From NCBI GenBank assembly GCA_937921735.1, contig CAKZTQ010000032.1:1-64000 (forward strand): DNA of 64,000 nt. Direction: 5' to 3'. The stretch's first letter is position 1, and every line of letters starts with the position of its first letter. The position numbers and the translations under genes are program-made. Shown here one piece after another: positions 1-64,000 of the stretch. The notes beneath the pieces were generated by a model. The model saw only the letters and a list, made by a program, of their open reading frames with translations. It had not been told where the DNA came from and did no database searches. Source of the stretch: an uncultured archaeon (GTDB taxonomy: Archaea; Hadarchaeota; Hadarchaeia; Hadarchaeales; Hadarchaeaceae).

Positions 1-2
1 CC

Positions 3-2675
3 AAGGTCTTCACGCTCAAGGTCACGAACACCTCTGGCGACCCCATAAACAGTGTCAAGATCACCATACCCAGCGGCTTCTCGAACTTGGCGGCGGTGGC
101 GAAGGTGCCCAAGGACAACCTGCTGACCTGCGTCGACGACAACGTCGTTATCCTACCCGCGGGCACCCTCGTGAAGCTGAAGTCGGCGTCGGTGAACGTG
201 ACGATCTACGAAAACACCGATGTCATCAGGGAGAACAACACTTGGGTTTGGGTGCCGACGCTTGGCGAGAATGCCCTGTTGAGGGACAACGCTCTTGTCG
301 AGGTAACAATAAATAATAACACTACCACCGGTCTTGCGCAAAACGACAACTTGGCCCCCGCCAAGCATACCTCCGTGACCTTGGAGAATGGGGCCGAACT
401 CAGGTTGCTCCAGGATACCCTCGTGGTTAGGGTGAGCGGCAACGTGGTGAAGCTGCCGGAAGATACGTTGCTGGAGGTGACCAGCGATCGCTCCACGGGA
501 GATAACCTAAAGGTAAACGAGAACATCAAGGTAATGCAGGACAAGAAGGTGGTTCTAACCGATAACAAGTTAAGGACCGTCGCTAGTGTGCCAGTGCTAA
601 GGGGTGGCGCCATCGAGGCAACGCTTGGGGCGGGCGTGGTAGTAGAAATGATGGTAAACAACGGGGTAATAATCCCAAGCGGCACGGTGGTTAAGCTCCT
701 CGCTAATGTTTCCGTGACGATACCCGAGAACACCGACGTGAAGAGGGCGAGCGGCAAGAAGATGGAGCTGGTGACGCCCGCCGCGGCCGAAGGCCAACCC
801 GTCGGGTGGACCTTCGACGGCACCGACACCTGGTCGACCGACAACACCGCGAGGATGATCGCGCCCGGCGCCAGCCTGGAGTTCCCGTTCGCCGTCGACG
901 TGGGGTACTTCGGGACGCCTGAGAATTCGAAGAAGCCGGACGACTACGTGACGGTCGTGTGGGCGGTCAGCACCTGGGACACGAAGGGCGCGAGGGCGGA
1001 CAAGAGCTACAACACCATAGTCGACTACAAGTGGCCGACGATCTACCGCATCTACGTCAACGACGTATACTATCTCCCAAAGGTCAAGGCGGGCACCACC
1101 GCGAGCGTCAAGATCTCGACTAGCTATTATGAGGTAGTGACGGGCATGGAGGAGAACAGCGTGGTCATAACCGTCGGCCCAGCCGACAACATAGTCGAGA
1201 ACTTAAAGTGCACCACGACCGACAACATAGACTGGTTCACGAGCTTCGTCGTCAAGCCCGAGTGGGAAAACAAGGACGTGAGAATAAGGGTGCGTGAGAA
1301 TACCCTCAGGGACAGGGCCGGCAACACAGGGCCATGGCTGCCTGGAGGCTTTGCTTCGCATCGTATCTACGTCGACAACGCGCCGCCGTTGAGGCCGCAG
1401 GACCTGAAGTTCTCGGACCTCGACAGCCTACCCGCCAAGACCAACCAGGCATCCTGGCTCCTCACCGGCAGGTGCGAGGACAACGCGGTCTCCGCTTATA
1501 CGCCCGACACGCTCACCGCCGTGGTAGAGGTCAACGGGAAGGTGACCAAGCAGACCGTTGAGAGGGGCGTCTCGCCCTACTACACCTTCGCCATACCCAT
1601 AACCCTCGATGAAGGTCCGAACACCGTCAGGGTCTGGGTGGAGGACTACGTCGGCTGGGTGGGCGAGAAGGTCGAGAACAAGGCCTTCCTCGACACCAAG
1701 CCGCCGAGCGTCCAGTTGGTCTCCATCGCGGGCAAGAGCTTCGTCGAGAACATGGCGATTAACGACAACAGGCCCAAGATCGTCGTCAAGATGCTGGATC
1801 CAGGCTACGCCGAGAACAAGGGCTTGGGCGTCGTCTTCCCGGAGAACGTGAAGGTGCAGATCCGACGCTTGGACGGCAGCGTCGTAGCGACGCTCGAGAA
1901 CTCTAACGTCTGGAACCCGGCGACGGGCATCTTCGAGAACACGCTGGCGGAGGCGCTACCCGACAACTGGTACCTCGTCCACATCGAGGCGGGCGACAAC
2001 CTGAACGCTCCCACCGTGGAGAACTTCAGGTTCGAGGTCGACACCACCCCGCCCGCGCTGCCGGGTGCGCCGACGGTGACGATACCCGAGCGCACTAGGG
2101 TGGCGACCGTGACCGTCGCTGGGACCGCGGAGCCCAAGGCTACGGTGAAGGTCGTGGTGAAGCAGGACGCCGAGGTGAAGGTCACCCAAACGACCACCGC
2201 GGACGAGCTAGGCAACTTCAGCCTCAAGATCTCGCTGCCAGAAGGTACTAGCAGCATCTGGGTCTCGGCCATCGACAGGGCCGGCAACGAGGGCCCGGCC
2301 AGGCTCTACGGTACCGTCATCGTCGACAGCGCGGTGCCGACGGTCACCATCATCTCGCCGGCGGACAAGACGACTACCAGCCAGGCGTCGATAGCCGTGG
2401 TGGGCAAGGTCAGCGAGCCGGCGAAGTGGACGGTGATCGCGCCCGCGGGCACCTGGAGCGGCAGGACGGACAAGGACGGCAACTTCAGCGTCTCGATAGC
2501 GCTCGTTGAGGGCACCAACACCATCGTGGTGACGGCCGAGGACGACGCGGGCAACGTCTCGACGCCCAAGAGCGTAGAGGTGACGAGGACCGTCACCGCC
2601 TGGGGCACCTACGCGATAATCCTAGTGATCATAGCGCTGATACTGGCTGCGATCGCGATCTTCAGGAGGAAGTGA
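3..2675 (+). CDS. Large surface/exported protein with Ig-like repeats and C-terminal TM anchor (5' end truncated by window)
   Basis: Frame is open from base 3 (KVFTLKVTNTSGDPINSVKITIPSGFSNLAAVAKV...), so the gene starts upstream of the window. Repeated beta-rich segments, Ig-like 'GTAEPKATVKVVV..DELGNFSLKISLPEGTSSIWVSAIDRAGNEG' blocks, C-terminal hydrophobic helix plus RRK. Confidence 0.8.
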   Translation, partial: KVFTLKVTNTSGDPINSVKITIPSGFSNLAAVAKVPKDNLLTCVDDNVVILPAGTLVKLKSASVNVTIYENTDVIRENNTWVWVPTLGENALLRDNALVEVTINNNTTTGLAQNDNLAPAKHTSVTLENGAELRLLQDTLVVRVSGNVVKLPEDTLLEVTSDRSTGDNLKVNENIKVMQDKKVVLTDNKLRTVASVPVLRGGAIEATLGAGVVVEMMVNNGVIIPSGTVVKLLANVSVTIPENTDVKRASGKKMELVTPAAAEGQPVGWTFDGTDTWSTDNTARMIAPGASLEFPFAVDVGYFGTPENSKKPDDYVTVVWAVSTWDTKGARADKSYNTIVDYKWPTIYRIYVNDVYYLPKVKAGTTASVKISTSYYEVVTGMEENSVVITVGPADNIVENLKCTTTDNIDWFTSFVVKPEWENKDVRIRVRENTLRDRAGNTGPWLPGGFASHRIYVDNAPPLRPQDLKFSDLDSLPAKTNQASWLLTGRCEDNAVSAYTPDTLTAVVEVNGKVTKQTVERGVSPYYTFAIPITLDEGPNTVRVWVEDYVGWVGEKVENKAFLDTKPPSVQLVSIAGKSFVENMAINDNRPKIVVKMLDPGYAENKGLGVVFPENVKVQIRRLDGSVVATLENSNVWNPATGIFENTLAEALPDNWYLVHIEAGDNLNAPTVENFRFEVDTTPPALPGAPTVTIPERTRVATVTVAGTAEPKATVKVVVKQDAEVKVTQTTTADELGNFSLKISLPEGTSSIWVSAIDRAGNEGPARLYGTVIVDSAVPTVTIISPADKTTTSQASIAVVGKVSEPAKWTVIAPAGTWSGRTDKDGNFSVSIALVEGTNTIVVTAEDDAGNVSTPKSVEVTRTVTAWGTYAIILVIIALILAAIAIFRRK

Positions 2676-2782
2676 GGGGAGACGCAAATCTTCCCCTCTT
2701 TTTTGTATTTTTGTTTTTGATTCCCGTCGCGGCAACGCGTCGTGTTTTCCCTTCATAAAATACCTTCGCCAAAGCTCCGCCG

Positions 2783-3281
2783 TGACACACGTATGTCGTC
2801 GAGCCCCAGTTCAACGCCAACCGCCCACACGCGTACGTCATACCTGCTCGTGTACGACATACGCAGGCCGGACAACGCCCTTAGGCTAAGGGTGAACAGG
2901 CGTCTGAAAGGGCTGGGGGCGTCGAGGTTGCAGCACTCGGTCTGGGAGCTCGATCGCCTGGACGACTTCTTGGGGCTCGCGACCCTCATGAGGTCGGCGG
3001 CGGGAAGGCGCTGATCCTCGAAAAGAGGGTCGTCCTGATGACACACGTATGTCAAAGATCTCGCGACGTTCGGCAGTTTTCTGACTCACGTGTGTCACGT
3101 TTTTGACATACGTATGTCATCAACCCTTGACTCCCAACATCTGCCGTGACATACGTATGTCATCGATTTCGGCCATGCGTTTCGAGTTTGACACACGTAT
3201 GTCATCCAGCCCGCCCAGCCCCACAGCTGACACGCGTATGTCATCGGGGATAGGACGCCGTCAAGTGATACACGTGTGTCA
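2783..3281. repeat. Array of nine 16-bp palindromic repeats, consensus TGACAYACGTRTGTCA
   Basis: Copies start at about 2783, 2825, 3039, 3082, 3104, 3147, 3189, 3228 and 3266. Intervals are 42, 214, 43, 22, 43, 42, 39 and 38 bp. Copies at 3104 and 3147 are perfect palindromes TGACATACGTATGTCA. Most copies continue with TC. Confidence 0.9.
2793..3014 (+). pseudogene. Cas2-like protein, apparently frameshifted
   Basis: SYLLVYDIRRPDNALRLRVNRRLKGLGASRLQHSVWELDRLDDFLGLATLMRSAA resembles Cas2-type ferredoxin-fold proteins. The frame stops at 3014, but a one-base backward shift near 3002 gives GKALILEKRVVL, the expected last strand. Confidence 0.5.
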
Positions 3282-3306
3282 TCGCGCCGGCGGCACCGAA
3301 GCGATA

Positions 3307-3316
3307 CCTTTATAAG
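3307..3316 (+). promoter_or_regulatory. TATA-like promoter for the downstream zinc-ribbon gene
   Basis: CTTTATAAGC about 45 bp upstream of ATG 3357, just past the last palindrome. Confidence 0.5.
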
Positions 3317-3356
3317 CCCGTGTCCCCCGTATGAGCTTCAATTGCCCGGTGATTTT

Positions 3357-3605
3357 ATGGAGTTCTGCCCCAAGTGCGGCAGCGTCCTCCTGCCCAAGAA
3401 GGTGAGGCGCAGCACGAGGCTCGAATGTCCCCGCTGCGGCTACGTGGGCAAGCTCAAGAGGCCCGCCGCCTACAAGATCAGCGAGAAGGGCAAGGAGGCC
3501 AAGGAGGTGGCGGTCATCGAGGAGAAGGAGCCGAAGAAGAAGAGGCGCCCGGAGCAGGAGTACGAGCTCGAGCCCATGGAGTACTACGAGGAGCTCTACG
3601 AGTAG
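3357..3605 (+). CDS. Zinc-ribbon protein resembling the N-terminal ribbon of TFS/RpoM, lacking the C-terminal ribbon
   Basis: MEFCPKCGSVLLPKKVRRSTRLECPRCGYVGKLK followed by a charged tail ending EPMEYYEELYE. Confidence 0.75.
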   Translation: MEFCPKCGSVLLPKKVRRSTRLECPRCGYVGKLKRPAAYKISEKGKEAKEVAVIEEKEPKKKRRPEQEYELEPMEYYEELYE

Positions 3606-4403
3606 CTAGACCTTCACCACCGCCCCCTCGAGCGCCCTCCCGCAGCCGCAGGAGCGTTTCTCCGGGATCCTCGCGACCGCCTCGGCCAGCAGCGCCTTTA
3701 CCCTCCCTGCGCTCGCCGCCATCAGCTCCGCCACCTCCGCGTGCGTCAGCTTCCCGCGGGAGATGCCGGCCGCGAAGTTCGTGATCACCGCCACCGCCGC
3801 GTAGCAAAGCTCCAGCTCCCTCGCCAGCACGCACTCGGGCACGTTGGTCATCCCCACCAGGTCGCAGCCCAGGCGGCGCATCGCCCTTATCTCGGCGGCG
3901 GTCTCGAACCTGGGTCCCTCGGTGCACGCGTAGGTCGCGCGGGGGTGGAGCTTGAGCTTCAGCTCCTTAGCCGCCTCGAGCAGCGAGCGGCGGAGCTCGG
4001 GGCAGTAGGGCTCCGTCACGTCGACGTGCACCACTCCCTTTTCGCCTCCTTCGTAGAAGGTCATCGCGCGCTGCTTGGTGAAGTCCACGAACTGGTGGAG
4101 CAGCGCGAGCTCGCCTGGCCTCATGCGGCGGTTCATGGAGCCGGACGCGGTGGTCGCGAGGACGCGGGTAACCCCCAGCTCGCGCAGCGCCCAGAGGTTG
4201 GCGCGGTAGTTCACTAAGTGAGGGGGAACGGTGTGTCCCCTGCCATGGCGCGGCATGAACGCCACCTCGCGCCCGCCTAGCCTGCCCACCACCAGCTCGG
4301 GGGGCCTTCCGTAGGGCGTCTCGAGGGTCACCTCCCTCGCCCCCTCCAGAAGGTCCAGCGCGTAAAGGCCAGAGCCGCCTATGATCGCTATCTCCGCCCT
4401 CAC
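3606..4403 (-). CDS. mtnP: S-methyl-5'-thioadenosine phosphorylase / purine nucleoside phosphorylase family
   Basis: IAIIGGSGLYALDLL..., MPRHGRGHTVPPHLVNYRANLWALRELG, TEGPRFETAAEIRAMRRLGCDLVGMTNVPE. Confidence 0.9.
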   Translation of the reverse strand: MRAEIAIIGGSGLYALDLLEGAREVTLETPYGRPPELVVGRLGGREVAFMPRHGRGHTVPPHLVNYRANLWALRELGVTRVLATTASGSMNRRMRPGELALLHQFVDFTKQRAMTFYEGGEKGVVHVDVTEPYCPELRRSLLEAAKELKLKLHPRATYACTEGPRFETAAEIRAMRRLGCDLVGMTNVPECVLARELELCYAAVAVITNFAAGISRGKLTHAEVAELMAASAGRVKALLAEAVARIPEKRSCGCGRALEGAVVKV

Positions 4404-4407
4404 GCGA

Positions 4408-5181
4408 TCACCTCCCAAACCTCCGCTCCCTCCTCTGGAAGGTTCTGATGGCGCGGAGGAAGTCTATCTTCGAGAACTCCGGCCAGTGGGCCTCGCAGAA
4501 GTAGAGCTCGCTGTACGCCGACTGCCACAGCAGGAAGCCGCTGAGCCTCTCCTCCCCGCTGGTCCTGATGATTAAATCGGGGTCGGGGCTGCCGGCGGTG
4601 TAGAGGTGCTCGCCTATCGTTCGCTCGTCCACCTCCTCCGGCGAGAGCTCGCCCCTCCGAACGCGCTCGCATATCCTCCTCACCGCGTCCACGATTTCCG
4701 CCCTCCCGCCGTAGCTCAGGGCTATGTTGAGGAAGTAGCCGTCGTAGCCCTTCGTCGCCTCCTCCGCCTCCCTTATCGCGGCCACCACCCTTTCCGGCAG
4801 GCGGCTCAGATCCCCTATTACCCGGACGCGAACCCTGTTCCTGTGCACCCTCTCGTCGCGCGAGATCTGCCTGAACTTCTCGGCGAAGAGGTCCATGAGG
4901 GCATTTACCTCCTCCTTGGACCTGTGGAAGTTCTCCGTCGAGAAGGCGTAGACGGTGCCGTACCTGATCCCCAGCTCTTGGCACCAGCTCAGGACCTCCT
5001 CCAGCTTCTCCGCGCCCAGGAGGTAGCCCTGCCTCTCGTCCATGCCCGCCTTGCGCGCGAAGCGGCGGTTGCCGTCGAGGATGATCGCCACGTGCTTGGG
5101 CATCTCCCCCCTCTTCACCTCATGGAGCAGGCGCCTCTCGTAGTACCTCGCCGCCAGGCGGAGCAGCCTATCCAAGATCAT
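4408..5181 (-). CDS. uppS: Polyprenyl (undecaprenyl) diphosphate synthase
   Basis: HVAIILDGNRRFARK, GTVYAFSTENFHRS, DLIIRTSGEERLSGFLLWQSAYSELYF. Confidence 0.95.
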   Translation of the reverse strand: MILDRLLRLAARYYERRLLHEVKRGEMPKHVAIILDGNRRFARKAGMDERQGYLLGAEKLEEVLSWCQELGIRYGTVYAFSTENFHRSKEEVNALMDLFAEKFRQISRDERVHRNRVRVRVIGDLSRLPERVVAAIREAEEATKGYDGYFLNIALSYGGRAEIVDAVRRICERVRRGELSPEEVDERTIGEHLYTAGSPDPDLIIRTSGEERLSGFLLWQSAYSELYFCEAHWPEFSKIDFLRAIRTFQRRERRFGR

Positions 5182-5229
5182 CCGATAGGCTTTATTGCGG
5201 CCGCCCTTAAAACCTTCAGCCGCGGGAGC

Positions 5230-5808
5230 ATGCGAGTAGCCGTGGGCTCGACCAACCCGGTAAAGGTGAGGGCCGTCCGCAACGTGATGAGGGAGCTCTT
5301 TCGCGAGGTAAAGGTCAGGGGCGTGGACGTGGGCCCCGAGCTCCCCCCGCAGCCCATAGGCAGGACGTCGGTGATAAGGGGTGCCATCACCCGGGCCAAG
5401 CGAGCGCTGGCGTCGGGGGACTTCGACCTAGGCGTGGGGATAGAGGCGGGCTTGGAGCGGGTGGCGCAGGCGAGGTCCGGCTACGTCGACGTGCAGTGGT
5501 GCGCGGTCGCGGACAGGAGAGGGCGCGTGACGCTTGGGCACGGGGCGGGCTTCGAGTACCCCCGCGCGGTGGTCGAGGCGGTGCTCAAGGAAGGGCTGGA
5601 GGTGGGAAGGGTGATGGAGGAGCTGACGGGCATCAAGCGGATAGGCAGGCGGATGGGCGCGATAGGCTACCTGTCTAAGGGCAGGCTGGACAGGCTCCGC
5701 CTCACGGAGCAGGCGGTGCTCATGGCAATGCTTCCGAGGCTCAACCCCGAGCTGTACGAGCTCGGCGGGACGGAGGGCCGACCACCCGAAAGTTTTTCGG
5801 CGGTATGA
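5230..5808 (+). CDS. Inosine/xanthosine triphosphatase (DUF84/YjjX family)
   Basis: MRVAVGSTNPVKVRAVRNV, GVGIEAGLERV, GHGAGFEYPRAVVEAVL, RLTEQAVLMAMLP. Confidence 0.85.
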   Translation: MRVAVGSTNPVKVRAVRNVMRELFREVKVRGVDVGPELPPQPIGRTSVIRGAITRAKRALASGDFDLGVGIEAGLERVAQARSGYVDVQWCAVADRRGRVTLGHGAGFEYPRAVVEAVLKEGLEVGRVMEELTGIKRIGRRMGAIGYLSKGRLDRLRLTEQAVLMAMLPRLNPELYELGGTEGRPPESFSAV

Positions 5809-6122
5809 AAGTACGGAGACGTTGAACCTCAGGCTTGGGACATTTGGTACGCGGTCTCCGGCGACATCGTCGACGACAGCCGGGCGGAGATGAGGGGTGG
5901 GCGACGGGACGCATCACCACTGCTGGGGCACGACCGGCGCTTACCATGGCGGCGGGAAGAAGTTCTACATGAATTTCCCGCATGAAACCTGGCGTTGAAA
6001 GGTCGAGCCTCCTTCCTTTGAGGGAAAATTAAAGGGAAATTTTATTAATGGGGAAACAAAAACGAGGTCGGGGGTTGAACCGAGGGGGAGCGGGGTGAAT
6101 AAATAGCCCAGGGCATGAAAGG

Positions 6123-8441
6123 GTGGTGCACGTCAGCAAGATCGAGATGCGGGGGTTCAAGTCCTTCGGTAACACCAAGGTCACCCTTCCCCTCTCCCCG
6201 CACCTGACGGCGATAGTGGGCCCCAACGGCTCGGGGAAGAGCAACATAGTCGAGGCCTTCTGTTTCGTCCTGGGGTGGATGAGCGCCAAGACGATGCGGG
6301 CCGAGCGCTTCTCCGACCTGCTCTTCAACGGCGGAAACGGCCAGAGGCCAGCCCCGTTCGCGGAGGTCTCCCTCCACCTCGACAACAGCGACGGCGCCCT
6401 GCCCGTGAACTCCGAGGCGGTGGTAATAACCAGGCGCGTCGACCGCAGCGGCAAGTGCGTCTACATGATAAACAGGAGGCGCGTCTCGCGGCAGGAGATC
6501 GTCGACCTTCTCGCCAAGGCGATGTCGAGTCCAGGCGGCTACAACTTCATCATGCAGGGCGATGTGGACAGGTTCATCAAGATGAGCCCTCTGGAGCGCA
6601 GGGCGATCATCGATGACATCGCGGGCATCGCGGAGTACGACGAGAAGAAGGAGAAATCGCTGGCCGAGCTTCAGAAGGTCGAGGCCAACCTCCAGAGCAT
6701 GGGGGCGATCCTAAACGAGATAGCCATGCAGATGGAGAGGCTGCGCAGGGAGAAGGAGGACGCCCTCCGCTACAGGCAGTTGAAGGCCCAGCTCGAGCAC
6801 GGCCGCGCGGTCCTGTTGCTCGCGAGGACCAACGCCTGCAGGAGGAAGCTCTCCGAAGTCCAGGCGAGGATGGCCACAAGCTCGGGGGAGCTCTCGAGGC
6901 TCAGGGAGAGGTCCCAGAAGATCTCTGAGGAGCTCGAGAGGTGCGAGGACAGGATCAGGCAGCTCGACAAGCTCATGGACGAGAGGAGGAGGTCCGATGC
7001 TCTTGCGGTCGCCAATGGTCTGCGGGAACGTGTGAGGACGCTGGCCGAGATGGTGGCCTCCGCCGGCGAGGAAAGGGCCGCGGTGGAGGCGGAGATCTCG
7101 CGGCTCAGGGCGGAGGTCGAGAAGGCCGGCGCGGAAGGGCCAAGACAGGCGAGGGGAGCGCTCGATCGTTTGCGCGAGGAGGTCGAGGACATCTCGGCGA
7201 GGTTCGCAAAGCTCAAGGAGGAGTTCGATGGGCTTCGCCGAGCCCTGAGCGAGCCGGACCGCGCGACCACCTCCGATCTCCGCAGGGCCGCGCGCGAGTT
7301 GGCGGAGGTGCTTGAGGGGATGAATCGGGTGCTCGAGGAGTTCAGTTCCTGCATCGAGCGGGCGATGGAACTTTGGGGTTCAGCTCCCCCCTTCGCGCGC
7401 GCCGCGAGGGGGCCGACGTCGGAGCTTCAGGGGCTTCGGTCCGAGCTCGCATCCCTCGAGGGCCAGCGGCTCCAGCTGGATAAGAGGCTGGAGGAGCTAC
7501 AGCGAAAGCTTCGCGATGCGGAGGCCGCCCTCGCGGAGATCGCCGAGCGCGAGCAAGATGTGAGGAGGTCCATCCGAGCCATAGAAGCCGAGAGGGAGGG
7601 CCTGTACCGCAGGTCGTCGTCGCTCAGGGAAAGGCTCGCCCGCCTACAGGGCGAGATCCAGGCCCTTGAGGGCAAGCTGCAGGGATATAATATAGAAGAG
7701 GCCCGCCTACAGGCCCAGCTCGAGATGCTGGAGGGCGAGCTGAGGAAGATGAAGGTAAAGCTCGAGGAACCCCCGCGCGTCGACGCCTCCAAGCTGGAGA
7801 GGGAGATAGAGAGAATTGAGGCCGAGATCGAGGCCATGGGGCCGATCAACGAGCGGGCGATAAGGGACTTCAGGAACGTCGAGCGTCGCTACTCCTCGCA
7901 GAAGGCACGTTACGATAAGTTGGTATGGGAGAGGCAGAAGATCCTCAACTTCATGGAGGAGATCGACAAGAAGAAGACCGAGGTTTTCATGAGGACCTTC
8001 GAGGAGATCTCCGAGAACTTCGGCAGGATATTCAGCGACCTCTCGCCCGGCGGGACGGCGAGGCTGGTGTTGGAGAACCCGGAGCGCCCGCTGGAGGGTG
8101 GCCTGGAGATAGAGGCCAAGCCTGCCGGCAAGGAGCTGGTGCGCGTGGAGGCCATGTCGGGGGGCGAGAGGGCCCTGACCGCGCTGGCGTTCATCTTCGC
8201 CGTGCAGAGGGCGAAGCCCACGGCTCTCTACGTGCTGGACGAGATAGACGCCCACCTCGACGACGAAAACCTGAGGCGCGTCGCGGAGCTCCTGCACAGG
8301 TCCTCGAGGGAGACGCAGATAGTGGTCGTCACGCTCAGGGACGCGATGATGTCTGTCGCCGACCGCCTCTTCGGCGTGAGCATGGACGGCAATGGGGTCT
8401 CGCGCGTGGTGTCGGTAGAGCTGGCGGGCTTGGCGGCGTGA
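6123..8441 (+). CDS. smc: SMC-family ATPase, short (772 aa), no recognisable hinge
   Basis: Walker A GPNGSGKSN, N-head FKSFGNTKVTLPLSPHLTAIVG and FIMQGDVDRFIKMSPLERRAIIDDIAGIAEYDEKK; C-head MSGGERALTALAFIFAVQ and YVLDEIDAHLDDEN; followed by scpA and scpB. Confidence 0.9.
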   Translation: MVHVSKIEMRGFKSFGNTKVTLPLSPHLTAIVGPNGSGKSNIVEAFCFVLGWMSAKTMRAERFSDLLFNGGNGQRPAPFAEVSLHLDNSDGALPVNSEAVVITRRVDRSGKCVYMINRRRVSRQEIVDLLAKAMSSPGGYNFIMQGDVDRFIKMSPLERRAIIDDIAGIAEYDEKKEKSLAELQKVEANLQSMGAILNEIAMQMERLRREKEDALRYRQLKAQLEHGRAVLLLARTNACRRKLSEVQARMATSSGELSRLRERSQKISEELERCEDRIRQLDKLMDERRRSDALAVANGLRERVRTLAEMVASAGEERAAVEAEISRLRAEVEKAGAEGPRQARGALDRLREEVEDISARFAKLKEEFDGLRRALSEPDRATTSDLRRAARELAEVLEGMNRVLEEFSSCIERAMELWGSAPPFARAARGPTSELQGLRSELASLEGQRLQLDKRLEELQRKLRDAEAALAEIAEREQDVRRSIRAIEAEREGLYRRSSSLRERLARLQGEIQALEGKLQGYNIEEARLQAQLEMLEGELRKMKVKLEEPPRVDASKLEREIERIEAEIEAMGPINERAIRDFRNVERRYSSQKARYDKLVWERQKILNFMEEIDKKKTEVFMRTFEEISENFGRIFSDLSPGGTARLVLENPERPLEGGLEIEAKPAGKELVRVEAMSGGERALTALAFIFAVQRAKPTALYVLDEIDAHLDDENLRRVAELLHRSSRETQIVVVTLRDAMMSVADRLFGVSMDGNGVSRVVSVELAGLAA

Positions 8442-8451
8442 GGTGTTCGCT

Positions 8452-9111
8452 ATGGGCGTGGTGGTGGATCAACCGTTTCAAATCCTCCTCGAGCTGGTGC
8501 AGGCCCACAAGCTGGATCCTTGGGACGTGGACATCGAGAGGCTCACCGACGTCTTCCTGCGCCGCATGCGCGAGCTCCGCGAGCTGGACATCAGGGTCTC
8601 CGGGAGGGCCCTCCTCTCGGCGTCCACCCTGCTGAGGATAAAGTCCGACCGCGCGCTCGACGGGGATGGGCACGGGCGGGTTGCTGAGGAGGAGCTCGAG
8701 GAGGTGCTGGACATAGATCTCCCGGAGCTTGGCCCTGTCCTGATGATACAGCGCGCCCCCCACATGATCACGCTCGCGGATCTCCTAAGCGGGCTCCGAG
8801 AGGCCCTGCGGGAGGCGCCCGCGGGGGCGAAGCCGGCGAGGAAGGAGATGGAGAAAATCGTGCGGGCGCTGAGCGAGTACCGCGTCAACATCGAGCGGCA
8901 CCTGCGCAGGCTGCACGAGCGAATAGCCAAGCTCGCCGCGGACGGGCGGAGGGTCACGATGTCGGAATTGCTGGAGGAGAGGACGAGGTTGGCCGTGGCG
9001 CGCACCCTGCTCCTCCTGCTCTTCCTGTGCGCGCGGAGGAAGATAGCGATCTGGCAGGAGGAGCCCTTGGGCGAGGTGTTCATCTCCCTGTTGGCGCCGC
9101 CGGGTGGTTGA
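8452..9111 (+). CDS. scpA: Segregation and condensation protein A
   Basis: DQPFQILLELVQAHKLDPWDVDIERLTDVFLRRM...ALLSASTLLRIKSDRAL; position directly after smc. Confidence 0.9.
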   Translation: MGVVVDQPFQILLELVQAHKLDPWDVDIERLTDVFLRRMRELRELDIRVSGRALLSASTLLRIKSDRALDGDGHGRVAEEELEEVLDIDLPELGPVLMIQRAPHMITLADLLSGLREALREAPAGAKPARKEMEKIVRALSEYRVNIERHLRRLHERIAKLAADGRRVTMSELLEERTRLAVARTLLLLLFLCARRKIAIWQEEPLGEVFISLLAPPGG

Positions 9112-9622
9112 GGTGGGCGTGAAGGAGGATCGCTCGCTCCTGGAGGCCGCGCTTTACGCGGCCGACCGCCCCTTGAGCTTGGGCGAGCTCCGGAGGCTTC
9201 TGGGCACGTCCTCCGAGACCTACGTCCGCAAGCTGGTGGCGGAGCTCATGCGGAGCTACGAGAGGAACGGAGGCCCGCTGAAGCTGGTGGAGACGGCAAG
9301 GGATACCTTTGCCCTCACGCTCCGCGAGGACTACCTGCCGAAGGTCGAGGGCATCGCGCCAAAGGTCAAGCTCTCCCGTGGCGCCCTCAAGACTCTGGCG
9401 CTCATCGCTTACAAGCAGCCGATCCAGCAGTCGAAGCTGGCCGAGCTGCGCGGAGGGCGCGTCTACGAGCAGGTGAGGCAGCTCGTGGCGCTGGGCTTCG
9501 TGGAGTCCAAGCCCTTCGGCCGCACCAGGGTGCTCAGGACATCGAGCAAGTTCGCGGGCTACTTCGGCTTTGAGGACGACATGGATAAAATCCGCGAGCG
9601 CCTCGGGGAGCTCATGCGCTAG
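9104..9622 (+). CDS. scpB: Segregation and condensation protein B
   Basis: LLEAALYAADRPLSLGELRRLLG...LSRGALKTLALIAYKQPIQQSKLAELRG...TSSKFAGYFGF. Confidence 0.9.
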   Translation: MVEVGVKEDRSLLEAALYAADRPLSLGELRRLLGTSSETYVRKLVAELMRSYERNGGPLKLVETARDTFALTLREDYLPKVEGIAPKVKLSRGALKTLALIAYKQPIQQSKLAELRGGRVYEQVRQLVALGFVESKPFGRTRVLRTSSKFAGYFGFEDDMDKIRERLGELMR

Positions 9623-9694
9623 CGTCGCCGGCCTTCGTTCGGATGCCGCCCGGCACTTTTATTAAAGGAGAAGCCAAAGGTAAACCGCCGTGAA

Positions 9695-9952
9695 TTGATG
9701 GGAGGCGAAAAACTCAGGAGAAAGGGCCAAGTTCTCGAGGCGGCGGATGGATCGTTGCTGCTCGTCAACGAGGACAAGCAGGGTTTCAGGGTCGGCGAGG
9801 GCGTCGTCGTGATTTGGGACATGTGCGAGGGGAGAACGGAGGATGAGGTCTCACGGGAACTTGCCTCCCGGAGCGAGCTGGACCTCGAACAGATCAAGCC
9901 CATAGTCGCCGAGATCGTCGCCAAGCTCAAGGAAGCCAAGCTGGTCGAGTAG
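9695..9952 (+). CDS. Small PqqD-like protein
   Basis: GSLLLVNEDKQGFRVGEGVVVIWDMCEGRTEDEVSRELASRSELDLEQIKPIVAEIVAKLKEAKLVE; PqqD-like pattern. Confidence 0.55.
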   Translation: MMGGEKLRRKGQVLEAADGSLLLVNEDKQGFRVGEGVVVIWDMCEGRTEDEVSRELASRSELDLEQIKPIVAEIVAKLKEAKLVE

Positions 9953-10085
9953 GGGCACCAATCCGTTGCACGGTCCTTGGCCGAGGCCCCCAATGCGTTT
10001 GACCTAGTTCACGTTGGGTGGTCGCTAGTTGAGCTGAAGGCAACGCTTTTAACGCGGAGGGAAAAATGGTTGAGGGCGTGACCAA

Positions 10086-10532
10086 ATGGGAAGGTGGCAG
10101 GGAAGATCGCTGACGAAGCCCACGGGCGGGAGGATTTGGGCGAGGCGCAAGAAGCGCAAGAGGGAGATGGGCAGCGATTTCATAGAGACCCACATAGGTC
10201 CCGCCCAACGCGTTCTCCACAGGGTGAAGGGCGGGGGCGTGAAGTGCAGGCTTTCCGCCGCCGACGTTGCGAACGTGCTGGACCCCAGGACCGGGCGGGC
10301 GAGGAAGGCGAGGATATTGACGGTGGTGGAGAATCCCGCGGACCCGCACTTCGTGCGCAGAAACGTGCTGACGAGGGGAGCGGTGATAGAGACGGAGATC
10401 GGGAGGGCAAAGGTGACGAGCAGGCCCGGACAAAACGGGGTCATAAACGCCATCCTGCTGGAGCAGGCGAGGGAGCCTGAGGCCAAGCCGACCGAGGAGG
10501 CAAGCGCCGAGGGAGAAGCCGCCGGGAAGTAG
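10086..10532 (+). CDS. rps8e: 30S ribosomal protein S8e
   Basis: MGRWQGRSLTKPTGGRIWARRKKRKREMGSDFIETHIG...NVLTRGAVIETEIGRAKVTSRPGQNGVINAILL. Confidence 0.95.
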   Translation: MGRWQGRSLTKPTGGRIWARRKKRKREMGSDFIETHIGPAQRVLHRVKGGGVKCRLSAADVANVLDPRTGRARKARILTVVENPADPHFVRRNVLTRGAVIETEIGRAKVTSRPGQNGVINAILLEQAREPEAKPTEEASAEGEAAGK

Positions 10533-10544
10533 TCCCGACCCCTT

Positions 10545-10961
10545 TCACAACGTCTGCTGCCTTCCCCTTCCGACGATGTGCACGACCTCCCAGCCCTGCC
10601 CGCGCAACCGCTTGGCTATGAACCTGCGGTGGCACCCGCTGGGATAGGCCTCGACGCACATAAGCGCCGCGACCTTCTTCCGCGCCAGCTCCTTGAGGCG
10701 CCTGAGCCCAAGCTTAAACTCCTCGCTCCGCATGTAGGCCTCGTAGCCGCCCCTGCGGTATCCCCCGAGCTCCCTGATGTGGACGTAATCGATGCCTCGA
10801 GGGGGCAACGCGACCTCGAGGTTCTCCCTCACGAACTCCGGCCACTTGGAGGTGGGAAACGCGCGGACGTCCACCACCAGCTCCACGCCGAAGCGCTTCA
10901 GCAGCTCGACGAAGTCCTCGAACCTTCGATTGCCGTAGCCGATGGTGTATATCCTCGGCGT
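10545..10961 (-). CDS. DUF488 family protein (start inferred as ACG)
   Basis: IYTIGYGNRRFEDFVELLKRFGVELVVDVRAFPTSKWPEF...HIRELGG...LMCVEAYPSGCHRRFIAKRL. The conserved N-terminus extends past the first in-frame GTG (10886); no ATG/GTG/TTG back to the TAA at 10995-10997. Confidence 0.75.
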   Translation of the reverse strand, partial: TPRIYTIGYGNRRFEDFVELLKRFGVELVVDVRAFPTSKWPEFVRENLEVALPPRGIDYVHIRELGGYRRGGYEAYMRSEEFKLGLRRLKELARKKVAALMCVEAYPSGCHRRFIAKRLRGQGWEVVHIVGRGRQQTL

Positions 10962-11027
10962 GGCAACCCCCTTCGAGCTTGGTCGCCAAACCTTTTAAGG
11001 CGCCCGGGCGAACTTCTGGAGGTGCGC

Positions 11028-11828
11028 ATGCCCCAAATCCAGGTGACGCTAACCCCGGCGGAGTCCAAGCGCCTGATCGCTAAGGCCGTCGCCAAGCTCG
11101 AGGAGGTGCGGAGGGCGCTTAGGGAGGGGATAATCGTCATCTCCGTGGGTTCGACCACCGCCTACGTGGCTGAGGAGCTTCTTGGGCTGAGGATGGAGCG
11201 CGAGAAGTTCCTTGCGGGCGTGGTGCTGCCGAAGGGCACCTGCGTCTTGCCCCCGAAGATGCGCCTCCGGGAGATAGTGGTCCGCAAGGGGGAGGTCATC
11301 GATGCTAGGGCGGACGACGTGCTACCTGAGATGGGTCCTGGCGACGTCTTCATCAAGGGCGCCAATGCCATCGACGCCAGCGGCGTGGCCGGGGTTTTCT
11401 TGGCGGACCCCAAGGGCGGCACGGTGGGAAGGTCGTTGGGCGCGGTGATGTCGAAGGGCATCAACCTCATAATCCCCGTGGGCTTGGAGAAGTTTGTACC
11501 GGGCAGCTTGATCAGGCTCGCCGCGATCGCGGGCATCGAGAGGGCATCCTTCGCCACGGGTGTGCCCCTAGGCCTCATGCCCCTCACCGGCAAGGTGGTG
11601 ACGGAGCTGGAGGCGATAGAGATCCTGACGGGTGCGGAGGCAATGGCGATGGGAAAGGGAGGTCTCTCGGGCGCGGAGGGGAGCGTGACGCTGCTGGTGC
11701 GGGGGTCGCGGGAGCAGCTGGAAAACCTCAAGGCGCTGGTGGACTCCATCAAGGGCGAGAGCTATCCGAAGGTGGAGACGGACTGCGATGCCTGCGAAAA
11801 CCCCACCTGCTGGCTGAGGAAGCGGTGA
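11028..11828 (+). CDS. Conserved archaeal protein of unknown function
   Basis: Complete ORF MPQIQVTLTPAESKRLIAKAV...GDVFIKGANAIDASGVAGVFLADPKGGTVG...; upstream TTTTAA and RBS GGAGGTG; Cys-rich C-terminus DCDACENPTCW. Confidence 0.75.
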   Translation: MPQIQVTLTPAESKRLIAKAVAKLEEVRRALREGIIVISVGSTTAYVAEELLGLRMEREKFLAGVVLPKGTCVLPPKMRLREIVVRKGEVIDARADDVLPEMGPGDVFIKGANAIDASGVAGVFLADPKGGTVGRSLGAVMSKGINLIIPVGLEKFVPGSLIRLAAIAGIERASFATGVPLGLMPLTGKVVTELEAIEILTGAEAMAMGKGGLSGAEGSVTLLVRGSREQLENLKALVDSIKGESYPKVETDCDACENPTCWLRKR

Positions 11829-12164
11829 TCAGCCCTTGCCCTCGTACGTTCGGAGCTTGAACTTGTACTCCGCCGGCGCTGCCTCCCTCACCATCTTGGA
11901 GCCCGCCACTACCTCGTCGACGCTATGAACGACGCCGCCCCACTCCTCTATGGCCGCGCGGATCTTGCCGTAGTCCAACTCGCCGTCTATCGTCACCTTG
12001 ACCGTCTCGGTGTCCCTATCTATCTCTATCAGCGTGACGTTCACCCCCTCCACCCCGGGCATGGAGCTCAGCTTGGTCGCGAACTCCGGCAAGGTGGGGG
12101 TGTGGGGCTTCAGCACGTCGAGCACCAGCCTGCGAAGCTTGGCTGAATTCGACTTCCTACCCAC
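11829..12164 (-). CDS. DUF211 domain protein
   Basis: LRRLVLDVLKPHTPTLPEFATKLSSMPGVEGVNVTLIEIDRDTETVKVTIDGELDYGKIRAAIEEWGGVVHSVDEVVAG. Confidence 0.85.
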   Translation of the reverse strand: MGRKSNSAKLRRLVLDVLKPHTPTLPEFATKLSSMPGVEGVNVTLIEIDRDTETVKVTIDGELDYGKIRAAIEEWGGVVHSVDEVVAGSKMVREAAPAEYKFKLRTYEGKG

Positions 12165-12242
12165 GGGATCATCGCCTTTTATATATTCCGAAACGCTTAT
12201 TAAGTAGTAGTTGGCCTCGATTTAAAACTTTTGGGCGAAAGG

Positions 12243-12509
12243 ATGCGAAGGTTAGGTAAGGTAGTCCACTTCACCAAGCGCGGCTTGGTGATACGCCTCG
12301 AGCGCGAGCCCAAGCTCGGGGAAGCCATATATAATGGGGAGCGCAGGCGGGTGGGCCAGCTGCTGGACATATTCGGGCCCGTGAGCAGCCCCTACGCGCT
12401 GGTGAGGCCCGCGCGCGAGATCGCCACCGAAGAGCTGGCCGCGCTGGTGGGCGAGGAGTTGTTCACCTCGGAGGGGAAATCCCATGGAAAGGGTAGAAAA
12501 GCAAAATAA
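12243..12509 (+). CDS. gar1: H/ACA RNP component Gar1-like
   Basis: [56 protein letters not shown]; directly upstream of tfb. Confidence 0.85.
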
Positions 12510-13404
12510 GTGCCCGGAATGCGGCGGGACGAAGCTCGTGCGCGATTACGAGCGAGCCGAGCTAGTCTGCGCTAGCTGCGGCTTGGTCATCTACGACAAG
12601 ATCATGGACATGGGACCGGAGTGGAGGGCCTTCGACCAGGAGCAGAGGGATAAGAGGGGTAGGGTAGGCGCGCCCATGACGTATACCATCCACGACAAGG
12701 GGCTCTCGACGATGATCGACTGGCGGGATCGCGATAGCCACGGCAAGGACCTAACGCCCAAGCGGAGGGCGCAGATCTACCGCCTGCGCAAGTGGCAGCG
12801 CCGCATCCGCGTCTCCGACGCCACCGAGCGCAACCTCGCTTTCGCACTCTCGGAGCTCGACCGCATGGCCTCGCACCTCGGGCTGCCGCGCAACGTCAGG
12901 GAGACGGCCGCGGTGATCTACAGGCGGGCGGTGGAGGAGAGGTTGATCCGAGGGCGGTCGATAGAGGGGGTCGCCGCGGCGGCGCTCTACGCGGCTTGCA
13001 GGGAGTGTAAGGTCCCCCGCACGCTCGATGAGATCGCCGAGGTCTCCCGCGTGGGCAAGAAGGAGATCGGGCGCAGCTACCGCTTCATCACGAGGGAGCT
13101 GCTGATGCACCTGCGACCGACGAGCCCAATGGACTACGTCCCCCGCTTCGGCAGCGAGCTCGGGTTGAGCGGGGAGGTGCAGTCGAAGGCGATAGAGTTG
13201 CTGAAGGAGGCGAGCAAGAAGGGGCTGACCTCAGGGCGAGGTCCTACGGGCGTGGCGGCGGCGGCGATATACATCGCGAGCGTGCTCTGTGGCGAGCGGA
13301 GGACTCAGCGCGACGTCGCGGAGGTGGCGCGGGTTACGGAGGTCACAGTGAGGAACCGCTACAAGGAACTTTGCGAGAAGCTGGGGCTAGATGTTGAGCT
13401 TTAG
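12484..13404 (+). CDS. tfb: Transcription initiation factor IIB
   Basis: [42 protein letters not shown]...; two cyclin-like repeats. Confidence 0.97.
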
Positions 13405-13455
13405 GGCCCTTGCGGAAGGCAAAATAGGTCAGCCGCCAGAGATTAATCGAGCACC

Positions 13456-13881
13456 ATGCGAGGAACCTACGCCCTTCTCGTGCACGTGCCCTACGACCTA
13501 GCCATCACCGTGGGCGAGCTGGGCACGCTCAGCTTCAGGGCGGGCTACTACGTTTACGTCGGCTCGGCTCTAGGGGGCCTCGAAGCCCGCGTGAGGCGCC
13601 ACCTTAGAGCAGAGAAGGCGCTGCGCTGGCACATCGACTACCTCCTCGCTAGGGCGCGGGCGGTGGACGTGGTGTTCGCTAGGTCGGACGAGAGGAAGGA
13701 GTGCGAGATCGCCGCCGAGTTGTCGAAGCACCTCGAGGGCGTCCGCGGCTTCGGGTCGAGCGATTGCCGTTGCGAGACCCACCTCTTTTACGGCCCCGAC
13801 CTCAACGAGCTGCTTAGGCGGGTGCTCCTGAGCTTCAAGGCGAGCGGGCTGAAGCCGGCCAAGGGTGGTACCTTTGGGTAG
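13456..13881 (+). CDS. DUF123 / GIY-YIG-like protein
   Basis: GTYALLVHV...AGYYVYVGSALGGLEARVRRHLR...LRWHIDYLLARA...GFGSSDCRCETHLFYG. Confidence 0.85.
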   Translation: MRGTYALLVHVPYDLAITVGELGTLSFRAGYYVYVGSALGGLEARVRRHLRAEKALRWHIDYLLARARAVDVVFARSDERKECEIAAELSKHLEGVRGFGSSDCRCETHLFYGPDLNELLRRVLLSFKASGLKPAKGGTFG

Positions 13882-14488
13882 GCGTTGGCAGCTCGAGCGA
13901 AGGCGTGACCACTTCTACCGCATGGCTAAGAGCGAGGGCTACAGGTCGCGGGCTGCCTTCAAGCTCAAGCAGCTTGACGAGCGCTACCATCTGCTCGCCC
14001 CGGGGCAGGTGGTCGTCGACCTCGGCGCGGCGCCCGGCGGCTGGCTTCAGGTGGCCCGCGAGAGGGTGGGCGACGAGGGCTTCGTGCTCGGCGTCGACCT
14101 TCAGGCGATAGCCGGGCTACCCTACGAGAACGTTGTCACGCTCGTCGGGGATATCACCGACGCCTCCACGCAGGAGCTCATAAGGGCCAAGTTGCCCAGG
14201 CCGGCGGACGTCTTGCTCTCCGATGCCTCGCCCGACATCTCCGGCATCTGGGACGTCGACCACGCGAGGTCGATGGAGCTCGCCAGGGCAGCGCTGGCGA
14301 TCGCGGACGCCGCGCTGGTGCCAGGTGGGAAGCTGCTGCTCAAGGTCTTTCAGGGCGCGATGTTTGGGGAGCTTCTGTCCGAGCTCAAGCGGAGGTTCAG
14401 CTCGGTCAAGGTGACGAAGCCGGTCGCCTCCCGCAAGCGGAGCGCGGAGGTTTACATCGTCGCCGAGGGCTTCAGGAGATCTCGATAG
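13865..14488 (+). CDS. rlmE: 23S rRNA 2'-O-ribose methyltransferase (RlmE/FtsJ)
   Basis: YRSRAAFKLKQLDERYHLLAPGQVVVDLGAAPGGWLQVA...LLSDASPDISGIWDVDHARSMELA...GGKLLLKVFQG. Confidence 0.95.
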   Translation: MVPLGRRWQLERRRDHFYRMAKSEGYRSRAAFKLKQLDERYHLLAPGQVVVDLGAAPGGWLQVARERVGDEGFVLGVDLQAIAGLPYENVVTLVGDITDASTQELIRAKLPRPADVLLSDASPDISGIWDVDHARSMELARAALAIADAALVPGGKLLLKVFQGAMFGELLSELKRRFSSVKVTKPVASRKRSAEVYIVAEGFRRSR

Positions 14489-14885
14489 CCTGTCCGCGCA
14501 CCTTGGGCAGGGTCACCTTGAGCACGCCGTTCTCCTGTCTCGCCGAGACTTGCTCGGCCCTGACCGCGCAGGGTAGGGGTATCACCCTGTAGAAGCGGTC
14601 GACCCGCTCCCTGACTATGGCTTCCTTCGGGGTTTCCCTCCTCGCCTCTAGCTCCAGCGAGTCGCTGAAGGCCCTGAGCCTCACGTCCTCCCTCCTCACG
14701 CCAGGCAGGTCCACGTAAACCTCTAGGCTCTCGCCCTCGTCGCAGATGTCCACGCTCGGCTCGAAGGGGAACTCGAACGGGATGCGCCACGGCCAAGGTC
14801 CCCGCGGTATGAGCGGAGGGCGCGGGTAGCCTAGCCCCCAAGTTCTCTCATAAGCCACATTGACCACCAATTTTAGAATTGGCAC
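14472..14885 (-). CDS. Small heat-shock protein Hsp20
   Basis: PSVDICDEGESLEVYVDLPGVRREDVRLRAFSDSLELEARRE...FYRVIPLPCAVRAEQVSARQENGVLKVTLPKV. Confidence 0.9.
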   Translation of the reverse strand: MPILKLVVNVAYERTWGLGYPRPPLIPRGPWPWRIPFEFPFEPSVDICDEGESLEVYVDLPGVRREDVRLRAFSDSLELEARRETPKEAIVRERVDRFYRVIPLPCAVRAEQVSARQENGVLKVTLPKVRGQAIEIS

Positions 14886-14898
14886 GGGAAAAGAAAAA

Positions 14899-16077
14899 TT
14901 ACCTCGACGGAGAAACCTCCTTCAAAAAGCTGAGCACTTCATCCAGCGGGGCGTCGGTCCTTAGCCCGATCGGAGAGAAGTGAGTGCGCGAGGCGAAGTA
15001 CCCCTTTGCCTTAAGCCCCTCGAGGAGCCTAGCGAGCTTGGGCGGTGATGCCCCGGCCCTCCTGGCTAGCTCGTGGACGTCGTAGAAGGTTTGGGGCCCC
15101 TCCCCCTCCTCGGCCAACCTGTTCAAGAGCTCGAGGGCGCTCCCGCCGAGCCTGAAGTGGCGCGAGGCCAGGTCCGCGGCCACGCGTTCGACGAACCCCT
15201 TATCGACCAGGCGTCCTAGCCACAAGGGTCCGGCGTGCGCAAGCCGTTCGCCGCATTCGCAGAAGCTGGGCAGCTCCGCGGCGATGCCCTTGGTCACCGT
15301 CCTCCGTCCGCAGGAGAAGCAGTGGGAGATGTAGCCCTGCTGGGCCATGACCTCGTCCACCCTCTTGGCGCCCGCCGAGGCTCGAAGGTAGATCCTGAAG
15401 TAGTGCATGGTGCTATGGGCCAAAAGCGGGGTCAACGCTAGCTCGTGCTTACCGCCCATCCGCTGGCAGAAGCCGATCAGGATCCTGACGCCTAGCTCGT
15501 GGCAGTACTCGGTCCTCATCGAGCGTGCCCCGTACCTCCGCAGGCAGGCCTTGGGGTGGGTGCCGCAGAGAGGGGCGGTGTCGGTTGCGGTTAACATCAC
15601 CACGCCCCCGCGGGCGATGGCGCTGCAGGCAGCGTCGACGAACGGCGCGGGCGAACCGAAGGGGTCGAGGTCCACGACGTGGAACTTGGGCTTGAAGCTC
15701 CAGAGGAGGGCATTCGCGTCCTCGTTCCTGATCTCCACGAGGTCGGCGAGGTCATTGAGCGCGACGTTCCTGCGGATGAACTCGAGGGCGTCGGGCGAGC
15801 GATCGTTGACCACGACCTTGGAGATGCCCTTCACCTCCCTCGCGTAGCGCAGCCCTCGCGCCCCCACGCCGGCGAGCGGGTCGCATATGCGGAGGGCCCC
15901 GAGCTCGTTAGCGAGAACCTGAACCACGGAGACGGAGATATCGCGGCACAGCTCCATCAAGGGGTTGTAGAACACTCGCGTGAGGGAGGGGGCATAGTCG
16001 CCCGCCGGCGTGCGGAATCGCTCGAGCTCCGGGACCTCGAGCCTTGTGGTGCCTTCCGTTATGAGTTGCGAGGTCAT
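14899..16077 (-). CDS. trm1: tRNA (guanine26-N2)-dimethyltransferase
   Basis: PAGDYAPSLTRVFYNPLMELCRDISVSV...DPLAGVGARGLRYA...VDLDPFGSPAPFVDAA...TATDTAPLCG. Confidence 0.93.
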   Translation of the reverse strand: MTSQLITEGTTRLEVPELERFRTPAGDYAPSLTRVFYNPLMELCRDISVSVVQVLANELGALRICDPLAGVGARGLRYAREVKGISKVVVNDRSPDALEFIRRNVALNDLADLVEIRNEDANALLWSFKPKFHVVDLDPFGSPAPFVDAACSAIARGGVVMLTATDTAPLCGTHPKACLRRYGARSMRTEYCHELGVRILIGFCQRMGGKHELALTPLLAHSTMHYFRIYLRASAGAKRVDEVMAQQGYISHCFSCGRRTVTKGIAAELPSFCECGERLAHAGPLWLGRLVDKGFVERVAADLASRHFRLGGSALELLNRLAEEGEGPQTFYDVHELARRAGASPPKLARLLEGLKAKGYFASRTHFSPIGLRTDAPLDEVLSFLKEVSPSR

Positions 16078-16213
16078 GTTCTCAAGATTTGTACGTTCGC
16101 GCAAGTCTAATTCCTTACGCCGCGGCCTTCGGTCTGCATCCATCCGCCGACTTAATCGAAAGAAAATCGTGAAAAGGGAAACCTTAGATAACGAAAGCAA
16201 ATTATGAGCAAAA

Positions 16214-16459
16214 TTACGAGATTTCTACCTTGCTCCCCACCGCCCAGCCGGGAAGCCCCACCCGGAAGCGGGCGCGATAGCCTCGGCTGCCGTGGGTGTC
16301 CACGATTTCGCCTAGGACCCGGCTGCCCGAGTGCGGGTTGTGCCAAATGACCTTCCTGCCCACGAGCGTCCCTTTAACTTCCCCCAGAGGCCTGATGATG
16401 ACCTCTCGCCCGTAGCGCGTCCTGGGCCCGCCTCGAAAGTTCACGATCACCGCTTCCAT
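16214..16459 (-). CDS. rpl35ae: 50S ribosomal protein L35Ae
   Basis: RTRYGREVIIRPLGEVKGTLVGRKVIWHNPHSGSRVLGEIVDTHGSRGYRARFRVGLPGWAVGSKVEI. Confidence 0.85.
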   Translation of the reverse strand: MEAVIVNFRGGPRTRYGREVIIRPLGEVKGTLVGRKVIWHNPHSGSRVLGEIVDTHGSRGYRARFRVGLPGWAVGSKVEIS

Positions 16460-16995
16460 CGCAACACCTCCTCCACCATCCTCGCGAGCTCCTCGGGCAA
16501 CCTCCCCCTGTTGCTCGGCGTGACCTCGAAGATCCTGACGTCCCGCCTGGACTTGACCTCACCTATGAAGCCGGTGGTCGTGCGCTGGTGTATCACCGCA
16601 AGCAGGGGCTTGGACGAGTTGAGCGCCGCGAGCACCGCGCGCTTGAAGCCCTCGCTGTGGACCTCCATCGGGGCGATCTCGTCTATCACCACGAAGTCCG
16701 CCCCCTCCAGCGCCCGCGCGATTGAGGCCTCGCTCATGGTGTCGACGTTTGGAACGTTTACGCGGTACTTGCTGACCAAGGGGCCAACCGGCTGGTCCAC
16801 GTGCGCCAGGATTCGCTCCTCGCCCGTCATGAGGTCCACCATCTTGAAGCCCACGCGCACGCCTCGCTCGCGGATCTCTGGGCAGTAGAGCCCTCCAGGC
16901 TTGTAACCTCGTGACCGCAGCAGCGCCACCGCCCCCTCTATGACCGAGGTCTTTCCGCTTCCTGGGCGCCCGGTGACGAGGAAGTTGTTGGGCAT
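16447..16995 (-). CDS. Nucleoside-triphosphatase THEP1 family
   Basis: NFLVTGRPGSGKTSVIEGAVALLRSRGYKPGGLYCPEIRERGVRVGFKMVDLMTGEE...DFVVIDEIAPMEVHSEGFK. Confidence 0.9.
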   Translation of the reverse strand: MPNNFLVTGRPGSGKTSVIEGAVALLRSRGYKPGGLYCPEIRERGVRVGFKMVDLMTGEERILAHVDQPVGPLVSKYRVNVPNVDTMSEASIARALEGADFVVIDEIAPMEVHSEGFKRAVLAALNSSKPLLAVIHQRTTTGFIGEVKSRRDVRIFEVTPSNRGRLPEELARMVEEVLRWKR

Positions 16996-17054
16996 CCTCC
17001 CGACCCAAAGGTTTGAAATCCACCGGCGAACAATTCTGTACGAGTTTGATAATA

Positions 17055-17786
17055 ATGTTGACGGACGTGCGGTTGAGCAAGCAGCGGCTGAGGGAGCGCA
17101 TCTGGGGGGAGCTGGAGGCCAAGGGCGTCGTCTCGTTTCCCAAGCCGGCCCACGGGCGCATCCCGAACTTCGTTGGAAGCGACATAGCGGCCGAAAGGCT
17201 TCGCTCGCTCCCCGCTTATCTGTCGGCGGACGTCGTCATGGCAAACCCGGATGCCGCCCAGCTGGCCGTCAGGAGGCTAGCGCTGGCGGACGGCAAGAGG
17301 TTGCTGATGGCATCCCCCCGCCTTCGAAAGGGCTTCATCCTCCTCGACCCGAGAGGCATCCGAGACGTAAGGCGGGCGGCCACGATTCGGGGCGCATTCA
17401 AATACGGGCGCACCGTCGACCTGAGGAAGATAAAGGTGGACCTCGTAGTCGAGGGCTCGGTGGCGGTGGACTTAAGGGGCGGGCGTTTGGGCAAGGGAGG
17501 AGGGTTCGGCGACCTGGAGGTGGCGATCCTCATGGAGGCCGGTGCGATGGACGATGCCACTCCCGTGGTGACAACGGTGCACGAGCTGCAGGTCGTCGAG
17601 AGCGTGCCGATGGCTGAGCACGACGTACCCGTCGACTTCATCCTGACGCCCGAGAGGACGATCGAGGTCACGCACGGCCATCGAAGGCCTCGCGGCATAG
17701 TATGGCGGCTACTTCCGACCGACGTATTTAAGCGGATGCCGATACTCGCTGAACTGAGGCGAGAGGTTGATAGCCGGCGTGGATGA
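17055..17786 (+). CDS. 5-formyltetrahydrofolate cyclo-ligase family protein
   Basis: KQRLRERIWGELEAKGVVSFPKPAHGRIPNFVGSDIAAERL...GGRLGKGGGFGDLEVAIL. Confidence 0.8.
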   Translation: MLTDVRLSKQRLRERIWGELEAKGVVSFPKPAHGRIPNFVGSDIAAERLRSLPAYLSADVVMANPDAAQLAVRRLALADGKRLLMASPRLRKGFILLDPRGIRDVRRAATIRGAFKYGRTVDLRKIKVDLVVEGSVAVDLRGGRLGKGGGFGDLEVAILMEAGAMDDATPVVTTVHELQVVESVPMAEHDVPVDFILTPERTIEVTHGHRRPRGIVWRLLPTDVFKRMPILAELRREVDSRRG

Positions 17787-18414
17787 GGCGGGTAGGGGTC
17801 CCGTCCTCGGCCCCCTGGTGCTCTGCGGGGTCATGTTCGACGAAGGGGCGCTGGAGGAGCTGAGGTCCGCGGGGGTCAGGGATTCGAAGCTCCTAAGCCC
17901 GAGGAGGCGAGAGGCCCTGGCCAAGTTCATCGTGGGCAGGGCTAAAGGGGTCGAGGTGATCGAGCTCTCGCCGGAGGAGATAGACGAATTCAGGCTGGTC
18001 AAAAAGGTCAACCTCAACGAGGTCGAGGCGTTGAACGTCGCCAAGATCATAGATCACCTTCGGCCGAGGGTGGCGTTCGTAGACTCCGCCGACCCTGACC
18101 CGGCGATGTTCGAGGCTAGGATCAGGCGGTACCTCAGGAGCAAGCCCAAGCTGGTGGTCGAGAGCTATGCCGACCGCAGGTACATCGCCGTCTCGGCGGC
18201 GTCCATCGTCGCCAAGGTCAGGAGGGACGCCAGGATGGCCGAGCTCCGTCGAAGGTACGGGGACCTCGGCAGCGGGTACAGCTCGGACCCGCGGACCATC
18301 GCCTTCCTCGAGCGATGGGTTCGGGAGCGAGGCAAGCTGCCGGAGTTCGCTCGCCGCTCCTGGGAGACCGCGAGGCGCATCGAGGAGCAGCTGAGGCAGC
18401 GGAGGTTGGTTTGA
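17767..18414 (+). CDS. rnhB: Ribonuclease HII (TTG start)
   Basis: IAGVDEAGRGPVLGPLVLCGV...DSKLLSPRRREAL...SAASIVAKVRRDARM...GSGYSSDPRTIAFLERW. Confidence 0.95.
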   Translation: MIAGVDEAGRGPVLGPLVLCGVMFDEGALEELRSAGVRDSKLLSPRRREALAKFIVGRAKGVEVIELSPEEIDEFRLVKKVNLNEVEALNVAKIIDHLRPRVAFVDSADPDPAMFEARIRRYLRSKPKLVVESYADRRYIAVSAASIVAKVRRDARMAELRRRYGDLGSGYSSDPRTIAFLERWVRERGKLPEFARRSWETARRIEEQLRQRRLV

Positions 18415-18489
18415 GCCCATCCGTTCGATCAGCTCGAAGACGCCTAAAGAGCACAGGCTAACCTGTACCCGAGACCAAAAGGGTTTTTA

Positions 18490-18777
18490 ACGAATGGCCC
18501 GCCGTGTTCCCCAAGACACTAACCCCCGGGTTCACCGGCCGAGCGAACGCTCCCTCGCCCGGGTAACCCTCGTGATGGGGTCTTCGGCGGGCCGCCCACC
18601 TGTGCCGCACCAGGGTTGGCTTCAGGGTCATGGCTTTAGGTGCTCCACCACTCGCTCCCCGAAGGACCCAATTTGGCGCGTTGTCGGTGGGCCAGCTCAG
18701 GTGTTCCCGCGGTGATGCACCGGTGTTCACGAATCGCACCAGCTCTCGATTCCCGCGGGTGATATCCCTTCATCGCA
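18490..18777 (-). ncRNA. Candidate structured non-coding RNA, class unknown
   Basis: GC-rich intergenic block with long inverted repeats (GGCCCGCCG 18496-18504 / CGGCGGGCC 18585-18593; GCCCACC 18594-18600 / GGTGGGC 18686-18692) and a minus-strand TATA-like CTTTATAG about 27 bp before the proposed 5' end. Confidence 0.45.
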
Positions 18778-18865
18778 GTTAAAAATTGGCTTCCCGCGGC
18801 TATAAAGCTTGGCCCACGTAAAGAGCAAACGAGGCATCGTGGAACACCAACTCTTTTGGCTGGCT

Positions 18866-19273
18866 CTAGCGCGCCTCGAAGAGGTAGAAGGCCGCCCCCC
18901 GGTGGTTCACGAGCTTCCCTCCGGGCAGCACGCTCTCCGCCGCCAGGGGCTTCACGATCAGGTCGGCGCCCACCTTGCGGGCCAGCTTCAGCAGGTAAGG
19001 CTGCAGCTCGGGCGGCGGCCGCATCGCGTATATCAGGGCGGCGTTCTCGTAGATTCGAAGCCTTGGGTTGGTGACGTCGTCGCGCTCGAACCTCACACCC
19101 GGCGGCAGGGGCGGCGGAGGGGAGATGTCGGTGGCTACTATCTCGCAACCGGACAAGCGTCTGCTCAGCTCGATGGCGGTAGCGGGAAGCGCACCCACGC
19201 CCACCTCGACGATCTTCCTCGCGTGGGGATAGCGGGCAGCGATGTAATCCGCGATCGCCTCGAACTCACGCAA
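18866..19273 (-). CDS. UPF0146 family protein
   Basis: IADYIAARYPHARKIVEVGVGALPATAIELSRRLSGCEIVATDISPPP...ALIYAMRPPPELQPYLLKLARKVGADLIVKPLAAE. Confidence 0.85.
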   Translation of the reverse strand: MREFEAIADYIAARYPHARKIVEVGVGALPATAIELSRRLSGCEIVATDISPPPPLPPGVRFERDDVTNPRLRIYENAALIYAMRPPPELQPYLLKLARKVGADLIVKPLAAESVLPGGKLVNHRGAAFYLFEAR

Positions 19274-19278
19274 GGGGA

Positions 19279-20922
19279 TCAGCCCGCTTGCAGGTCGAGC
19301 TCGAGGGCGGCGACGGGGTGCTCCAACTCGAAGTTCAGGATGACCTCGGGGTGGAGCTCGCCGATGATGCCCAAGCGCTTCCCCTCGGAGACGACCTCGG
19401 CCGCCCTCCCCTCGAGGAAGCTCGGGTGCTCAAGGGGTTTGACCTCGTAGCTCACGTTCAGCTCCCTCAGCACCGCTTCAGCCACCGCCTTGATGTAGGT
19501 GAAGTTGCCGACGTCGCCCACGGCGGCGGCGGCGACCCTGCGCACATCCCTAGCCCCGGTCTCAGCGCCCTCGTCGAGCAGCACCACATCCCCCACCTCG
19601 AAGATGCGCTGGGGAAGCGGGTGGAGCTTGTTCTCCCTGAACACCGACATCAAGCAAGGGATGAGCCAGGTTCGAAGGATGGTGTACTCCTCCGAGATGG
19701 GGTTGGCGATGGTGGCGGCCTCGCCCTCCGCCCTCATGAGCTCGAAATTCGTGCGGGGGTTGGTGAGCGTGAAGGTCATCACCTCTAGGAAGCCCAAGCC
19801 CGTGAGCACCTTCCTCACCCTCGCGCTCAGCGCCTCCAGCGGGTGCCTCTCGCCGACGGTCGCCACCTTGGGCAAGGTCGGCTTCAGCCTGTCGTAGCCA
19901 TATCCCACCGCGAGCTCCTCGATGAGGTCCACCTCGTGCAGGATGTCGGTTCGATAGGGGGGAACGAGCAGGCTTAAGCTGTCTCCCCGCGCTCCGACGA
20001 CCCCAAACCTCATCCTGCGCATTATCTCGGCGGCCTCCCTGACCCTCAACTTCAGCCCCAACATCTCATTCGCCGCGCGCACGTTCAGGCGCTTGCGCCT
20101 TGGCTTGAGGTCTGGGACGCGGAGGCTTCGGCCGGGGTACTTGACCGAGATCGAGCCTAGCTTGAACCCACGCTCCGCTAGGCCGGTCATCAGGATCACC
20201 AGCGCTTGGTTCACCGCCCTCTCGTGGGTACCGGTGACGTCGACGAACAGCCGTCGCGTCCCCGCCGTCACCCTCGTGAGCTCCCCGTTGATGATGGGGG
20301 GCATCGAAAGGACGTTTCCCTTGGCATCGACTATTAGCGGATAGCGGTCGAAGCCCTGGAGGAGGTGGGCGTACCTCACCCCTTTGGGGTGTTCCCCGAG
20401 GATCTCCGCGGGGGTGAGCTCACGATCCATGTCCAGGGGCACGAACCTCACCCCCTCGGGCGAGACGGTGGTGTAACGGAAGGGCGGTCTAACCCTGTCC
20501 AGGTCGTGGATTCCTATCGCTACCCTCCTCCTGTCCCTACCCAAGGTTTCGTGGAGCTTGTCCTGCACCTGCATAAGCTGGGCCACGGAAGCATCGGTCA
20601 ATTTCACGTCCTCGACTATGCCGCCGGCGAAGTAAGGCCTCACCCCCCTCGTACTTCGGTCGACCCGCACGACCACGCCCGAGTTCTTCAGCCCGTAGTT
20701 CGGTAGGCCAACCTCGATGCCCAAAAAGCCCCTCAGCGCCCTGGCCACCCCTTCCACGCTCAGCAGGTCCGGGCGGTTATGGGCCACCTCGAGCTTAAGC
20801 TCCCCTCCCGCTGCTTCAGCTTCGATGCCCATCATCATCAGGCTCCTCTTCAGAGACCCCCACCTCACCCGTCTGCCGAGGAGCTCGCAGAGATCTCGGT
20901 ACTTGACGGAGATCGTCGGCAT
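19279..20922 (-). CDS. pheT: Phenylalanyl-tRNA synthetase beta subunit
   Basis: MPTISVKYRDLCELLGRR...LEVAHNRPDLLSVEGVARALRGFLG...PPYRTDILHEVDLIEELAVGYGYDRL...RIFEVGDVV. Confidence 0.96.
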   Translation of the reverse strand: MPTISVKYRDLCELLGRRVRWGSLKRSLMMMGIEAEAAGGELKLEVAHNRPDLLSVEGVARALRGFLGIEVGLPNYGLKNSGVVVRVDRSTRGVRPYFAGGIVEDVKLTDASVAQLMQVQDKLHETLGRDRRRVAIGIHDLDRVRPPFRYTTVSPEGVRFVPLDMDRELTPAEILGEHPKGVRYAHLLQGFDRYPLIVDAKGNVLSMPPIINGELTRVTAGTRRLFVDVTGTHERAVNQALVILMTGLAERGFKLGSISVKYPGRSLRVPDLKPRRKRLNVRAANEMLGLKLRVREAAEIMRRMRFGVVGARGDSLSLLVPPYRTDILHEVDLIEELAVGYGYDRLKPTLPKVATVGERHPLEALSARVRKVLTGLGFLEVMTFTLTNPRTNFELMRAEGEAATIANPISEEYTILRTWLIPCLMSVFRENKLHPLPQRIFEVGDVVLLDEGAETGARDVRRVAAAAVGDVGNFTYIKAVAEAVLRELNVSYEVKPLEHPSFLEGRAAEVVSEGKRLGIIGELHPEVILNFELEHPVAALELDLQAG

Positions 20923-20925
20923 CCT

Positions 20926-22488
20926 TCACCCTCCGCTCGGTTTGAGCTTGGTTGTGCGGGAGATCCAGCGAAGGTCGTTGCAGAAGACATCCCTGATGTC
21001 CTCGAGCCCAAGCCTCATCGCGATGAGCCTGGTGAGGCCTATCCCCCAAGCGAGCACCGGGCATCTAACGCCCAAGGGGCGGAGCACCTCCGGCCTGAAC
21101 ATACCCGCCCCTAAGATCTCGATCCACTCCCGCCTCCTGGGGTGGTACACGTCCGCCTCCACCGAGGGCTCGGTGAAGGGAAACATGCCGGGCCTGAACC
21201 TCACCCTCTCGAAGCCCAGCTTGTTGATGATCAGCTTGAGGTACCCGAGCATGTCCCTAAGCGTCAGCCCCTCGTCCATAACTATGCCCTCCGCTTGGTA
21301 GAACTCCGCGAGGTGTTTGTAGTCTATCTTCTCGTGCCTGTAGACGCGCCCGAGGCAGAAGACCTTCGCCGGGGGCTTGGGGTGCGACGCCAAGTAGCGG
21401 ATGGTGGCGGCCGTGGTCTGCGAGCACATCACCGGTCTCCGGCTTATGTCGGCATCGAACTTGTAGCCCCAGCCCGTGGACCCTGCCACCCCCCGCTCGT
21501 GCGCGGAGGCCACCCGCTCCACCAGCGCTTCGGGGAGCCTAGCCCTCCCAGGCTTGGAGAGGGAGAGGCTGGCGTGGATTTCGCGGGCTGGGTGATCTTG
21601 GGCTTGGAAGAGCACGTCGAAGTTCCAGAACTCGGACTCCACGAGATTGCTCTTTATCTCGACGAACCCCATCTCCAGCAGGATCTCCCTGAGCTCCTCG
21701 ATGATCTCCTGCTGGGGGTGTAACCTGCCCGGCACGAGCTGCGGTCCTGGGGCGGCGACGTCGTAGCGCCTGAACTTCACCTCCCTCCAGCGACCGCTCA
21801 CGAGCAGCTCCTGCGTGAGCTCGCTTACCTCCTCCACCAGCTCGAGGCCCAGCGCCAGGGCACGTTCGCCTGGCTCGGTCAGCGCGAGCCTTCTCTGCAC
21901 CCTTTGCTCTACCTCGACCAGCCCTCGCCTCGCCAGCACGGCTAGCTCAGACCTCAAGTGGCTGGGGAGCTCCTCCACCTCCACGCTTTTGAGGGCCAGT
22001 AGCTCCAAGAGTTCCTCGTCCTGCTGCTTTTTCCCCGCCGCCGCTTCGCCATCCCTCGTGGGGGCAAGCATCGTCCGCCCCGCCTGCTTGATGAACACCG
22101 CCCAGCCCTTCCTGCGCAGCCAACCCAGCGCTATCCGCATTTGTCCCTCCGTGAGCCCAGCGCGGCTAGCGGCCTCCTCGGGCGTGCAGGGGCCGAGCTC
22201 AAGCAGGGATCGAAGCATGCGTCGCTCCGGGAGGCCATCCTTGGCGTAGGCCAAGCCCTCCTCAGTCGCGGCAGCGAGCGTCCGCTTTCGCTCCTCGATT
22301 CTAATGAAGCCCAGCCCTTGAAGTGCGAGGGCCGCCCGCATCGCCGTCGCCGGCTCCAGGGCCGCCCGCCCGGCGACGTCGGCGATGTCCCCCTCGCCCC
22401 CGAGCTGCTGGAGCGCGAGCAGGACCTTCCTCTCATGGGTGCCCATGCTCTTGACGACTGCCTCGAGGTCCAACTTTCGCCCCCGCAC
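20926..22488 (-). CDS. pheS: Phenylalanyl-tRNA synthetase alpha subunit
   Basis: LHPQQEIIEELREILLEMGFVEI...NFDVLFQAQDHPAREIHASL...VYRHEKIDYKHLAEFYQAEGIVMDEG...RFRPGMFPFTEPSVEADVYHP. Confidence 0.96.
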   Translation of the reverse strand: MRGRKLDLEAVVKSMGTHERKVLLALQQLGGEGDIADVAGRAALEPATAMRAALALQGLGFIRIEERKRTLAAATEEGLAYAKDGLPERRMLRSLLELGPCTPEEAASRAGLTEGQMRIALGWLRRKGWAVFIKQAGRTMLAPTRDGEAAAGKKQQDEELLELLALKSVEVEELPSHLRSELAVLARRGLVEVEQRVQRRLALTEPGERALALGLELVEEVSELTQELLVSGRWREVKFRRYDVAAPGPQLVPGRLHPQQEIIEELREILLEMGFVEIKSNLVESEFWNFDVLFQAQDHPAREIHASLSLSKPGRARLPEALVERVASAHERGVAGSTGWGYKFDADISRRPVMCSQTTAATIRYLASHPKPPAKVFCLGRVYRHEKIDYKHLAEFYQAEGIVMDEGLTLRDMLGYLKLIINKLGFERVRFRPGMFPFTEPSVEADVYHPRRREWIEILGAGMFRPEVLRPLGVRCPVLAWGIGLTRLIAMRLGLEDIRDVFCNDLRWISRTTKLKPSGG

Positions 22489-22563
22489 AACTCAAAGCCT
22501 ACCGTGCTATAAAAACTACCTCCAAAAAGTCTCGTCGAGGGTCAGCGGAGCCTTAACTTGCGG

Positions 22564-23535
22564 CTACGCTCGCCTGAAGTGCTCGTATCCACGGTCGGGC
22601 AATTCCTCCAATTTGCCATCCTTCTCGATGTAGACCCCGCGGCCCCTCTCCACGCGCCCGATCGCGGTCGCCGACGTGTCCATGCGCTTCAGCGCCCACC
22701 GTATCCCTCGCCAACCCTCAGGGCGAGCCGTGAAGAGGAGCTCGAAATCCTCGCCCCCGAAGAGCGCGAACTCGCCCGCGTCTAACCCTCGCCGCTCGGC
22801 GAACTCCTCGACGAGGGGGTGAACGGGCACCCGCTTGAGGTCCAGGATGAGCTTGACCCCGCTCATCCTCGATATCTGCCAAAGGTTCGACGCTAGGCCA
22901 TCGGTCACGTCTATGGCGGCGGTGACGTGGCCGCACTTGGCGAGCGCGATTCCCTCCCTCACCCTCGCTATCGGCTCGAGCTGGGCTCTGACGAGCTCCT
23001 CGTAGCCCCCGCTGGGCAGCTTTTCCAACAATATCCTTAGCCCAGCCGAGGCCGCGCCCAAGCTACCCGTGACGGCGATGATATCACCCGGTCTAGCTCC
23101 AGAGCGGGTTAGCAGCCTTCCTTTCCTCGCCACGCCGAAGGCCGCGCCGGCTATGATGATCTCCTCGCTTTCGTCGAGATCGCCGCCCACCACGTATGCC
23201 CCATATTTTCTGGCCGTAGCGTCCATGGTGCGGATCATCCTTTTAACGAACTCCACCTTTAGCTGGCGGGGCAGGCCCACGGAGAAGACTAGGCCCAGCG
23301 GCTCCGCCCCCATCGCGGCCAGGTCGCTGAGGTTGGCGACGACCGCCTTCGCCCCCATCTGCTCCGCGGTTGCGGCGGTTGGGAAGTGCTGGCTCGCGAC
23401 CAGCATGTCCGTCGTGACCACTAGGTAGCGTCCGTCGATATCGATCGCAGCGGCGTCGTCGCCTATCCCCACTTCGACCTTGGGCCCCTTGACGCAGATC
23501 CTGCGCGCGAGTTCGATCAGGGCCCTCTCGCCCAC
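22564..23535 (-). CDS. thiL: Thiamine-monophosphate kinase
   Basis: VGIGDDAAAIDIDGRYLVVTTDMLVASQHFPTAATAEQMGAKAVVANLSDLAAMGAEPLG...IDVTDGLASNLWQISRMSGVKL...GGEDFELLFT. Confidence 0.95.
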   Translation of the reverse strand: MGERALIELARRICVKGPKVEVGIGDDAAAIDIDGRYLVVTTDMLVASQHFPTAATAEQMGAKAVVANLSDLAAMGAEPLGLVFSVGLPRQLKVEFVKRMIRTMDATARKYGAYVVGGDLDESEEIIIAGAAFGVARKGRLLTRSGARPGDIIAVTGSLGAASAGLRILLEKLPSGGYEELVRAQLEPIARVREGIALAKCGHVTAAIDVTDGLASNLWQISRMSGVKLILDLKRVPVHPLVEEFAERRGLDAGEFALFGGEDFELLFTARPEGWRGIRWALKRMDTSATAIGRVERGRGVYIEKDGKLEELPDRGYEHFRRA

Positions 23536-23593
23536 ATCGCTGAGCTTCAGGTTCTCACCTCACCGCTCCAAGTTTGCGCAAGTTCGCAAGGAG

Positions 23594-23950
23594 CTACAAC
23601 AACGGCAGGTCGCCGGTTATCCCGTCGACGGCCTCGCTCGGCGCCGGGCCCACGGCCAAGACCGTCGTAGTGTTCGGGGGCAGCTCCGTCAGCCCGGCAT
23701 CTCGGATGAGCTCGCATGGCAGGCCAAGTTTCCTCGCCCTTCCGTAAAGCTCCAGGAGCTCCTTTTCCCCCTTCACCTTCACCACCACCTTTTTCTGACC
23801 CTCGACAAGCCACGCGTCCAGCCATTCCCTCCTTTCCAGCCTCGCTCGTTCAGCCGCCGCTACCGCGCCGTGCGCCACTTGGACGGCTAGTTTCCCGGGG
23901 CTCATGTTCAGGTCCGTCCTGACGATTATCACTTGCTTGTACTTGAACAC
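23594..23950 (-). CDS. pth2: Peptidyl-tRNA hydrolase (Pth2)
   Basis: YKQVIIVRTDLNMSPGKLAVQVAHGAVAAAERAR...KKVVVKVKGEKELLELYGRARKLGLPCELIRDAGLTELPPNTTTVLAVGP. Confidence 0.95.
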   Translation of the reverse strand: MFKYKQVIIVRTDLNMSPGKLAVQVAHGAVAAAERARLERREWLDAWLVEGQKKVVVKVKGEKELLELYGRARKLGLPCELIRDAGLTELPPNTTTVLAVGPAPSEAVDGITGDLPLL

Positions 23951-23951
23951 C

Positions 23952-24389
23952 TCAACCGCCCACCTGTTTTTCGTCCGGGGCTTGTCCAGCAGCGGGTTCT
24001 GGCTTTTGGAGCTCTTGCCCACCCCCTTCTGGCGCGGGTCCTGCTTGTGGCGGGGGTGGGGGTTTGGGCCTGCGCAGGGCCCGCATGGCAGCGCGCGCAT
24101 AACCGAGCGGGACAGCGAGGCCCCCTCGCACGTATGCCGCGACTACACAGGCCGCACAGAACAGCAAGACCGTCCCGACGAACGGAGCGAGGCGGAGCAT
24201 CCTGATGTGGGGTAGGGCCAGCAGGACGCCGGCATAGATCACCACGAGCGCGCCGAGCCCGAGACTCAACGCTGCGCGGGACCAAGGGTCCAAGCTCTCC
24301 CATCTGGGGAAGAGCACAAGGGTGAGCAAGAAGCCTGGAGCGAGCAGCAAGAATAAGCCCAGCAGGATGAGGCCAAATTGCTCAAGCAT
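23952..24389 (-). CDS. Small membrane protein, hypothetical
   Basis: Several hydrophobic helices followed by Pro-rich tail; overlapped by shadow ORFs in other frames. Confidence 0.6.
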   Translation of the reverse strand: MLEQFGLILLGLFLLLAPGFLLTLVLFPRWESLDPWSRAALSLGLGALVVIYAGVLLALPHIRMLRLAPFVGTVLLFCAACVVAAYVRGGLAVPLGYARAAMRALRRPKPPPPPQAGPAPEGGGQELQKPEPAAGQAPDEKQVGG

Positions 24390-24439
24390 TGACCCACGCT
24401 AGGTAGGATTATCTACTTGGGCTTTAAAACCATTGTCAG

Positions 24440-25636
24440 ATGTACGACGTCGCGATAGTGGGCGGGGGTCCTGTTGGCTGTTTCGCCGGCAAGTTGTTGG
24501 CCGAGCGTGGTCTCGACGTCGCCGTGATCGAGGAACATGCCGAGATAGGCCATCCCATGTGTTGCGCTGGTGTGGTGGGCGTCGGCGGCCTCCGCGAGCT
24601 GGGGATTAGACCGGGCAAGTGGGTGCTCAACGAACTTAGGGGTGCGAGGCTCTACCCGCCCTCGGGGAGCCCTGTGAGCTTGAGCCGGGGAAGGGTAGAA
24701 GCTCTGGTAATAGACCGTGCCGCTTTCGACAGGGAACTCGCGGCATCGGCTGCAAGGTCCGGCGCCCGCTTTCTCATGCGCAGCAGGTGCGTGGACATCT
24801 CGGTCGGCGAGCAGGTGAAGATCAAGGTCGAAACAGAGGGAAGGCTTCGCGAGATCGCCTCGCGCCTCGTCATAGGCGCAGATGGTCCGAACTCCTTGGT
24901 CGCGCGCAAGGTCGGCCTTCTGAGGTCACGTCAGTTGATAAATTGCGCCCAGGCGGAGGCGATCGCCGACATCCATGCAGAGACTGCCGAGGTGTACCTA
25001 GGCCGCAAATACGCGCCTGGCTTCTTCGCCTGGGTCGTGCCCGCTGGCGAGCTGTGCCGCGTAGGCGTCGGCACCGTTGAGGGTTCGGCCTTGGGGAAGC
25101 TCAAGAAGCTCTTGCGCGAGCACCCGGTCGTCTCGGAGAAGGTCGATGGGGACAAGCTCCTGCACCTCACGGCGGGGGCCATCCCAAGGCCGTTGACGCG
25201 AGGGATGTACGCCGACGGGGTGATGTTGATCGGCGACGCCGCGGGGCAAGTGAAGCCCTTGACGGGGGGCGGGATATACATCGGCCTATCCTGCGCCAAG
25301 TTGGCGGCGGATGTTGCGGTCGAAGCCTTGGAGGAAGGCGACGTGAGCGCTAAGGTCCTGCGCAAGTACGAGGGGGCGGTTAGGGGGAAATTCGGTGGAG
25401 AGTTTGAGCTAGGCATGCGCGCTTGGCGGCTTTTCCTCGAGCTTTCCGACGAGGATCTGAGCTCCCTGCTTCGGGCGCTCGAGACACCGGATGTGAGGGC
25501 TACCCTGTTGGAGCAGGCCGATTTCGATCATCACGCCAAGGTCATCTCGGCCCTCGCGAAAAGGGGGCCGAGCTTGCTCCGCTCGCTCGGGTTAAGGAGG
25601 CTTGTGAGGTACACCAGCCACATGCTTAAAAAATAA
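24440..25636 (+). CDS. Geranylgeranyl reductase family FAD protein
   Basis: MYDVAIVGGGPVGCFAGKLLAERGLDVAVIEEHAEIGHPMCCAGVVG...LIGDAAGQVKPLTGGGIYIGLSCAKLAA. Confidence 0.9.
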   Translation: MYDVAIVGGGPVGCFAGKLLAERGLDVAVIEEHAEIGHPMCCAGVVGVGGLRELGIRPGKWVLNELRGARLYPPSGSPVSLSRGRVEALVIDRAAFDRELAASAARSGARFLMRSRCVDISVGEQVKIKVETEGRLREIASRLVIGADGPNSLVARKVGLLRSRQLINCAQAEAIADIHAETAEVYLGRKYAPGFFAWVVPAGELCRVGVGTVEGSALGKLKKLLREHPVVSEKVDGDKLLHLTAGAIPRPLTRGMYADGVMLIGDAAGQVKPLTGGGIYIGLSCAKLAADVAVEALEEGDVSAKVLRKYEGAVRGKFGGEFELGMRAWRLFLELSDEDLSSLLRALETPDVRATLLEQADFDHHAKVISALAKRGPSLLRSLGLRRLVRYTSHMLKK

Positions 25637-25843
25637 GGCGGAGATTCGACCCCTCGACTACTCTTCGGCAGGGCAATTGCACCCCACCGCTTTTCGTCTC
25701 GGGGCCTTTTTCCCGCGGTTCTTGCCTCCGCGCCCACCACCGGGCGCATTAGCCTAGCCCTTCCCAAGTTCCCTTGGTTCCTGCAAGGCTCCCCGCCGCC
25801 CTTAGGCGCCGGTTCGGCCGTCACCGCGGGCTTCCTCTCCGCC
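25637..25843 (-). ncRNA. Candidate structured non-coding RNA (~207 nt), class unknown
   Basis: Ends complementary over 8 nt (GGCGGAGA / TCTCCGCC); TATA-like TTATTTAA at 25867-25874 (minus) centred ~27 bp upstream of the 5' end; TTATTTTTT directly after the 3' end; internal hairpins CCAAG-GGAA-CUUGG and GCGCCC..GGGCGC. Confidence 0.6.
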
Positions 25844-26088
25844 AATTTTATTTTGAAAATTTTCCCTTAAATAACTGGTGGAATGTCTTATTTCTGACCA
25901 AAGTGGACGATTTTCGCCCTGGATCAATCTGCTGGGGTGTGGCGTTTGTAATTTCCTCCCTTATCACGTCGCTACATCGACGAAGTTTTTGTTTATCGCA
26001 GATAGGCCTTATGCACCCCACGCGGCAGGAGCTGCTGACGGAGTGGGCTCTCCATGAATTTTATCCTTCAAATGCAATAATTAGCATG

Positions 26089-27105
26089 ATGCCCGCCAAC
26101 CTACCTCCCGAATATCTGAAGGCGGAGGAGCGATACCTCCGCGCCAGGACGCTGGAGGAGAAGATCCTCGCGACGCAGGAGCTCATCCGCTTGGCCCCCA
26201 AGCACAAGGGCACCGAGAAATTGCTGAAGGTGCTCAAGAGGCGCCTGTCCAAGCTTCGCGAGGAGCTCCGCAGGCGGGAGATGCGCCGGGTGGGAGGGGG
26301 CCCGAGCTTTCACGTCAAGAAGGAGGGTGTGGCACAAGTTGCGCTCGTAGGCGTCCCCAACTCAGGGAAGTCCACGTTGCTGAGGCAGCTAACGGGTGCC
26401 CAGCCGGAGGTAGCGGATTATCCCTTCACCACGCGCGAACCGGTGCCCGGTATGATGCAGTTCGAAGACGTGCAGGTACAGCTCGTCGAGATCCCCGCGA
26501 TAATAGAAGGTTCGAGCTTGGGAAGGGGCCTGGGCGCCCGCCCCTTGAGCGCTGCCCGCAATGCCGATGCCATCGCCCTCGTGGTGGACGCCTCCAACGA
26601 GCCGCTGAGGCAGATGGAAACCCTCCTTTCTGAGCTCTGGGCGGCCGGCGTGCGGCTAAATAGATTTGCGGGAGAGGTAGTCGATGGGTTCGAGGAGCAC
26701 AGCGAATCCCTCGTTGACAGACGCGCGGTTATCGTTGCGACGAAGGGGGATCTCCCTGGCGCTGAGGAAGGGTTCGAGTTGTTGTGCGGCAAATATGGCG
26801 AGAGGTTCCCGGCCGTCCTCGTTTCCCCCGTTGCGGGGAGTGGTCCGACGGAGGTCAAGCGTCTGATATTCGAGAGCTTGGGCCTCGTGCGGGTGTACAC
26901 CAAGCGCCCAGACGAGCCACCATCCGAGCGCCCGTTGGTGTTGCCGAAGGGCTCCACCATCTTGGATGTAGCGAGGGCCGTCCACAAGGACATCGCAAGG
27001 GGGCTGAAATTCGCTAAGGTGTGGGGGTCCGCCCGCTTTCCCGGTCAACAGGTGCCTCGAGACTACGTGCTCCAAGACAAGGACATCGTCGAGCTGCACG
27101 TGTGA
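26089..27105 (+). CDS. DRG/Obg-type GTPase with TGS domain
   Basis: VALVGVPNSGKSTLLRQLTGAQPEVADYPFTTREPVPGMMQFEDVQVQLVEIPAIIEG...; C-terminal TGS segment AKVWGSARFPGQQVPRDYVLQDKDIVELHV. Confidence 0.9.
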   Translation: MPANLPPEYLKAEERYLRARTLEEKILATQELIRLAPKHKGTEKLLKVLKRRLSKLREELRRREMRRVGGGPSFHVKKEGVAQVALVGVPNSGKSTLLRQLTGAQPEVADYPFTTREPVPGMMQFEDVQVQLVEIPAIIEGSSLGRGLGARPLSAARNADAIALVVDASNEPLRQMETLLSELWAAGVRLNRFAGEVVDGFEEHSESLVDRRAVIVATKGDLPGAEEGFELLCGKYGERFPAVLVSPVAGSGPTEVKRLIFESLGLVRVYTKRPDEPPSERPLVLPKGSTILDVARAVHKDIARGLKFAKVWGSARFPGQQVPRDYVLQDKDIVELHV

Positions 27106-27114
27106 GGTCATAGC

Positions 27115-27873
27115 TTGCGGTCCTACGTAGACGCATGCGATGTCGAGCTCTTCGAGCTCAAGGGCCGAGAGTTGCCCGTGGCCATGCTCGGCACGAGTCC
27201 ATTTTGCGGCGCCGGTCAGTTCGGCCCAAGGGCCGAGTTATATTACAGGACATTTTACGAACATCCCCAGAACATGGTCCGCCTGATCGTCGCGTCGACC
27301 GAGCTCGGCGTGCCTGCCGTCCACGTCGTCGCATATCCGAGGATTTGTTGGGCGGTCGCCGAGGCTTCGAGGGCGTGTGATATCAAACTTTGCGTCTTGG
27401 GCACGATTGGCTTGCTCGACCCCATGGACGAACTCAAGCGTCTGCTCTCCCTGGGTGCGGTCGGGGTGGCAGTACATGCGGACATCGTCGACCGCGACCC
27501 TAGCTCCGTGGAGCGATACGCGGCGGCGATACGCGACGGCGGGGCAGCGGTCGGCGTGGCCACACATCGCCCTTGGAAAACCCTGAGCAGGATCCGAGGG
27601 CTCGACTTGGATTTCGTGATGGCCCCCGTGAACAAGTCGGGCTACATGATGGGGCCTAGGCCCGGTGAAACGTTGGAACTCCTTCGTTCCTTGAAGGTGC
27701 CCATAATCGCCATCAAGCCCCTCGCGGCCGGCGAGCTAAGGCCCGGGGAAGCGCTCGAGTTCCTCCGCTCACGCGTCGACGCGGTAGCTGTGGGTATAGC
27801 GTCGGAGGAGGAGCTCATCGAAACTTGGCGGGCGGTAAAGGAGAACTTCACTCGCCGCGGAGGTACCTGGTGA
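27115..27873 (+). CDS. TIM-barrel/aldo-keto-reductase-like conserved protein
   Basis: MLGTSPFCGAGQFG...VPIIAIKPLAAGELRPGEALEFLRSRVDAVAVGIASEEELIET. Confidence 0.55.
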   Translation: MRSYVDACDVELFELKGRELPVAMLGTSPFCGAGQFGPRAELYYRTFYEHPQNMVRLIVASTELGVPAVHVVAYPRICWAVAEASRACDIKLCVLGTIGLLDPMDELKRLLSLGAVGVAVHADIVDRDPSSVERYAAAIRDGGAAVGVATHRPWKTLSRIRGLDLDFVMAPVNKSGYMMGPRPGETLELLRSLKVPIIAIKPLAAGELRPGEALEFLRSRVDAVAVGIASEEELIETWRAVKENFTRRGGTW

Positions 27874-28504
27874 TCTTCAGGACGGCATCCGGCTTGCCCA
27901 CGACCGTCACCAAATCTCCAGCCAATATCTCGGTTTCGCCCCTTGGGGGGATGAGGTCATCTCCCCTCGTTATCATCGCCAGCGTACAGCCCTTGGGGAC
28001 GTTTATGTCCTTGATCCTCTGCCCCACCGCCTTGGAGTTGGGTCCGACGGTGACCTCCACCACCTCGCCCTTCCCGCCCCCTATCCCTAGCAAGCCGTAG
28101 ACGCCGGGGCCGCTCACGGCTTTCTCGAACAGCATCACCGCGGCGCTTATCAGGCTGACCGCTATGTCCACGCCCAGCTCCTCGAACATCCTCGCGTGCT
28201 TTTCGTCGTTCACCCTGGCGATGACACGTGGCACGCCCATCTTCTTCGCGAGCTCGCAGGCCATGAGGTTTACTTCGTCCGCCTGCGTGAGCGCCACTAG
28301 GACGTCCGCCCTATCCACCCCGGCATCCTTCAGGACGTCGATGTCGGCGCCATTGCCGTGGACGACGAGCACGTCGAGCTCAGCTGCAAGCTCGTGCGCC
28401 CGCCTCTCGTCCTTTTCTATGACCACCACGTTGTTACCCCTATCCGCGAGCCTCTTGGCGAGCTTTGAACCGGTCTGTCCGCCGCCTACAATTATAATAT
28501 ACAT
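27848..28504 (-). CDS. trkA: TrkA-type K+ uptake regulator (TrkA-N/TrkA-C)
   Basis: MYIIIVGGGQTGSKLAKRLADRGNNVVVIEKDERRAHELAAELDVLVVHGNGADIDVLKDAGVDRADVLVALTQADEVN. Confidence 0.92.
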   Translation of the reverse strand: MYIIIVGGGQTGSKLAKRLADRGNNVVVIEKDERRAHELAAELDVLVVHGNGADIDVLKDAGVDRADVLVALTQADEVNLMACELAKKMGVPRVIARVNDEKHARMFEELGVDIAVSLISAAVMLFEKAVSGPGVYGLLGIGGGKGEVVEVTVGPNSKAVGQRIKDINVPKGCTLAMITRGDDLIPPRGETEILAGDLVTVVGKPDAVLKITRYLRGE

Positions 28505-28567
28505 CGGATCGCCTCTGCATCGGTGCCGTTATAAAGCACGATGTTCATCTATGGTAGGAGGGTTTAA

Positions 28568-29086
28568 ATGCCTATCCGACCGGCTCGCACCTATAGGTAT
28601 TTCAGCGGCCCCGCGTACACGCGCAGGGAATACGTCAAGGGCGTGCCGGGGCTACGGGTTACCTTCTTCGACATGGGAAACCCGAAGGGCGATTTCCCCA
28701 TCGAGATCTCCCTGATCTCCAAGGAGGCCGGCCAGATAAGGCACAACGCCCTAGAGGCTGCCAGGGTCGCGGCCAACCGCCTCCTGGAGACTAGGGTGGG
28801 CAAGAGCAACTACCACCTCAAGCTTCGCGTATATCCCCACCACGTGTTGCGGGAGAACCCAATGGCGGTGGGCGCTGGGGCGGACAGGATCTCCGACGGC
28901 ATGCGCTTGGCCTTCGGCAGGCCCATAGGCGCCGCCGCTAGGGTCCACGCGGGACAAAGGTTGATGACCGTTCGCGTGGGGAAGGAATTCGCCCCCATAG
29001 CGAAGGAGGCGCTGCGCCGGGCCGCGGGGAAGTTGCCGATGCCTTGCAGCCTTCAGGTGGAGAAAGGGCAGGAACTACTCCAGTGA
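28568..29086 (+). CDS. rpl10e: 50S ribosomal protein L10e (L16)
   Basis: [28 protein letters not shown]...[46 protein letters not shown]. Confidence 0.96.
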
Positions 29087-29950
29087 GCTAGCCATCGCCG
29101 CGAGCAGCTCATATATTATCTTTGCCGCTGCGAAGGCCGTGGTGCCGTTGTCGTGGGGCGGGGTGAGCTCCACCACATCGAAGGCGAGGATTTTCAGCTT
29201 GCCCAGCTCGCGCACCAGCTTCAGCAGGTCGAGCGTCGATAACCCTCCAGGCTCCGGTGTGCTCACGCCCGGCGCGAAGGCGGGGTCGAGGACGTCGAGG
29301 TCCACTGTCAGGTAAACGGGGGAGCCGCCGACTTGCTCTTTTAGCTCGGCGGCAACTTCGGCCGGGTCTTTCAGCACCTCCTCGCTCGTATAGGTCTTGA
29401 GCTCTATCGAGTCGGCGAATTCCGCCTCCTCCTTGGAACAAGAGCGAACGCCCACTTGGAGCAAACGCTCGGCCGGTAGGCGATCGAGGACCCTCCGCAT
29501 CACCGTCGCGTGGCAGAGCCTATCGCCCAGGTACTCGTCGCGCAGGTCGCGATGGGCATCGAGTTGTATCACGGTCACATCGTCGAGGGCTTGAAGCGAG
29601 AAGTATGTAAGCGTATGCTCCCCCCCAAGCAGGGCCGGTATCTTTCCGTCGTCGTTCACGCGCTTGACCAGCGCCGAGATCCTCTCCCCAGTTGTCTCTA
29701 GATCGGTGGTTGTGATCATGAGATCCCCGAGGTCGGAGATGCTGAGCTTTTCGAAGACATCGAGTCCGGCCGAGGTTACGTAGGTCTCCAGGTTTGCGGA
29801 TGCCTCGCGTATCCTCGCCGGCCCGAAACGGCAGCCGGAGCGATAGCTGGAGGTGATGTCGAGCGGGATGCCGGCGAACACCACTTTCGCCCGCTCGTAG
29901 GGCTCGTCGAAGCCGCCAAAGCCCGGGCGGACGGGCGTCATGGCTTTCAT
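29075..29950 (-). CDS. speB: Agmatinase / ureohydrolase
   Basis: [25 protein letters not shown]...[16 protein letters not shown]...[28 protein letters not shown]...[26 protein letters not shown]. Confidence 0.93.
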
Positions 29951-30041
29951 CCCATCACCCTTCGAGTGTAGACCTCAAGGGCTATGAAGCTTTCCAAGAC
30001 CTAGCAATTTAAAGTCGAACACCTCTACCTAAAGCACGGAG

Positions 30042-30605
30042 GTGTTCATGGCGAAGATCGATGTGGATGCGAGCCTCGCCCCGAGGTTGTTCGCCCCTAG
30101 GTTGACGGTGCTGGTGACCTCCCTCGACAAAAAGGGCAGGGCGAACATCATAACCCTCTCTTGGGCCATGCCGACCTCCTTTGACCCACCCTTAGCGGCG
30201 ATAAGCGTGGGAAAGCGGAGGTACTCCCACGAGCTCATCGAGGGCTGCAGGGAGTTCGTGGTGAACATCCCCTCGCAGGACATCTTGGAAAAAGTCCAAC
30301 TTTGCGGCTCCCGCTCGGGTAGAAACGTGGACAAGTTCGCCGAAAGCGGCCTGACGCAGCTCCCGAGCAAAAAGGTCAAGCCACCCAGGATAAAGGAGTG
30401 CGTCGCCCACCTCGAGTGCAAGCTCGTCGATAGCCTGAGTACAGGAGATCACACCATTTTCATCGGCGAGGTGGTGGCAGCCTCCGTCGACGAGGAAGCG
30501 TTCGACGGAATGGAAAAGTGCATAAAGTTGGAGACCTTTAAGCCCATCCTCCACCTGACCGGCCCGTACTTCACCACTTCGACGAGCGTGAGGCAAATAA
30601 ACTAG
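30042..30605 (+). CDS. Flavin reductase family protein
   Basis: PRLTVLVTSLDKKGRANIITLSWAMPTSFDPPLAAISVGKRRYSHELIEGCREFVVNIPSQDILEKVQLCG. Confidence 0.85.
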   Translation: MFMAKIDVDASLAPRLFAPRLTVLVTSLDKKGRANIITLSWAMPTSFDPPLAAISVGKRRYSHELIEGCREFVVNIPSQDILEKVQLCGSRSGRNVDKFAESGLTQLPSKKVKPPRIKECVAHLECKLVDSLSTGDHTIFIGEVVAASVDEEAFDGMEKCIKLETFKPILHLTGPYFTTSTSVRQIN

Positions 30606-30880
30606 ATCTCGTAGTGCGGGGGTGGTCAACTAGAAAGAGTTCGAGATACCCCCATCTCCTTAGCTTCGACGTTGATCTGAAGTTGTTTGAGTTCCTCGTC
30701 TATGTTCGTCTCTTTTAATATTCCCGCAAGAATCTCTGGTGCCTTTCGCGTGAATCCCTCAATCACCCGCCACCAGATCGTCTGCCATGTTGACTTAGCG
30801 TGGATGGGACAAAACGATCGCTATGATAGACCGAGAGGCAAAACTTATGTTACGGCTGAGTTTAAACGGATGGATGGTAC

Positions 30881-31924
30881 CTATGTTAAGAAAATTTCTT
30901 TAGTTGCTCTGCAGAGCCAAACTAAAAAAAGCATGAACGGAACCTCCGTCAAAACTCCGACAACCGTTGCTATAGCTGCCCCAGAAGCTAAGCCGAAAAG
31001 GGTTATAGCGACTGCTATAGCGACATCGAAATTATTGCTTCCGGCTATAATCGCTGTCGGTGCGGCATCCTCATAGGGTAAACGAATGATCTTAGAAATC
31101 AAATAAGTTATCGCGAAGACGAACAAGATATTGACGAAAATCCCAGTTGCGATCATGCCAATGACCAAGGGTTGTTCAACGATCACATGCCCTTGTAGTG
31201 AAAATAGCACTATTAATGTGATGAGCAAAGCCACGATAGATGCTTTTTTGAGCAAGGGAGCGATCTTTCGATTGAGCCATTCGACACCCTTTCCCTCAAT
31301 GACTCTTTTCCTCGTATAATAACCGGCAATCAACGGTATGACTATATAAACAGTGACCGCAAACGCTATAGTTTCCCAAGGGATAGAAATACCAGAAATC
31401 CCAAGCAGGAAAACAGCTAGAGGAGCGTACAAAAATACCATCGATAAAGAATTTATAGTCGTCATAACGAGAGTGTGACCCATGTTACCTTCCGCCAAAT
31501 AACTCCAAACGAGAACCATCGCCGTGCAAGGAGCAACACCTAACAGAATCAACCCTGCCCTGTACTGCGAAGAAAGATCGGGGGACAAAAATGGGCGGAA
31601 GATAACGCTCAAGAAAAGCCAAGCGAAGAAAGCCATGGTGAAAGGTTTAACAGCCCAATTGCTGAACAAGGTCACAAATATAGGCTTAAGCGTTTTGCCC
31701 GCTCTCATCACCTGTTTGAAATCTATTTGAACCATTATCGGATAAATCATCGCAAATAAGCAGATGGCGATCGGAATCGATACGTGGGCTATGGTCAATT
31801 CACCCAACAAGCCAGAAATTTGAGGAAAAGCCTTGCCAAAACATATCCCTAGGATTATGCAAAGAGCAACCCAAAGGCTAAGATATTTTTCCCAGATTCC
31901 TAATTCTCTTTTTCTTTCAGCCAT
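30881..31924 (-). CDS. ACR3-family arsenite efflux permease
   Basis: Multi-pass protein: WEKYLSLWVALCIILGICFGKAFP...GVAPCTAMVLVWSYLAEGNMGHTLVMTTINSLSMVFLYAPLAVFLLG...AGSNNFDVAIAVAITLFGLASGAAIATVVGVLTEVPFMLFLV. Confidence 0.9.
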   Translation of the reverse strand: MAERKRELGIWEKYLSLWVALCIILGICFGKAFPQISGLLGELTIAHVSIPIAICLFAMIYPIMVQIDFKQVMRAGKTLKPIFVTLFSNWAVKPFTMAFFAWLFLSVIFRPFLSPDLSSQYRAGLILLGVAPCTAMVLVWSYLAEGNMGHTLVMTTINSLSMVFLYAPLAVFLLGISGISIPWETIAFAVTVYIVIPLIAGYYTRKRVIEGKGVEWLNRKIAPLLKKASIVALLITLIVLFSLQGHVIVEQPLVIGMIATGIFVNILFVFAITYLISKIIRLPYEDAAPTAIIAGSNNFDVAIAVAITLFGLASGAAIATVVGVLTEVPFMLFLVWLCRATKEIFLT

Positions 31925-32085
31925 ATTTTCGGCCTTGGTTAGTTTATACGAGTAAATAATTTATACATCAGTGCCAGCGATTTTAGAGCTTGCTCGCACG
32001 TCTCGAGCTCTTCAAAGCTAATGCCGGTACCTTTGGCTCCCGTCCGCTTTCTGTGGGCCTTGTTTTCAAGGGGCATCTCAAACTA

Positions 32086-32173
32086 TGGTGCGGGGGCGGG
32101 GATTTGAACCCCGGAACCCCTACGGGACAGGCTCCTGAAGCCTGCGCCGTTGGCCAGGCTTGGCTACCCCCGC
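32086..32173 (-). tRNA. tRNA-Leu (anticodon CAG), CCA encoded
   Basis: Minus strand GCGGGGGTAGCCAAGCCTGGCCAACGGCGCAGGCTTCAGGAGCCTGTCCCGTAGGGGTTCCGGGGTTCAAATCCCCGCCCCCGCACCA; anticodon loop TTCAGGA, short variable arm stem, acceptor stem pairs. Confidence 0.95.
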
Positions 32174-32263
32174 GATCGAAACTTGGCCATCCTAATTCTT
32201 TAATGTTAGGTCGGCGCCGTGAACTAAAACTTTATGAAGCTGGAACTGACAACAAAAAATTGA

Positions 32264-33454
32264 TTGGTAAATATGCCGTTCGATTTCAGCTTCGAAGGTC
32301 TCCTAGCTTGGCTGGTGTTGATCCTCCTACTTAGCTTTATTACCATGTATCTCATGCCGTACCAGTTTACTTTCCAGACCCGTTTGATGATAGGGCAGGT
32401 GCGCAAGTCGTTGAGCCAGCTCGAGGAATGGGCAAAGGAGGGAAGGAGGATCGCGTTGAGCACGATTACCAAGCATGGCCGAACCAAGCGAGATATCGAG
32501 AAGGAGTTCGACGATTTCCTCGAATTCTTCACCATAGAGCCAGTCAGCGATGACCCGGCGGGGGTACTTCGGAGGCTGGAGCACGTGCTCGACGTGCGGA
32601 AGAAGCGCTTCGAGGGGATGGTCGCCCGCTTCGCCCCCAACGCTGATCCCGAGACCGCGGCGAACCTCGAGATGACTATCGAGGGAGCGATGGCGAGCAA
32701 CTTGGTCTTCCGCTTGGTGCGCCACTACATGTTGCTCGCGGAGAAGACCAAGAGCTATCAGCTGATAATGGCCCTCCAGATGCAGATGCCCATCCTAAAG
32801 GAGTACGCCAAGGCCTTCCTCGACGCTACTAAGGCCTTCGCCGAAGGGAAGCCGATCGGCGACGGCGTTGGCGCGATGGTGGCGACCAAGTTGGCAGGCG
32901 GCGCGAGCTGGAGGGAGCTCGTGGAGGACACCGTGTACGCGGAGACGAAATTCGACGGGCGAAAGCTGATAGTGGTCAAGGCAAAGGGTCCGGGAGGCAG
33001 GGTCGGCAAGCCCGGTGAGCTCATTAAGCGTTTGATGGAGAGGAGGAAGGTGGACAGGATCATAATGATCGACGCCGGGCTGAAGCTTGAAGGCGAGGAG
33101 AGCGGTCACGTCATCGAAGGCGTCGGCGCTGCGATAGGGGGCCCGCCGACCGAAAAGTACAAGATAGAGGAGATCGCGGTCAAGAAAGGCGTGCCCGTCG
33201 ATGCCATAATCGTCAAGGAGTCATTCAAGGAGGCCATCACGCCCCTCAACAAGCGCTTGGCGAAGGCGGTCGACGCCACCGTCGAGCGGGTTAAGCAGGC
33301 CATCCGAGAGCGCACCAAGCCGGGCGAGGTGGTGATCGTAGCCGGTATAGGCAACACTATAGGAATAGGCCAAAACCCCGAGGAGCTGCCTAAGGATTTC
33401 CCTGAGCCTAAAGAGGAAAAGGGGATAGAGTCCGACAAGCTGCTCTTTCGATAG
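32264..33454 (+). CDS. DUF1512-type archaeal membrane protein
   Basis: N-terminal TM helix then a long conserved soluble domain ...VDRIIMIDAGLKLEGEESGHVIEGVGAAIGGPPTEKYKIEEIAVKKGVPVDAIIVKES. Confidence 0.75.
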   Translation: MVNMPFDFSFEGLLAWLVLILLLSFITMYLMPYQFTFQTRLMIGQVRKSLSQLEEWAKEGRRIALSTITKHGRTKRDIEKEFDDFLEFFTIEPVSDDPAGVLRRLEHVLDVRKKRFEGMVARFAPNADPETAANLEMTIEGAMASNLVFRLVRHYMLLAEKTKSYQLIMALQMQMPILKEYAKAFLDATKAFAEGKPIGDGVGAMVATKLAGGASWRELVEDTVYAETKFDGRKLIVVKAKGPGGRVGKPGELIKRLMERRKVDRIIMIDAGLKLEGEESGHVIEGVGAAIGGPPTEKYKIEEIAVKKGVPVDAIIVKESFKEAITPLNKRLAKAVDATVERVKQAIRERTKPGEVVIVAGIGNTIGIGQNPEELPKDFPEPKEEKGIESDKLLFR

Positions 33455-33522
33455 GTTTTAATATCCTGCGGTTATTTTTTACCGATAAATCTCATAACAT
33501 AAGTCAGACACGAGGGAAAGGC

Positions 33523-35709
33523 ATGAGGCGCTACAAGCACCTTGCGGACGTTCAAAAGCTGATGTGGCAGCTGGAGCAGATACGCAACATAGGCATAGTG
33601 GCCCATGTCGATCACGGCAAGACCACGTTGACGGACAGCTTGGTCGCAGCCTCCGGCATCATAAGTTTCGAGCTCGCCGGCGAGCAGTTGTTCACCGATT
33701 TTCTGGAGATCGAGCAACAGCGAGGCATCACGATCCAGACATCCGCGGTGAGCCTCGCCCACACCTACGAAGGGAAGGAGTACCTGATCAACTTGCTCGA
33801 CACGCCTGGCCACGTGGACTTCAGCGGGGACGTGACCAGAGCCCTGCGCGCCATAGATGGTGTCATCGTCGTCGTCGATGCCGTCGAGGGGGTCATGGTG
33901 CAGACGGAGACCGTGCTGCGCCAAGCCCTGCGAGAGCGAGCGCGTCCAGTACTTTTTATCAACAAGGTCGACCGGCTAATAGACGAACTCAAGCTCACGC
34001 CAGAAGGCATGCAGGAGCGCTTCATCAAGATCATAACCAAGTTCAACCAGCTCATACGCAGGTATGCACCGCCTGACGTCGCTGAGCGATGGCAGGTGAG
34101 CGTCGAGGCCGGTTCCGTTGCGTTTGGCTCGGCTAAGGAAAAATGGGCGCTGTCAATAACGCAGATGAAGAAGAAGAACATCACTTTCAAGGATATCATA
34201 GAAGCGTACAGGAAAGGGGAACAGGCGAGGTTGGCCGAGGAAAGCCCGCTCTACGAGGTCATCCTCGACATGGTAGTTAAACACCTGCCCGATCCGAAGC
34301 AGGCGCAGTCCGATAGGATACCTGTCATATGGAAGGGCGAGATAAATAGCGAGCTCGGAAAGGACATGCTTACGTGCAACCCCAACGGCAAGATCTGCAT
34401 GGTCATAACGGATATTATCGTGGACGAGCACGCCGGTGTGATATCCACGGGCAGGGTTTTCTCCGGCACTTTGGAGAAGGGGAAGTCGGTTAGGCTGGTC
34501 GGCTTGGGTCAGGAGGCACGAATACAGCAGGTAGGCATTTACATGGGGCCAGATCGGATAATCGTGGACAAAGTGCCCGCGGGGAACATAGCCGCGATCG
34601 TTGGCATGAAGGAAGCGGTGGTCGGCGAGACGCTCATCGAGTCAGGAATTGAAGGGGCAGGATTTGAGGAGCTCAAATACGTAAGCGAGCCGGTCGTCAC
34701 GGTGGCGGTCGAGCCCAAGAACTTCCAAGACTTGCCTAGGTTGATCACCGCGCTGAAGAACATCTCGCGCGAGGACCCCAACGTCCACGTCAAGATCAAC
34801 GAGGAAACCGGCGAATACCTCGTGTCCGGCATGGGCGAGTTACACTTGGAGATAGTCGAATACAAACTTAAGGAGGCCGGGCTTGAGGTCAAGACCTCCG
34901 AACCGATCGTGGTCTACCGGGAAACTGTCACGGGCAAGGCCGGGCCCGTGGAGGGCAAGTCGCCGAATAGGCACAACAGATTTTTGATCTCCGTGGAGCC
35001 GCTCGAACCTGAGGTGATCAAGGCGATCGAGGAGGGCAAGGTCAACATGAAGCAAGATCGCAAGGAGCGCGCGAACGTGCTGCGGGGGCTCGGATGGGAC
35101 ACGGACGCCGCTAGGGGGGTCGTGACGATAGTCGGGCCGAACATCCTAACCGATGTCACGAAGGGGGTGCAGTACATGAGGGAGGTCGAGGACTACGTCA
35201 TCGAGGCCTTTACAGAGGTGGTGAACGAAGGGCCGTTGATGCGGGAACCCATGCGAGGGTTGAAGGTGCTGATCGTGGACGCGATGCTTCACGAGGACTC
35301 GGTCCACCGCGGTCCGGCACAGATAATCCCCGCGGTCAGGCGAGCGATTCAGGCGGCGGTCCTGATGGCTAAACCACAGGTGCTCGAACCTATCCTCAGG
35401 TTGGAGGTCCGCGTGCCCCAAGAGTTCTTGGGTAGCTGTACCAAGGTAATCCAAGGTCGACGTGGACGCATCATCTCCATGGAATCCGAGGAGGATATCG
35501 CCGTGGTTAAAGCGCTGTTGCCCGTGGCGAACTCCTTTGGGCTTGCGGCCGAAATGCGATCGGAGACGGAAGGGCGGGCAATATGGGGCACGGAGTTTGA
35601 GAAGTTTGACCCCATACCCAGAGAACTGCAGGAGCAGACGATCTTGGAGACCCGCAAGCGCAAGGGTCTCAAGCCGGAGCCACCCAAGCCCGAGGACTTT
35701 TTAGATTAG
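33523..35709 (+). CDS. fusA: Translation elongation factor 2
   Basis: IRNIGIVAHVDHGKTTLTDSLVAASGIIS...QRGITIQTSAVSL...NLLDTPGHVDFSGDVTRALRAIDGVIVVVDAVEGVMVQTETVLRQA. Confidence 0.98.
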   Translation: MRRYKHLADVQKLMWQLEQIRNIGIVAHVDHGKTTLTDSLVAASGIISFELAGEQLFTDFLEIEQQRGITIQTSAVSLAHTYEGKEYLINLLDTPGHVDFSGDVTRALRAIDGVIVVVDAVEGVMVQTETVLRQALRERARPVLFINKVDRLIDELKLTPEGMQERFIKIITKFNQLIRRYAPPDVAERWQVSVEAGSVAFGSAKEKWALSITQMKKKNITFKDIIEAYRKGEQARLAEESPLYEVILDMVVKHLPDPKQAQSDRIPVIWKGEINSELGKDMLTCNPNGKICMVITDIIVDEHAGVISTGRVFSGTLEKGKSVRLVGLGQEARIQQVGIYMGPDRIIVDKVPAGNIAAIVGMKEAVVGETLIESGIEGAGFEELKYVSEPVVTVAVEPKNFQDLPRLITALKNISREDPNVHVKINEETGEYLVSGMGELHLEIVEYKLKEAGLEVKTSEPIVVYRETVTGKAGPVEGKSPNRHNRFLISVEPLEPEVIKAIEEGKVNMKQDRKERANVLRGLGWDTDAARGVVTIVGPNILTDVTKGVQYMREVEDYVIEAFTEVVNEGPLMREPMRGLKVLIVDAMLHEDSVHRGPAQIIPAVRRAIQAAVLMAKPQVLEPILRLEVRVPQEFLGSCTKVIQGRRGRIISMESEEDIAVVKALLPVANSFGLAAEMRSETEGRAIWGTEFEKFDPIPRELQEQTILETRKRKGLKPEPPKPEDFLD

Positions 35710-36538
35710 ATGCGATGTAGTTCGAAATGGAGCCCAGCTCTTCGGGCGTGAGGTCCATCACCCTCCTGTTCGCTAGATCCTTTGGGATCGTCTCGTCCAC
35801 GATCCTACGCCTTTCCGACTTAGGCTTTGGTTGTGGAAACACCTCATTAAACGAGTGAAATAGGGCATTGCGCACCTTTTGCCGCTTGTGCTGGAACAAC
35901 GCGCGGACTACATCGAAAAATAGGGCTTCATCGATTACGTAAAAGGGCGGACTTCGTGGCCTCAACCTCACCAACATGGACGAGACCTTTGGTCTTGGGA
36001 AAAATGCAGAAGGCTCGACCTCCTCCAACAACTCGACTTCCGCACGATAGTATACGCCAACCGTCAAACGACCATAGTCCTTGGAGCCGGGTTTGGCGAT
36101 TAGCCGTTGGGCGAACTCCTTTTGATACATCAAAACAGCAAGCTCGAAGTCATGCTCGAGCAATTTGAACGTGATCTCGGACGATATCGCGTAGGGCAAG
36201 TTCGCGACTACCTTATTGAAAGGCGGAAGCTCCATCTGCAAGATGTCTGCGTTCACCAGATCCACATTCGCGAGGCCCTTCGCCTGCTCCCGAAGGACTC
36301 GGAACAGCTTCGCGTCCCGTTCCACCGCTATTACCTTCCCCGCACGTTCTGCGAGCAGCTTCGTCAAGTTCCCCATCCCCGCACCTATCTCGAGCACAAG
36401 ATCGCGAGAAGAGACGCCCGCGTAATCGACCATCCTCCTTAACAAGCTAGGGTCGATCACGTGGATTTGACTGCCGCGTTTGTTTAACCTTATGCCATAT
36501 CTTCGCAAGGTCACAAGCAACTGGTGCATGCGATCCAC
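35669..36538 (-). CDS. rsmA: rRNA adenine dimethyltransferase (RsmA/KsgA)
   Basis: LEIGAGMGNLTKLLAERAGKVIAVERDAKLFRVLRE...NKVVANLPYAISSEITFKLLEH...MYQKEFAQRLIAKPGSKDYGRLTV. Confidence 0.95.
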   Translation of the reverse strand: MDRMHQLLVTLRRYGIRLNKRGSQIHVIDPSLLRRMVDYAGVSSRDLVLEIGAGMGNLTKLLAERAGKVIAVERDAKLFRVLREQAKGLANVDLVNADILQMELPPFNKVVANLPYAISSEITFKLLEHDFELAVLMYQKEFAQRLIAKPGSKDYGRLTVGVYYRAEVELLEEVEPSAFFPRPKVSSMLVRLRPRSPPFYVIDEALFFDVVRALFQHKRQKVRNALFHSFNEVFPQPKPKSERRRIVDETIPKDLANRRVMDLTPEELGSISNYIASNLKSPRAWVAPA

Positions 36539-36579
36539 GCTTTTTATAGTTCGACCCTAGGAAATAGAATTAACGCCGG

Positions 36580-36942
36580 ATGTGCATGGTCTCCGAGGTC
36601 TTTTTGCGAAAAAGAAACGAACTGTTCAAAAAACTGAAGGAGGTCGGCTTACTGACGGATGAAGTCAGGCAGACGATCGTGGACACCTATGGTTCAAGGG
36701 GGAGAAAGGCCCTAGAGGTGATAGACAGGGGAGGTGTGGTAAAGCGAGGAAGGCGTTGGTTCGTACGCGGCAAAGGCGATGAGTACGAGGTGGTCCGAAC
36801 TTACTGCACCTGCCGCGATTACGTCTTAAATGTGGTCACCGAAAAAGTAGACGTCGATATGTGCTACCATGTGCTGGCGAAGGTGATATGCGAGATGTTG
36901 GACGCTTACTACATGGGTGGTGAGGGTGCGCCTAGTGATTAA
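36580..36942 (+). CDS. SWIM zinc-finger small protein
   Basis: VRTYCTCRDYVLNVVTEKVDVDMCYHVLAKVICE matches a CxC...CxH SWIM pattern. Confidence 0.65.
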   Translation: MCMVSEVFLRKRNELFKKLKEVGLLTDEVRQTIVDTYGSRGRKALEVIDRGGVVKRGRRWFVRGKGDEYEVVRTYCTCRDYVLNVVTEKVDVDMCYHVLAKVICEMLDAYYMGGEGAPSD

Positions 36943-38344
36943 GTTCGGTGGGGTACCGGTCAAGGACGGCAGGAGCATTCGTAACGCCGCGCAGCTCGTC
37001 GTCGCCCGCTATCGAAGGGGAGACGAGGTGGTCGCCGTCGTCTCGGCCATGGCAGGCATCACAGACGAGCTAGTAGCAATAGCTCATCGCTTGCTCGAGC
37101 CCGGGACGAACGCCGAGCAATTGATCTCCGACTTCATGGACCGTATTTCGGGTAGGCATCTACAAGCTTGTAAAGATGCCATCGATGATGAGGCCACGTT
37201 GAGTCGTACTTCCAGGGCGGTGGAGAACGCACTCGAAAACTTGGAGAGGGTCCTGACGGGCGTAGCGTATTTGGGCGAGCTCTCGCCCCGATCGCAGGAT
37301 TTAATAATGTCCTTTGGCGAACGCCTTTCGGCGCCGATTCTAGCAGGCGCGATCCAATCGCTCGGGGTTCCCGCTCGTTACTTAACCGGCTTCGAGGCCG
37401 GCATCGTAACCGATAACCGCCACACCGAGGCCAGGCCCATTTTTGAGCTGACCCGAAAGCTCGTACGGCAGCGGTTGGGCAAGCTGTTGGCAGCCCGAAA
37501 GGTCCCGGTGGTGGCTGGCTTCATAGCTGGTACGGAAGACGGCATCGTGACGACGCTTGGGCGAGGAGGCTCGGATTACTCCGCTTCCATCATAGGTGCC
37601 TCAATAGGGGCCGACGAAATATGGGTGATGACGGATGTCGACGGCATCATGACCGCAGATCCGAGGGTCGAACCCGACGCTAAGGTGATAGACACCATCT
37701 CCTATCTTGAGGCCACCGAGCTGGCATATTTCGGAGCCAAAGTGCTACACCCGAAGACCATCGAGCCAGCGATGGAGCTGGACATCCCCGTTCGCGTGCG
37801 CAGCGCGTTCAACCTCTCCCATCCAGGGACGGTGATAGTCAGGAAGCCGAGAAAGGTGAAAAACACGGTGAAGGCCATCACAATGAGCAAGGAGGTGGCG
37901 GTGATAACGGTCGGTGGTCCGGGCATGATCGGGATGCCAGGAGTGGCCGCCGCGGTGCTCGACATTTTGGCTAGGGCGAATATCAAGGTTTTAATGATAT
38001 CTCAAAGTTCTTCGCAAGCAAACATAAGCTTCGTCGTCCCCAGGGCCGAGCTGGAGGCCGCGTTGAAGGCGTTACGCGTCGAGTTCGCCGAGCGCCGCAT
38101 CGACTGGCGCATAGACTACGATCGAAACGCTAGCATCATCGCCACCGTGGGCGCTGGCATGAAGGGTACCCCTGGCGTGGCCGCGCGGGTCTTCGGGACG
38201 ATGGGCCGCGAGAACATAAACATAATCATGATAGCCCAAGGCTCATCTGAACTGAACATATCGTTCGTGGTCGCCGAAGAAGATGCTATAAAGGCTGTGC
38301 GTGCCCTGCACGCCGAGTTCGGGTTGGGTCGAGGACCCCGCTGA
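36917..38344 (+). CDS. lysC: Aspartate kinase with two ACT domains
   Basis: VIKFGGVPVKDGRSIRNAAQLV...VVAGFIAGTEDGIVTTLGRGGSDYSASIIGASIGADEIWVMTDVDGIMTADPR...; tandem ACT-like regions near the C-terminus. Confidence 0.93.
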   Translation: MVRVRLVIKFGGVPVKDGRSIRNAAQLVVARYRRGDEVVAVVSAMAGITDELVAIAHRLLEPGTNAEQLISDFMDRISGRHLQACKDAIDDEATLSRTSRAVENALENLERVLTGVAYLGELSPRSQDLIMSFGERLSAPILAGAIQSLGVPARYLTGFEAGIVTDNRHTEARPIFELTRKLVRQRLGKLLAARKVPVVAGFIAGTEDGIVTTLGRGGSDYSASIIGASIGADEIWVMTDVDGIMTADPRVEPDAKVIDTISYLEATELAYFGAKVLHPKTIEPAMELDIPVRVRSAFNLSHPGTVIVRKPRKVKNTVKAITMSKEVAVITVGGPGMIGMPGVAAAVLDILARANIKVLMISQSSSQANISFVVPRAELEAALKALRVEFAERRIDWRIDYDRNASIIATVGAGMKGTPGVAARVFGTMGRENINIIMIAQGSSELNISFVVAEEDAIKAVRALHAEFGLGRGPR

Positions 38345-38345
38345 T

Positions 38346-38612
38346 TTAAGGGAGGAAGGATTCCTTTCTGGAATCGGGTATTCGCCTGCTGAGCAATTGC
38401 CCGCAGCGATCGCACTTGAGGAGTACCCAAGTCCCCCGTCTTTCGATGGGTTCCATAGATCTCCCACAGCACCGTGGGGCGGTGCTGCCGTCTAGCCCCT
38501 TTGCTCGTAGACGGTCCGTCAAGCGCTCTCGCATCGCCTTAGTCTGCAGTCTCCATAAAGCGTAGCCTGCGGCGGCTATGGAAAGAATTCCTATCCCCAG
38601 CTCGATGAGCAT
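38346..38612 (-). CDS. Small TM protein with zinc-ribbon-like CxxxM..CxxC
   Basis: N-terminal TM helix then PRCCGRSMEPIERRGTWVLLKCDRCGQLLSRR. Confidence 0.5.
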   Translation of the reverse strand: MLIELGIGILSIAAAGYALWRLQTKAMRERLTDRLRAKGLDGSTAPRCCGRSMEPIERRGTWVLLKCDRCGQLLSRRIPDSRKESFLP

Positions 38613-38670
38613 CCTCCTCCCGCTCCTCCGTTTTTTATTTTTCCTTTAAGGGGAAAAATATTTTTCGCTT

Positions 38671-39351
38671 TTATTCAAACCGGGGCAAGTGGCGCTTTTG
38701 TTCATCTGAAGGGTAAAAACAAAGGTCACGGATCGGGCAATTTCCACATAAGGGTGCACGCGCGCGGCAGTACCGCCGGCCGTGTTGTATCAGCAGGATG
38801 TGCGCCTCCCCCCTGCGGCCGCTCGGGACGAGGGCTTCAAGCTTCGCCCTGACCTCTTCATAGCCATCCCCGGCGCTCGTGAAACCGAGCCTTTCCGATA
38901 TCCTGAAGATATGGGTGTCGATCGGCAGCACATCGCGCCCTCCCGCGAACAGCAAAACGCAATCGGCAGTTTTGAACCCCACGCCAGGTAATGCCAAAAG
39001 CTCTCGCCGCGCTTCTTCAACGGGTTTGCGGATAACCTTTCGGAGATCGCCGCCATATTTCTCGCAAACGATTTGAGCTATCTGCTTCAACCGCGCGGAC
39101 TTCATTTGGTGAAGGCCGGCCGGTTCTATCAAACGTTGGATCTCCTTTGGGTCGGCTTGGGCTAGTTCTTCAGGCTTTTTAAACTTCTGCATCAAGCGAT
39201 CGAACGCCAGTTTGGTGTTGCGCCAGTTGGTATTCTGTGACAGCACCGTCTGCACGAGTACTTCAAATGGGTTCTTGCTTCGATATTTCCAGAGCTGGAA
39301 CTCCGCGCTCAGGCGGTTGAGTATTTCGATGATTCGCCAGCGATCGTCCAT
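38671..39351 (-). CDS. nth: Endonuclease III-type DNA glycosylase
   Basis: PFEVLVQTVLSQNTNWRNTKLAFDRL...LLALPGVGFKTADCVLLFAGGRDVLPIDTHIFRISERLGF...CRARAPLCGNCPIRDLC. Confidence 0.92.
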   Translation of the reverse strand: MDDRWRIIEILNRLSAEFQLWKYRSKNPFEVLVQTVLSQNTNWRNTKLAFDRLMQKFKKPEELAQADPKEIQRLIEPAGLHQMKSARLKQIAQIVCEKYGGDLRKVIRKPVEEARRELLALPGVGFKTADCVLLFAGGRDVLPIDTHIFRISERLGFTSAGDGYEEVRAKLEALVPSGRRGEAHILLIQHGRRYCRARAPLCGNCPIRDLCFYPSDEQKRHLPRFE

Positions 39352-39444
39352 GGGCGGCCCTCAGCGATGTCGGATATTCGTCATTCCGCTACCCTTACCT
39401 CTTAAATTTTGGAGCTAGTTTATCATTTTTGGGATGAGGTGAAC

Positions 39445-39837
39445 ATGGGGTTGACTTATGTCGTTTACCTTATGCTCATCTTGGGTTCCTTCACCTTCGG
39501 GTTTGAAGCCCTTCTCCTCGGCTTGGGAGGGCGGCTTTTCGTGCTTTATCGCGAAAATCGCTCGCGCACGCTCAAGCTGGCGTTATCGCTTGGGCTAGCG
39601 ATAACATGTTTGTCGATCGCCATCTCGAGCCTACTCGGCTTACAGCTCATACACTTATGCGCATCCGTGCTCGCGTGCACGCTGCTCTTGAGTTTGATCG
39701 TCGGGCGTTGTAAGAAATTCGTAAAAACACCGCTGCCCGTGCCTCCACCCATTGCAGACGATGAAATTAAAAAGATGCTTAATAAGCACGGCCTGTGCGA
39801 ATTCAAGGAGGAAGACGAAGCCAGTAGCAAGAGCTAG
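39445..39837 (+). CDS. Small membrane protein, hypothetical
   Basis: MGLTYVVYLMLILGSFTFGFEALLLGLGG...; several TM helices, polar tail. Confidence 0.55.
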   Translation: MGLTYVVYLMLILGSFTFGFEALLLGLGGRLFVLYRENRSRTLKLALSLGLAITCLSIAISSLLGLQLIHLCASVLACTLLLSLIVGRCKKFVKTPLPVPPPIADDEIKKMLNKHGLCEFKEEDEASSKS

Positions 39838-39933
39838 TTTTCCGCGCCCCTTGTGGTTTGGCTTCCCCTGTCGCAGGGTGGGGAAAATTTTTTAAACAAC
39901 AAAAGAGTTTAGTGTGGATACCAAGGGATCATC

Positions 39934-41925
39934 ATGGAGCAAAAGCATGGGAAGATCGCGGAGCCTATTAAATGGGTCGTAGAGGATCCTGAACGCAAGG
40001 AGGTTTGGTGGCCTTCCCCGGAGCTCAAGAAAAGGGCTTGGGTAAGCGATGAGTCGATATATGAACAGTCCGGGAAGGACCCGATCGCTTTTTGGGCCGC
40101 CCTGGCCCGGGAGGGGCTGCACTGGTTCAAGGAATGGGACAAGACCTACGAACAGGACCCGCCATATTTCAGATGGTTCATCGGTGGAAAGATAAACGCC
40201 TCGTACAACGCCGTCGATAGGCACATAAGCACCGAGAAGAGGTACAAGGCAGCGATTATATGGGAACCCGAGCCCCTCGACGAGCCGGCTAGGGTGTTGA
40301 CGTACTATGATCTCTATCGTGAGATCAACAAGTTCGCGAACGCCTTGAAATCGTTAGGCGTCGGGAAGGGCGACAGGGTAGGCATCTACCTGCCCATGAT
40401 ACCCGAAGTTCAAATCGCCATGCTCGCGTGCGCCCGCATAGGAGCTATACACAGCGTCGTCTTCTCGGCCTTCAGCGCCGACTCCTTGAGGTCTAGGTTG
40501 ATGGACGCCGAGGCCAAGGTCCTCATCACCGCAGACGGCTATTACCGACGTGGTAAGATCATCAACTTGAAGGCGGAGGCTGATGAGGGGATAAAGGGAA
40601 CCACCGTGGAAAAGGTCGTTGTTGTGAAGAGGGCGGGCCTCAACGTTCCGATGCTTGAGGGCAGGGATCTTTGGTGGCACGAGTTGATGAAGGGGGCCGC
40701 TGCTTATTGCGAACCGGAGCCAATGGATAGCGAGGATACATTATTTATACTCTACACGAGCGGCACCACGGGCAAGCCCAAGGGTGTGGTCCACACCACC
40801 GGTGGGTACCTTACCCAAGCTTACTGGACGACTAAGTGGGACTTCGATATCCACGACGATGACTTGTTCTGGTGCACTGCGGACATAGGGTGGATCACCG
40901 GCCACACCTACGCTTGCTATGGTCCCCTCCTGCTTGGTGCCACGATGCTCATGTACGAGGGAGCTCCCGACTACCCTGAGCCAGATAGATGGTGGGCGAT
41001 AATCGAGAAGTACGGCGTAAGTATATTTTACACCGCCCCGACGGCGATAAGGATGTTCGTGAAGTACGGCGAGGAGTGGCCGAGGAAGCATGACCTCAGC
41101 AGCTTGAGGATACTGGGCACGGTAGGCGAGCCAATAGACCGCGAGGCCTGGCTTTGGTACTTCTACAACATAGGCGGTGGAAGGTGCCCGATCATCGACA
41201 CGTGGTGGCAAACCGAGACAGGTGGAACGCTGATAAACTCTCTTCCAGGTATAGGCCCGTTTATCCCCACGGTCGCCGGCAGGAGCTTTCCGGGCACTAG
41301 ACACGTGGTGCTCGATGAGAACGGCAGGAGGGTGGGCGTGGGCGAGACGGGAAGTTTAGTCCAGCTGAGCCCGTTCGCGCCGGGGATGCTTAGGGGAATT
41401 TACAAGGACCCGGAGAGGTACAAGGAGCTTTACTTCAGTAAATACGGCGACGAGATTTATTACACCCACGACGGGGCGAAAGTGTGGGATGAGACATATA
41501 ATATCCGCTTGGGAGGCAGGGAGGATGACGTGATGAAGGTAGCCGGTCACAGACTGGCGACAGCAGAAGTGGAGACGGCGCTTACGGATCACGAGGCGGT
41601 CGCTGAAGCGGCGGTCGTTCCTGCCCCTCACGAGATCAAGGGAGAGGTGCCGGTGGCGTTCGTGGTGCTAAAGAAGGGCTGGGAACCATCGGAGGCGCTC
41701 GAGAAGGAGATAGTGGCCAAGGTAGTCAAGGCCATAGGTCCCACGGCTAAGCCCCAAGCGGTCTTCTTCGTGCACGATTTGCCCAAGACGAGGAGCGGCA
41801 AGATCATGCGGAGGATACTTAGGAGCTTGATGAAAGGCGAGCCCGTCGGAGATACCACAACGCTCATGAATCCAGAGGTCGTGGAGGAGTTAAAAGCGAG
41901 GGTCGCTGGAGCGGCTTCTAAATAA
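39934..41925 (+). CDS. acsA: Acetyl-CoA synthetase (AMP-forming)
   Basis: [24 protein letters not shown]...[37 protein letters not shown]...[10 protein letters not shown]...[12 protein letters not shown]. Confidence 0.97.
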
Positions 41926-41966
41926 TTTCGATGATTTACGGCTTGCTCAGCTCCAAAGCGGCGCTT

Positions 41967-42560
41967 TTATCGATGGGAAAGTTTTGCGTAGCGCTTGTCG
42001 AGTTCTTCTACCAGCTCCTTTACCTCCTTGATTTCGGCAGCGTAGGGGCCTAGGTCTGCGTGCACGGCTCGCCAGAGCTCGTCTAACTCGCGCGCGCGAT
42101 TTCCACGTTCTCGATACTTAATAGCTTGAATTAGCATAGAGAGATAGTCAGCCGCGTGGACGATCTTCGCCTCAAAGGTGTACTTCTCCGAGTACTCCCG
42201 CCAAAGTTCCATAAGCATTTGTTGATTGGGCAGACCGGCGACGAGATCCCTCATCGCCTTGCCCTCCATTTGTTTCTTAGTTCCGGGTTCCCCCAAATAC
42301 TTCAAAGCCGTGTAGGGAAAGTCCGCAACCATCGCCTCTGCCCAGTCATGCAGAAGCGCCATGCTGAGGGCCCTTTCGACATCTAGCTCGCGGCCGCCGC
42401 GCTTTGCCTCGTCCGCTAGCAGGAGCGCGATCGCCGCTACCTCAAAGGTATGCTGTGCAACGTCTTCGACTTCGTTCAATGGCACATTGCACAGCAGCCA
42501 ACCCGTTCGGGGTATACGCTTGAGGTCGTTAAGTTTTTCCAAAAGCTCGCTCAGTTTCAA
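41967..42560 (-). CDS. HD-domain phosphohydrolase (YfbR-like)
   Basis: NEVEDVAQHTFEVAAIALLLADEAKRGGRELDVERALSMALLHDWAEAMVADFP. Confidence 0.85.
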   Translation of the reverse strand: MKLSELLEKLNDLKRIPRTGWLLCNVPLNEVEDVAQHTFEVAAIALLLADEAKRGGRELDVERALSMALLHDWAEAMVADFPYTALKYLGEPGTKKQMEGKAMRDLVAGLPNQQMLMELWREYSEKYTFEAKIVHAADYLSMLIQAIKYRERGNRARELDELWRAVHADLGPYAAEIKEVKELVEELDKRYAKLSHR

Positions 42561-42961
42561 ACTACCACCAACTTAGCCTGCTTAACGCCCCGCATGGCTC
42601 CGATGCGGTCGACAAGCTTGCGGATTTCGTCCGCCGCTCCTTTCACGACGATGATCTCTAGGCAATTCTTGGCATCGACGTGCAAGTGCTGGGCGGCGCT
42701 TATCACCTTCGAGTGCTGGTGCTGGATGTCCATGAGTTCGTCCACCAACCCCCTGACGTCGTGCTCGTAAAGCACCATGATGGCCCCCAGCTGCTCACCC
42801 TTCAACTCGCTCCTCCACTTGTAGTTCGCCAAGAAATCGCGAAGGGCGTCCCTAATGGCTTCCGAGCGGCTCGCGTAGCGTTGAGCCCTAAGCACGCGAT
42901 CGAGTTCGTCGAGCAGCTCACAAGGCAGGGTGAGGCTTATGCGAGCTATTCTCGAAGACAT
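42557..42961 (-). CDS. nikR: Nickel-responsive regulator NikR
   Basis: RIARISLTLPCELLDELDRVLRAQRYASRSEAIRDALRDFL...AIMVLYEHDVRGLVDELMDIQHQHSKVISAAQHLHVDAKNCLEIIVVKG. Confidence 0.95.
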   Translation of the reverse strand: MSSRIARISLTLPCELLDELDRVLRAQRYASRSEAIRDALRDFLANYKWRSELKGEQLGAIMVLYEHDVRGLVDELMDIQHQHSKVISAAQHLHVDAKNCLEIIVVKGAADEIRKLVDRIGAMRGVKQAKLVVV

Positions 42962-43011
42962 GATGGCACGATTGAATTTGCAAGATTTGGACATTTATGT
43001 TTTGCCGAAAC

Positions 43012-43305
43012 TCAGCACTTTGAGCGGGGTCTCGAGAGGACGACTGCGAAACCCCAAATGACGAGCACCGGGATGAGCATCACGATTCCAAGTATGATCC
43101 CGCTAGTGATAGCCCCTTCCGTGGTCACCCGTATGAATTCCCCTCCTTCGTGCAGGTATCCGAGCACGTGGTCGACGAGTATCATCACCGTTGCTCCCCA
43201 AAGCATCAGACTCAGCATTCCGAGCTTGTATTCCCTGATGCCTAGAATTCTTAGCACCGTCACTAGACATGCCGCGATCAACGTCGTTATCAGCCACATG
43301 CTCAT
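43012..43305 (-). CDS. Small membrane protein, paralogue A of tandem pair
   Basis: MSMWLITTLIAACLVTVLRILGIREYKLGMLSLMLWGATVMILVDHVLGYLHEGGEF... Confidence 0.65.
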   Translation of the reverse strand: MSMWLITTLIAACLVTVLRILGIREYKLGMLSLMLWGATVMILVDHVLGYLHEGGEFIRVTTEGAITSGIILGIVMLIPVLVIWGFAVVLSRPRSKC

Positions 43306-43307
43306 GC

Positions 43308-43634
43308 CTACCTACGGATACCCAATCTCGTTTCCATCGTCTTTATCAAGTTGAGCCGCGGGGCGATCGTCAGCATGCCTGTCCAAAGGAGAGTGCATGC
43401 TAGGGCCATTGGAACTCCGATCCGAACCATTTCCGGCAGGACTTCAGATAGTCCGGCGGTCAAGAAGGGCGGATATGGCACGATTTCTCCGTGAGCTAAA
43501 TGTTCGACCGCCAACATCGCCACGCCGCCCCACAGTAGAGCGTTTAGCCAGTTTATGTTGTACCTCGTCGGGAACTTTTTCCTGAACAGCGTGGTTATCG
43601 CGCCCAGCGCCATGGGAACGAGGAAACAAGCCAC
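43308..43634 (-). CDS. Small membrane protein, paralogue B of tandem pair
   Basis: GTG start preceded by GAGGTGAAAG; VACFLVPMALGAITTLFRKKFPTRYNINWLNALLWGGVAMLAVEHLAHGEIVPYPPF... resembles paralogue A. Confidence 0.6.
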   Translation of the reverse strand: MACFLVPMALGAITTLFRKKFPTRYNINWLNALLWGGVAMLAVEHLAHGEIVPYPPFLTAGLSEVLPEMVRIGVPMALACTLLWTGMLTIAPRLNLIKTMETRLGIRR

Positions 43635-43769
43635 CCTTTCACCTCTTGCTTTTTGTAATACTTTTCCATATTTAAATATTACCAATTCGATAGTAAAGCG
43701 CCAAAGAATTTTGCAGCCCAAAAGAAAAGGCATAAATTGACGAAAATCCACCGTAATCCGGTGAGGTGA

Positions 43770-44036
43770 ATGGAAAAGGAACCTGTTGAGAAGAAACTCG
43801 TAGGAAAGGTTACCCACTACTTTACGAGGATTGGGGTAGCAGTCGTTGAGTTGACAGACGAGTTAAAGATAGGCGACAGGATTTCCATAGAGGGCGCGAC
43901 CACGAATTTTCAACAGGTAGTGGGCTCCATGCAGATCGAACATAAAGACGTAAAGGTCGCTACGGCTGGGCAATCGATAGGTCTGAAGGTCGACCAAAGG
44001 GCACGTGAAGGGGACCTCGTCTACAAGATCCTTTAA
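43770..44036 (+). CDS. Small beta-barrel protein resembling EF-Tu domain 2
   Basis: VGKVTHYFTRIGVAVVELTDELKIGDRISIEGATTNFQQVVGSMQIEHKDVKVATAGQSIGLKVDQRAREGDLVYKI. Confidence 0.7.
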   Translation: MEKEPVEKKLVGKVTHYFTRIGVAVVELTDELKIGDRISIEGATTNFQQVVGSMQIEHKDVKVATAGQSIGLKVDQRAREGDLVYKIL

Positions 44037-44905
44037 GCGGTTAGATCTAGCTTAAAAAGCAGGATTTTCGCCTTTCTTATATTTTCGGGAAGATTTCTGC
44101 AGTTCTTACAAAGGCCCATAGTTTGGGCGATCAAATCGCGATACCCTGAGAACTTCTCCTTTTTTTCCAGTATTCTGTCTAAGGTTCTCTCGAGTTGGGG
44201 GGTCGGCGCGAAAGTACTTCCGCATGCTGAGCATCGCCGCAGCTCTATCTTGGCTTCAGCCCCGATCGCTTTTCTATCCCCAGTTGCTCGTGGGCGCTCG
44301 GCCCCAAGCTCCACTGCCTCCTCCGGGCAGGCCTCCTCGCAGGAGGCACAGGAAATGCACTTTTCGTATCTGAACCTCACCTTTCGTTCGTTGCCTTCGT
44401 CGACCATCTCTATTGCTCCAGTCGGACAAACCTGCACACAGGCCCCGCATCCGGTGCACTTCTCCGCGTCGATATTGGGCATTCCCCGAAAGCCACCGGG
44501 CACCTCCCAAGCTTTTGACCCCAGCTTTAAAACGTCAACGAGAGCCTCGACGATGGCGTGAGGGCTTGGAGGACACCCAGGCACATATGCGTCCACGTGA
44601 ATTATTTCGTCCACCATGCCGTCCACGCTATAAGAGCCCTCGAAGGCCTCGCCGGACAGGGCACAAGCGCCGACCGCGATGGCTAGCCTCGGCGGCTTCA
44701 ACCTTTCGTATACTTCTCTGAGCATATCTCGCGTCTTGACCGTCGGTACCCCTGTGACGATGAGCACGTTGGCCTCACTTGGGTCCCCGACGAGCTTTAC
44801 CCCCAGCTCCTCTAACCCGAACCTTCTCGCAAATGCGCTGAACACTTCGATGTCACATCCGTTGCACGAGCCTACGTCCAGACGATAAACGTTGACCTGC
44901 CTCAA
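44033..44905 (-). CDS. [NiFe] hydrogenase small subunit (NuoB/EchC-like) fused to ferredoxin domains
   Basis: DVGSCNGCDIEVFSAF...AVGACALSGEAF...VPGCPPSPHAIVEAL; then CTGCGACVQVCPTGAIE and CISCASCEEACPEEAVE. Confidence 0.88.
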   Translation of the reverse strand: MRQVNVYRLDVGSCNGCDIEVFSAFARRFGLEELGVKLVGDPSEANVLIVTGVPTVKTRDMLREVYERLKPPRLAIAVGACALSGEAFEGSYSVDGMVDEIIHVDAYVPGCPPSPHAIVEALVDVLKLGSKAWEVPGGFRGMPNIDAEKCTGCGACVQVCPTGAIEMVDEGNERKVRFRYEKCISCASCEEACPEEAVELGAERPRATGDRKAIGAEAKIELRRCSACGSTFAPTPQLERTLDRILEKKEKFSGYRDLIAQTMGLCKNCRNLPENIRKAKILLFKLDLTA

Positions 44906-46041
44906 ACCCCTCTCCTGAGCTCCGACAGCTCCACCTGATGCTTTTTTCCAGTTCGTTGATCTACGAGCGTCAGACGATTTGTGCAGGAGATGCAGCGGTC
45001 TATGCTTTCTAAAATCAAGGGAAGGTCACTTAACCTCTGTCCCCGCAACATCTCAGGGAGGCTGCGCTCGTTCATGTAGGTGGGCGTTCTGATCTTTACC
45101 CTCTCAGGGATGTTCGTGCCGTTCGACTTGACGAAGTAGATCAATTCGCCTCGCGGCGCTTCCACCCTCCCAACCTCTTCCTTTTCCTTTGGCGGCTCGC
45201 CAACTTCGGCCGCGATGTTGCCGGATGGGAAATCGTCTAATAGCTGCCGTATGATCTCGATGCTTTCAAAAGTTTCCTTTACCCTGACAAGCGTTCTCGA
45301 AAGCACGTCTCCCCCGTCCTCCACCTGCACCTCGAAGTCTACCTCTTCGTATGCGGCGTAGGGATCGTCCTTGCGAACGTCGCTCTCAACGCCGGATGCC
45401 CTCAAAACGGGCCCCACGACACCTAACGCCAGCGCTTTCTCCCTTGGCAATGGGCCTATCCCCGAAAGTTTCGGGGCAAGTTCCCGCGTGGCACGGGCGA
45501 TGTACCCTGAGAGGCTTGTTAAATCGTCTAGCGCGTGTCTAAGTCTTCTGATCATCTCCACGCTTAGGTCCCCCCTCACCCCACCTATCGCGTTGATCCC
45601 ATAATGGACGCGGTTGCCGCACATCAGCTCGATCAGATCCATGATTTCCTCCCGCGCATCGACGATTTTGATGAAATGTTCCTTTTCGCCGAGGGTGTGA
45701 AACAGTAACGCGGTCCATAGATAATGGCTCTGGAGCCGCTCAAGTTCAAACATAATCGTTCGAATGTACTTGGCCCTCTCCGGTGGCTCAACCTCGAAGA
45801 CCTTCTCTACGGTTTGACAGTAACAAGTGGTGTGGGCATGTGAGCAAAATCCGCATATCCGCTCGCATAGGAAAACGCCTTGGGCATAGGTCTTTGTGGC
45901 GAGGAGCCTCTCGATGCCCCTATGCGTGTAACCTTGCTTTATGTCCACGTCGACGATCTTCTCGTTGCTCACCGTAACTTCGTAGAGTTCGGGCTCTACC
46001 AAGGCAGGATGATAAGGACCTATGACTACTATTTTCGACGT
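44902..46041 (-). CDS. [NiFe] hydrogenase large subunit, group-4-like (start inferred as ACG)
   Basis: SKIVVIGPYHPALVEPELYEV...GYTHRGIERLLATKTYAQGVFLCERICGFCSHAHTTCY (L1); C-terminal IDRCISCTNR (L2). The conserved GPYHPAL lies upstream of the TTG at 46002. Confidence 0.87.
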   Translation of the reverse strand, partial: TSKIVVIGPYHPALVEPELYEVTVSNEKIVDVDIKQGYTHRGIERLLATKTYAQGVFLCERICGFCSHAHTTCYCQTVEKVFEVEPPERAKYIRTIMFELERLQSHYLWTALLFHTLGEKEHFIKIVDAREEIMDLIELMCGNRVHYGINAIGGVRGDLSVEMIRRLRHALDDLTSLSGYIARATRELAPKLSGIGPLPREKALALGVVGPVLRASGVESDVRKDDPYAAYEEVDFEVQVEDGGDVLSRTLVRVKETFESIEIIRQLLDDFPSGNIAAEVGEPPKEKEEVGRVEAPRGELIYFVKSNGTNIPERVKIRTPTYMNERSLPEMLRGQRLSDLPLILESIDRCISCTNRLTLVDQRTGKKHQVELSELRRGV

Positions 46042-46044
46042 ACG

Positions 46045-46911
46045 CTACACCCCCATTTTCTCGATCAACTGTGAAATGGGGCTGCGGTGGAACTCGAGCT
46101 TGAGCTCGTTTGTAGGGACGCCCACCGCCAAAGCCAATAACTCAACTATGTGGAGGCACGGAAAGTTGTATTTCAAGCCATATTTCCTTAGCGAGATCTG
46201 GCCCGTCTCAAACTGGAGGATGCACATTGGACAAGCGGTAATGATGCCGTCAACCATAAGTTCCTCGTAGCATCTCAATTTGAGGTGCAGCCTCTCTTTA
46301 AGTGCCGCTTCTTCGTTTACTTGCATCATTGGGAATCCACAACACATGCGATCTAGTTTGCAGCTGACCACGTCGGCGCCGGTAGCTTGTACCAGCTCCG
46401 TCAACATCCCCGGTTTTCTCCAAATGTCCCCCCCGTCGGCCTCGCGAAAGAGATGACATCCAGGATGAACCGCAGCCCTGAACGTCAGTGGTTTGGCGAT
46501 TTCCTTTATTCGGCTGATCCCAATGTCTTCGTATAGAATTTCAACGATGTGTTTCACGTTTACCGTGCCCTCATACTTTCTCCCGACCTCCGAAAGTAGT
46601 CCGTTCACCTCTTCTCTCAGTCCACTTTCTTGCTTCATCGCTTCGTTCGCTTCCCAAAGCGTTTCGTAGCACCCGTTGCACAAGGTTATGATATCCAAAC
46701 CAAGTTGCTCGGCTAAGCTTAGGTTTCTAGCGGAGAGCGCGAGGGACATCCGCCTGTCGGCTAAACGTGCCACCACAGGATCTGGACAACAGGAGTAGCC
46801 GGAAAGGTCCAATACCTCAACACCTAGCCTCTCGAAAAGTTTTCTGGCTGCAAGTTCCACGCTGGGGATCCTCTGAGGGATGAGACAACCTAAGAATAGT
46901 GCGTATTTCAT
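46045..46911 (-). CDS. hdrB-like: Heterodisulfide reductase subunit B-like (CCG-domain) protein
   Basis: KYALFLGCLIPQRIPSVELAARKLFERLGVEVLDLSGYSCCPDP...VHPGCHLFREADGG...CKLDRMCCGFPMM...ITACPMCILQFE. Confidence 0.85.
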   Translation of the reverse strand: MKYALFLGCLIPQRIPSVELAARKLFERLGVEVLDLSGYSCCPDPVVARLADRRMSLALSARNLSLAEQLGLDIITLCNGCYETLWEANEAMKQESGLREEVNGLLSEVGRKYEGTVNVKHIVEILYEDIGISRIKEIAKPLTFRAAVHPGCHLFREADGGDIWRKPGMLTELVQATGADVVSCKLDRMCCGFPMMQVNEEAALKERLHLKLRCYEELMVDGIITACPMCILQFETGQISLRKYGLKYNFPCLHIVELLALAVGVPTNELKLEFHRSPISQLIEKMGV

Positions 46912-46916
46912 GAAAT

Positions 46917-47573
46917 CTACCCTCGCCTCAACTTTTTCCTCTCCCAATCGTATCCTGCTTTTTTATCGAAGGCAACCCGTTTCATCAGTTCCTGAAGTTC
47001 GCGGAGTGCTTCCTCGCTCGCGTAGCTGGCAGGGGGAGATGCCGGCAGACCGGCTTCGTCTCTCTTCCGCTGCATGTGAGGTGAAAGCGGGGCGGTCGTG
47101 CCAACCGATATCAGGGACTCGGCCACCGGACATATTTTAGCAGGAAGCTCCCCCTCGAAGGGGCCTCTCAGGGGTGGACTCCCGGACCACCCCTCCGGTA
47201 ATAGTAAGGGAGCAGGTCTTGGATGGGCTTTGAACCTCACTCCGAAAAGCTCAGCGGTTTCCCTCTCCGCCCACTCCGCGGCTGGCATTAAATCCGAGAT
47301 GCTGTCGATTTCACTTGTTTCCTTCGCGATCACCGCGCGCAAGACCACAACTGTGCCATCGACGTCGAAGTTGTAAAGCAATTCGATGTCTAGACCTTCG
47401 TCGACGGCAGCTAGCATCATAAACCTTCCCTTATTCGATAGTATCTCGACCGCCTTCCGAATCGACCGCGGCTCGATTTCGACAACCGCCCTCCTTTCGC
47501 GAGAGTAAATGACCCTCGCCTTGACTTCCCTCGTGAGACCCTCGAGGATTTCATCCACGGCCAGATCGGTCAC
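46917..47573 (-). CDS. NuoC/EchD-like hydrogenase subunit
   Basis: VDEGLDIELLYNFDVDGTVVVLRAVIAKETSEIDSISDLMPAAEWAERETAELFGVRFKAHPRPAPLLLPEGW is the NuoC (30-kDa subunit) signature. Confidence 0.82.
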   Translation of the reverse strand: MTDLAVDEILEGLTREVKARVIYSRERRAVVEIEPRSIRKAVEILSNKGRFMMLAAVDEGLDIELLYNFDVDGTVVVLRAVIAKETSEIDSISDLMPAAEWAERETAELFGVRFKAHPRPAPLLLPEGWSGSPPLRGPFEGELPAKICPVAESLISVGTTAPLSPHMQRKRDEAGLPASPPASYASEEALRELQELMKRVAFDKKAGYDWERKKLRRG

Positions 47574-48036
47574 CCTCTATAGCATACATGCGTCTGTTAA
47601 ATTCCTCCGCCTCGGCTCGGCTTACCACTCTCAAAGCTCCGGGCGAACAATACTTCGCGCATACCGGATCTCCATCGCAGAAATCACATTTCGCCGAAAC
47701 TCGATGTTCCTCGTCGAACCATGGGCATGATAGGGGACAAGCTAGGATGCAGGACCGGCAACCAATGCACTTCATCGGATTTATCTTCACCCATCCGCTC
47801 TCATCGCTTTTGGTTATCGCTTCCTCGGGGCAGGACGCCAAGCAAACCGGCTCCTCGCAGTGTCTGCAGTTCGTTGCCTCAAATCTCGCCACACGTTCAT
47901 CGAGCGAAATATGGATGTGAGATTTAGCTGGATCTAGGGTGCCATAGTGCTGAAAAGCACAAGCTATTTCACAATATCCGCAGCCCGTGCATCGCTCTGG
48001 GTCGTAAATCAAAACTTTCTGATGGGCTGCTTTCAT
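47551..48036 (-). CDS. HycB-like 4Fe-4S ferredoxin subunit
   Basis: ERCTGCGYCEIACAFQHYG...NCRHCEEPVCLASCPEEAI...MKCIGCRSCILACPLSCPWFD...CDFCDGDPVCAKYCSPGAL. Confidence 0.88.
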   Translation of the reverse strand: MKAAHQKVLIYDPERCTGCGYCEIACAFQHYGTLDPAKSHIHISLDERVARFEATNCRHCEEPVCLASCPEEAITKSDESGWVKINPMKCIGCRSCILACPLSCPWFDEEHRVSAKCDFCDGDPVCAKYCSPGALRVVSRAEAEEFNRRMYAIEGDRSGRG

Positions 48037-48088
48037 TTAGGCCTCGCTCCACACCGGGTGCTGGTTCAGGTCCATCTAACCATCGGAT

Positions 48089-48334
48089 CTATGTGAGGAC
48101 CTCAACCTCCGCATCTTTGACCACGGATTCAGCCGCTGACTTCACCTGTTTGACTAAATAAGCTATCAGAGGACATCCGGGGATAGTTGGCCTAAATAAT
48201 ATTTTAGCTTTGTCCCCCTTCACTGTTATTCCTTCGATCATCCCCATGTCAACCACGTTTATGCCGGTCTCTGGGTCTATCACATCGCGAAGCTTTTCCC
48301 TTATCTGCTCCACCTTGTCCATCCCATCGCTCAT
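48089..48334 (-). CDS. DUF59/MIP18-type metal-sulfur cluster assembly protein
   Basis: VEQIREKLRDVIDPETGINVVDMGMIEGITVKGDKAKILFRPTIPGCPLIAYLVKQVKSAAESVV. Confidence 0.85.
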   Translation of the reverse strand: MSDGMDKVEQIREKLRDVIDPETGINVVDMGMIEGITVKGDKAKILFRPTIPGCPLIAYLVKQVKSAAESVVKDAEVEVLT

Positions 48335-49272
48335 ACCAACTCCTCGCCTGGCCTCCACTCAAATTGCTCCTGTAGTACAACATAAGCCGCAGATGGTGGG
48401 ATTATGCCTCGCTCAGTTATTATCAGGTCTATGTATTCTGGAGGAGTAACGTCGAAGACCGGGTTGCGGATTTTAACGCCGGGAAATCTCTTTGGGTTCA
48501 CTATCTCATTTGGTGGTCGCTCTTCGATCTCCACCAATCTCCCGACGAGGGTGCCTGGATGGAACTTATAGCTCTCCGCCGCCACGAAGAACAGCACCCT
48601 AGCTTCATTCGCGGCCAACGCTAGTTGGGAGGTACCAATCTTGTTTATCACCGCGCCGTTCGCTGCTATGCTGTCGGCACCGACTATCACCTTATCGACA
48701 TCTCTTATGAAGTGCCTTACCGCAGAATCGACTATCAGCGTCGTCGGGATACCGGCCCTGCTCAGCTCGCGCGCGCTTATCAATCCCTGCCTCATTGGTC
48801 TAGACTCCGTTACGAATACTTCGAGGCGTTTCCCTTGTTTAAAAGCGGTTTTGATAACAGAGAGGGCACAGTCGCTGTTACAATGTGTCATTATTACGTC
48901 TCCATCGGATATCCTGCGCGAGCCGATCTCTCCGATCCTCTTAACGGCCTCCAGAGACGTTTTGATGAACTCATCAGCTTTGGAGATCACCATCTTCCGC
49001 AATGTCTCCAAATCTAGGTCTTTCGATACCATAGCTTTGTGCGTAACAAATCGTATCGCATTGGGCAACGACACAGCGGTCGGCCGCGTGTTCAATAAGA
49101 ACCTAGAAACCTGTTCGAGTTCTTTCAAGAATTCAGCAGATGTCCTAGCTTTCGTTGTCTTAGCCGCTATCTTAAGTGCCCTAGCGGCAGCTCTCGCTAT
49201 CCTACCGGCCCCCCTTATTCGCATTTTTCGGATATCCTCAGCAATTTTCTCGATTTGGGCTTGTGCCATCAT
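48331..49272 (-). CDS. Ribose-1,5-bisphosphate isomerase / eIF2B-related
   Basis: DVIMTHCNSDCALSVIKTAFKQGKRLEVFVTESRPMRQGLISARELSRAGIPTTLIVDSAVRHFIRDVDKVIVGADSIAANGAVINKIGTSQLAL. Confidence 0.9.
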   Translation of the reverse strand: MMAQAQIEKIAEDIRKMRIRGAGRIARAAARALKIAAKTTKARTSAEFLKELEQVSRFLLNTRPTAVSLPNAIRFVTHKAMVSKDLDLETLRKMVISKADEFIKTSLEAVKRIGEIGSRRISDGDVIMTHCNSDCALSVIKTAFKQGKRLEVFVTESRPMRQGLISARELSRAGIPTTLIVDSAVRHFIRDVDKVIVGADSIAANGAVINKIGTSQLALAANEARVLFFVAAESYKFHPGTLVGRLVEIEERPPNEIVNPKRFPGVKIRNPVFDVTPPEYIDLIITERGIIPPSAAYVVLQEQFEWRPGEELV

Positions 49273-49319
49273 CTCCCCTTTTTATTTTCCACTTAGTTTA
49301 AATATTGGGTGAAAATGGG

Positions 49320-49556
49320 TTAAGTAACGTGTTTCCGCAATTCGTTGAAAAAAATCCGCAAGTCGGTCTTGTGGACGGGGTCCGTTTCGGCCGAGATCTT
49401 ATCCCTTAATTTTTCCATAAATGTTTGTAAGCCTTGGCTCTCGTTTAATAGCTCCTGAATTACTTCGCGAAGCTCGTGCGGATAAACCAAATAAGCCATA
49501 GTTGAGGAAAATGAGTCCCATATTAGTTTTGTTTCAGCTTCTCGCATCTTTGGCAC
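49320..49556 (-). CDS. Small hypothetical protein
   Basis: 78-aa ORF directly downstream of the AsnC-family regulator with no gap. Confidence 0.45.
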   Translation of the reverse strand: MPKMREAETKLIWDSFSSTMAYLVYPHELREVIQELLNESQGLQTFMEKLRDKISAETDPVHKTDLRIFFNELRKHVT

Positions 49557-50030
49557 CTAGAGATTCACCAACGTTTCCTTTACGGTTTCCATAACTACTA
49601 CAGTTCTGACATTTTTCACGGGATCGAAGGAATAAATATGTTCTTTGATGAATTTATTAAGGCTTTCGAGATCCTTAACCCGGATCTTTATCATTAGGTT
49701 ATGGCCTCCCGTTGTGCGGTGGAGCTCACAAACCTCATGAGACTTGGAAAGACGCGAGATAAGCTTTTGCATGCTTGGAAAATCGATATCGACGCTCACA
49801 AATGCTAGAAGTCCTCGGTCAAGTTTTTTGGGATCGATGATAGCAGTGTATCCCTTGATAAGACCCGAACGCTCCAACAGTTTTATGCGCCTCCGAACCC
49901 CGGATGTGCTTAGCCCAACTTCCCTGCCCATTTTACTGATAGGTATGCGGGCATTAGCGTTTAACATCTTCAAAAGTTTTAGATCAACGCTGTCCAAAAT
50001 TTCGCCTCCGACCCTTCGTGCAAGTTTCAT
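49557..50030 (-). CDS. Lrp/AsnC family transcriptional regulator
   Basis: LDSVDLKLLKMLNANARIPISKMGREVGLSTSGVRRRIKLLERSGLIKGYTAIIDPKKL. Confidence 0.92.
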   Translation of the reverse strand: MKLARRVGGEILDSVDLKLLKMLNANARIPISKMGREVGLSTSGVRRRIKLLERSGLIKGYTAIIDPKKLDRGLLAFVSVDIDFPSMQKLISRLSKSHEVCELHRTTGGHNLMIKIRVKDLESLNKFIKEHIYSFDPVKNVRTVVVMETVKETLVNL

Positions 50031-50120
50031 CTCTTTAATTATTTATTTTTTGCGTGTTCAATTTTGCGCATCCTTGTTCTTTCGAAGATTTTATTTTCTC
50101 AGGCTTGACAAGTTTTTAAC

Positions 50121-50918
50121 ATGTTGAATGCCGAGATCCTTTCGTTGGGAAATGAGCTCATCGAGGGCCTACGAACTAACACGAATGCGACATGGCTCGC
50201 GAGGGAGCTCACGCGATTGGGCATCCGGGTGACCCGCATCACTTGCGTCGGAGACGAGCAGGGTGAGATAAAAGCTGCCATCGGCGAGGCCCTTGCTAGG
50301 AAACCTAATGTGCTCATCATAACGGGTGGACTCGGGGCGACTCCAGATGATAGAACTCGCGAAGCTCTCGCGCTGGCTATGCGACGGGGGCTGATTTTGA
50401 ATTCCGTAGCCCTTAAACTTGTGGAGTCAAGCTATAGACGCTTGGGACCATCGCGATCGATAAAACGCGAGGCTTTGGCCCAGGCGAAACAGAAGATGGC
50501 GAGGATTCCAAAAGGTGCAATCCCTTTGCCAAACCAAGTTGGTTTGGCACCGGGCATTAAGCTCAGGCACGGAAAAACTTTAATATTTTGTTTACCCGGC
50601 GTCCCGGCCGAGGCGAAGGCGATCTTCCGGACCTCTGTTCGGCATAACCTAGCCGAACTGGGTGGACAGGTGATGTGCAGCCGCACGGTGCTAGTAAAGG
50701 GTATCGATGAGACGACGTTAGCACCCCTGCTGGAAAGGTTGGCCCATGCGTTTCCTAGCGTCGATGTTCGTTCTTATCCTTCGTGGAAGGGTACACAAAG
50801 CCAAATCAAAATAATGTTGGTGGCCCCGACGGCGGAGCAAGTAAAGGCTGCGGCCGAATTCTTTGAACGTTCTTTAAAGGGATCTCGCGCATCAACCAGT
50901 CGGCGTGACCACCGTTAA
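50121..50918 (+). CDS. CinA/MoCF-domain protein
   Basis: NAEILSLGNELIEGLRTNTNATWLARELTRLGIRVTRITCVGDEQGEIKAAIGEALARKPNVLIITGGLGATPDDRTREALA...FCLPGVPAEAKAIF. Confidence 0.88.
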   Translation: MLNAEILSLGNELIEGLRTNTNATWLARELTRLGIRVTRITCVGDEQGEIKAAIGEALARKPNVLIITGGLGATPDDRTREALALAMRRGLILNSVALKLVESSYRRLGPSRSIKREALAQAKQKMARIPKGAIPLPNQVGLAPGIKLRHGKTLIFCLPGVPAEAKAIFRTSVRHNLAELGGQVMCSRTVLVKGIDETTLAPLLERLAHAFPSVDVRSYPSWKGTQSQIKIMLVAPTAEQVKAAAEFFERSLKGSRASTSRRDHR

Positions 50919-52406
50919 CTTCTCTCGAACGACTTCACAAGCGTCTACTAGCGACTTTCCCCAACGCGCGGGGTCATCGAACAGAAGAACTTTTTCATAT
51001 CGGTGTCCAAATCTTCGCAGGTAGCTTGAAAGAGAATCGACCACTGTTTGCTTTTGGCGTTCATCCAGCTCCTGCGGTACTTGAAATTGCCCAAGTGGGT
51101 AAACATCTTCAAGCTCCTCCGGCACCACGCCGAAAGGAGGTATCAACCTGACTAAGTGAGTTCGATCCGGATCTTCCAATTTCGGTCGCTCCTTCTCGAA
51201 CGCGGGTACTATGGCCAAGATCGGCAAGGCAGGTGGTTCGTAGCGCTCCGCAAATCTTCGGATGTAGCGCACGACCTCCGGGCGATCTGCTGACTCGGGT
51301 CCCAGGTAAAAGAACGCGGATGGCTTGGTCACGGGATCGAAGCGTTCAATGAAATCGCGGTAGACCGCTAACCTGCGCAGGGCGTTCAAAAGCCTAGGAT
51401 GGGCACGACATTTCATCTCCACGTATTCCAATAGTCGCCCCTCGACAATCGCTTGTCTTATCCTCCTGAGTTCTCCGAAGATAACGCTCAAATTATGTTT
51501 GGCCAACAACTTGACGCGCTCCTCCCGTGAGGCTCCTTTTATTTCGTCTAAAGTGTACTCGCTGCAGATGGGACATTCGCAGGGCAAGTAGGCCAAGTCG
51601 TTCAACTTCAGCGTCTTGTCTGGCGTGATGTACCTGTCATCCTTCGCGTACAGTACGTAAGCGGCGGAATCGAAAAGGTCGCAGCCCATCGCGACCGCTA
51701 GTGGCAACATCATGGGATGACCGGCGCCGAATAGGTGCGTCGGGCGTTCCGGTGGAAGGTTTTGTTTTGCGGTCATCACTAAATCCACGATTTCAGCATA
51801 GCGATATTCCTCGAGCAGCTCCACTGGGCTACCTATGGCATGTAGTTGATAATCCAATTTTCCGATCTCCCTCGCGCATTTCGCCACTAAGTCATAAAAG
51901 GTCCCGCCTTGGACGGGGCCACACCACGCCACCTTTGGGTTGGACCTGAGTCGGATGGCCTGCTTGGCTCGCTCCAGCGTTATCTCGACGGTCTCAGCCG
52001 CGCGTCCTCTGTCCACTCCTATGCCGGTTGGTATGTCCAGTATCGTCGCGATATCTGGGGCAATTGCATCTTGGTAAAGCACGATCTCTTCCGGTCCAAC
52101 ATCGATCGTCCCGTAGCGTAAGATCTGATATCCCCCGCTATCCGTCATTATCGGACCATCGTAACGAAGTATCCTATGAACGCCTTGTCTTGTAGCCTTC
52201 TCGCCATAGTGACGTAGTATCAGATATGCGTTTGTTATCACGATCTCCGCTCCGAACTCCCGACGCATCTCGCGAGGGGTCAGTACGATGTCCCTGGGAT
52301 CTATCACTGGCATGAGCGTGGGAGTCGTCACCTCGCCGTGGGCCGTGGTGAGCTTACCGATTCTCCCCATGCCGTCTCGGTGAAGTATTTGAAAAATTTT
52401 AACCAC
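50892..52406 (-). CDS. tgtA: Archaeosine tRNA-guanine transglycosylase
   Basis: TTPTLMPVIDPRDIVLTPREMRREFGAEIVITNAYLILRHYGEKA...GPIMTDSGGYQILRYG...CECPICSEYTLDEIKGASREERVKLLAKHNLSV. Confidence 0.95.
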   Translation of the reverse strand: MVKIFQILHRDGMGRIGKLTTAHGEVTTPTLMPVIDPRDIVLTPREMRREFGAEIVITNAYLILRHYGEKATRQGVHRILRYDGPIMTDSGGYQILRYGTIDVGPEEIVLYQDAIAPDIATILDIPTGIGVDRGRAAETVEITLERAKQAIRLRSNPKVAWCGPVQGGTFYDLVAKCAREIGKLDYQLHAIGSPVELLEEYRYAEIVDLVMTAKQNLPPERPTHLFGAGHPMMLPLAVAMGCDLFDSAAYVLYAKDDRYITPDKTLKLNDLAYLPCECPICSEYTLDEIKGASREERVKLLAKHNLSVIFGELRRIRQAIVEGRLLEYVEMKCRAHPRLLNALRRLAVYRDFIERFDPVTKPSAFFYLGPESADRPEVVRYIRRFAERYEPPALPILAIVPAFEKERPKLEDPDRTHLVRLIPPFGVVPEELEDVYPLGQFQVPQELDERQKQTVVDSLSSYLRRFGHRYEKVLLFDDPARWGKSLVDACEVVREKLTVVTPTG

Positions 52407-52416
52407 CGTCGGCGAG

Positions 52417-53628
52417 CTAACAGAGCGGGATTTTCCCGTATGCTAAATCCATGCAAAACTTATCTATATTTTCGAGCTCAGAGTTCATGATTTCCTCTAT
52501 GTCCTCTCGGACCTCCTCGATGGTCACCCCTGGTTGTGGGATCACCTGTGCAATGGCGATGGCCGGTTGATCTATAGGTTGGCCTATTTTGCTCAGCAAC
52601 CAAACGTAAACTTCTTCCAAGCCCGGCACCTGCTCGTATATTTTTTCTGCCATACGGTGCGTTAGAACGTTGTAGATCTTGCCAACGTGGCTTATCGGAT
52701 TTTTGCCTGTTGCGGCCTCGGAGCTCACGTGTCTGTTCAATGGGATCACACCGTTAACTCGGTTGCCCCTGCCGACTTGACCCGAATCAGCGCCATCCGC
52801 GCTTGTGCCTAGCACAGTTAGATAAATCCCGTCTACACCGCGTCCGGGTACATCTAACGTATTGAGGTGAATGGTAACTTTTTTGAAGTTTGCATTTTCT
52901 TCAACGAACGAGTTCAAGTTCTCGAGGACTTCTGATTTTTTCCTGAAATAATCATCTTCGCTTTCGATAAACCTGTCAACGAAAGCTATTGAGATAGTCA
53001 AGTTCAACTCATCGTTTTTTCGAAATCCCATTACTTTTACATCCTCACCTGTTTCTTGGAACTCCTTTTTGAATTCCTTTGAATTTATGTATTTTTCTAC
53101 CATGAGAACGAGTTTCTCGGTGTTGGTCATAGGCGCATAGCCAACCGCCGCGGATGTGTCGTTTGCGCTTAGGACCCTTCCTTTTCTCTTGAAGATATCC
53201 GTGAGCGCCGCCGATCCCGGTTTCAACTCAACTTGGTATCTCACGTGCTCCTCGGGGTCAACGAATCTGAGATTTTGCCTAAACCACTCCTTGGCAGCTT
53301 CGATGGCTATTTCCTCAACCGGGATGCTGATGCCCTCCACCTCACAGGTTGCCCTATCTCCGAATATCAAAAGCATGGGTTGTTTTACCGTCCCCCCTCC
53401 AAACTTGGTTTCGACTTCGCCGGCGACGAGCAGCGATTTATCGGCATTGTAATGCATTATCCTTCCAAACTTTTTGAGGTATTCCATGTTCAACATTATG
53501 GAGACTCGATCTAAGATAGCATCGCAAATCGTATCTGGGTGCCCAAGACCTTTTCTTTCCACTATTTCAAATTTTTGTTTCTCCAGCGGCGTTTGTTTGA
53601 AATCCTCCACAATAATATTTCGGTCCAA
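52417..53628 (-). CDS. metK: Archaeal S-adenosylmethionine synthetase (TTG start most likely)
   Basis: RNIIVEDFKQTPLEKQKFEIVERKGLGHPDTICDAILDRVSIMLNMEYLKKFGRIMHYNADKSLLVAGEVETKFGGGTVKQP. Confidence 0.95.
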   Translation of the reverse strand: MDRNIIVEDFKQTPLEKQKFEIVERKGLGHPDTICDAILDRVSIMLNMEYLKKFGRIMHYNADKSLLVAGEVETKFGGGTVKQPMLLIFGDRATCEVEGISIPVEEIAIEAAKEWFRQNLRFVDPEEHVRYQVELKPGSAALTDIFKRKGRVLSANDTSAAVGYAPMTNTEKLVLMVEKYINSKEFKKEFQETGEDVKVMGFRKNDELNLTISIAFVDRFIESEDDYFRKKSEVLENLNSFVEENANFKKVTIHLNTLDVPGRGVDGIYLTVLGTSADGADSGQVGRGNRVNGVIPLNRHVSSEAATGKNPISHVGKIYNVLTHRMAEKIYEQVPGLEEVYVWLLSKIGQPIDQPAIAIAQVIPQPGVTIEEVREDIEEIMNSELENIDKFCMDLAYGKIPLC

Positions 53629-53716
53629 ATCCGCACCCGCGGTTTTCGGTTCACTATTCAAATATTTATAGGTTTTTCTGATAAATATAACTGATAGGAA
53701 TGACATGCGCTTAATG

Positions 53717-54283
53717 AGGCCTACAGAGATACGTAACTTGCGCATTAAGCTAGGCTTGACGCAAGCACAGCTCGCCGAGTTGGCGGGAGTGACCCAAGCC
53801 TACATAGCCAAAATCGAGGCGGGAATCGCCGATCCTAAGGTCTCAACGCTCGAGAGGATATTGACGGCGCTTGAGGGGGCGAAAGCCAAGAGGCGCATTA
53901 CGGCGAGCCAAATAATGAACGCACCGATAATCTCAGTTAAACCTAACGATAAGGTCGAGAAGGCAATCCGACTGATGGAGTCCCACGACATATCTCAACT
54001 CCCGGTGCTGGAGGGCTCAACGCAAATAGGTTCGATATCGGAGGCGACGATCCTCCGCAAGATCGCTGAAGGCGAGGACATGTCCAAGCTTGTGCGAAGC
54101 GACGTCGAGGAGATCATGGAAGATCCGTTTCCGACCGTGGGCAGGGACGCGGATGTCGACACTATCTACCACTTGCTCGAGCACAATCCCGCCGTCCTCA
54201 TCGTTGACCGCAATAAGGCGATCGGGATAGTGACTAAGGCGGATGTGCTTAAGCTGGTGAACGAGTTCAAGAGGATCAAATAG
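53717..54283 (+). CDS. XRE-type HTH plus paired CBS domains
   Basis: MRPTEIRNLRIKLGLTQAQLAELAGVTQAYIAKIEAGIADPKVSTLERILTALE then ITASQIMNAPIISVKPNDKVEKAIRLMESHDISQLPVLEG...IGIVTKADVLKL. Confidence 0.92.
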   Translation, partial: RPTEIRNLRIKLGLTQAQLAELAGVTQAYIAKIEAGIADPKVSTLERILTALEGAKAKRRITASQIMNAPIISVKPNDKVEKAIRLMESHDISQLPVLEGSTQIGSISEATILRKIAEGEDMSKLVRSDVEEIMEDPFPTVGRDADVDTIYHLLEHNPAVLIVDRNKAIGIVTKADVLKLVNEFKRIK

Positions 54284-54364
54284 TTGATTACAATCAACGC
54301 GGTTTGTTAACCGCCCTGAAATGATTTATCCCCGGCGGTAATAGTAGAAACGGCGGTATAATCC

Positions 54365-55084
54365 ATGTTCAAGGACCCGATTAGGGAAAGGGTCGGGCGG
54401 TGGATAGCCGGGGACATAGCGCTGTCCGAGGACCCGGGCGGCGCCATAAAGCGATGGCGGGAGATCTTCGGCATGAGCCAGACCTCGCTCGCCGAAGTTT
54501 TGGGCATCTCCCCCTCCGTCATAAGCGACTACGAAGCCGGCAGGCGTAAATCCCCTGGCGTGGGGACGGTGAGGCGCATCGTCGAGGCTTTTGTCGAGTT
54601 CGACGAACAACACGGGGGGAAGGTGAAGAGGGCTTTTGCGCACATGTTTGGCACTCAACTACCGCCCGACATCGTGCTAGACATCCGCGAGTTCAAGGAG
54701 CCAGTAGACGGGAGGACGATTTGTGAGGTCGTGGCGGGAGAGGTAGCGGCGAACGAAGAGCTGTTGGATCAAAAACTCTTCGGTTACACCGTCATCGATA
54801 GTTACAAGGCGGTGCTGGGGCTCTCGGCAGACGAGTTCACGAGGCTGTATGGTCTGACGACTGAGAGGGCGCTCGTGTTTACGGGTGTCACGACTGGACG
54901 CTCGCCCATGGTCGCGATAAAGGTTATAGGCATCACACCCGGCATGGTGGTACTTCACGGGAGCCTTCAGACGGTTGACCCCTTGGGTATCAAAATAGCG
55001 GAAATCCTACGGATGCCGCTCGTCGTATCGAGGCTCCCATCAGTGAGCGATCTCATCGAGAAACTGCGCAAATGCGCGATTTGA
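54365..55084 (+). CDS. XRE-type HTH regulator upstream of the HMG-CoA synthase operon
   Basis: AIKRWREIFGMSQTSLAEVLGISPSVISDYEAGRRKSPGVGTVRRIVEAF...; long effector-like C-terminal domain. Confidence 0.85.
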   Translation: MFKDPIRERVGRWIAGDIALSEDPGGAIKRWREIFGMSQTSLAEVLGISPSVISDYEAGRRKSPGVGTVRRIVEAFVEFDEQHGGKVKRAFAHMFGTQLPPDIVLDIREFKEPVDGRTICEVVAGEVAANEELLDQKLFGYTVIDSYKAVLGLSADEFTRLYGLTTERALVFTGVTTGRSPMVAIKVIGITPGMVVLHGSLQTVDPLGIKIAEILRMPLVVSRLPSVSDLIEKLRKCAI

Positions 55085-55180
55085 TACGACGATCGTCGAA
55101 ATAATTATAGACAATCGAAAAATATTTAATGTTCGCGCCAGACGATTAGCATAAATCTAGGAGGAGGACGGCGAAAATTT

Positions 55181-56224
55181 ATGGATGTCGGAATTGTCGG
55201 TTACGGGGTCTATATCCCAAGATATCGGCTAAAGATAGAGGATATAGCCAAGGTATGGGGGGCCGACGCGGGGAGGGTAAAGCAGGGGCTGTTGGTGGAG
55301 GAGAAATCCGTCCCCGGACCGGACGAGGACACCGTCACCATCGCCGTGGAGGCGGCCAGAAACGCCATGAGGCATGCGAGAATTAACCCCCAGGACATCG
55401 GCGCCATCTACGTCGGCTCCGAATCGCATCCGTACGCCGTTAAGCCCACCGCAACTATGGTTGCTGAGGCAATAGGGGCCACGCCTAACCTAACTGCGGC
55501 GGACTATGAGTTCGCCTGCAAGGCAGGCACGGCGGGCATCCAAACGTGCATGGGCATGGTCGAGGCGGGGATGATAAAATACGGCATGGCCATAGGCGCC
55601 GACACCGCCCAAGGTGCTCCCGGGGACCCACTCGAATACACCGCCGCAGCCGGTGGGGCAGCGTTCATAATCGGAAAAAACGGGGGAGAGACGATTGCCG
55701 CGATAGAGGGGACCTGCTCTTATACCACGGACACCCCCGATTTCTGGCGTAGGGACATGCAACCATACCCAAGGCACGGGGGGAGGTTCACGGGCAAGCC
55801 CGCCTACTTCAAGCATGTCCTCTCGGCAGCGGCGGCCCTTCTCCAGCAGCTACAGCTTAGGCCTCAGGATTACTCGTATGTGGTATTTCATCAGCCGAAC
55901 GGCAAGTTTCCGCTTCAGGCTGCCAAGGAGCTAGGTTTTTCAACAGAACAGGTGATGCCGGGGTTGCTTGTGACCAAGATAGGCAACACATATTCCGCGT
56001 CCACCTTACTTGGGTTAGCTGCCATTTTGGATCAAGCCAAGCCTGGCGAGAGGATCCTCGCCGTTTCTTATGGCTCAGGCGCCGGGAGCGATGCTATAAG
56101 CTTGCTAGTGAGGGACGCCATAGAGGAAAAGCGGAATTCGCCAAAGGTGTTGGACTACGTGAACAAGAAAATAATCATCGACTATAGCACCTACGCGAAG
56201 TTCAGGCGGCTGTTGGTGAAGTAG
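55181..56224 (+). CDS. Archaeal hydroxymethylglutaryl-CoA synthase
   Basis: [27 protein letters not shown]...[53 protein letters not shown]. Confidence 0.95.
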
Positions 56225-57388
56225 ATGAGAGAAGTGGCGATAATAGGGGTGGGACTAACCAAGTTCGGCGAGCTTTGGGACGTTTCGTTCAGGCAGATGA
56301 TCGTCGAGGCCGGTGCCCAAGCCATAGAGGATGCCAACGTGGACGGCAAACAAATCGACGCGATGTACGTGGGAAATATGTCCGCCGGTCAATTCATTCG
56401 CCAGGAGCACGTGGCCTCGCTCATCGCCGACCACGCTGGCTTGGTGCCAATACCGTGTACTAGAGTAGAGGGCGCCTGTGCCTCCGGCGGGCTTGCCCTG
56501 CGTCAGGCGTTCATAGCCGTGGCCTCAGGGATCCACGACATAGTGGTGGCGGCCGGAATAGAGAAAATGACGGATATCTTGACAGAGCAGACCACCGAGG
56601 CGCTCGCGACGGCCGCGGACCAAGAGTGGGAGGCGCAGATAGGTGCCACGTTCCCGGGACTCTACGCCCTCATGGCGAGGCGCCACATGTACGAGTACGG
56701 CACGACGGAGGAGCAGATGGCCATGGTCGCGGTTAAAAACCATCACAACGCCTGCTTCAACCCGTGCGCGCAGTACCACATGAAGATAACCGTCGAAGAT
56801 GTTTTGAACTCCGCACCCGTTACCTATCCGCTCAAGCTGCTCGATTGCTCGCCCATCACCGACGGTGCTGCATGCGTTATCCTCGCCCCAGCTGAAAAGG
56901 CGAGGCGATTCACTGACACGCCAATCTTGATCGCGGGAAGTGGGCAGGCTAGCGATACCATTTCTCTACACGATAGACCGACGTTGACAGGCATAAGGGC
57001 GACGACCGAGGCAGCGAGGGTCGCTTACAAGATGGCCGGCGTAGGGCCACGAGACATAGACCTCGCGGAGGTCCACGATTGCTTCACGATAGCCGAGATA
57101 ATGGCGATAGAGGACCTGGGCTTCTGCAAGAAGGGCGAGGGTGGCAGGGTCACCGAGCAGGGTGAGACAGCGCTTGGGGGGAGGATACCCATCAACACGA
57201 GCGGTGGCCTGAAGGGCAAAGGGCACCCCGTCGGTGCAACCGGCATCGCTCAGGCCGTCGAGATCGTGCAACAGCTCCGAGGCGAGGCCGGCAAGAGGCA
57301 GGTAGAGGGTGCGGAAATCGGTCTCACCCATAATGTGGGTGGAACAGGCGGTACCGCGGTCGTGCACATATTTAAGAGGGGTGACTAG
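56225..57388 (+). CDS. Acetyl-CoA acetyltransferase (thiolase)
   Basis: [56 protein letters not shown]...[17 protein letters not shown]...[21 protein letters not shown]. Confidence 0.94.
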
Positions 57389-57781
57389 GTGGGCGTTCCA
57401 AGGTTTTGGCGGGAGATACCCAATCGCTACAACTTGATCGGCACTAAGTGTAAGAACTGCAATAAGGTTTTCTTCCCGCCACGCTACATCTGCCCGAATT
57501 GCAGGCGCGTCGGCAAGCTTGAGCCGTACAAGCTGAAGGGGCGCGGCAAGATCTACTCCTATACCATTACATACGTGCCATCGAACGGCTTTGAGGACCA
57601 AGTGCCCTACGTGCTGGCGATAGTTGAGCTCGAGGATGGACCGAAGATTACGACACAAGTCACGGACTGCGATCCGAACGACATCAAAATAGGCGATGAG
57701 GTGGAAATAGTTTTCAGGCGGATGGGCGAGGAAGGAGAAGAAGGAGTAATTTACTACGGGTACAAGGCGAGGAAAATCTAA
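57389..57781 (+). CDS. DUF35 zinc-ribbon/OB-fold scaffold protein
   Basis: RFWREIPNRYNLIGTKCKNCNKVFFPPRYICPNCRRVGKLEPYKLKGRGKIYSYTITYVPSNGFEDQVPYVLAIVEL. Confidence 0.93.
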   Translation: MGVPRFWREIPNRYNLIGTKCKNCNKVFFPPRYICPNCRRVGKLEPYKLKGRGKIYSYTITYVPSNGFEDQVPYVLAIVELEDGPKITTQVTDCDPNDIKIGDEVEIVFRRMGEEGEEGVIYYGYKARKI

Positions 57782-57790
57782 ACTGACCGA

Positions 57791-58546
57791 TCATACCCGT
57801 CGCGCGAAGGTCAGGTATCCGGTATGAGCGATCATTCGAGTCTTCGGCCTCGTGCTGCCTGGTTTGACCTCGAATTCCCTGACCAGGCATTCTATGGTTT
57901 GGTAGTTGACGAAGCTATAATTGGGCAGTTCCGCGTGTAGCCTCTGAATGTGCTCGATGCATGGGGAGAAGACCGCGAGGTAACCCCCTGGCTTAAGTGC
58001 CGCTTCAGCATGGGGTAATACCCGCTCGGGCTGGGGCAAATCTAGCGCAACGAGGTCAACGTCTCGTTCCTCTATTCCCTCGTAGATATCTTTGAGCTTT
58101 ATCGTCACGATATCGCTCAGCCCGGCCGAGCGGATGTTGTCCTCGGCTAATCGAGCGAAGTCCTCCCTGACCTCGTAGCTTATCACTCGGCCGTTCGGCC
58201 TCACCAGATTTGCTAAAAACATCGCCAGCGCCCCCGAGCCGGCCCCCGCGTCCACCACGATATCGCCAGGGCCTAGCCCAGTGTAAGCGATTATCTGCGC
58301 CGCGTCCTTTGGGAGCACTATCTGAGGGGCGCGTTTCATCTTCTGCAAAAAGTCCGTGATTCTTGGCCGCAAAAGTACGAACTCTTTGCCGGTGTGCGAT
58401 TTCAACCTCTCGCCTGGTTTTTTGCCGATCGCGGCGCCGAGGTCGATGGCACCTAAATCGGTATGTAGTTGTCTGGGCTCCGCTGCGACGAGATATTTTC
58501 TGCCTCTTTCATCGATCAGTATTACCTTCTCTCCCCTTTGGATCAT
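57791..58546 (-). CDS. trmI: tRNA (adenine-N1)-methyltransferase (TrmI)
   Basis: GERLKSHTGKEFVLLRPRITDFLQKMKRAPQIVLPKDAAQIIAYTGLGPGDIVVDAGAGSGALAMFLANLVRPNGRVISYEVREDFARLAEDNI. Confidence 0.93.
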   Translation of the reverse strand: MIQRGEKVILIDERGRKYLVAAEPRQLHTDLGAIDLGAAIGKKPGERLKSHTGKEFVLLRPRITDFLQKMKRAPQIVLPKDAAQIIAYTGLGPGDIVVDAGAGSGALAMFLANLVRPNGRVISYEVREDFARLAEDNIRSAGLSDIVTIKLKDIYEGIEERDVDLVALDLPQPERVLPHAEAALKPGGYLAVFSPCIEHIQRLHAELPNYSFVNYQTIECLVREFEVKPGSTRPKTRMIAHTGYLTFARRV

Positions 58547-58609
58547 CCAATCGCCAATTTTGTTGTCGAGCTTATATATCCCCTGTTAAACGTTGGATAA
58601 GGGGGCGTC

Positions 58610-59500
58610 ATGCGCATGAGTTTGCCGTTCCTCTACATGCGGCCGCGGCAAATGATCGCCATACCCGCGATCCTTTCCGTCATCTTCTTGATCGCAATTT
58701 TGATTCGTGGGGTTCCCATTGGCATGGAGTTCACCGGTGGCACGTTGGTCAGGATTCGCGGGCTTGATGATCGGCCCGACCTTTCGATGGTCGAGCCTGC
58801 GGTTGAGAATTTTTTAGGCTCGAAGATATATCTCAAGATAACTGAGGACCGCACCCGTCAAACTGGAAGGTTTGGATTGGACTTGGAGACCAGCAAGGTG
58901 TTGAGCGAGGAGGAAAAGGTCGAGCTTCAGAAGTTTTTGGAGAAGAAATTTGGCATAACGGGGAACTACGGCGCGGAATGGTTTGGTTCTATACTCACGG
59001 GCATCTATCGAGAGCAAGCGCGTCGGGCGATAATTGCTGCGATCATCGCGATGGCCATCATCATCTTCATCGCGTTTAGGCGCAAGGTGGTGGTCGGTGC
59101 CATCCTCCTTTGCCTAGGCCTTGACATGCTCGGGACACTTGGATGCATGGCGATATTTGGAGTTCCCCTCACCTTGGCATCGATCGCTGGACTCCTGATG
59201 CTCATAGGTTATGCCGTCGATACCAATATCCTGCTGTCGGTTCAAACCGTGAAGCGCTTGGGAGGTGAGGTAAGGGAACGGATCCTCACCGCCATGAAAA
59301 CTGGGCTGATGATGAGCGGCACCACAGCGCTGGCGATGATCATCATTAATGTCATCACCGTTGCTCCGGCCCTCTACCAGCTCTCCGCGGTTCTTATATT
59401 CGGTATCTTGGTCGACATCGTCAACACTTGGTTCTTGAACGCAGGGATTTTGTTGTGGCATTCAAGCCGAATTAAGGAGGAGTTCTATGTCAGCGAGTAG
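58610..59500 (+). CDS. secF: Protein-export membrane protein SecF
   Basis: PIGMEFTGGTLVRIRG...LTLASIAGLLMLIGYAVDTNILLSVQTVKRLGG; followed by secD. Confidence 0.92.
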   Translation: MRMSLPFLYMRPRQMIAIPAILSVIFLIAILIRGVPIGMEFTGGTLVRIRGLDDRPDLSMVEPAVENFLGSKIYLKITEDRTRQTGRFGLDLETSKVLSEEEKVELQKFLEKKFGITGNYGAEWFGSILTGIYREQARRAIIAAIIAMAIIIFIAFRRKVVVGAILLCLGLDMLGTLGCMAIFGVPLTLASIAGLLMLIGYAVDTNILLSVQTVKRLGGEVRERILTAMKTGLMMSGTTALAMIIINVITVAPALYQLSAVLIFGILVDIVNTWFLNAGILLWHSSRIKEEFYVSE

Positions 59501-61220
59501 GGACTGGCACATTTGGTTGCTCGTGCTCGTTACATTGTTTTCGGCGATGTTGCTCATAAGGCCGGGTATAAAATACGGGGTAGACATCGCCGGCGGATCT
59601 AGGATAACTTTGCGGTTGGAGGCATCTCACGTTACCATCAAAATAGAGGATTTGTCCAAGTTGGACAACCTCGTCAGAACGCTCGAGGACAACTTGCTTT
59701 CGACGGTCAAGGTAGTGGCCTACAACGAAAACGTAAAACAGATCACGCTGGAAGTGGGCAGGGCTGTGACCGAGGACATGATATCAGGCATCATCGACAA
59801 CCTTGGACAGCTCGTTGGGCTCGAGGAAAATAAGGTCAGCGATGAAACACGCGACGAGATCATGCATATACTTCAAGCTAGGGTGGATCCGTACGGTACA
59901 ATTGGGGCCCAGTTCAAGCCGCTCGGGATGAACTTCATCCTTTTTGAAATATCAGGCATCGAGCCAGAAAGGGCCAAGGAACTGCTCGGGAGGCAAGGCA
60001 TGCTGGAGGCGTTCGTGGACAACACGCTCGTCTTGAGGGGGGGAGACATCTTGCGCGTGGGCCTGATCAGGATCGAGCTAGAAGCTGGAGGATATAAGTA
60101 CCATGTCCCGTTTGAGATTTCGGAGGATGGCGCTCGGAGATTCGCGCAAGCATCCGTTGGAAAGGCCGGCCATTGCTTGGCGATTTACTTAGATCGTCCG
60201 GACGATGCAGTTTTGATCTTTAATAGACAGCTCTTGGGAGAGCTGGAGGCCTTTACCTACGACGAGAACTTGAGGGTATTCATCCACCGCACCGGCGGAT
60301 TTCCGGTCATGGTCCCTGCGGCGGCAGTGACTCCAGGGTCGCTGGAGGTAGAGGTTCTAGAATTTCTGCAGAAACAGCGCGAGTCCGCGATTCGGGCGAT
60401 TTTTTTGGGTGAAGAAAAGGACTTTTCTCCAGTGATTGTTGATAAAATAAGGGAGCTTTTTTCGATCGTTGAGAGCATACCGAGACCCGCGGATCAAATA
60501 GCAGACGAATGGGTGCGCCGAGCCTGTGGATTAGAATCTTGGCCACAAATTCAAGCGGATATCGCCGGAAAAGCGGTGACGAACGTCGAGATAACCGGCG
60601 TTCGAAGTTCTAGGGATGATGCGGAAAGGGACGCGAGGGATCTGCAAATATTGTTGTCTCAAAGATTGCCAGTAAAAATCTCGTTTGAAGGGGAGACGGC
60701 GATCGAACCGAGACTAGGCGCCGAAATAAAGGGCGAGGCCATGAGGGCTGCGGTGGGGGCGATCGTCGGCATTTGGGCGATGCTTTACATCCGCTATAGA
60801 CGCCTTAGGATCGCTGTAGCCATCGTCGGAACGATGCTGTGTGAAGTGATTATTACGTTGGGGCTGGCTTCCGCGATTCGCTGGACGATTGGTTTGCCGG
60901 AGATAGGTGGGTTGATCGCGGTCATAGGCAGCGGCGTCGATCATCAAATAGTCATCACCGATGAAATCTTGAGAGGAGTGGCACCTCAGGCGAAAAAGGT
61001 GAGCATCAGAGGTCGGATCGGTAGGGCCTTCTCGGTGATTTTTGCTGCAGCTGCGACGACCATCGCGGCGATGGTATGCTTGGCATCGCTCGGCTTTGGT
61101 GTGATGAGGGGCTTCGCTCTGGTAACGATCATCGGCGTGTTATCTGCGGTTCTAGTCACCCGCCCGGCTTATGCTAGACTGATCAGCGCATCGTTGGCGA
61201 AGGAACTTAGCGAGGGTTAG
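59487..61220 (+). CDS. secD: Protein-export membrane protein SecD
   Basis: RPGIKYGVDIAGGSRITLRLE...ILQARVDPYGTIGAQFKPLGMNFILFEISGI...GGLIAVIGSGVDHQIVITDEIL. Confidence 0.92.
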   Translation: MSASRDWHIWLLVLVTLFSAMLLIRPGIKYGVDIAGGSRITLRLEASHVTIKIEDLSKLDNLVRTLEDNLLSTVKVVAYNENVKQITLEVGRAVTEDMISGIIDNLGQLVGLEENKVSDETRDEIMHILQARVDPYGTIGAQFKPLGMNFILFEISGIEPERAKELLGRQGMLEAFVDNTLVLRGGDILRVGLIRIELEAGGYKYHVPFEISEDGARRFAQASVGKAGHCLAIYLDRPDDAVLIFNRQLLGELEAFTYDENLRVFIHRTGGFPVMVPAAAVTPGSLEVEVLEFLQKQRESAIRAIFLGEEKDFSPVIVDKIRELFSIVESIPRPADQIADEWVRRACGLESWPQIQADIAGKAVTNVEITGVRSSRDDAERDARDLQILLSQRLPVKISFEGETAIEPRLGAEIKGEAMRAAVGAIVGIWAMLYIRYRRLRIAVAIVGTMLCEVIITLGLASAIRWTIGLPEIGGLIAVIGSGVDHQIVITDEILRGVAPQAKKVSIRGRIGRAFSVIFAAAATTIAAMVCLASLGFGVMRGFALVTIIGVLSAVLVTRPAYARLISASLAKELSEG

Positions 61221-61507
61221 CTGCTTAAAATTAGGCCCGCCGATATGGCTGCGAATGTCGCCATGGCCGCTACGAGGCATAAAAACTTCCTTCCTATCCC
61301 GAGTAAATCTAACACCGGTTTTGAGGTCGCATAAACTGCCGCCGCGCAGATGAAATAGAACCAAAGGACCACTGCGGATACCATCAACAATGGAAATTTC
61401 AACAGGAGTAAGATGAATGCGATGAAGCCAGCTGCGCACGCCGCTAAAGCTAGTGGGTAGAAAAGGACCAACAGTAGGACTCTCTCCCTAGTAGTCATGT
61501 CCGTCAC
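61217..61507 (-). CDS. Small membrane protein, hypothetical
   Basis: Three hydrophobic stretches (VLLLVLFYPLALAACAAGFIAFILLLLKFPLLMVSAVVLWFYFICAAAVYA). Confidence 0.6.
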   Translation of the reverse strand: MTDMTTRERVLLLVLFYPLALAACAAGFIAFILLLLKFPLLMVSAVVLWFYFICAAAVYATSKPVLDLLGIGRKFLCLVAAMATFAAISAGLILSS

Positions 61508-61899
61508 ACCATGAAGAAGTATTGGGTCACCGTCGGAAGCTTTCTTCTAAGGGAGGCTATCTCCGGGAGGTATACGAGAAGTTCTCCACCAGCACATTTT
61601 TTCCCCAATAGTTGGCTCACCACCTTCGCTTCAACTTCTCCAGTTATCTTTGCCGTCCCCCTGCCAAGCTTTGGATCGAAAGATACCAAAATAGGGAGAA
61701 ACAGGCTATCCCATTCGCTTTCAGGTAAAATGCTTGCTAGCAGTTCAAGCTCGTCACGTTCGAACTCGTGGACCGATCCGTTTCTGCCGACGACTTGCGG
61801 TTTTTTTGACTTCAGGGCCTCGCTCAGCGAGATCCGCTTCATCGGGAGGTGGGCATTTAGCTTGGCCAGCTCCCGCTCGATCCAGCGCTCAGAGTTCAT
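61504..61899 (-). CDS. UPF0216/DUF61-type protein
   Basis: WIERELAKLNAHLPMKRISLSEALKSKKPQVVGRNGSVHEFERDELELLASILP. Confidence 0.8.
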   Translation of the reverse strand: MNSERWIERELAKLNAHLPMKRISLSEALKSKKPQVVGRNGSVHEFERDELELLASILPESEWDSLFLPILVSFDPKLGRGTAKITGEVEAKVVSQLLGKKCAGGELLVYLPEIASLRRKLPTVTQYFFMV

Positions 61900-62549
61900 A
61901 TCCTCGCCTCGAGCATCGCTTTGATCCGTTTGAGGCGCGAGAAGTTTTCCCTTTCCATCTCACCCAGTCTCATTGTTATGAATTTTATTGTCGCTTCCAG
62001 GCGGGGGATTATTATATACTCCAGCGCGTTGGCCCTTCGCTTCGTCTTCTCCAGTTCCCTAGCTATCGCTCGAGCAGACTCCTCAAGTTCGGCCAATTCG
62101 ACTAGGAGCTCGAGGGTTTTTTCGAACTCCCTCGCCGCATCGTCTAAGGCGGAGGATGTGAAGTGAATGCTATAACCCCTTTCCAAAACCGTGCGCTCTA
62201 CTCTTTCGATCCTCAAGGCCGGGGTCATGATCCCCATTATATAGCGAGTGGACGCATCCAACTGGATCTCCCGTCTAGCCTCCCGAGAGGCTTGCTGAGT
62301 TTCGATCGTGCCGACGACGGCGAGGCAAACGGATAGCGCCCGATGGGCAGCGGATAATTGCCGCAGGGCATTCGTCCTCGCCTGTTTTACCCTTTTGAGC
62401 ACCTCAAAGAACTCGATGATGAGGGCATCCATTTTTTCGGTGAGTAAGTCATGTCCCCTCTGCGCCAAGCTGATTCTCCTCCTCAGTTTTATGAGTTCCA
62501 TCCTAGTTGGGGAGATCGCCATTGGTGCGGCCATTTTAACCTCCCCCAA
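61896..62549 (-). CDS. atpD: A/V-type ATP synthase subunit D
   Basis: SPTRMELIKLRRRISLAQRGHDLLTEKMDALIIEFF...EFEKTLELLVELAELEESARAIARELEKTKRRANALEYIIIPRLEATIKFI. Confidence 0.94.
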   Translation of the reverse strand: MGEVKMAAPMAISPTRMELIKLRRRISLAQRGHDLLTEKMDALIIEFFEVLKRVKQARTNALRQLSAAHRALSVCLAVVGTIETQQASREARREIQLDASTRYIMGIMTPALRIERVERTVLERGYSIHFTSSALDDAAREFEKTLELLVELAELEESARAIARELEKTKRRANALEYIIIPRLEATIKFITMRLGEMERENFSRLKRIKAMLEARI

Positions 62550-62874
62550 CTTTTTCTGTCACCCTCGCCCCGACGGCACGTTTAATAAGTTCATATAACT
62601 CATCCACCGCCGGTACATAGCCGGTCTTATCAGGTATCGCGAGCACCACCGGAAGAACCCCTTTGGCCCTCATCAACAGCTTGAACTCTTCTCCCAAATC
62701 ATCGATGGTCCGATGAGTGATCAACAATAGCCCCATATCCTTCTCCATCAAAAAACTCTTGAGTTTGGATAGGGTTTCCTCCTTGCTTACGTGTATGTGG
62801 GTATGCCGCACGCCGGCAAGCGCAAAGCCGGTCACCGTGTCAGCGTCGCCGATCACCGCGATTTTATAGCTCAA
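62536..62874 (-). CDS. atpF: A/V-type ATP synthase subunit F
   Basis: YKIAVIGDADTVTGFALAGVRHTHIHVSKEETLSKLKSFLMEKDMGLLLITHRTIDDLGEEF. Confidence 0.92.
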   Translation of the reverse strand: MSYKIAVIGDADTVTGFALAGVRHTHIHVSKEETLSKLKSFLMEKDMGLLLITHRTIDDLGEEFKLLMRAKGVLPVVLAIPDKTGYVPAVDELYELIKRAVGARVTEKVGGG

Positions 62875-63988
62875 TTTTAGGCACCCTCACCAGCAATTCC
62901 TTAATCCTCTCCGGCTCGACTCCATCCACCTTAAGTCTAATGATTGTACGTAGGTTCTTGATCTCCGTTTCCTTCATGTAAATGTAGGAGAGCACAGGGG
63001 CTAAGCTGAGCAATTTTACTATTGACATCCATTTGCATATCCTCAGCAGCCCTTCGTCCAGCGATTTTTCCATCGCCAAAAGTGAGCCAGTGGATTCGAA
63101 GTGGGGCATGGCTCCTGTAAGGATGGGGCCATAACTGGTGTGCGATACCGCCTCAACAGATGCTGACACATCCTCAGCGAGGATCATGGACCTCAGCACC
63201 TCCTCCGATAGCTCGTGCGACGGCCTGATCACGAATTTATCTATTTCATCTGGCGGTACCCCTTCTTTTTTGAGCCGTAATATCAGCTTAATATTCACCG
63301 CGTCTATCTCGTAGCCGATCACCGCCTTCAGGATTTGGCGCTGGCGTTTCGCCTTCAACACCTCTGCCCACAAACTCGAATAATAATGCTTGTCCAAGGC
63401 GGAGGTCAGGGCGATCAACCCCAACTTCTCATAGGCCTGAAGGGCTTTAGAAGCGGCTTCGAAGTACTCGGTGCCCTCCAAATACTTGAGGAATTCCTCG
63501 AGACCCTCTGCGGCGGCCAGCAGCTCGAGCCTATGGAGGGGGAGAGTCGGAGATGGTATGAGGTCCTTCATCCTCTCCTCTTTCGGAAGCTTATCGTGGA
63601 TCGCGGCGAGTAGGACCTTGAGGTTCCAAAGATCTATTCGCTGGATCAACTTGGCGATCACCCCTCTCCCCTCTCTCGGTACCATCTGGAGGAGCTCCCG
63701 ATAGCGCTCGCTGACGCTCATCTTCAGGGCCCGTTCGATCGCGATGACGTCGATCCTTTCGGACCTCGGAATATCCTTGAGGTATGGGCCATAATCGGTA
63801 TCGTCTAAGCCGGCTAGAATATTGACGACCTTGGCCGCATCCGCGAACTCAAGGAGGCGGGACTCAGGGATGGACCTTGCCTCCCAAGCACTGATCTTCG
63901 CGCTGCAGTAAACGTATGGCGTCGTGCGTTTGGCGTGGGCGATGATCAAGACTAAAAAAATCCCCATGAGCGCGAATACCAGCATCAA
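62864..63988 (-). CDS. atpC: A/V-type ATP synthase subunit C (5' end uncertain; frame stays open toward the window edge)
   Basis: YVYCSAKISAWEARSIPESRLLEFADAAKVVNILAGLDDTDYGPYL...EADAVNIKLILRLKKEGV-type C-subunit pattern; precedes F and D genes. Confidence 0.88.
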   Translation of the reverse strand: MMLVFALMGIFLVLIIAHAKRTTPYVYCSAKISAWEARSIPESRLLEFADAAKVVNILAGLDDTDYGPYLKDIPRSERIDVIAIERALKMSVSERYRELLQMVPREGRGVIAKLIQRIDLWNLKVLLAAIHDKLPKEERMKDLIPSPTLPLHRLELLAAAEGLEEFLKYLEGTEYFEAASKALQAYEKLGLIALTSALDKHYYSSLWAEVLKAKRQRQILKAVIGYEIDAVNIKLILRLKKEGVPPDEIDKFVIRPSHELSEEVLRSMILAEDVSASVEAVSHTSYGPILTGAMPHFESTGSLLAMEKSLDEGLLRICKWMSIVKLLSLAPVLSYIYMKETEIKNLRTIIRLKVDGVEPERIKELLVRVPKIEL

Positions 63989-64000
63989 AGCCAGATCACT

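Follow-up and report, generated by a model that had tools for sequence, protein, structure and literature searches.

The hinge is regarded as a defining part of SMC proteins and as a step in models of their loading and of loop extrusion. One locus in the window analysed here (the whole stretch of 64,000 nucleotides) raises the question of what could hold an SMC dimer together when the hinge is missing. A preliminary description of this locus had reported an smc-scpA-scpB operon whose SMC is hinge-less and short-armed, and had proposed a complex closing only through its heads and kleisin. The first part of that description stands, but the second gives way to a different preferred reading, because a conserved helical hairpin at the tip of the arms fits a dimeriser.

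The smc-scpA-scpB locus of a Hadarchaeal genome

The window belongs to a Hadarchaeota assembly of 1.05 Mb that is 83% complete. The smc gene (6123..8441, plus strand), identified from its open reading frame and profile matches, has a GTG start and encodes a hinge-less SMC of 772 aa. Its stop codon lies immediately 5' of the start of scpA (8443..9111, plus strand), which encodes a kleisin of 222 aa, and scpB (9104..9622, plus strand; 172 aa) begins before scpA ends. The presence of ScpA and ScpB downstream of smc, as described earlier, was confirmed by matches to Pfam SMC_ScpA (E 2.2e-18) and SMC_ScpB (E 4.3e-34); the match of the ScpA protein to Rad21_Rec8 (E 9e-5) fell just below the cut-off. 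Both genes are syntenic in the order, and the gene order smc-scpA-scpB is conserved across the complete loci of the Hadarchaeota order. Since the archaeal ScpAs tested so far fail to bind their ScpB (PMC7055376), the Hadarchaeal ScpB may, by analogy, lie outside the SMC complex.

The 772-aa protein matched PF02463 (SMC_N) with 233 bits, both ends being covered. Its best full-length model was that of archaeal SMC, TIGR02169, which it matched in two separate stretches with 664.4 bits against a cut-off of 729.4, a slight shortfall that is expected when the middle of the protein is missing. The closest named genome is that of Candidatus Hadarchaeum yellowstonense (48% identity). Purifying selection acts on the gene, with a dN/dS of about 0.15 for one pair of orthologues (L003/L007) and about 0.29 in the tip region. 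Elsewhere in the window, a short open reading frame (2742-3014, plus strand; YLLVYDIRRPDNALRLRVNRRLKGLGASRLQHSVWEL) has a Cas2-type look, judged by eye alone.

Anatomy of the protein

An AlphaFold2 monomer model was built from a 20-sequence alignment and had a mean pLDDT of 79.5; the features below all lie on the plus strand. The N-terminal half of the ATPase head (residues 1-168; 6123..6626), delimited by predicted secondary structure and conservation, carries the Walker A motif GPNGSGKS (residues 33-40; 6219..6242), in which G33, N35, G36, G38, K39 and S40 are invariant in the alignment. The C-terminal neck and head (residues 579-772; 7857..8438), delimited in the same way, contain the ABC signature SGGE (residues 679-682; 8157..8168; S679, G680 and G681 invariant) and the Walker B motif LYVLDEID (residues 702-709; 8226..8249; Y703, V704, D706, E707 and D709 invariant). 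Both ATPase heads of the reading frame originally described are present, with Walker A, signature and Walker B intact. The best PDB match, also for the C-terminal neck and head, was 5xei (E 3e-46), a head, coil and joint construct of Pyrococcus yayanosii Smc, and because this is the closest solved structure, the natural Hadarchaeal protein can be likened to the P. yayanosii fragment plus a tip.

The N-terminal arm (residues 169-332; 6627..7118) is modelled as helices 169-289 and 292-332, with a break at 290-291, and aligns colinearly with the part of the arm next to the head in archaeal SMCs that have a hinge. The C-terminal arm (residues 435-571; 7425..7835), assigned from the model and the alignment, begins with a helix at 435-542, which is followed by helices at 555-571 and 579-640. 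At about 165 aa each, the arms have about half the usual length; alignment with hinge-bearing archaeal SMCs indicated that the hinge is missing together with the distal part of both arms, roughly half of each. The arms are separated by only about 100 residues, all alpha-helical or disordered in the model, and no beta strand was predicted anywhere in the middle of the protein. In place of the hinge, the model has a 67-residue helical hairpin of moderate pLDDT (about 60-76), which consists of tip helix 1 (residues 350-374; 7170..7244) and tip helix 2 (residues 383-416; 7269..7370) and is set between two flexible, low-confidence linkers, one at residues 333-349 (7119..7169; pLDDT about 50) and one at residues 417-434 (7371..7424; pLDDT below 50 at 418-432). 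The stretch quoted earlier for the midpoint (VLEEFSS...SELQG) turns out to be the end of tip helix 2 together with the disordered second linker, which accounts for most of it; the midpoint is thus more than plain coil.

Absence of a hinge and of a zinc hook

The preliminary description had claimed that neither a hinge nor a CxxC zinc hook is present, and had named a hinge profile search, a comparison of orthologues and a check of the assembly as the ways to examine this. PF06470 (SMC hinge) had no match in the protein or in the whole source genome. The phylum was sampled with 28 genomes, 27 from the order and one sister genome; PF06470 was found in none of the 27, which represent three families, and was present in the sister genome within an SMC of 1,144 aa (E 1e-27). 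The same profile matched 25 of 30 other archaeal genomes, and three of the five negative ones had merely weak or partial SMC matches. A custom hinge HMM made from 13 archaeal SMCs gave E values of 1e-16 to 1e-51 in those other archaeal SMCs whose hinge is recognisable, and its best match in the Hadarchaeal SMCs was at E 0.5 and located near the head. Profile-profile comparison (hhalign) of the hinge with the Hadarchaeal SMC gave 0.1%. The hinge-less claim is thus borne out by all three methods, and that of the missing zinc hook by the absence of CxxC from all 21 Hadarchaeal orthologues. A second full-length SMC, whose presence would have spoken against the earlier claim, was found neither in the source genome (83% complete) nor in its relatives.

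The 21 complete orthologues have 725-773 aa each and no internal stops. Because the short form recurs in all of them, with the same anatomy and in many separate assemblies, a local assembly error, including an in-frame deletion, is excluded as its source. That the short protein is an artefact, whether of an assembly deletion or of a hidden divergent hinge, is scarcely credible: nothing speaks in favour of it, and against it stand the shared length and anatomy of the orthologues, the helical or disordered character of the residues between the arms and the negative hinge profiles.

In a separate observation, an Aigarchaeota SMC (L060:4001-7405) has the full length of 1,135 aa and scpA/scpB nearby in a genome without a recognisable hinge; it has an altered signature, ASGGEK, and is also negative for the custom hinge HMM.

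Conservation of the tip hairpin

The hairpin is retained in all Hadarchaeal orthologues, and the flanking linkers are unconserved. Four residues (F361, F368, L371 and L397) are invariant or nearly so in the Hadarchaeal alignment. Between residues 389 and 412 the share of conserved large hydrophobics reached 0.41, where the mean of the coil is 0.265 (sd 0.054); apart from the head-proximal neck, no coil stretch had a higher share. The broad conserved hydrophobic face of tip helix 2 includes the pairs 396/397 and 403/404, which are one heptad apart; nowhere else in the distal arm do two conserved hydrophobics stand side by side. Overall, conservation of the tip was below that of the heads and on average not above that of other parts of the arm. 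Given that a two-helix hairpin would bury one stripe only, we infer that the tip hairpins assemble into a bundle with three or more helices, the simplest case being two paired hairpins; the hydrophobic pattern is compatible with a substitute dimeriser. Bacillus subtilis grows normally when its Smc carries the Rad50 zinc hook instead of a hinge (Burmann et al. 2017, PMC5344682). Because the hinge fold is replaceable there, a natural replacement of the hinge is plausible, and the earlier statement goes too far in making hinge dimerisation a requirement of loop extrusion models.

Hinge-less SMCs in SAR11 and Patescibacteria

A scan of the genome collection yielded SMCs of 729-866 aa from Pelagibacteraceae and Patescibacteria. 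An SMC was matched at E 1e-40 or better in 180 of the 197 genomes of the SAR11 order, and the frames among the matches listed had 798-891 aa, none being near 1,150. PF06470 matched none of the 197 genomes, a result to be read with the weakness of this model in Alphaproteobacteria, where it matched 44 of 142 genomes with weak scores and missed the hinge of Caulobacter, which was absent from its positive controls although the SMC_N head of Caulobacter was detected. We therefore rejected PF06470 as the sole hinge test in this class, and the SAR11 case is built instead on length, alignment and a structural model. By these, the SAR11 SMCs (e.g. L033, L035, L037, L038, L043) appear to be hinge-less throughout the order, and in the AlphaFold2 model of one of them (L035) arm turns into arm via three residues (pLDDT about 80 there). 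An 866-aa alphaproteobacterial SMC related to those of SAR11 (L042:4001-6598) has a degenerate hinge-like segment at about residues 365-402 (PF06470 E 0.08); this segment resembles the first half of a hinge and may represent an intermediate stage in the loss of the hinge, or else the divergent alphaproteobacterial hinge.

In the Patescibacteria group, the hinge-less SMC model was matched at E 1e-30 in 96 of 287 genomes, and PF06470 scored above the cut-off in just nine of the 287. About 39 of the 96 matches were a single unbroken span, with frames mostly of 705-830 aa (frames of 840-1,100 aa were left out of individual inspection). Hinge-less Patescibacterial SMCs of 710-830 aa with a variable helical tip were observed at L034, L036, L039, L045, L051, L052 and L128-L157. 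We do not claim that the Hadarchaeal and Patescibacterial tips share ancestry: when the whole middle was compared, hhalign gave 95.7% over 142 columns, which carries little weight because coiled coils readily yield such scores, and the tip alone gave 52%.

Repeated loss of the hinge

In a tree made from head residues only (466 columns), the Hadarchaeal SMCs formed a clade with 100/100 support nested inside the hinge-bearing archaeal SMCs, and the hinge-less SMCs of SAR11 and of Patescibacteria formed separate clades, each among bacterial SMCs. This tree requires at least three hinge losses (Hadarchaeales, SAR11 and Patescibacteria) when L042, the possible bearer of half a hinge, is counted with SAR11, so that a single common origin of all hinge-less SMCs is unsupported. 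Because the sister genome and most other archaea bear a hinge, the Hadarchaeal loss dates to the base of the order and occurred once.

Several small-genome archaea (L117-L123; genomes G031, G038, G040, G041, G044, G053 and G060) have SMCs of 830-872 aa with half-length arms and a hinge, which makes them natural mini-SMCs. Alignment placed the shortening of their arms at a position similar to that in the Hadarchaeal proteins; since these SMCs shortened their arms yet kept the hinge, the two changes are separable. The full-length smc of the sister genome (G027; L112) differs in its surroundings from those of the window's order: the 1.4 kb between it and the end of the contig gave no match to scpA or scpB.

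Comparison with known systems

The Hadarchaeal SMC has the bipartite ABC head, the neighbouring ScpA and the archaeal SMC descent of a canonical SMC, and lacks a PF06470 hinge and a score above the full-length cut-off of TIGR02169. With the archaeal SMC-ScpA condensin of Pyrococcus and Thermococcus (PDB 5xei, 5xns, 4i99) it shares the ATPase head, neck, joint, kleisin partner and clade in the head tree, but it is without the hinge and the distal halves of the arms and has a new helical tip. Engineered Smc proteins of B. subtilis work with another dimeriser, the zinc hook, or with shortened arms, the functional shortened arms having 253-267 aa (Burmann et al. 2017, PMC5344682); the Hadarchaeal form is natural and has arms of about 165 aa. 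ASRPs (ClsN/coalescin, Sph) are short archaeal SMC relatives, most of which have a zinc hook (Yoshinaga et al. 2022, PMC9389158). The Hadarchaeal protein is likewise a short archaeal ATPase of the SMC superfamily; unlike an ASRP, it is adjoined by ScpA, and its score of 145 bits against the ASRP model NF045487 (cut-off 300) shows that it is not one. Nor is it RecN (63 bits against TIGR00634, cut-off 408). It resembles Rad50/SbcC in having a coiled coil without an SMC hinge, but it has no CxxC zinc hook and scores far under the cut-offs of the NCBIfam Rad50 models.

The hinge-less SMC as a kind is already known. In the accessible part of their account, Sussfeld et al. 2025 (PMC12153180) describe "hinge-less" SMCs from ocean metagenomes, annotated as Actinomycetes, which have neither a hinge nor CxxC. 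The Hadarchaeal SMC shares with these the SMC heads and coiled coil as well as the two absences. Those SMCs branch within Bacteria and are given no kleisin context in that part of the account; the Hadarchaeal SMC branches with archaeal SMCs, is order-wide and syntenic with scpA/scpB, and has a conserved hairpin at its tip. Hinge loss in Hadarchaeota, SAR11 or Patescibacteria was not found in the literature searched, a coverage outside which most subscription papers and preprints lie; within it, the order-wide archaeal case, the kleisin synteny, the tip hairpin and the extent in SAR11 and Patescibacteria look new. Recurrent loss makes the hinge less universal than textbooks state, and the recurrence in SAR11 and Patescibacteria suggests that condensins of this kind may be common where genomes are streamlined. 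SMCs that occur naturally without a hinge, throughout an order and in company with a kleisin, offer a direct test of the purpose of the hinge and of long arms, and the Hadarchaeal SMCs are small enough for expression of the whole protein and for solution of its structure.

How the dimer may be held together

The explanation that we favour, with about an even chance of being correct, is that the tip hairpins hold the dimer together as a minimal substitute for the hinge, in addition to the heads and the kleisin. The protein is the orthologous, vertically inherited SMC of the archaeal SMC-ScpA(-ScpB) condensin; in the ancestor of the order the hinge disappeared along with the distal half of either arm, and the head, neck, joint and arms of about 165 residues remained. 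Two hairpins would come together as a four-helix bundle, an alpha-helical stand-in of minimal size for the hinge; the dimer would then be joined weakly or reversibly at the tip, while ATP and the ScpA kleisin would hold the heads. The outcome would be a smaller SMC-kleisin ring, presumably able to translocate along DNA, that compacts a chromosome of about 1 Mb. Counting against pairing at the tip is the SAR11 hinge-less SMC, whose modelled tip is a mere three-residue turn, so a tip module is not required in every hinge-less SMC. The moderate pLDDT of the hairpin in a monomer model, a tip conservation that does not exceed the average of other arm parts, and the chance that ScpB stays outside the complex also weigh against the favoured reading.

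This SAR11 turn, which implies that tip-free SMCs seem to exist, is one of the points in favour of the closure originally proposed, in which the tip is monomeric, the hairpin caps the coil or binds DNA, and two SMCs are joined solely by ATP-dependent head engagement and an asymmetric ScpA bridge. The absence of every known dimeriser (hinge or CxxC hook) from all orthologues agrees with such closure, as do the halved arms, which look as though a long lever were unneeded; however, every orthologue retains the hairpin, whose hydrophobic face and phenylalanines exceed the needs of a helix cap. We therefore consider closure by heads and kleisin possible but distinctly less probable than a dimer of tip hairpins. 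The broader proposition, that a natural SMC-kleisin complex without tip dimerisation arose on three or more occasions among prokaryotes with small genomes (Hadarchaeales, SAR11 and Patescibacteria), seems to us rather unlikely. If the tip-free reading were true, hinge closure would be dispensable for chromosome folding in some of Earth's most abundant cells.

A heterodimeric complex, in which the hairpin pairs with the tip of a second SMC-like ATPase or with another protein, is improbable. The source genome and most genomes of the order do encode a second short SMC-like protein, and CxxC was absent from all 13 copies checked, but its gene is unlinked to the smc operon and the SMC retains its own ScpA, as homodimers do. 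More doubtful still, and in our judgement very improbable, is a repurposed ATPase that does not extrude DNA and has a local role, for example as a RecN- or Rad50-like repair clamp. SMC-superfamily repair proteins of comparable size are likewise without an SMC-type hinge, which is in keeping with this proposal. Against it, these genomes have no other SMC orthologue, as the second SMC-like protein is far more divergent; the protein is operonic with scpA and scpB; its RecN and Rad50 scores are far under the cut-offs; and a separate, hook-bearing Rad50 is present. A homodimer paired through its tip hairpins is thus the reading that we prefer.

The second SMC-superfamily ATPase has about 620-650 aa (L188, L195-L206), and its copy in the source genome (L188; G000:C21, about 5400-7250, minus strand) is a frame of 626 aa. 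The genomes that encode it are without a PF06470 hinge. It scored 46 bits against the ASRP model (cut-off 300), its best match was TIGR02169, and it is possibly an SMC5/6-like archaeal SMC.
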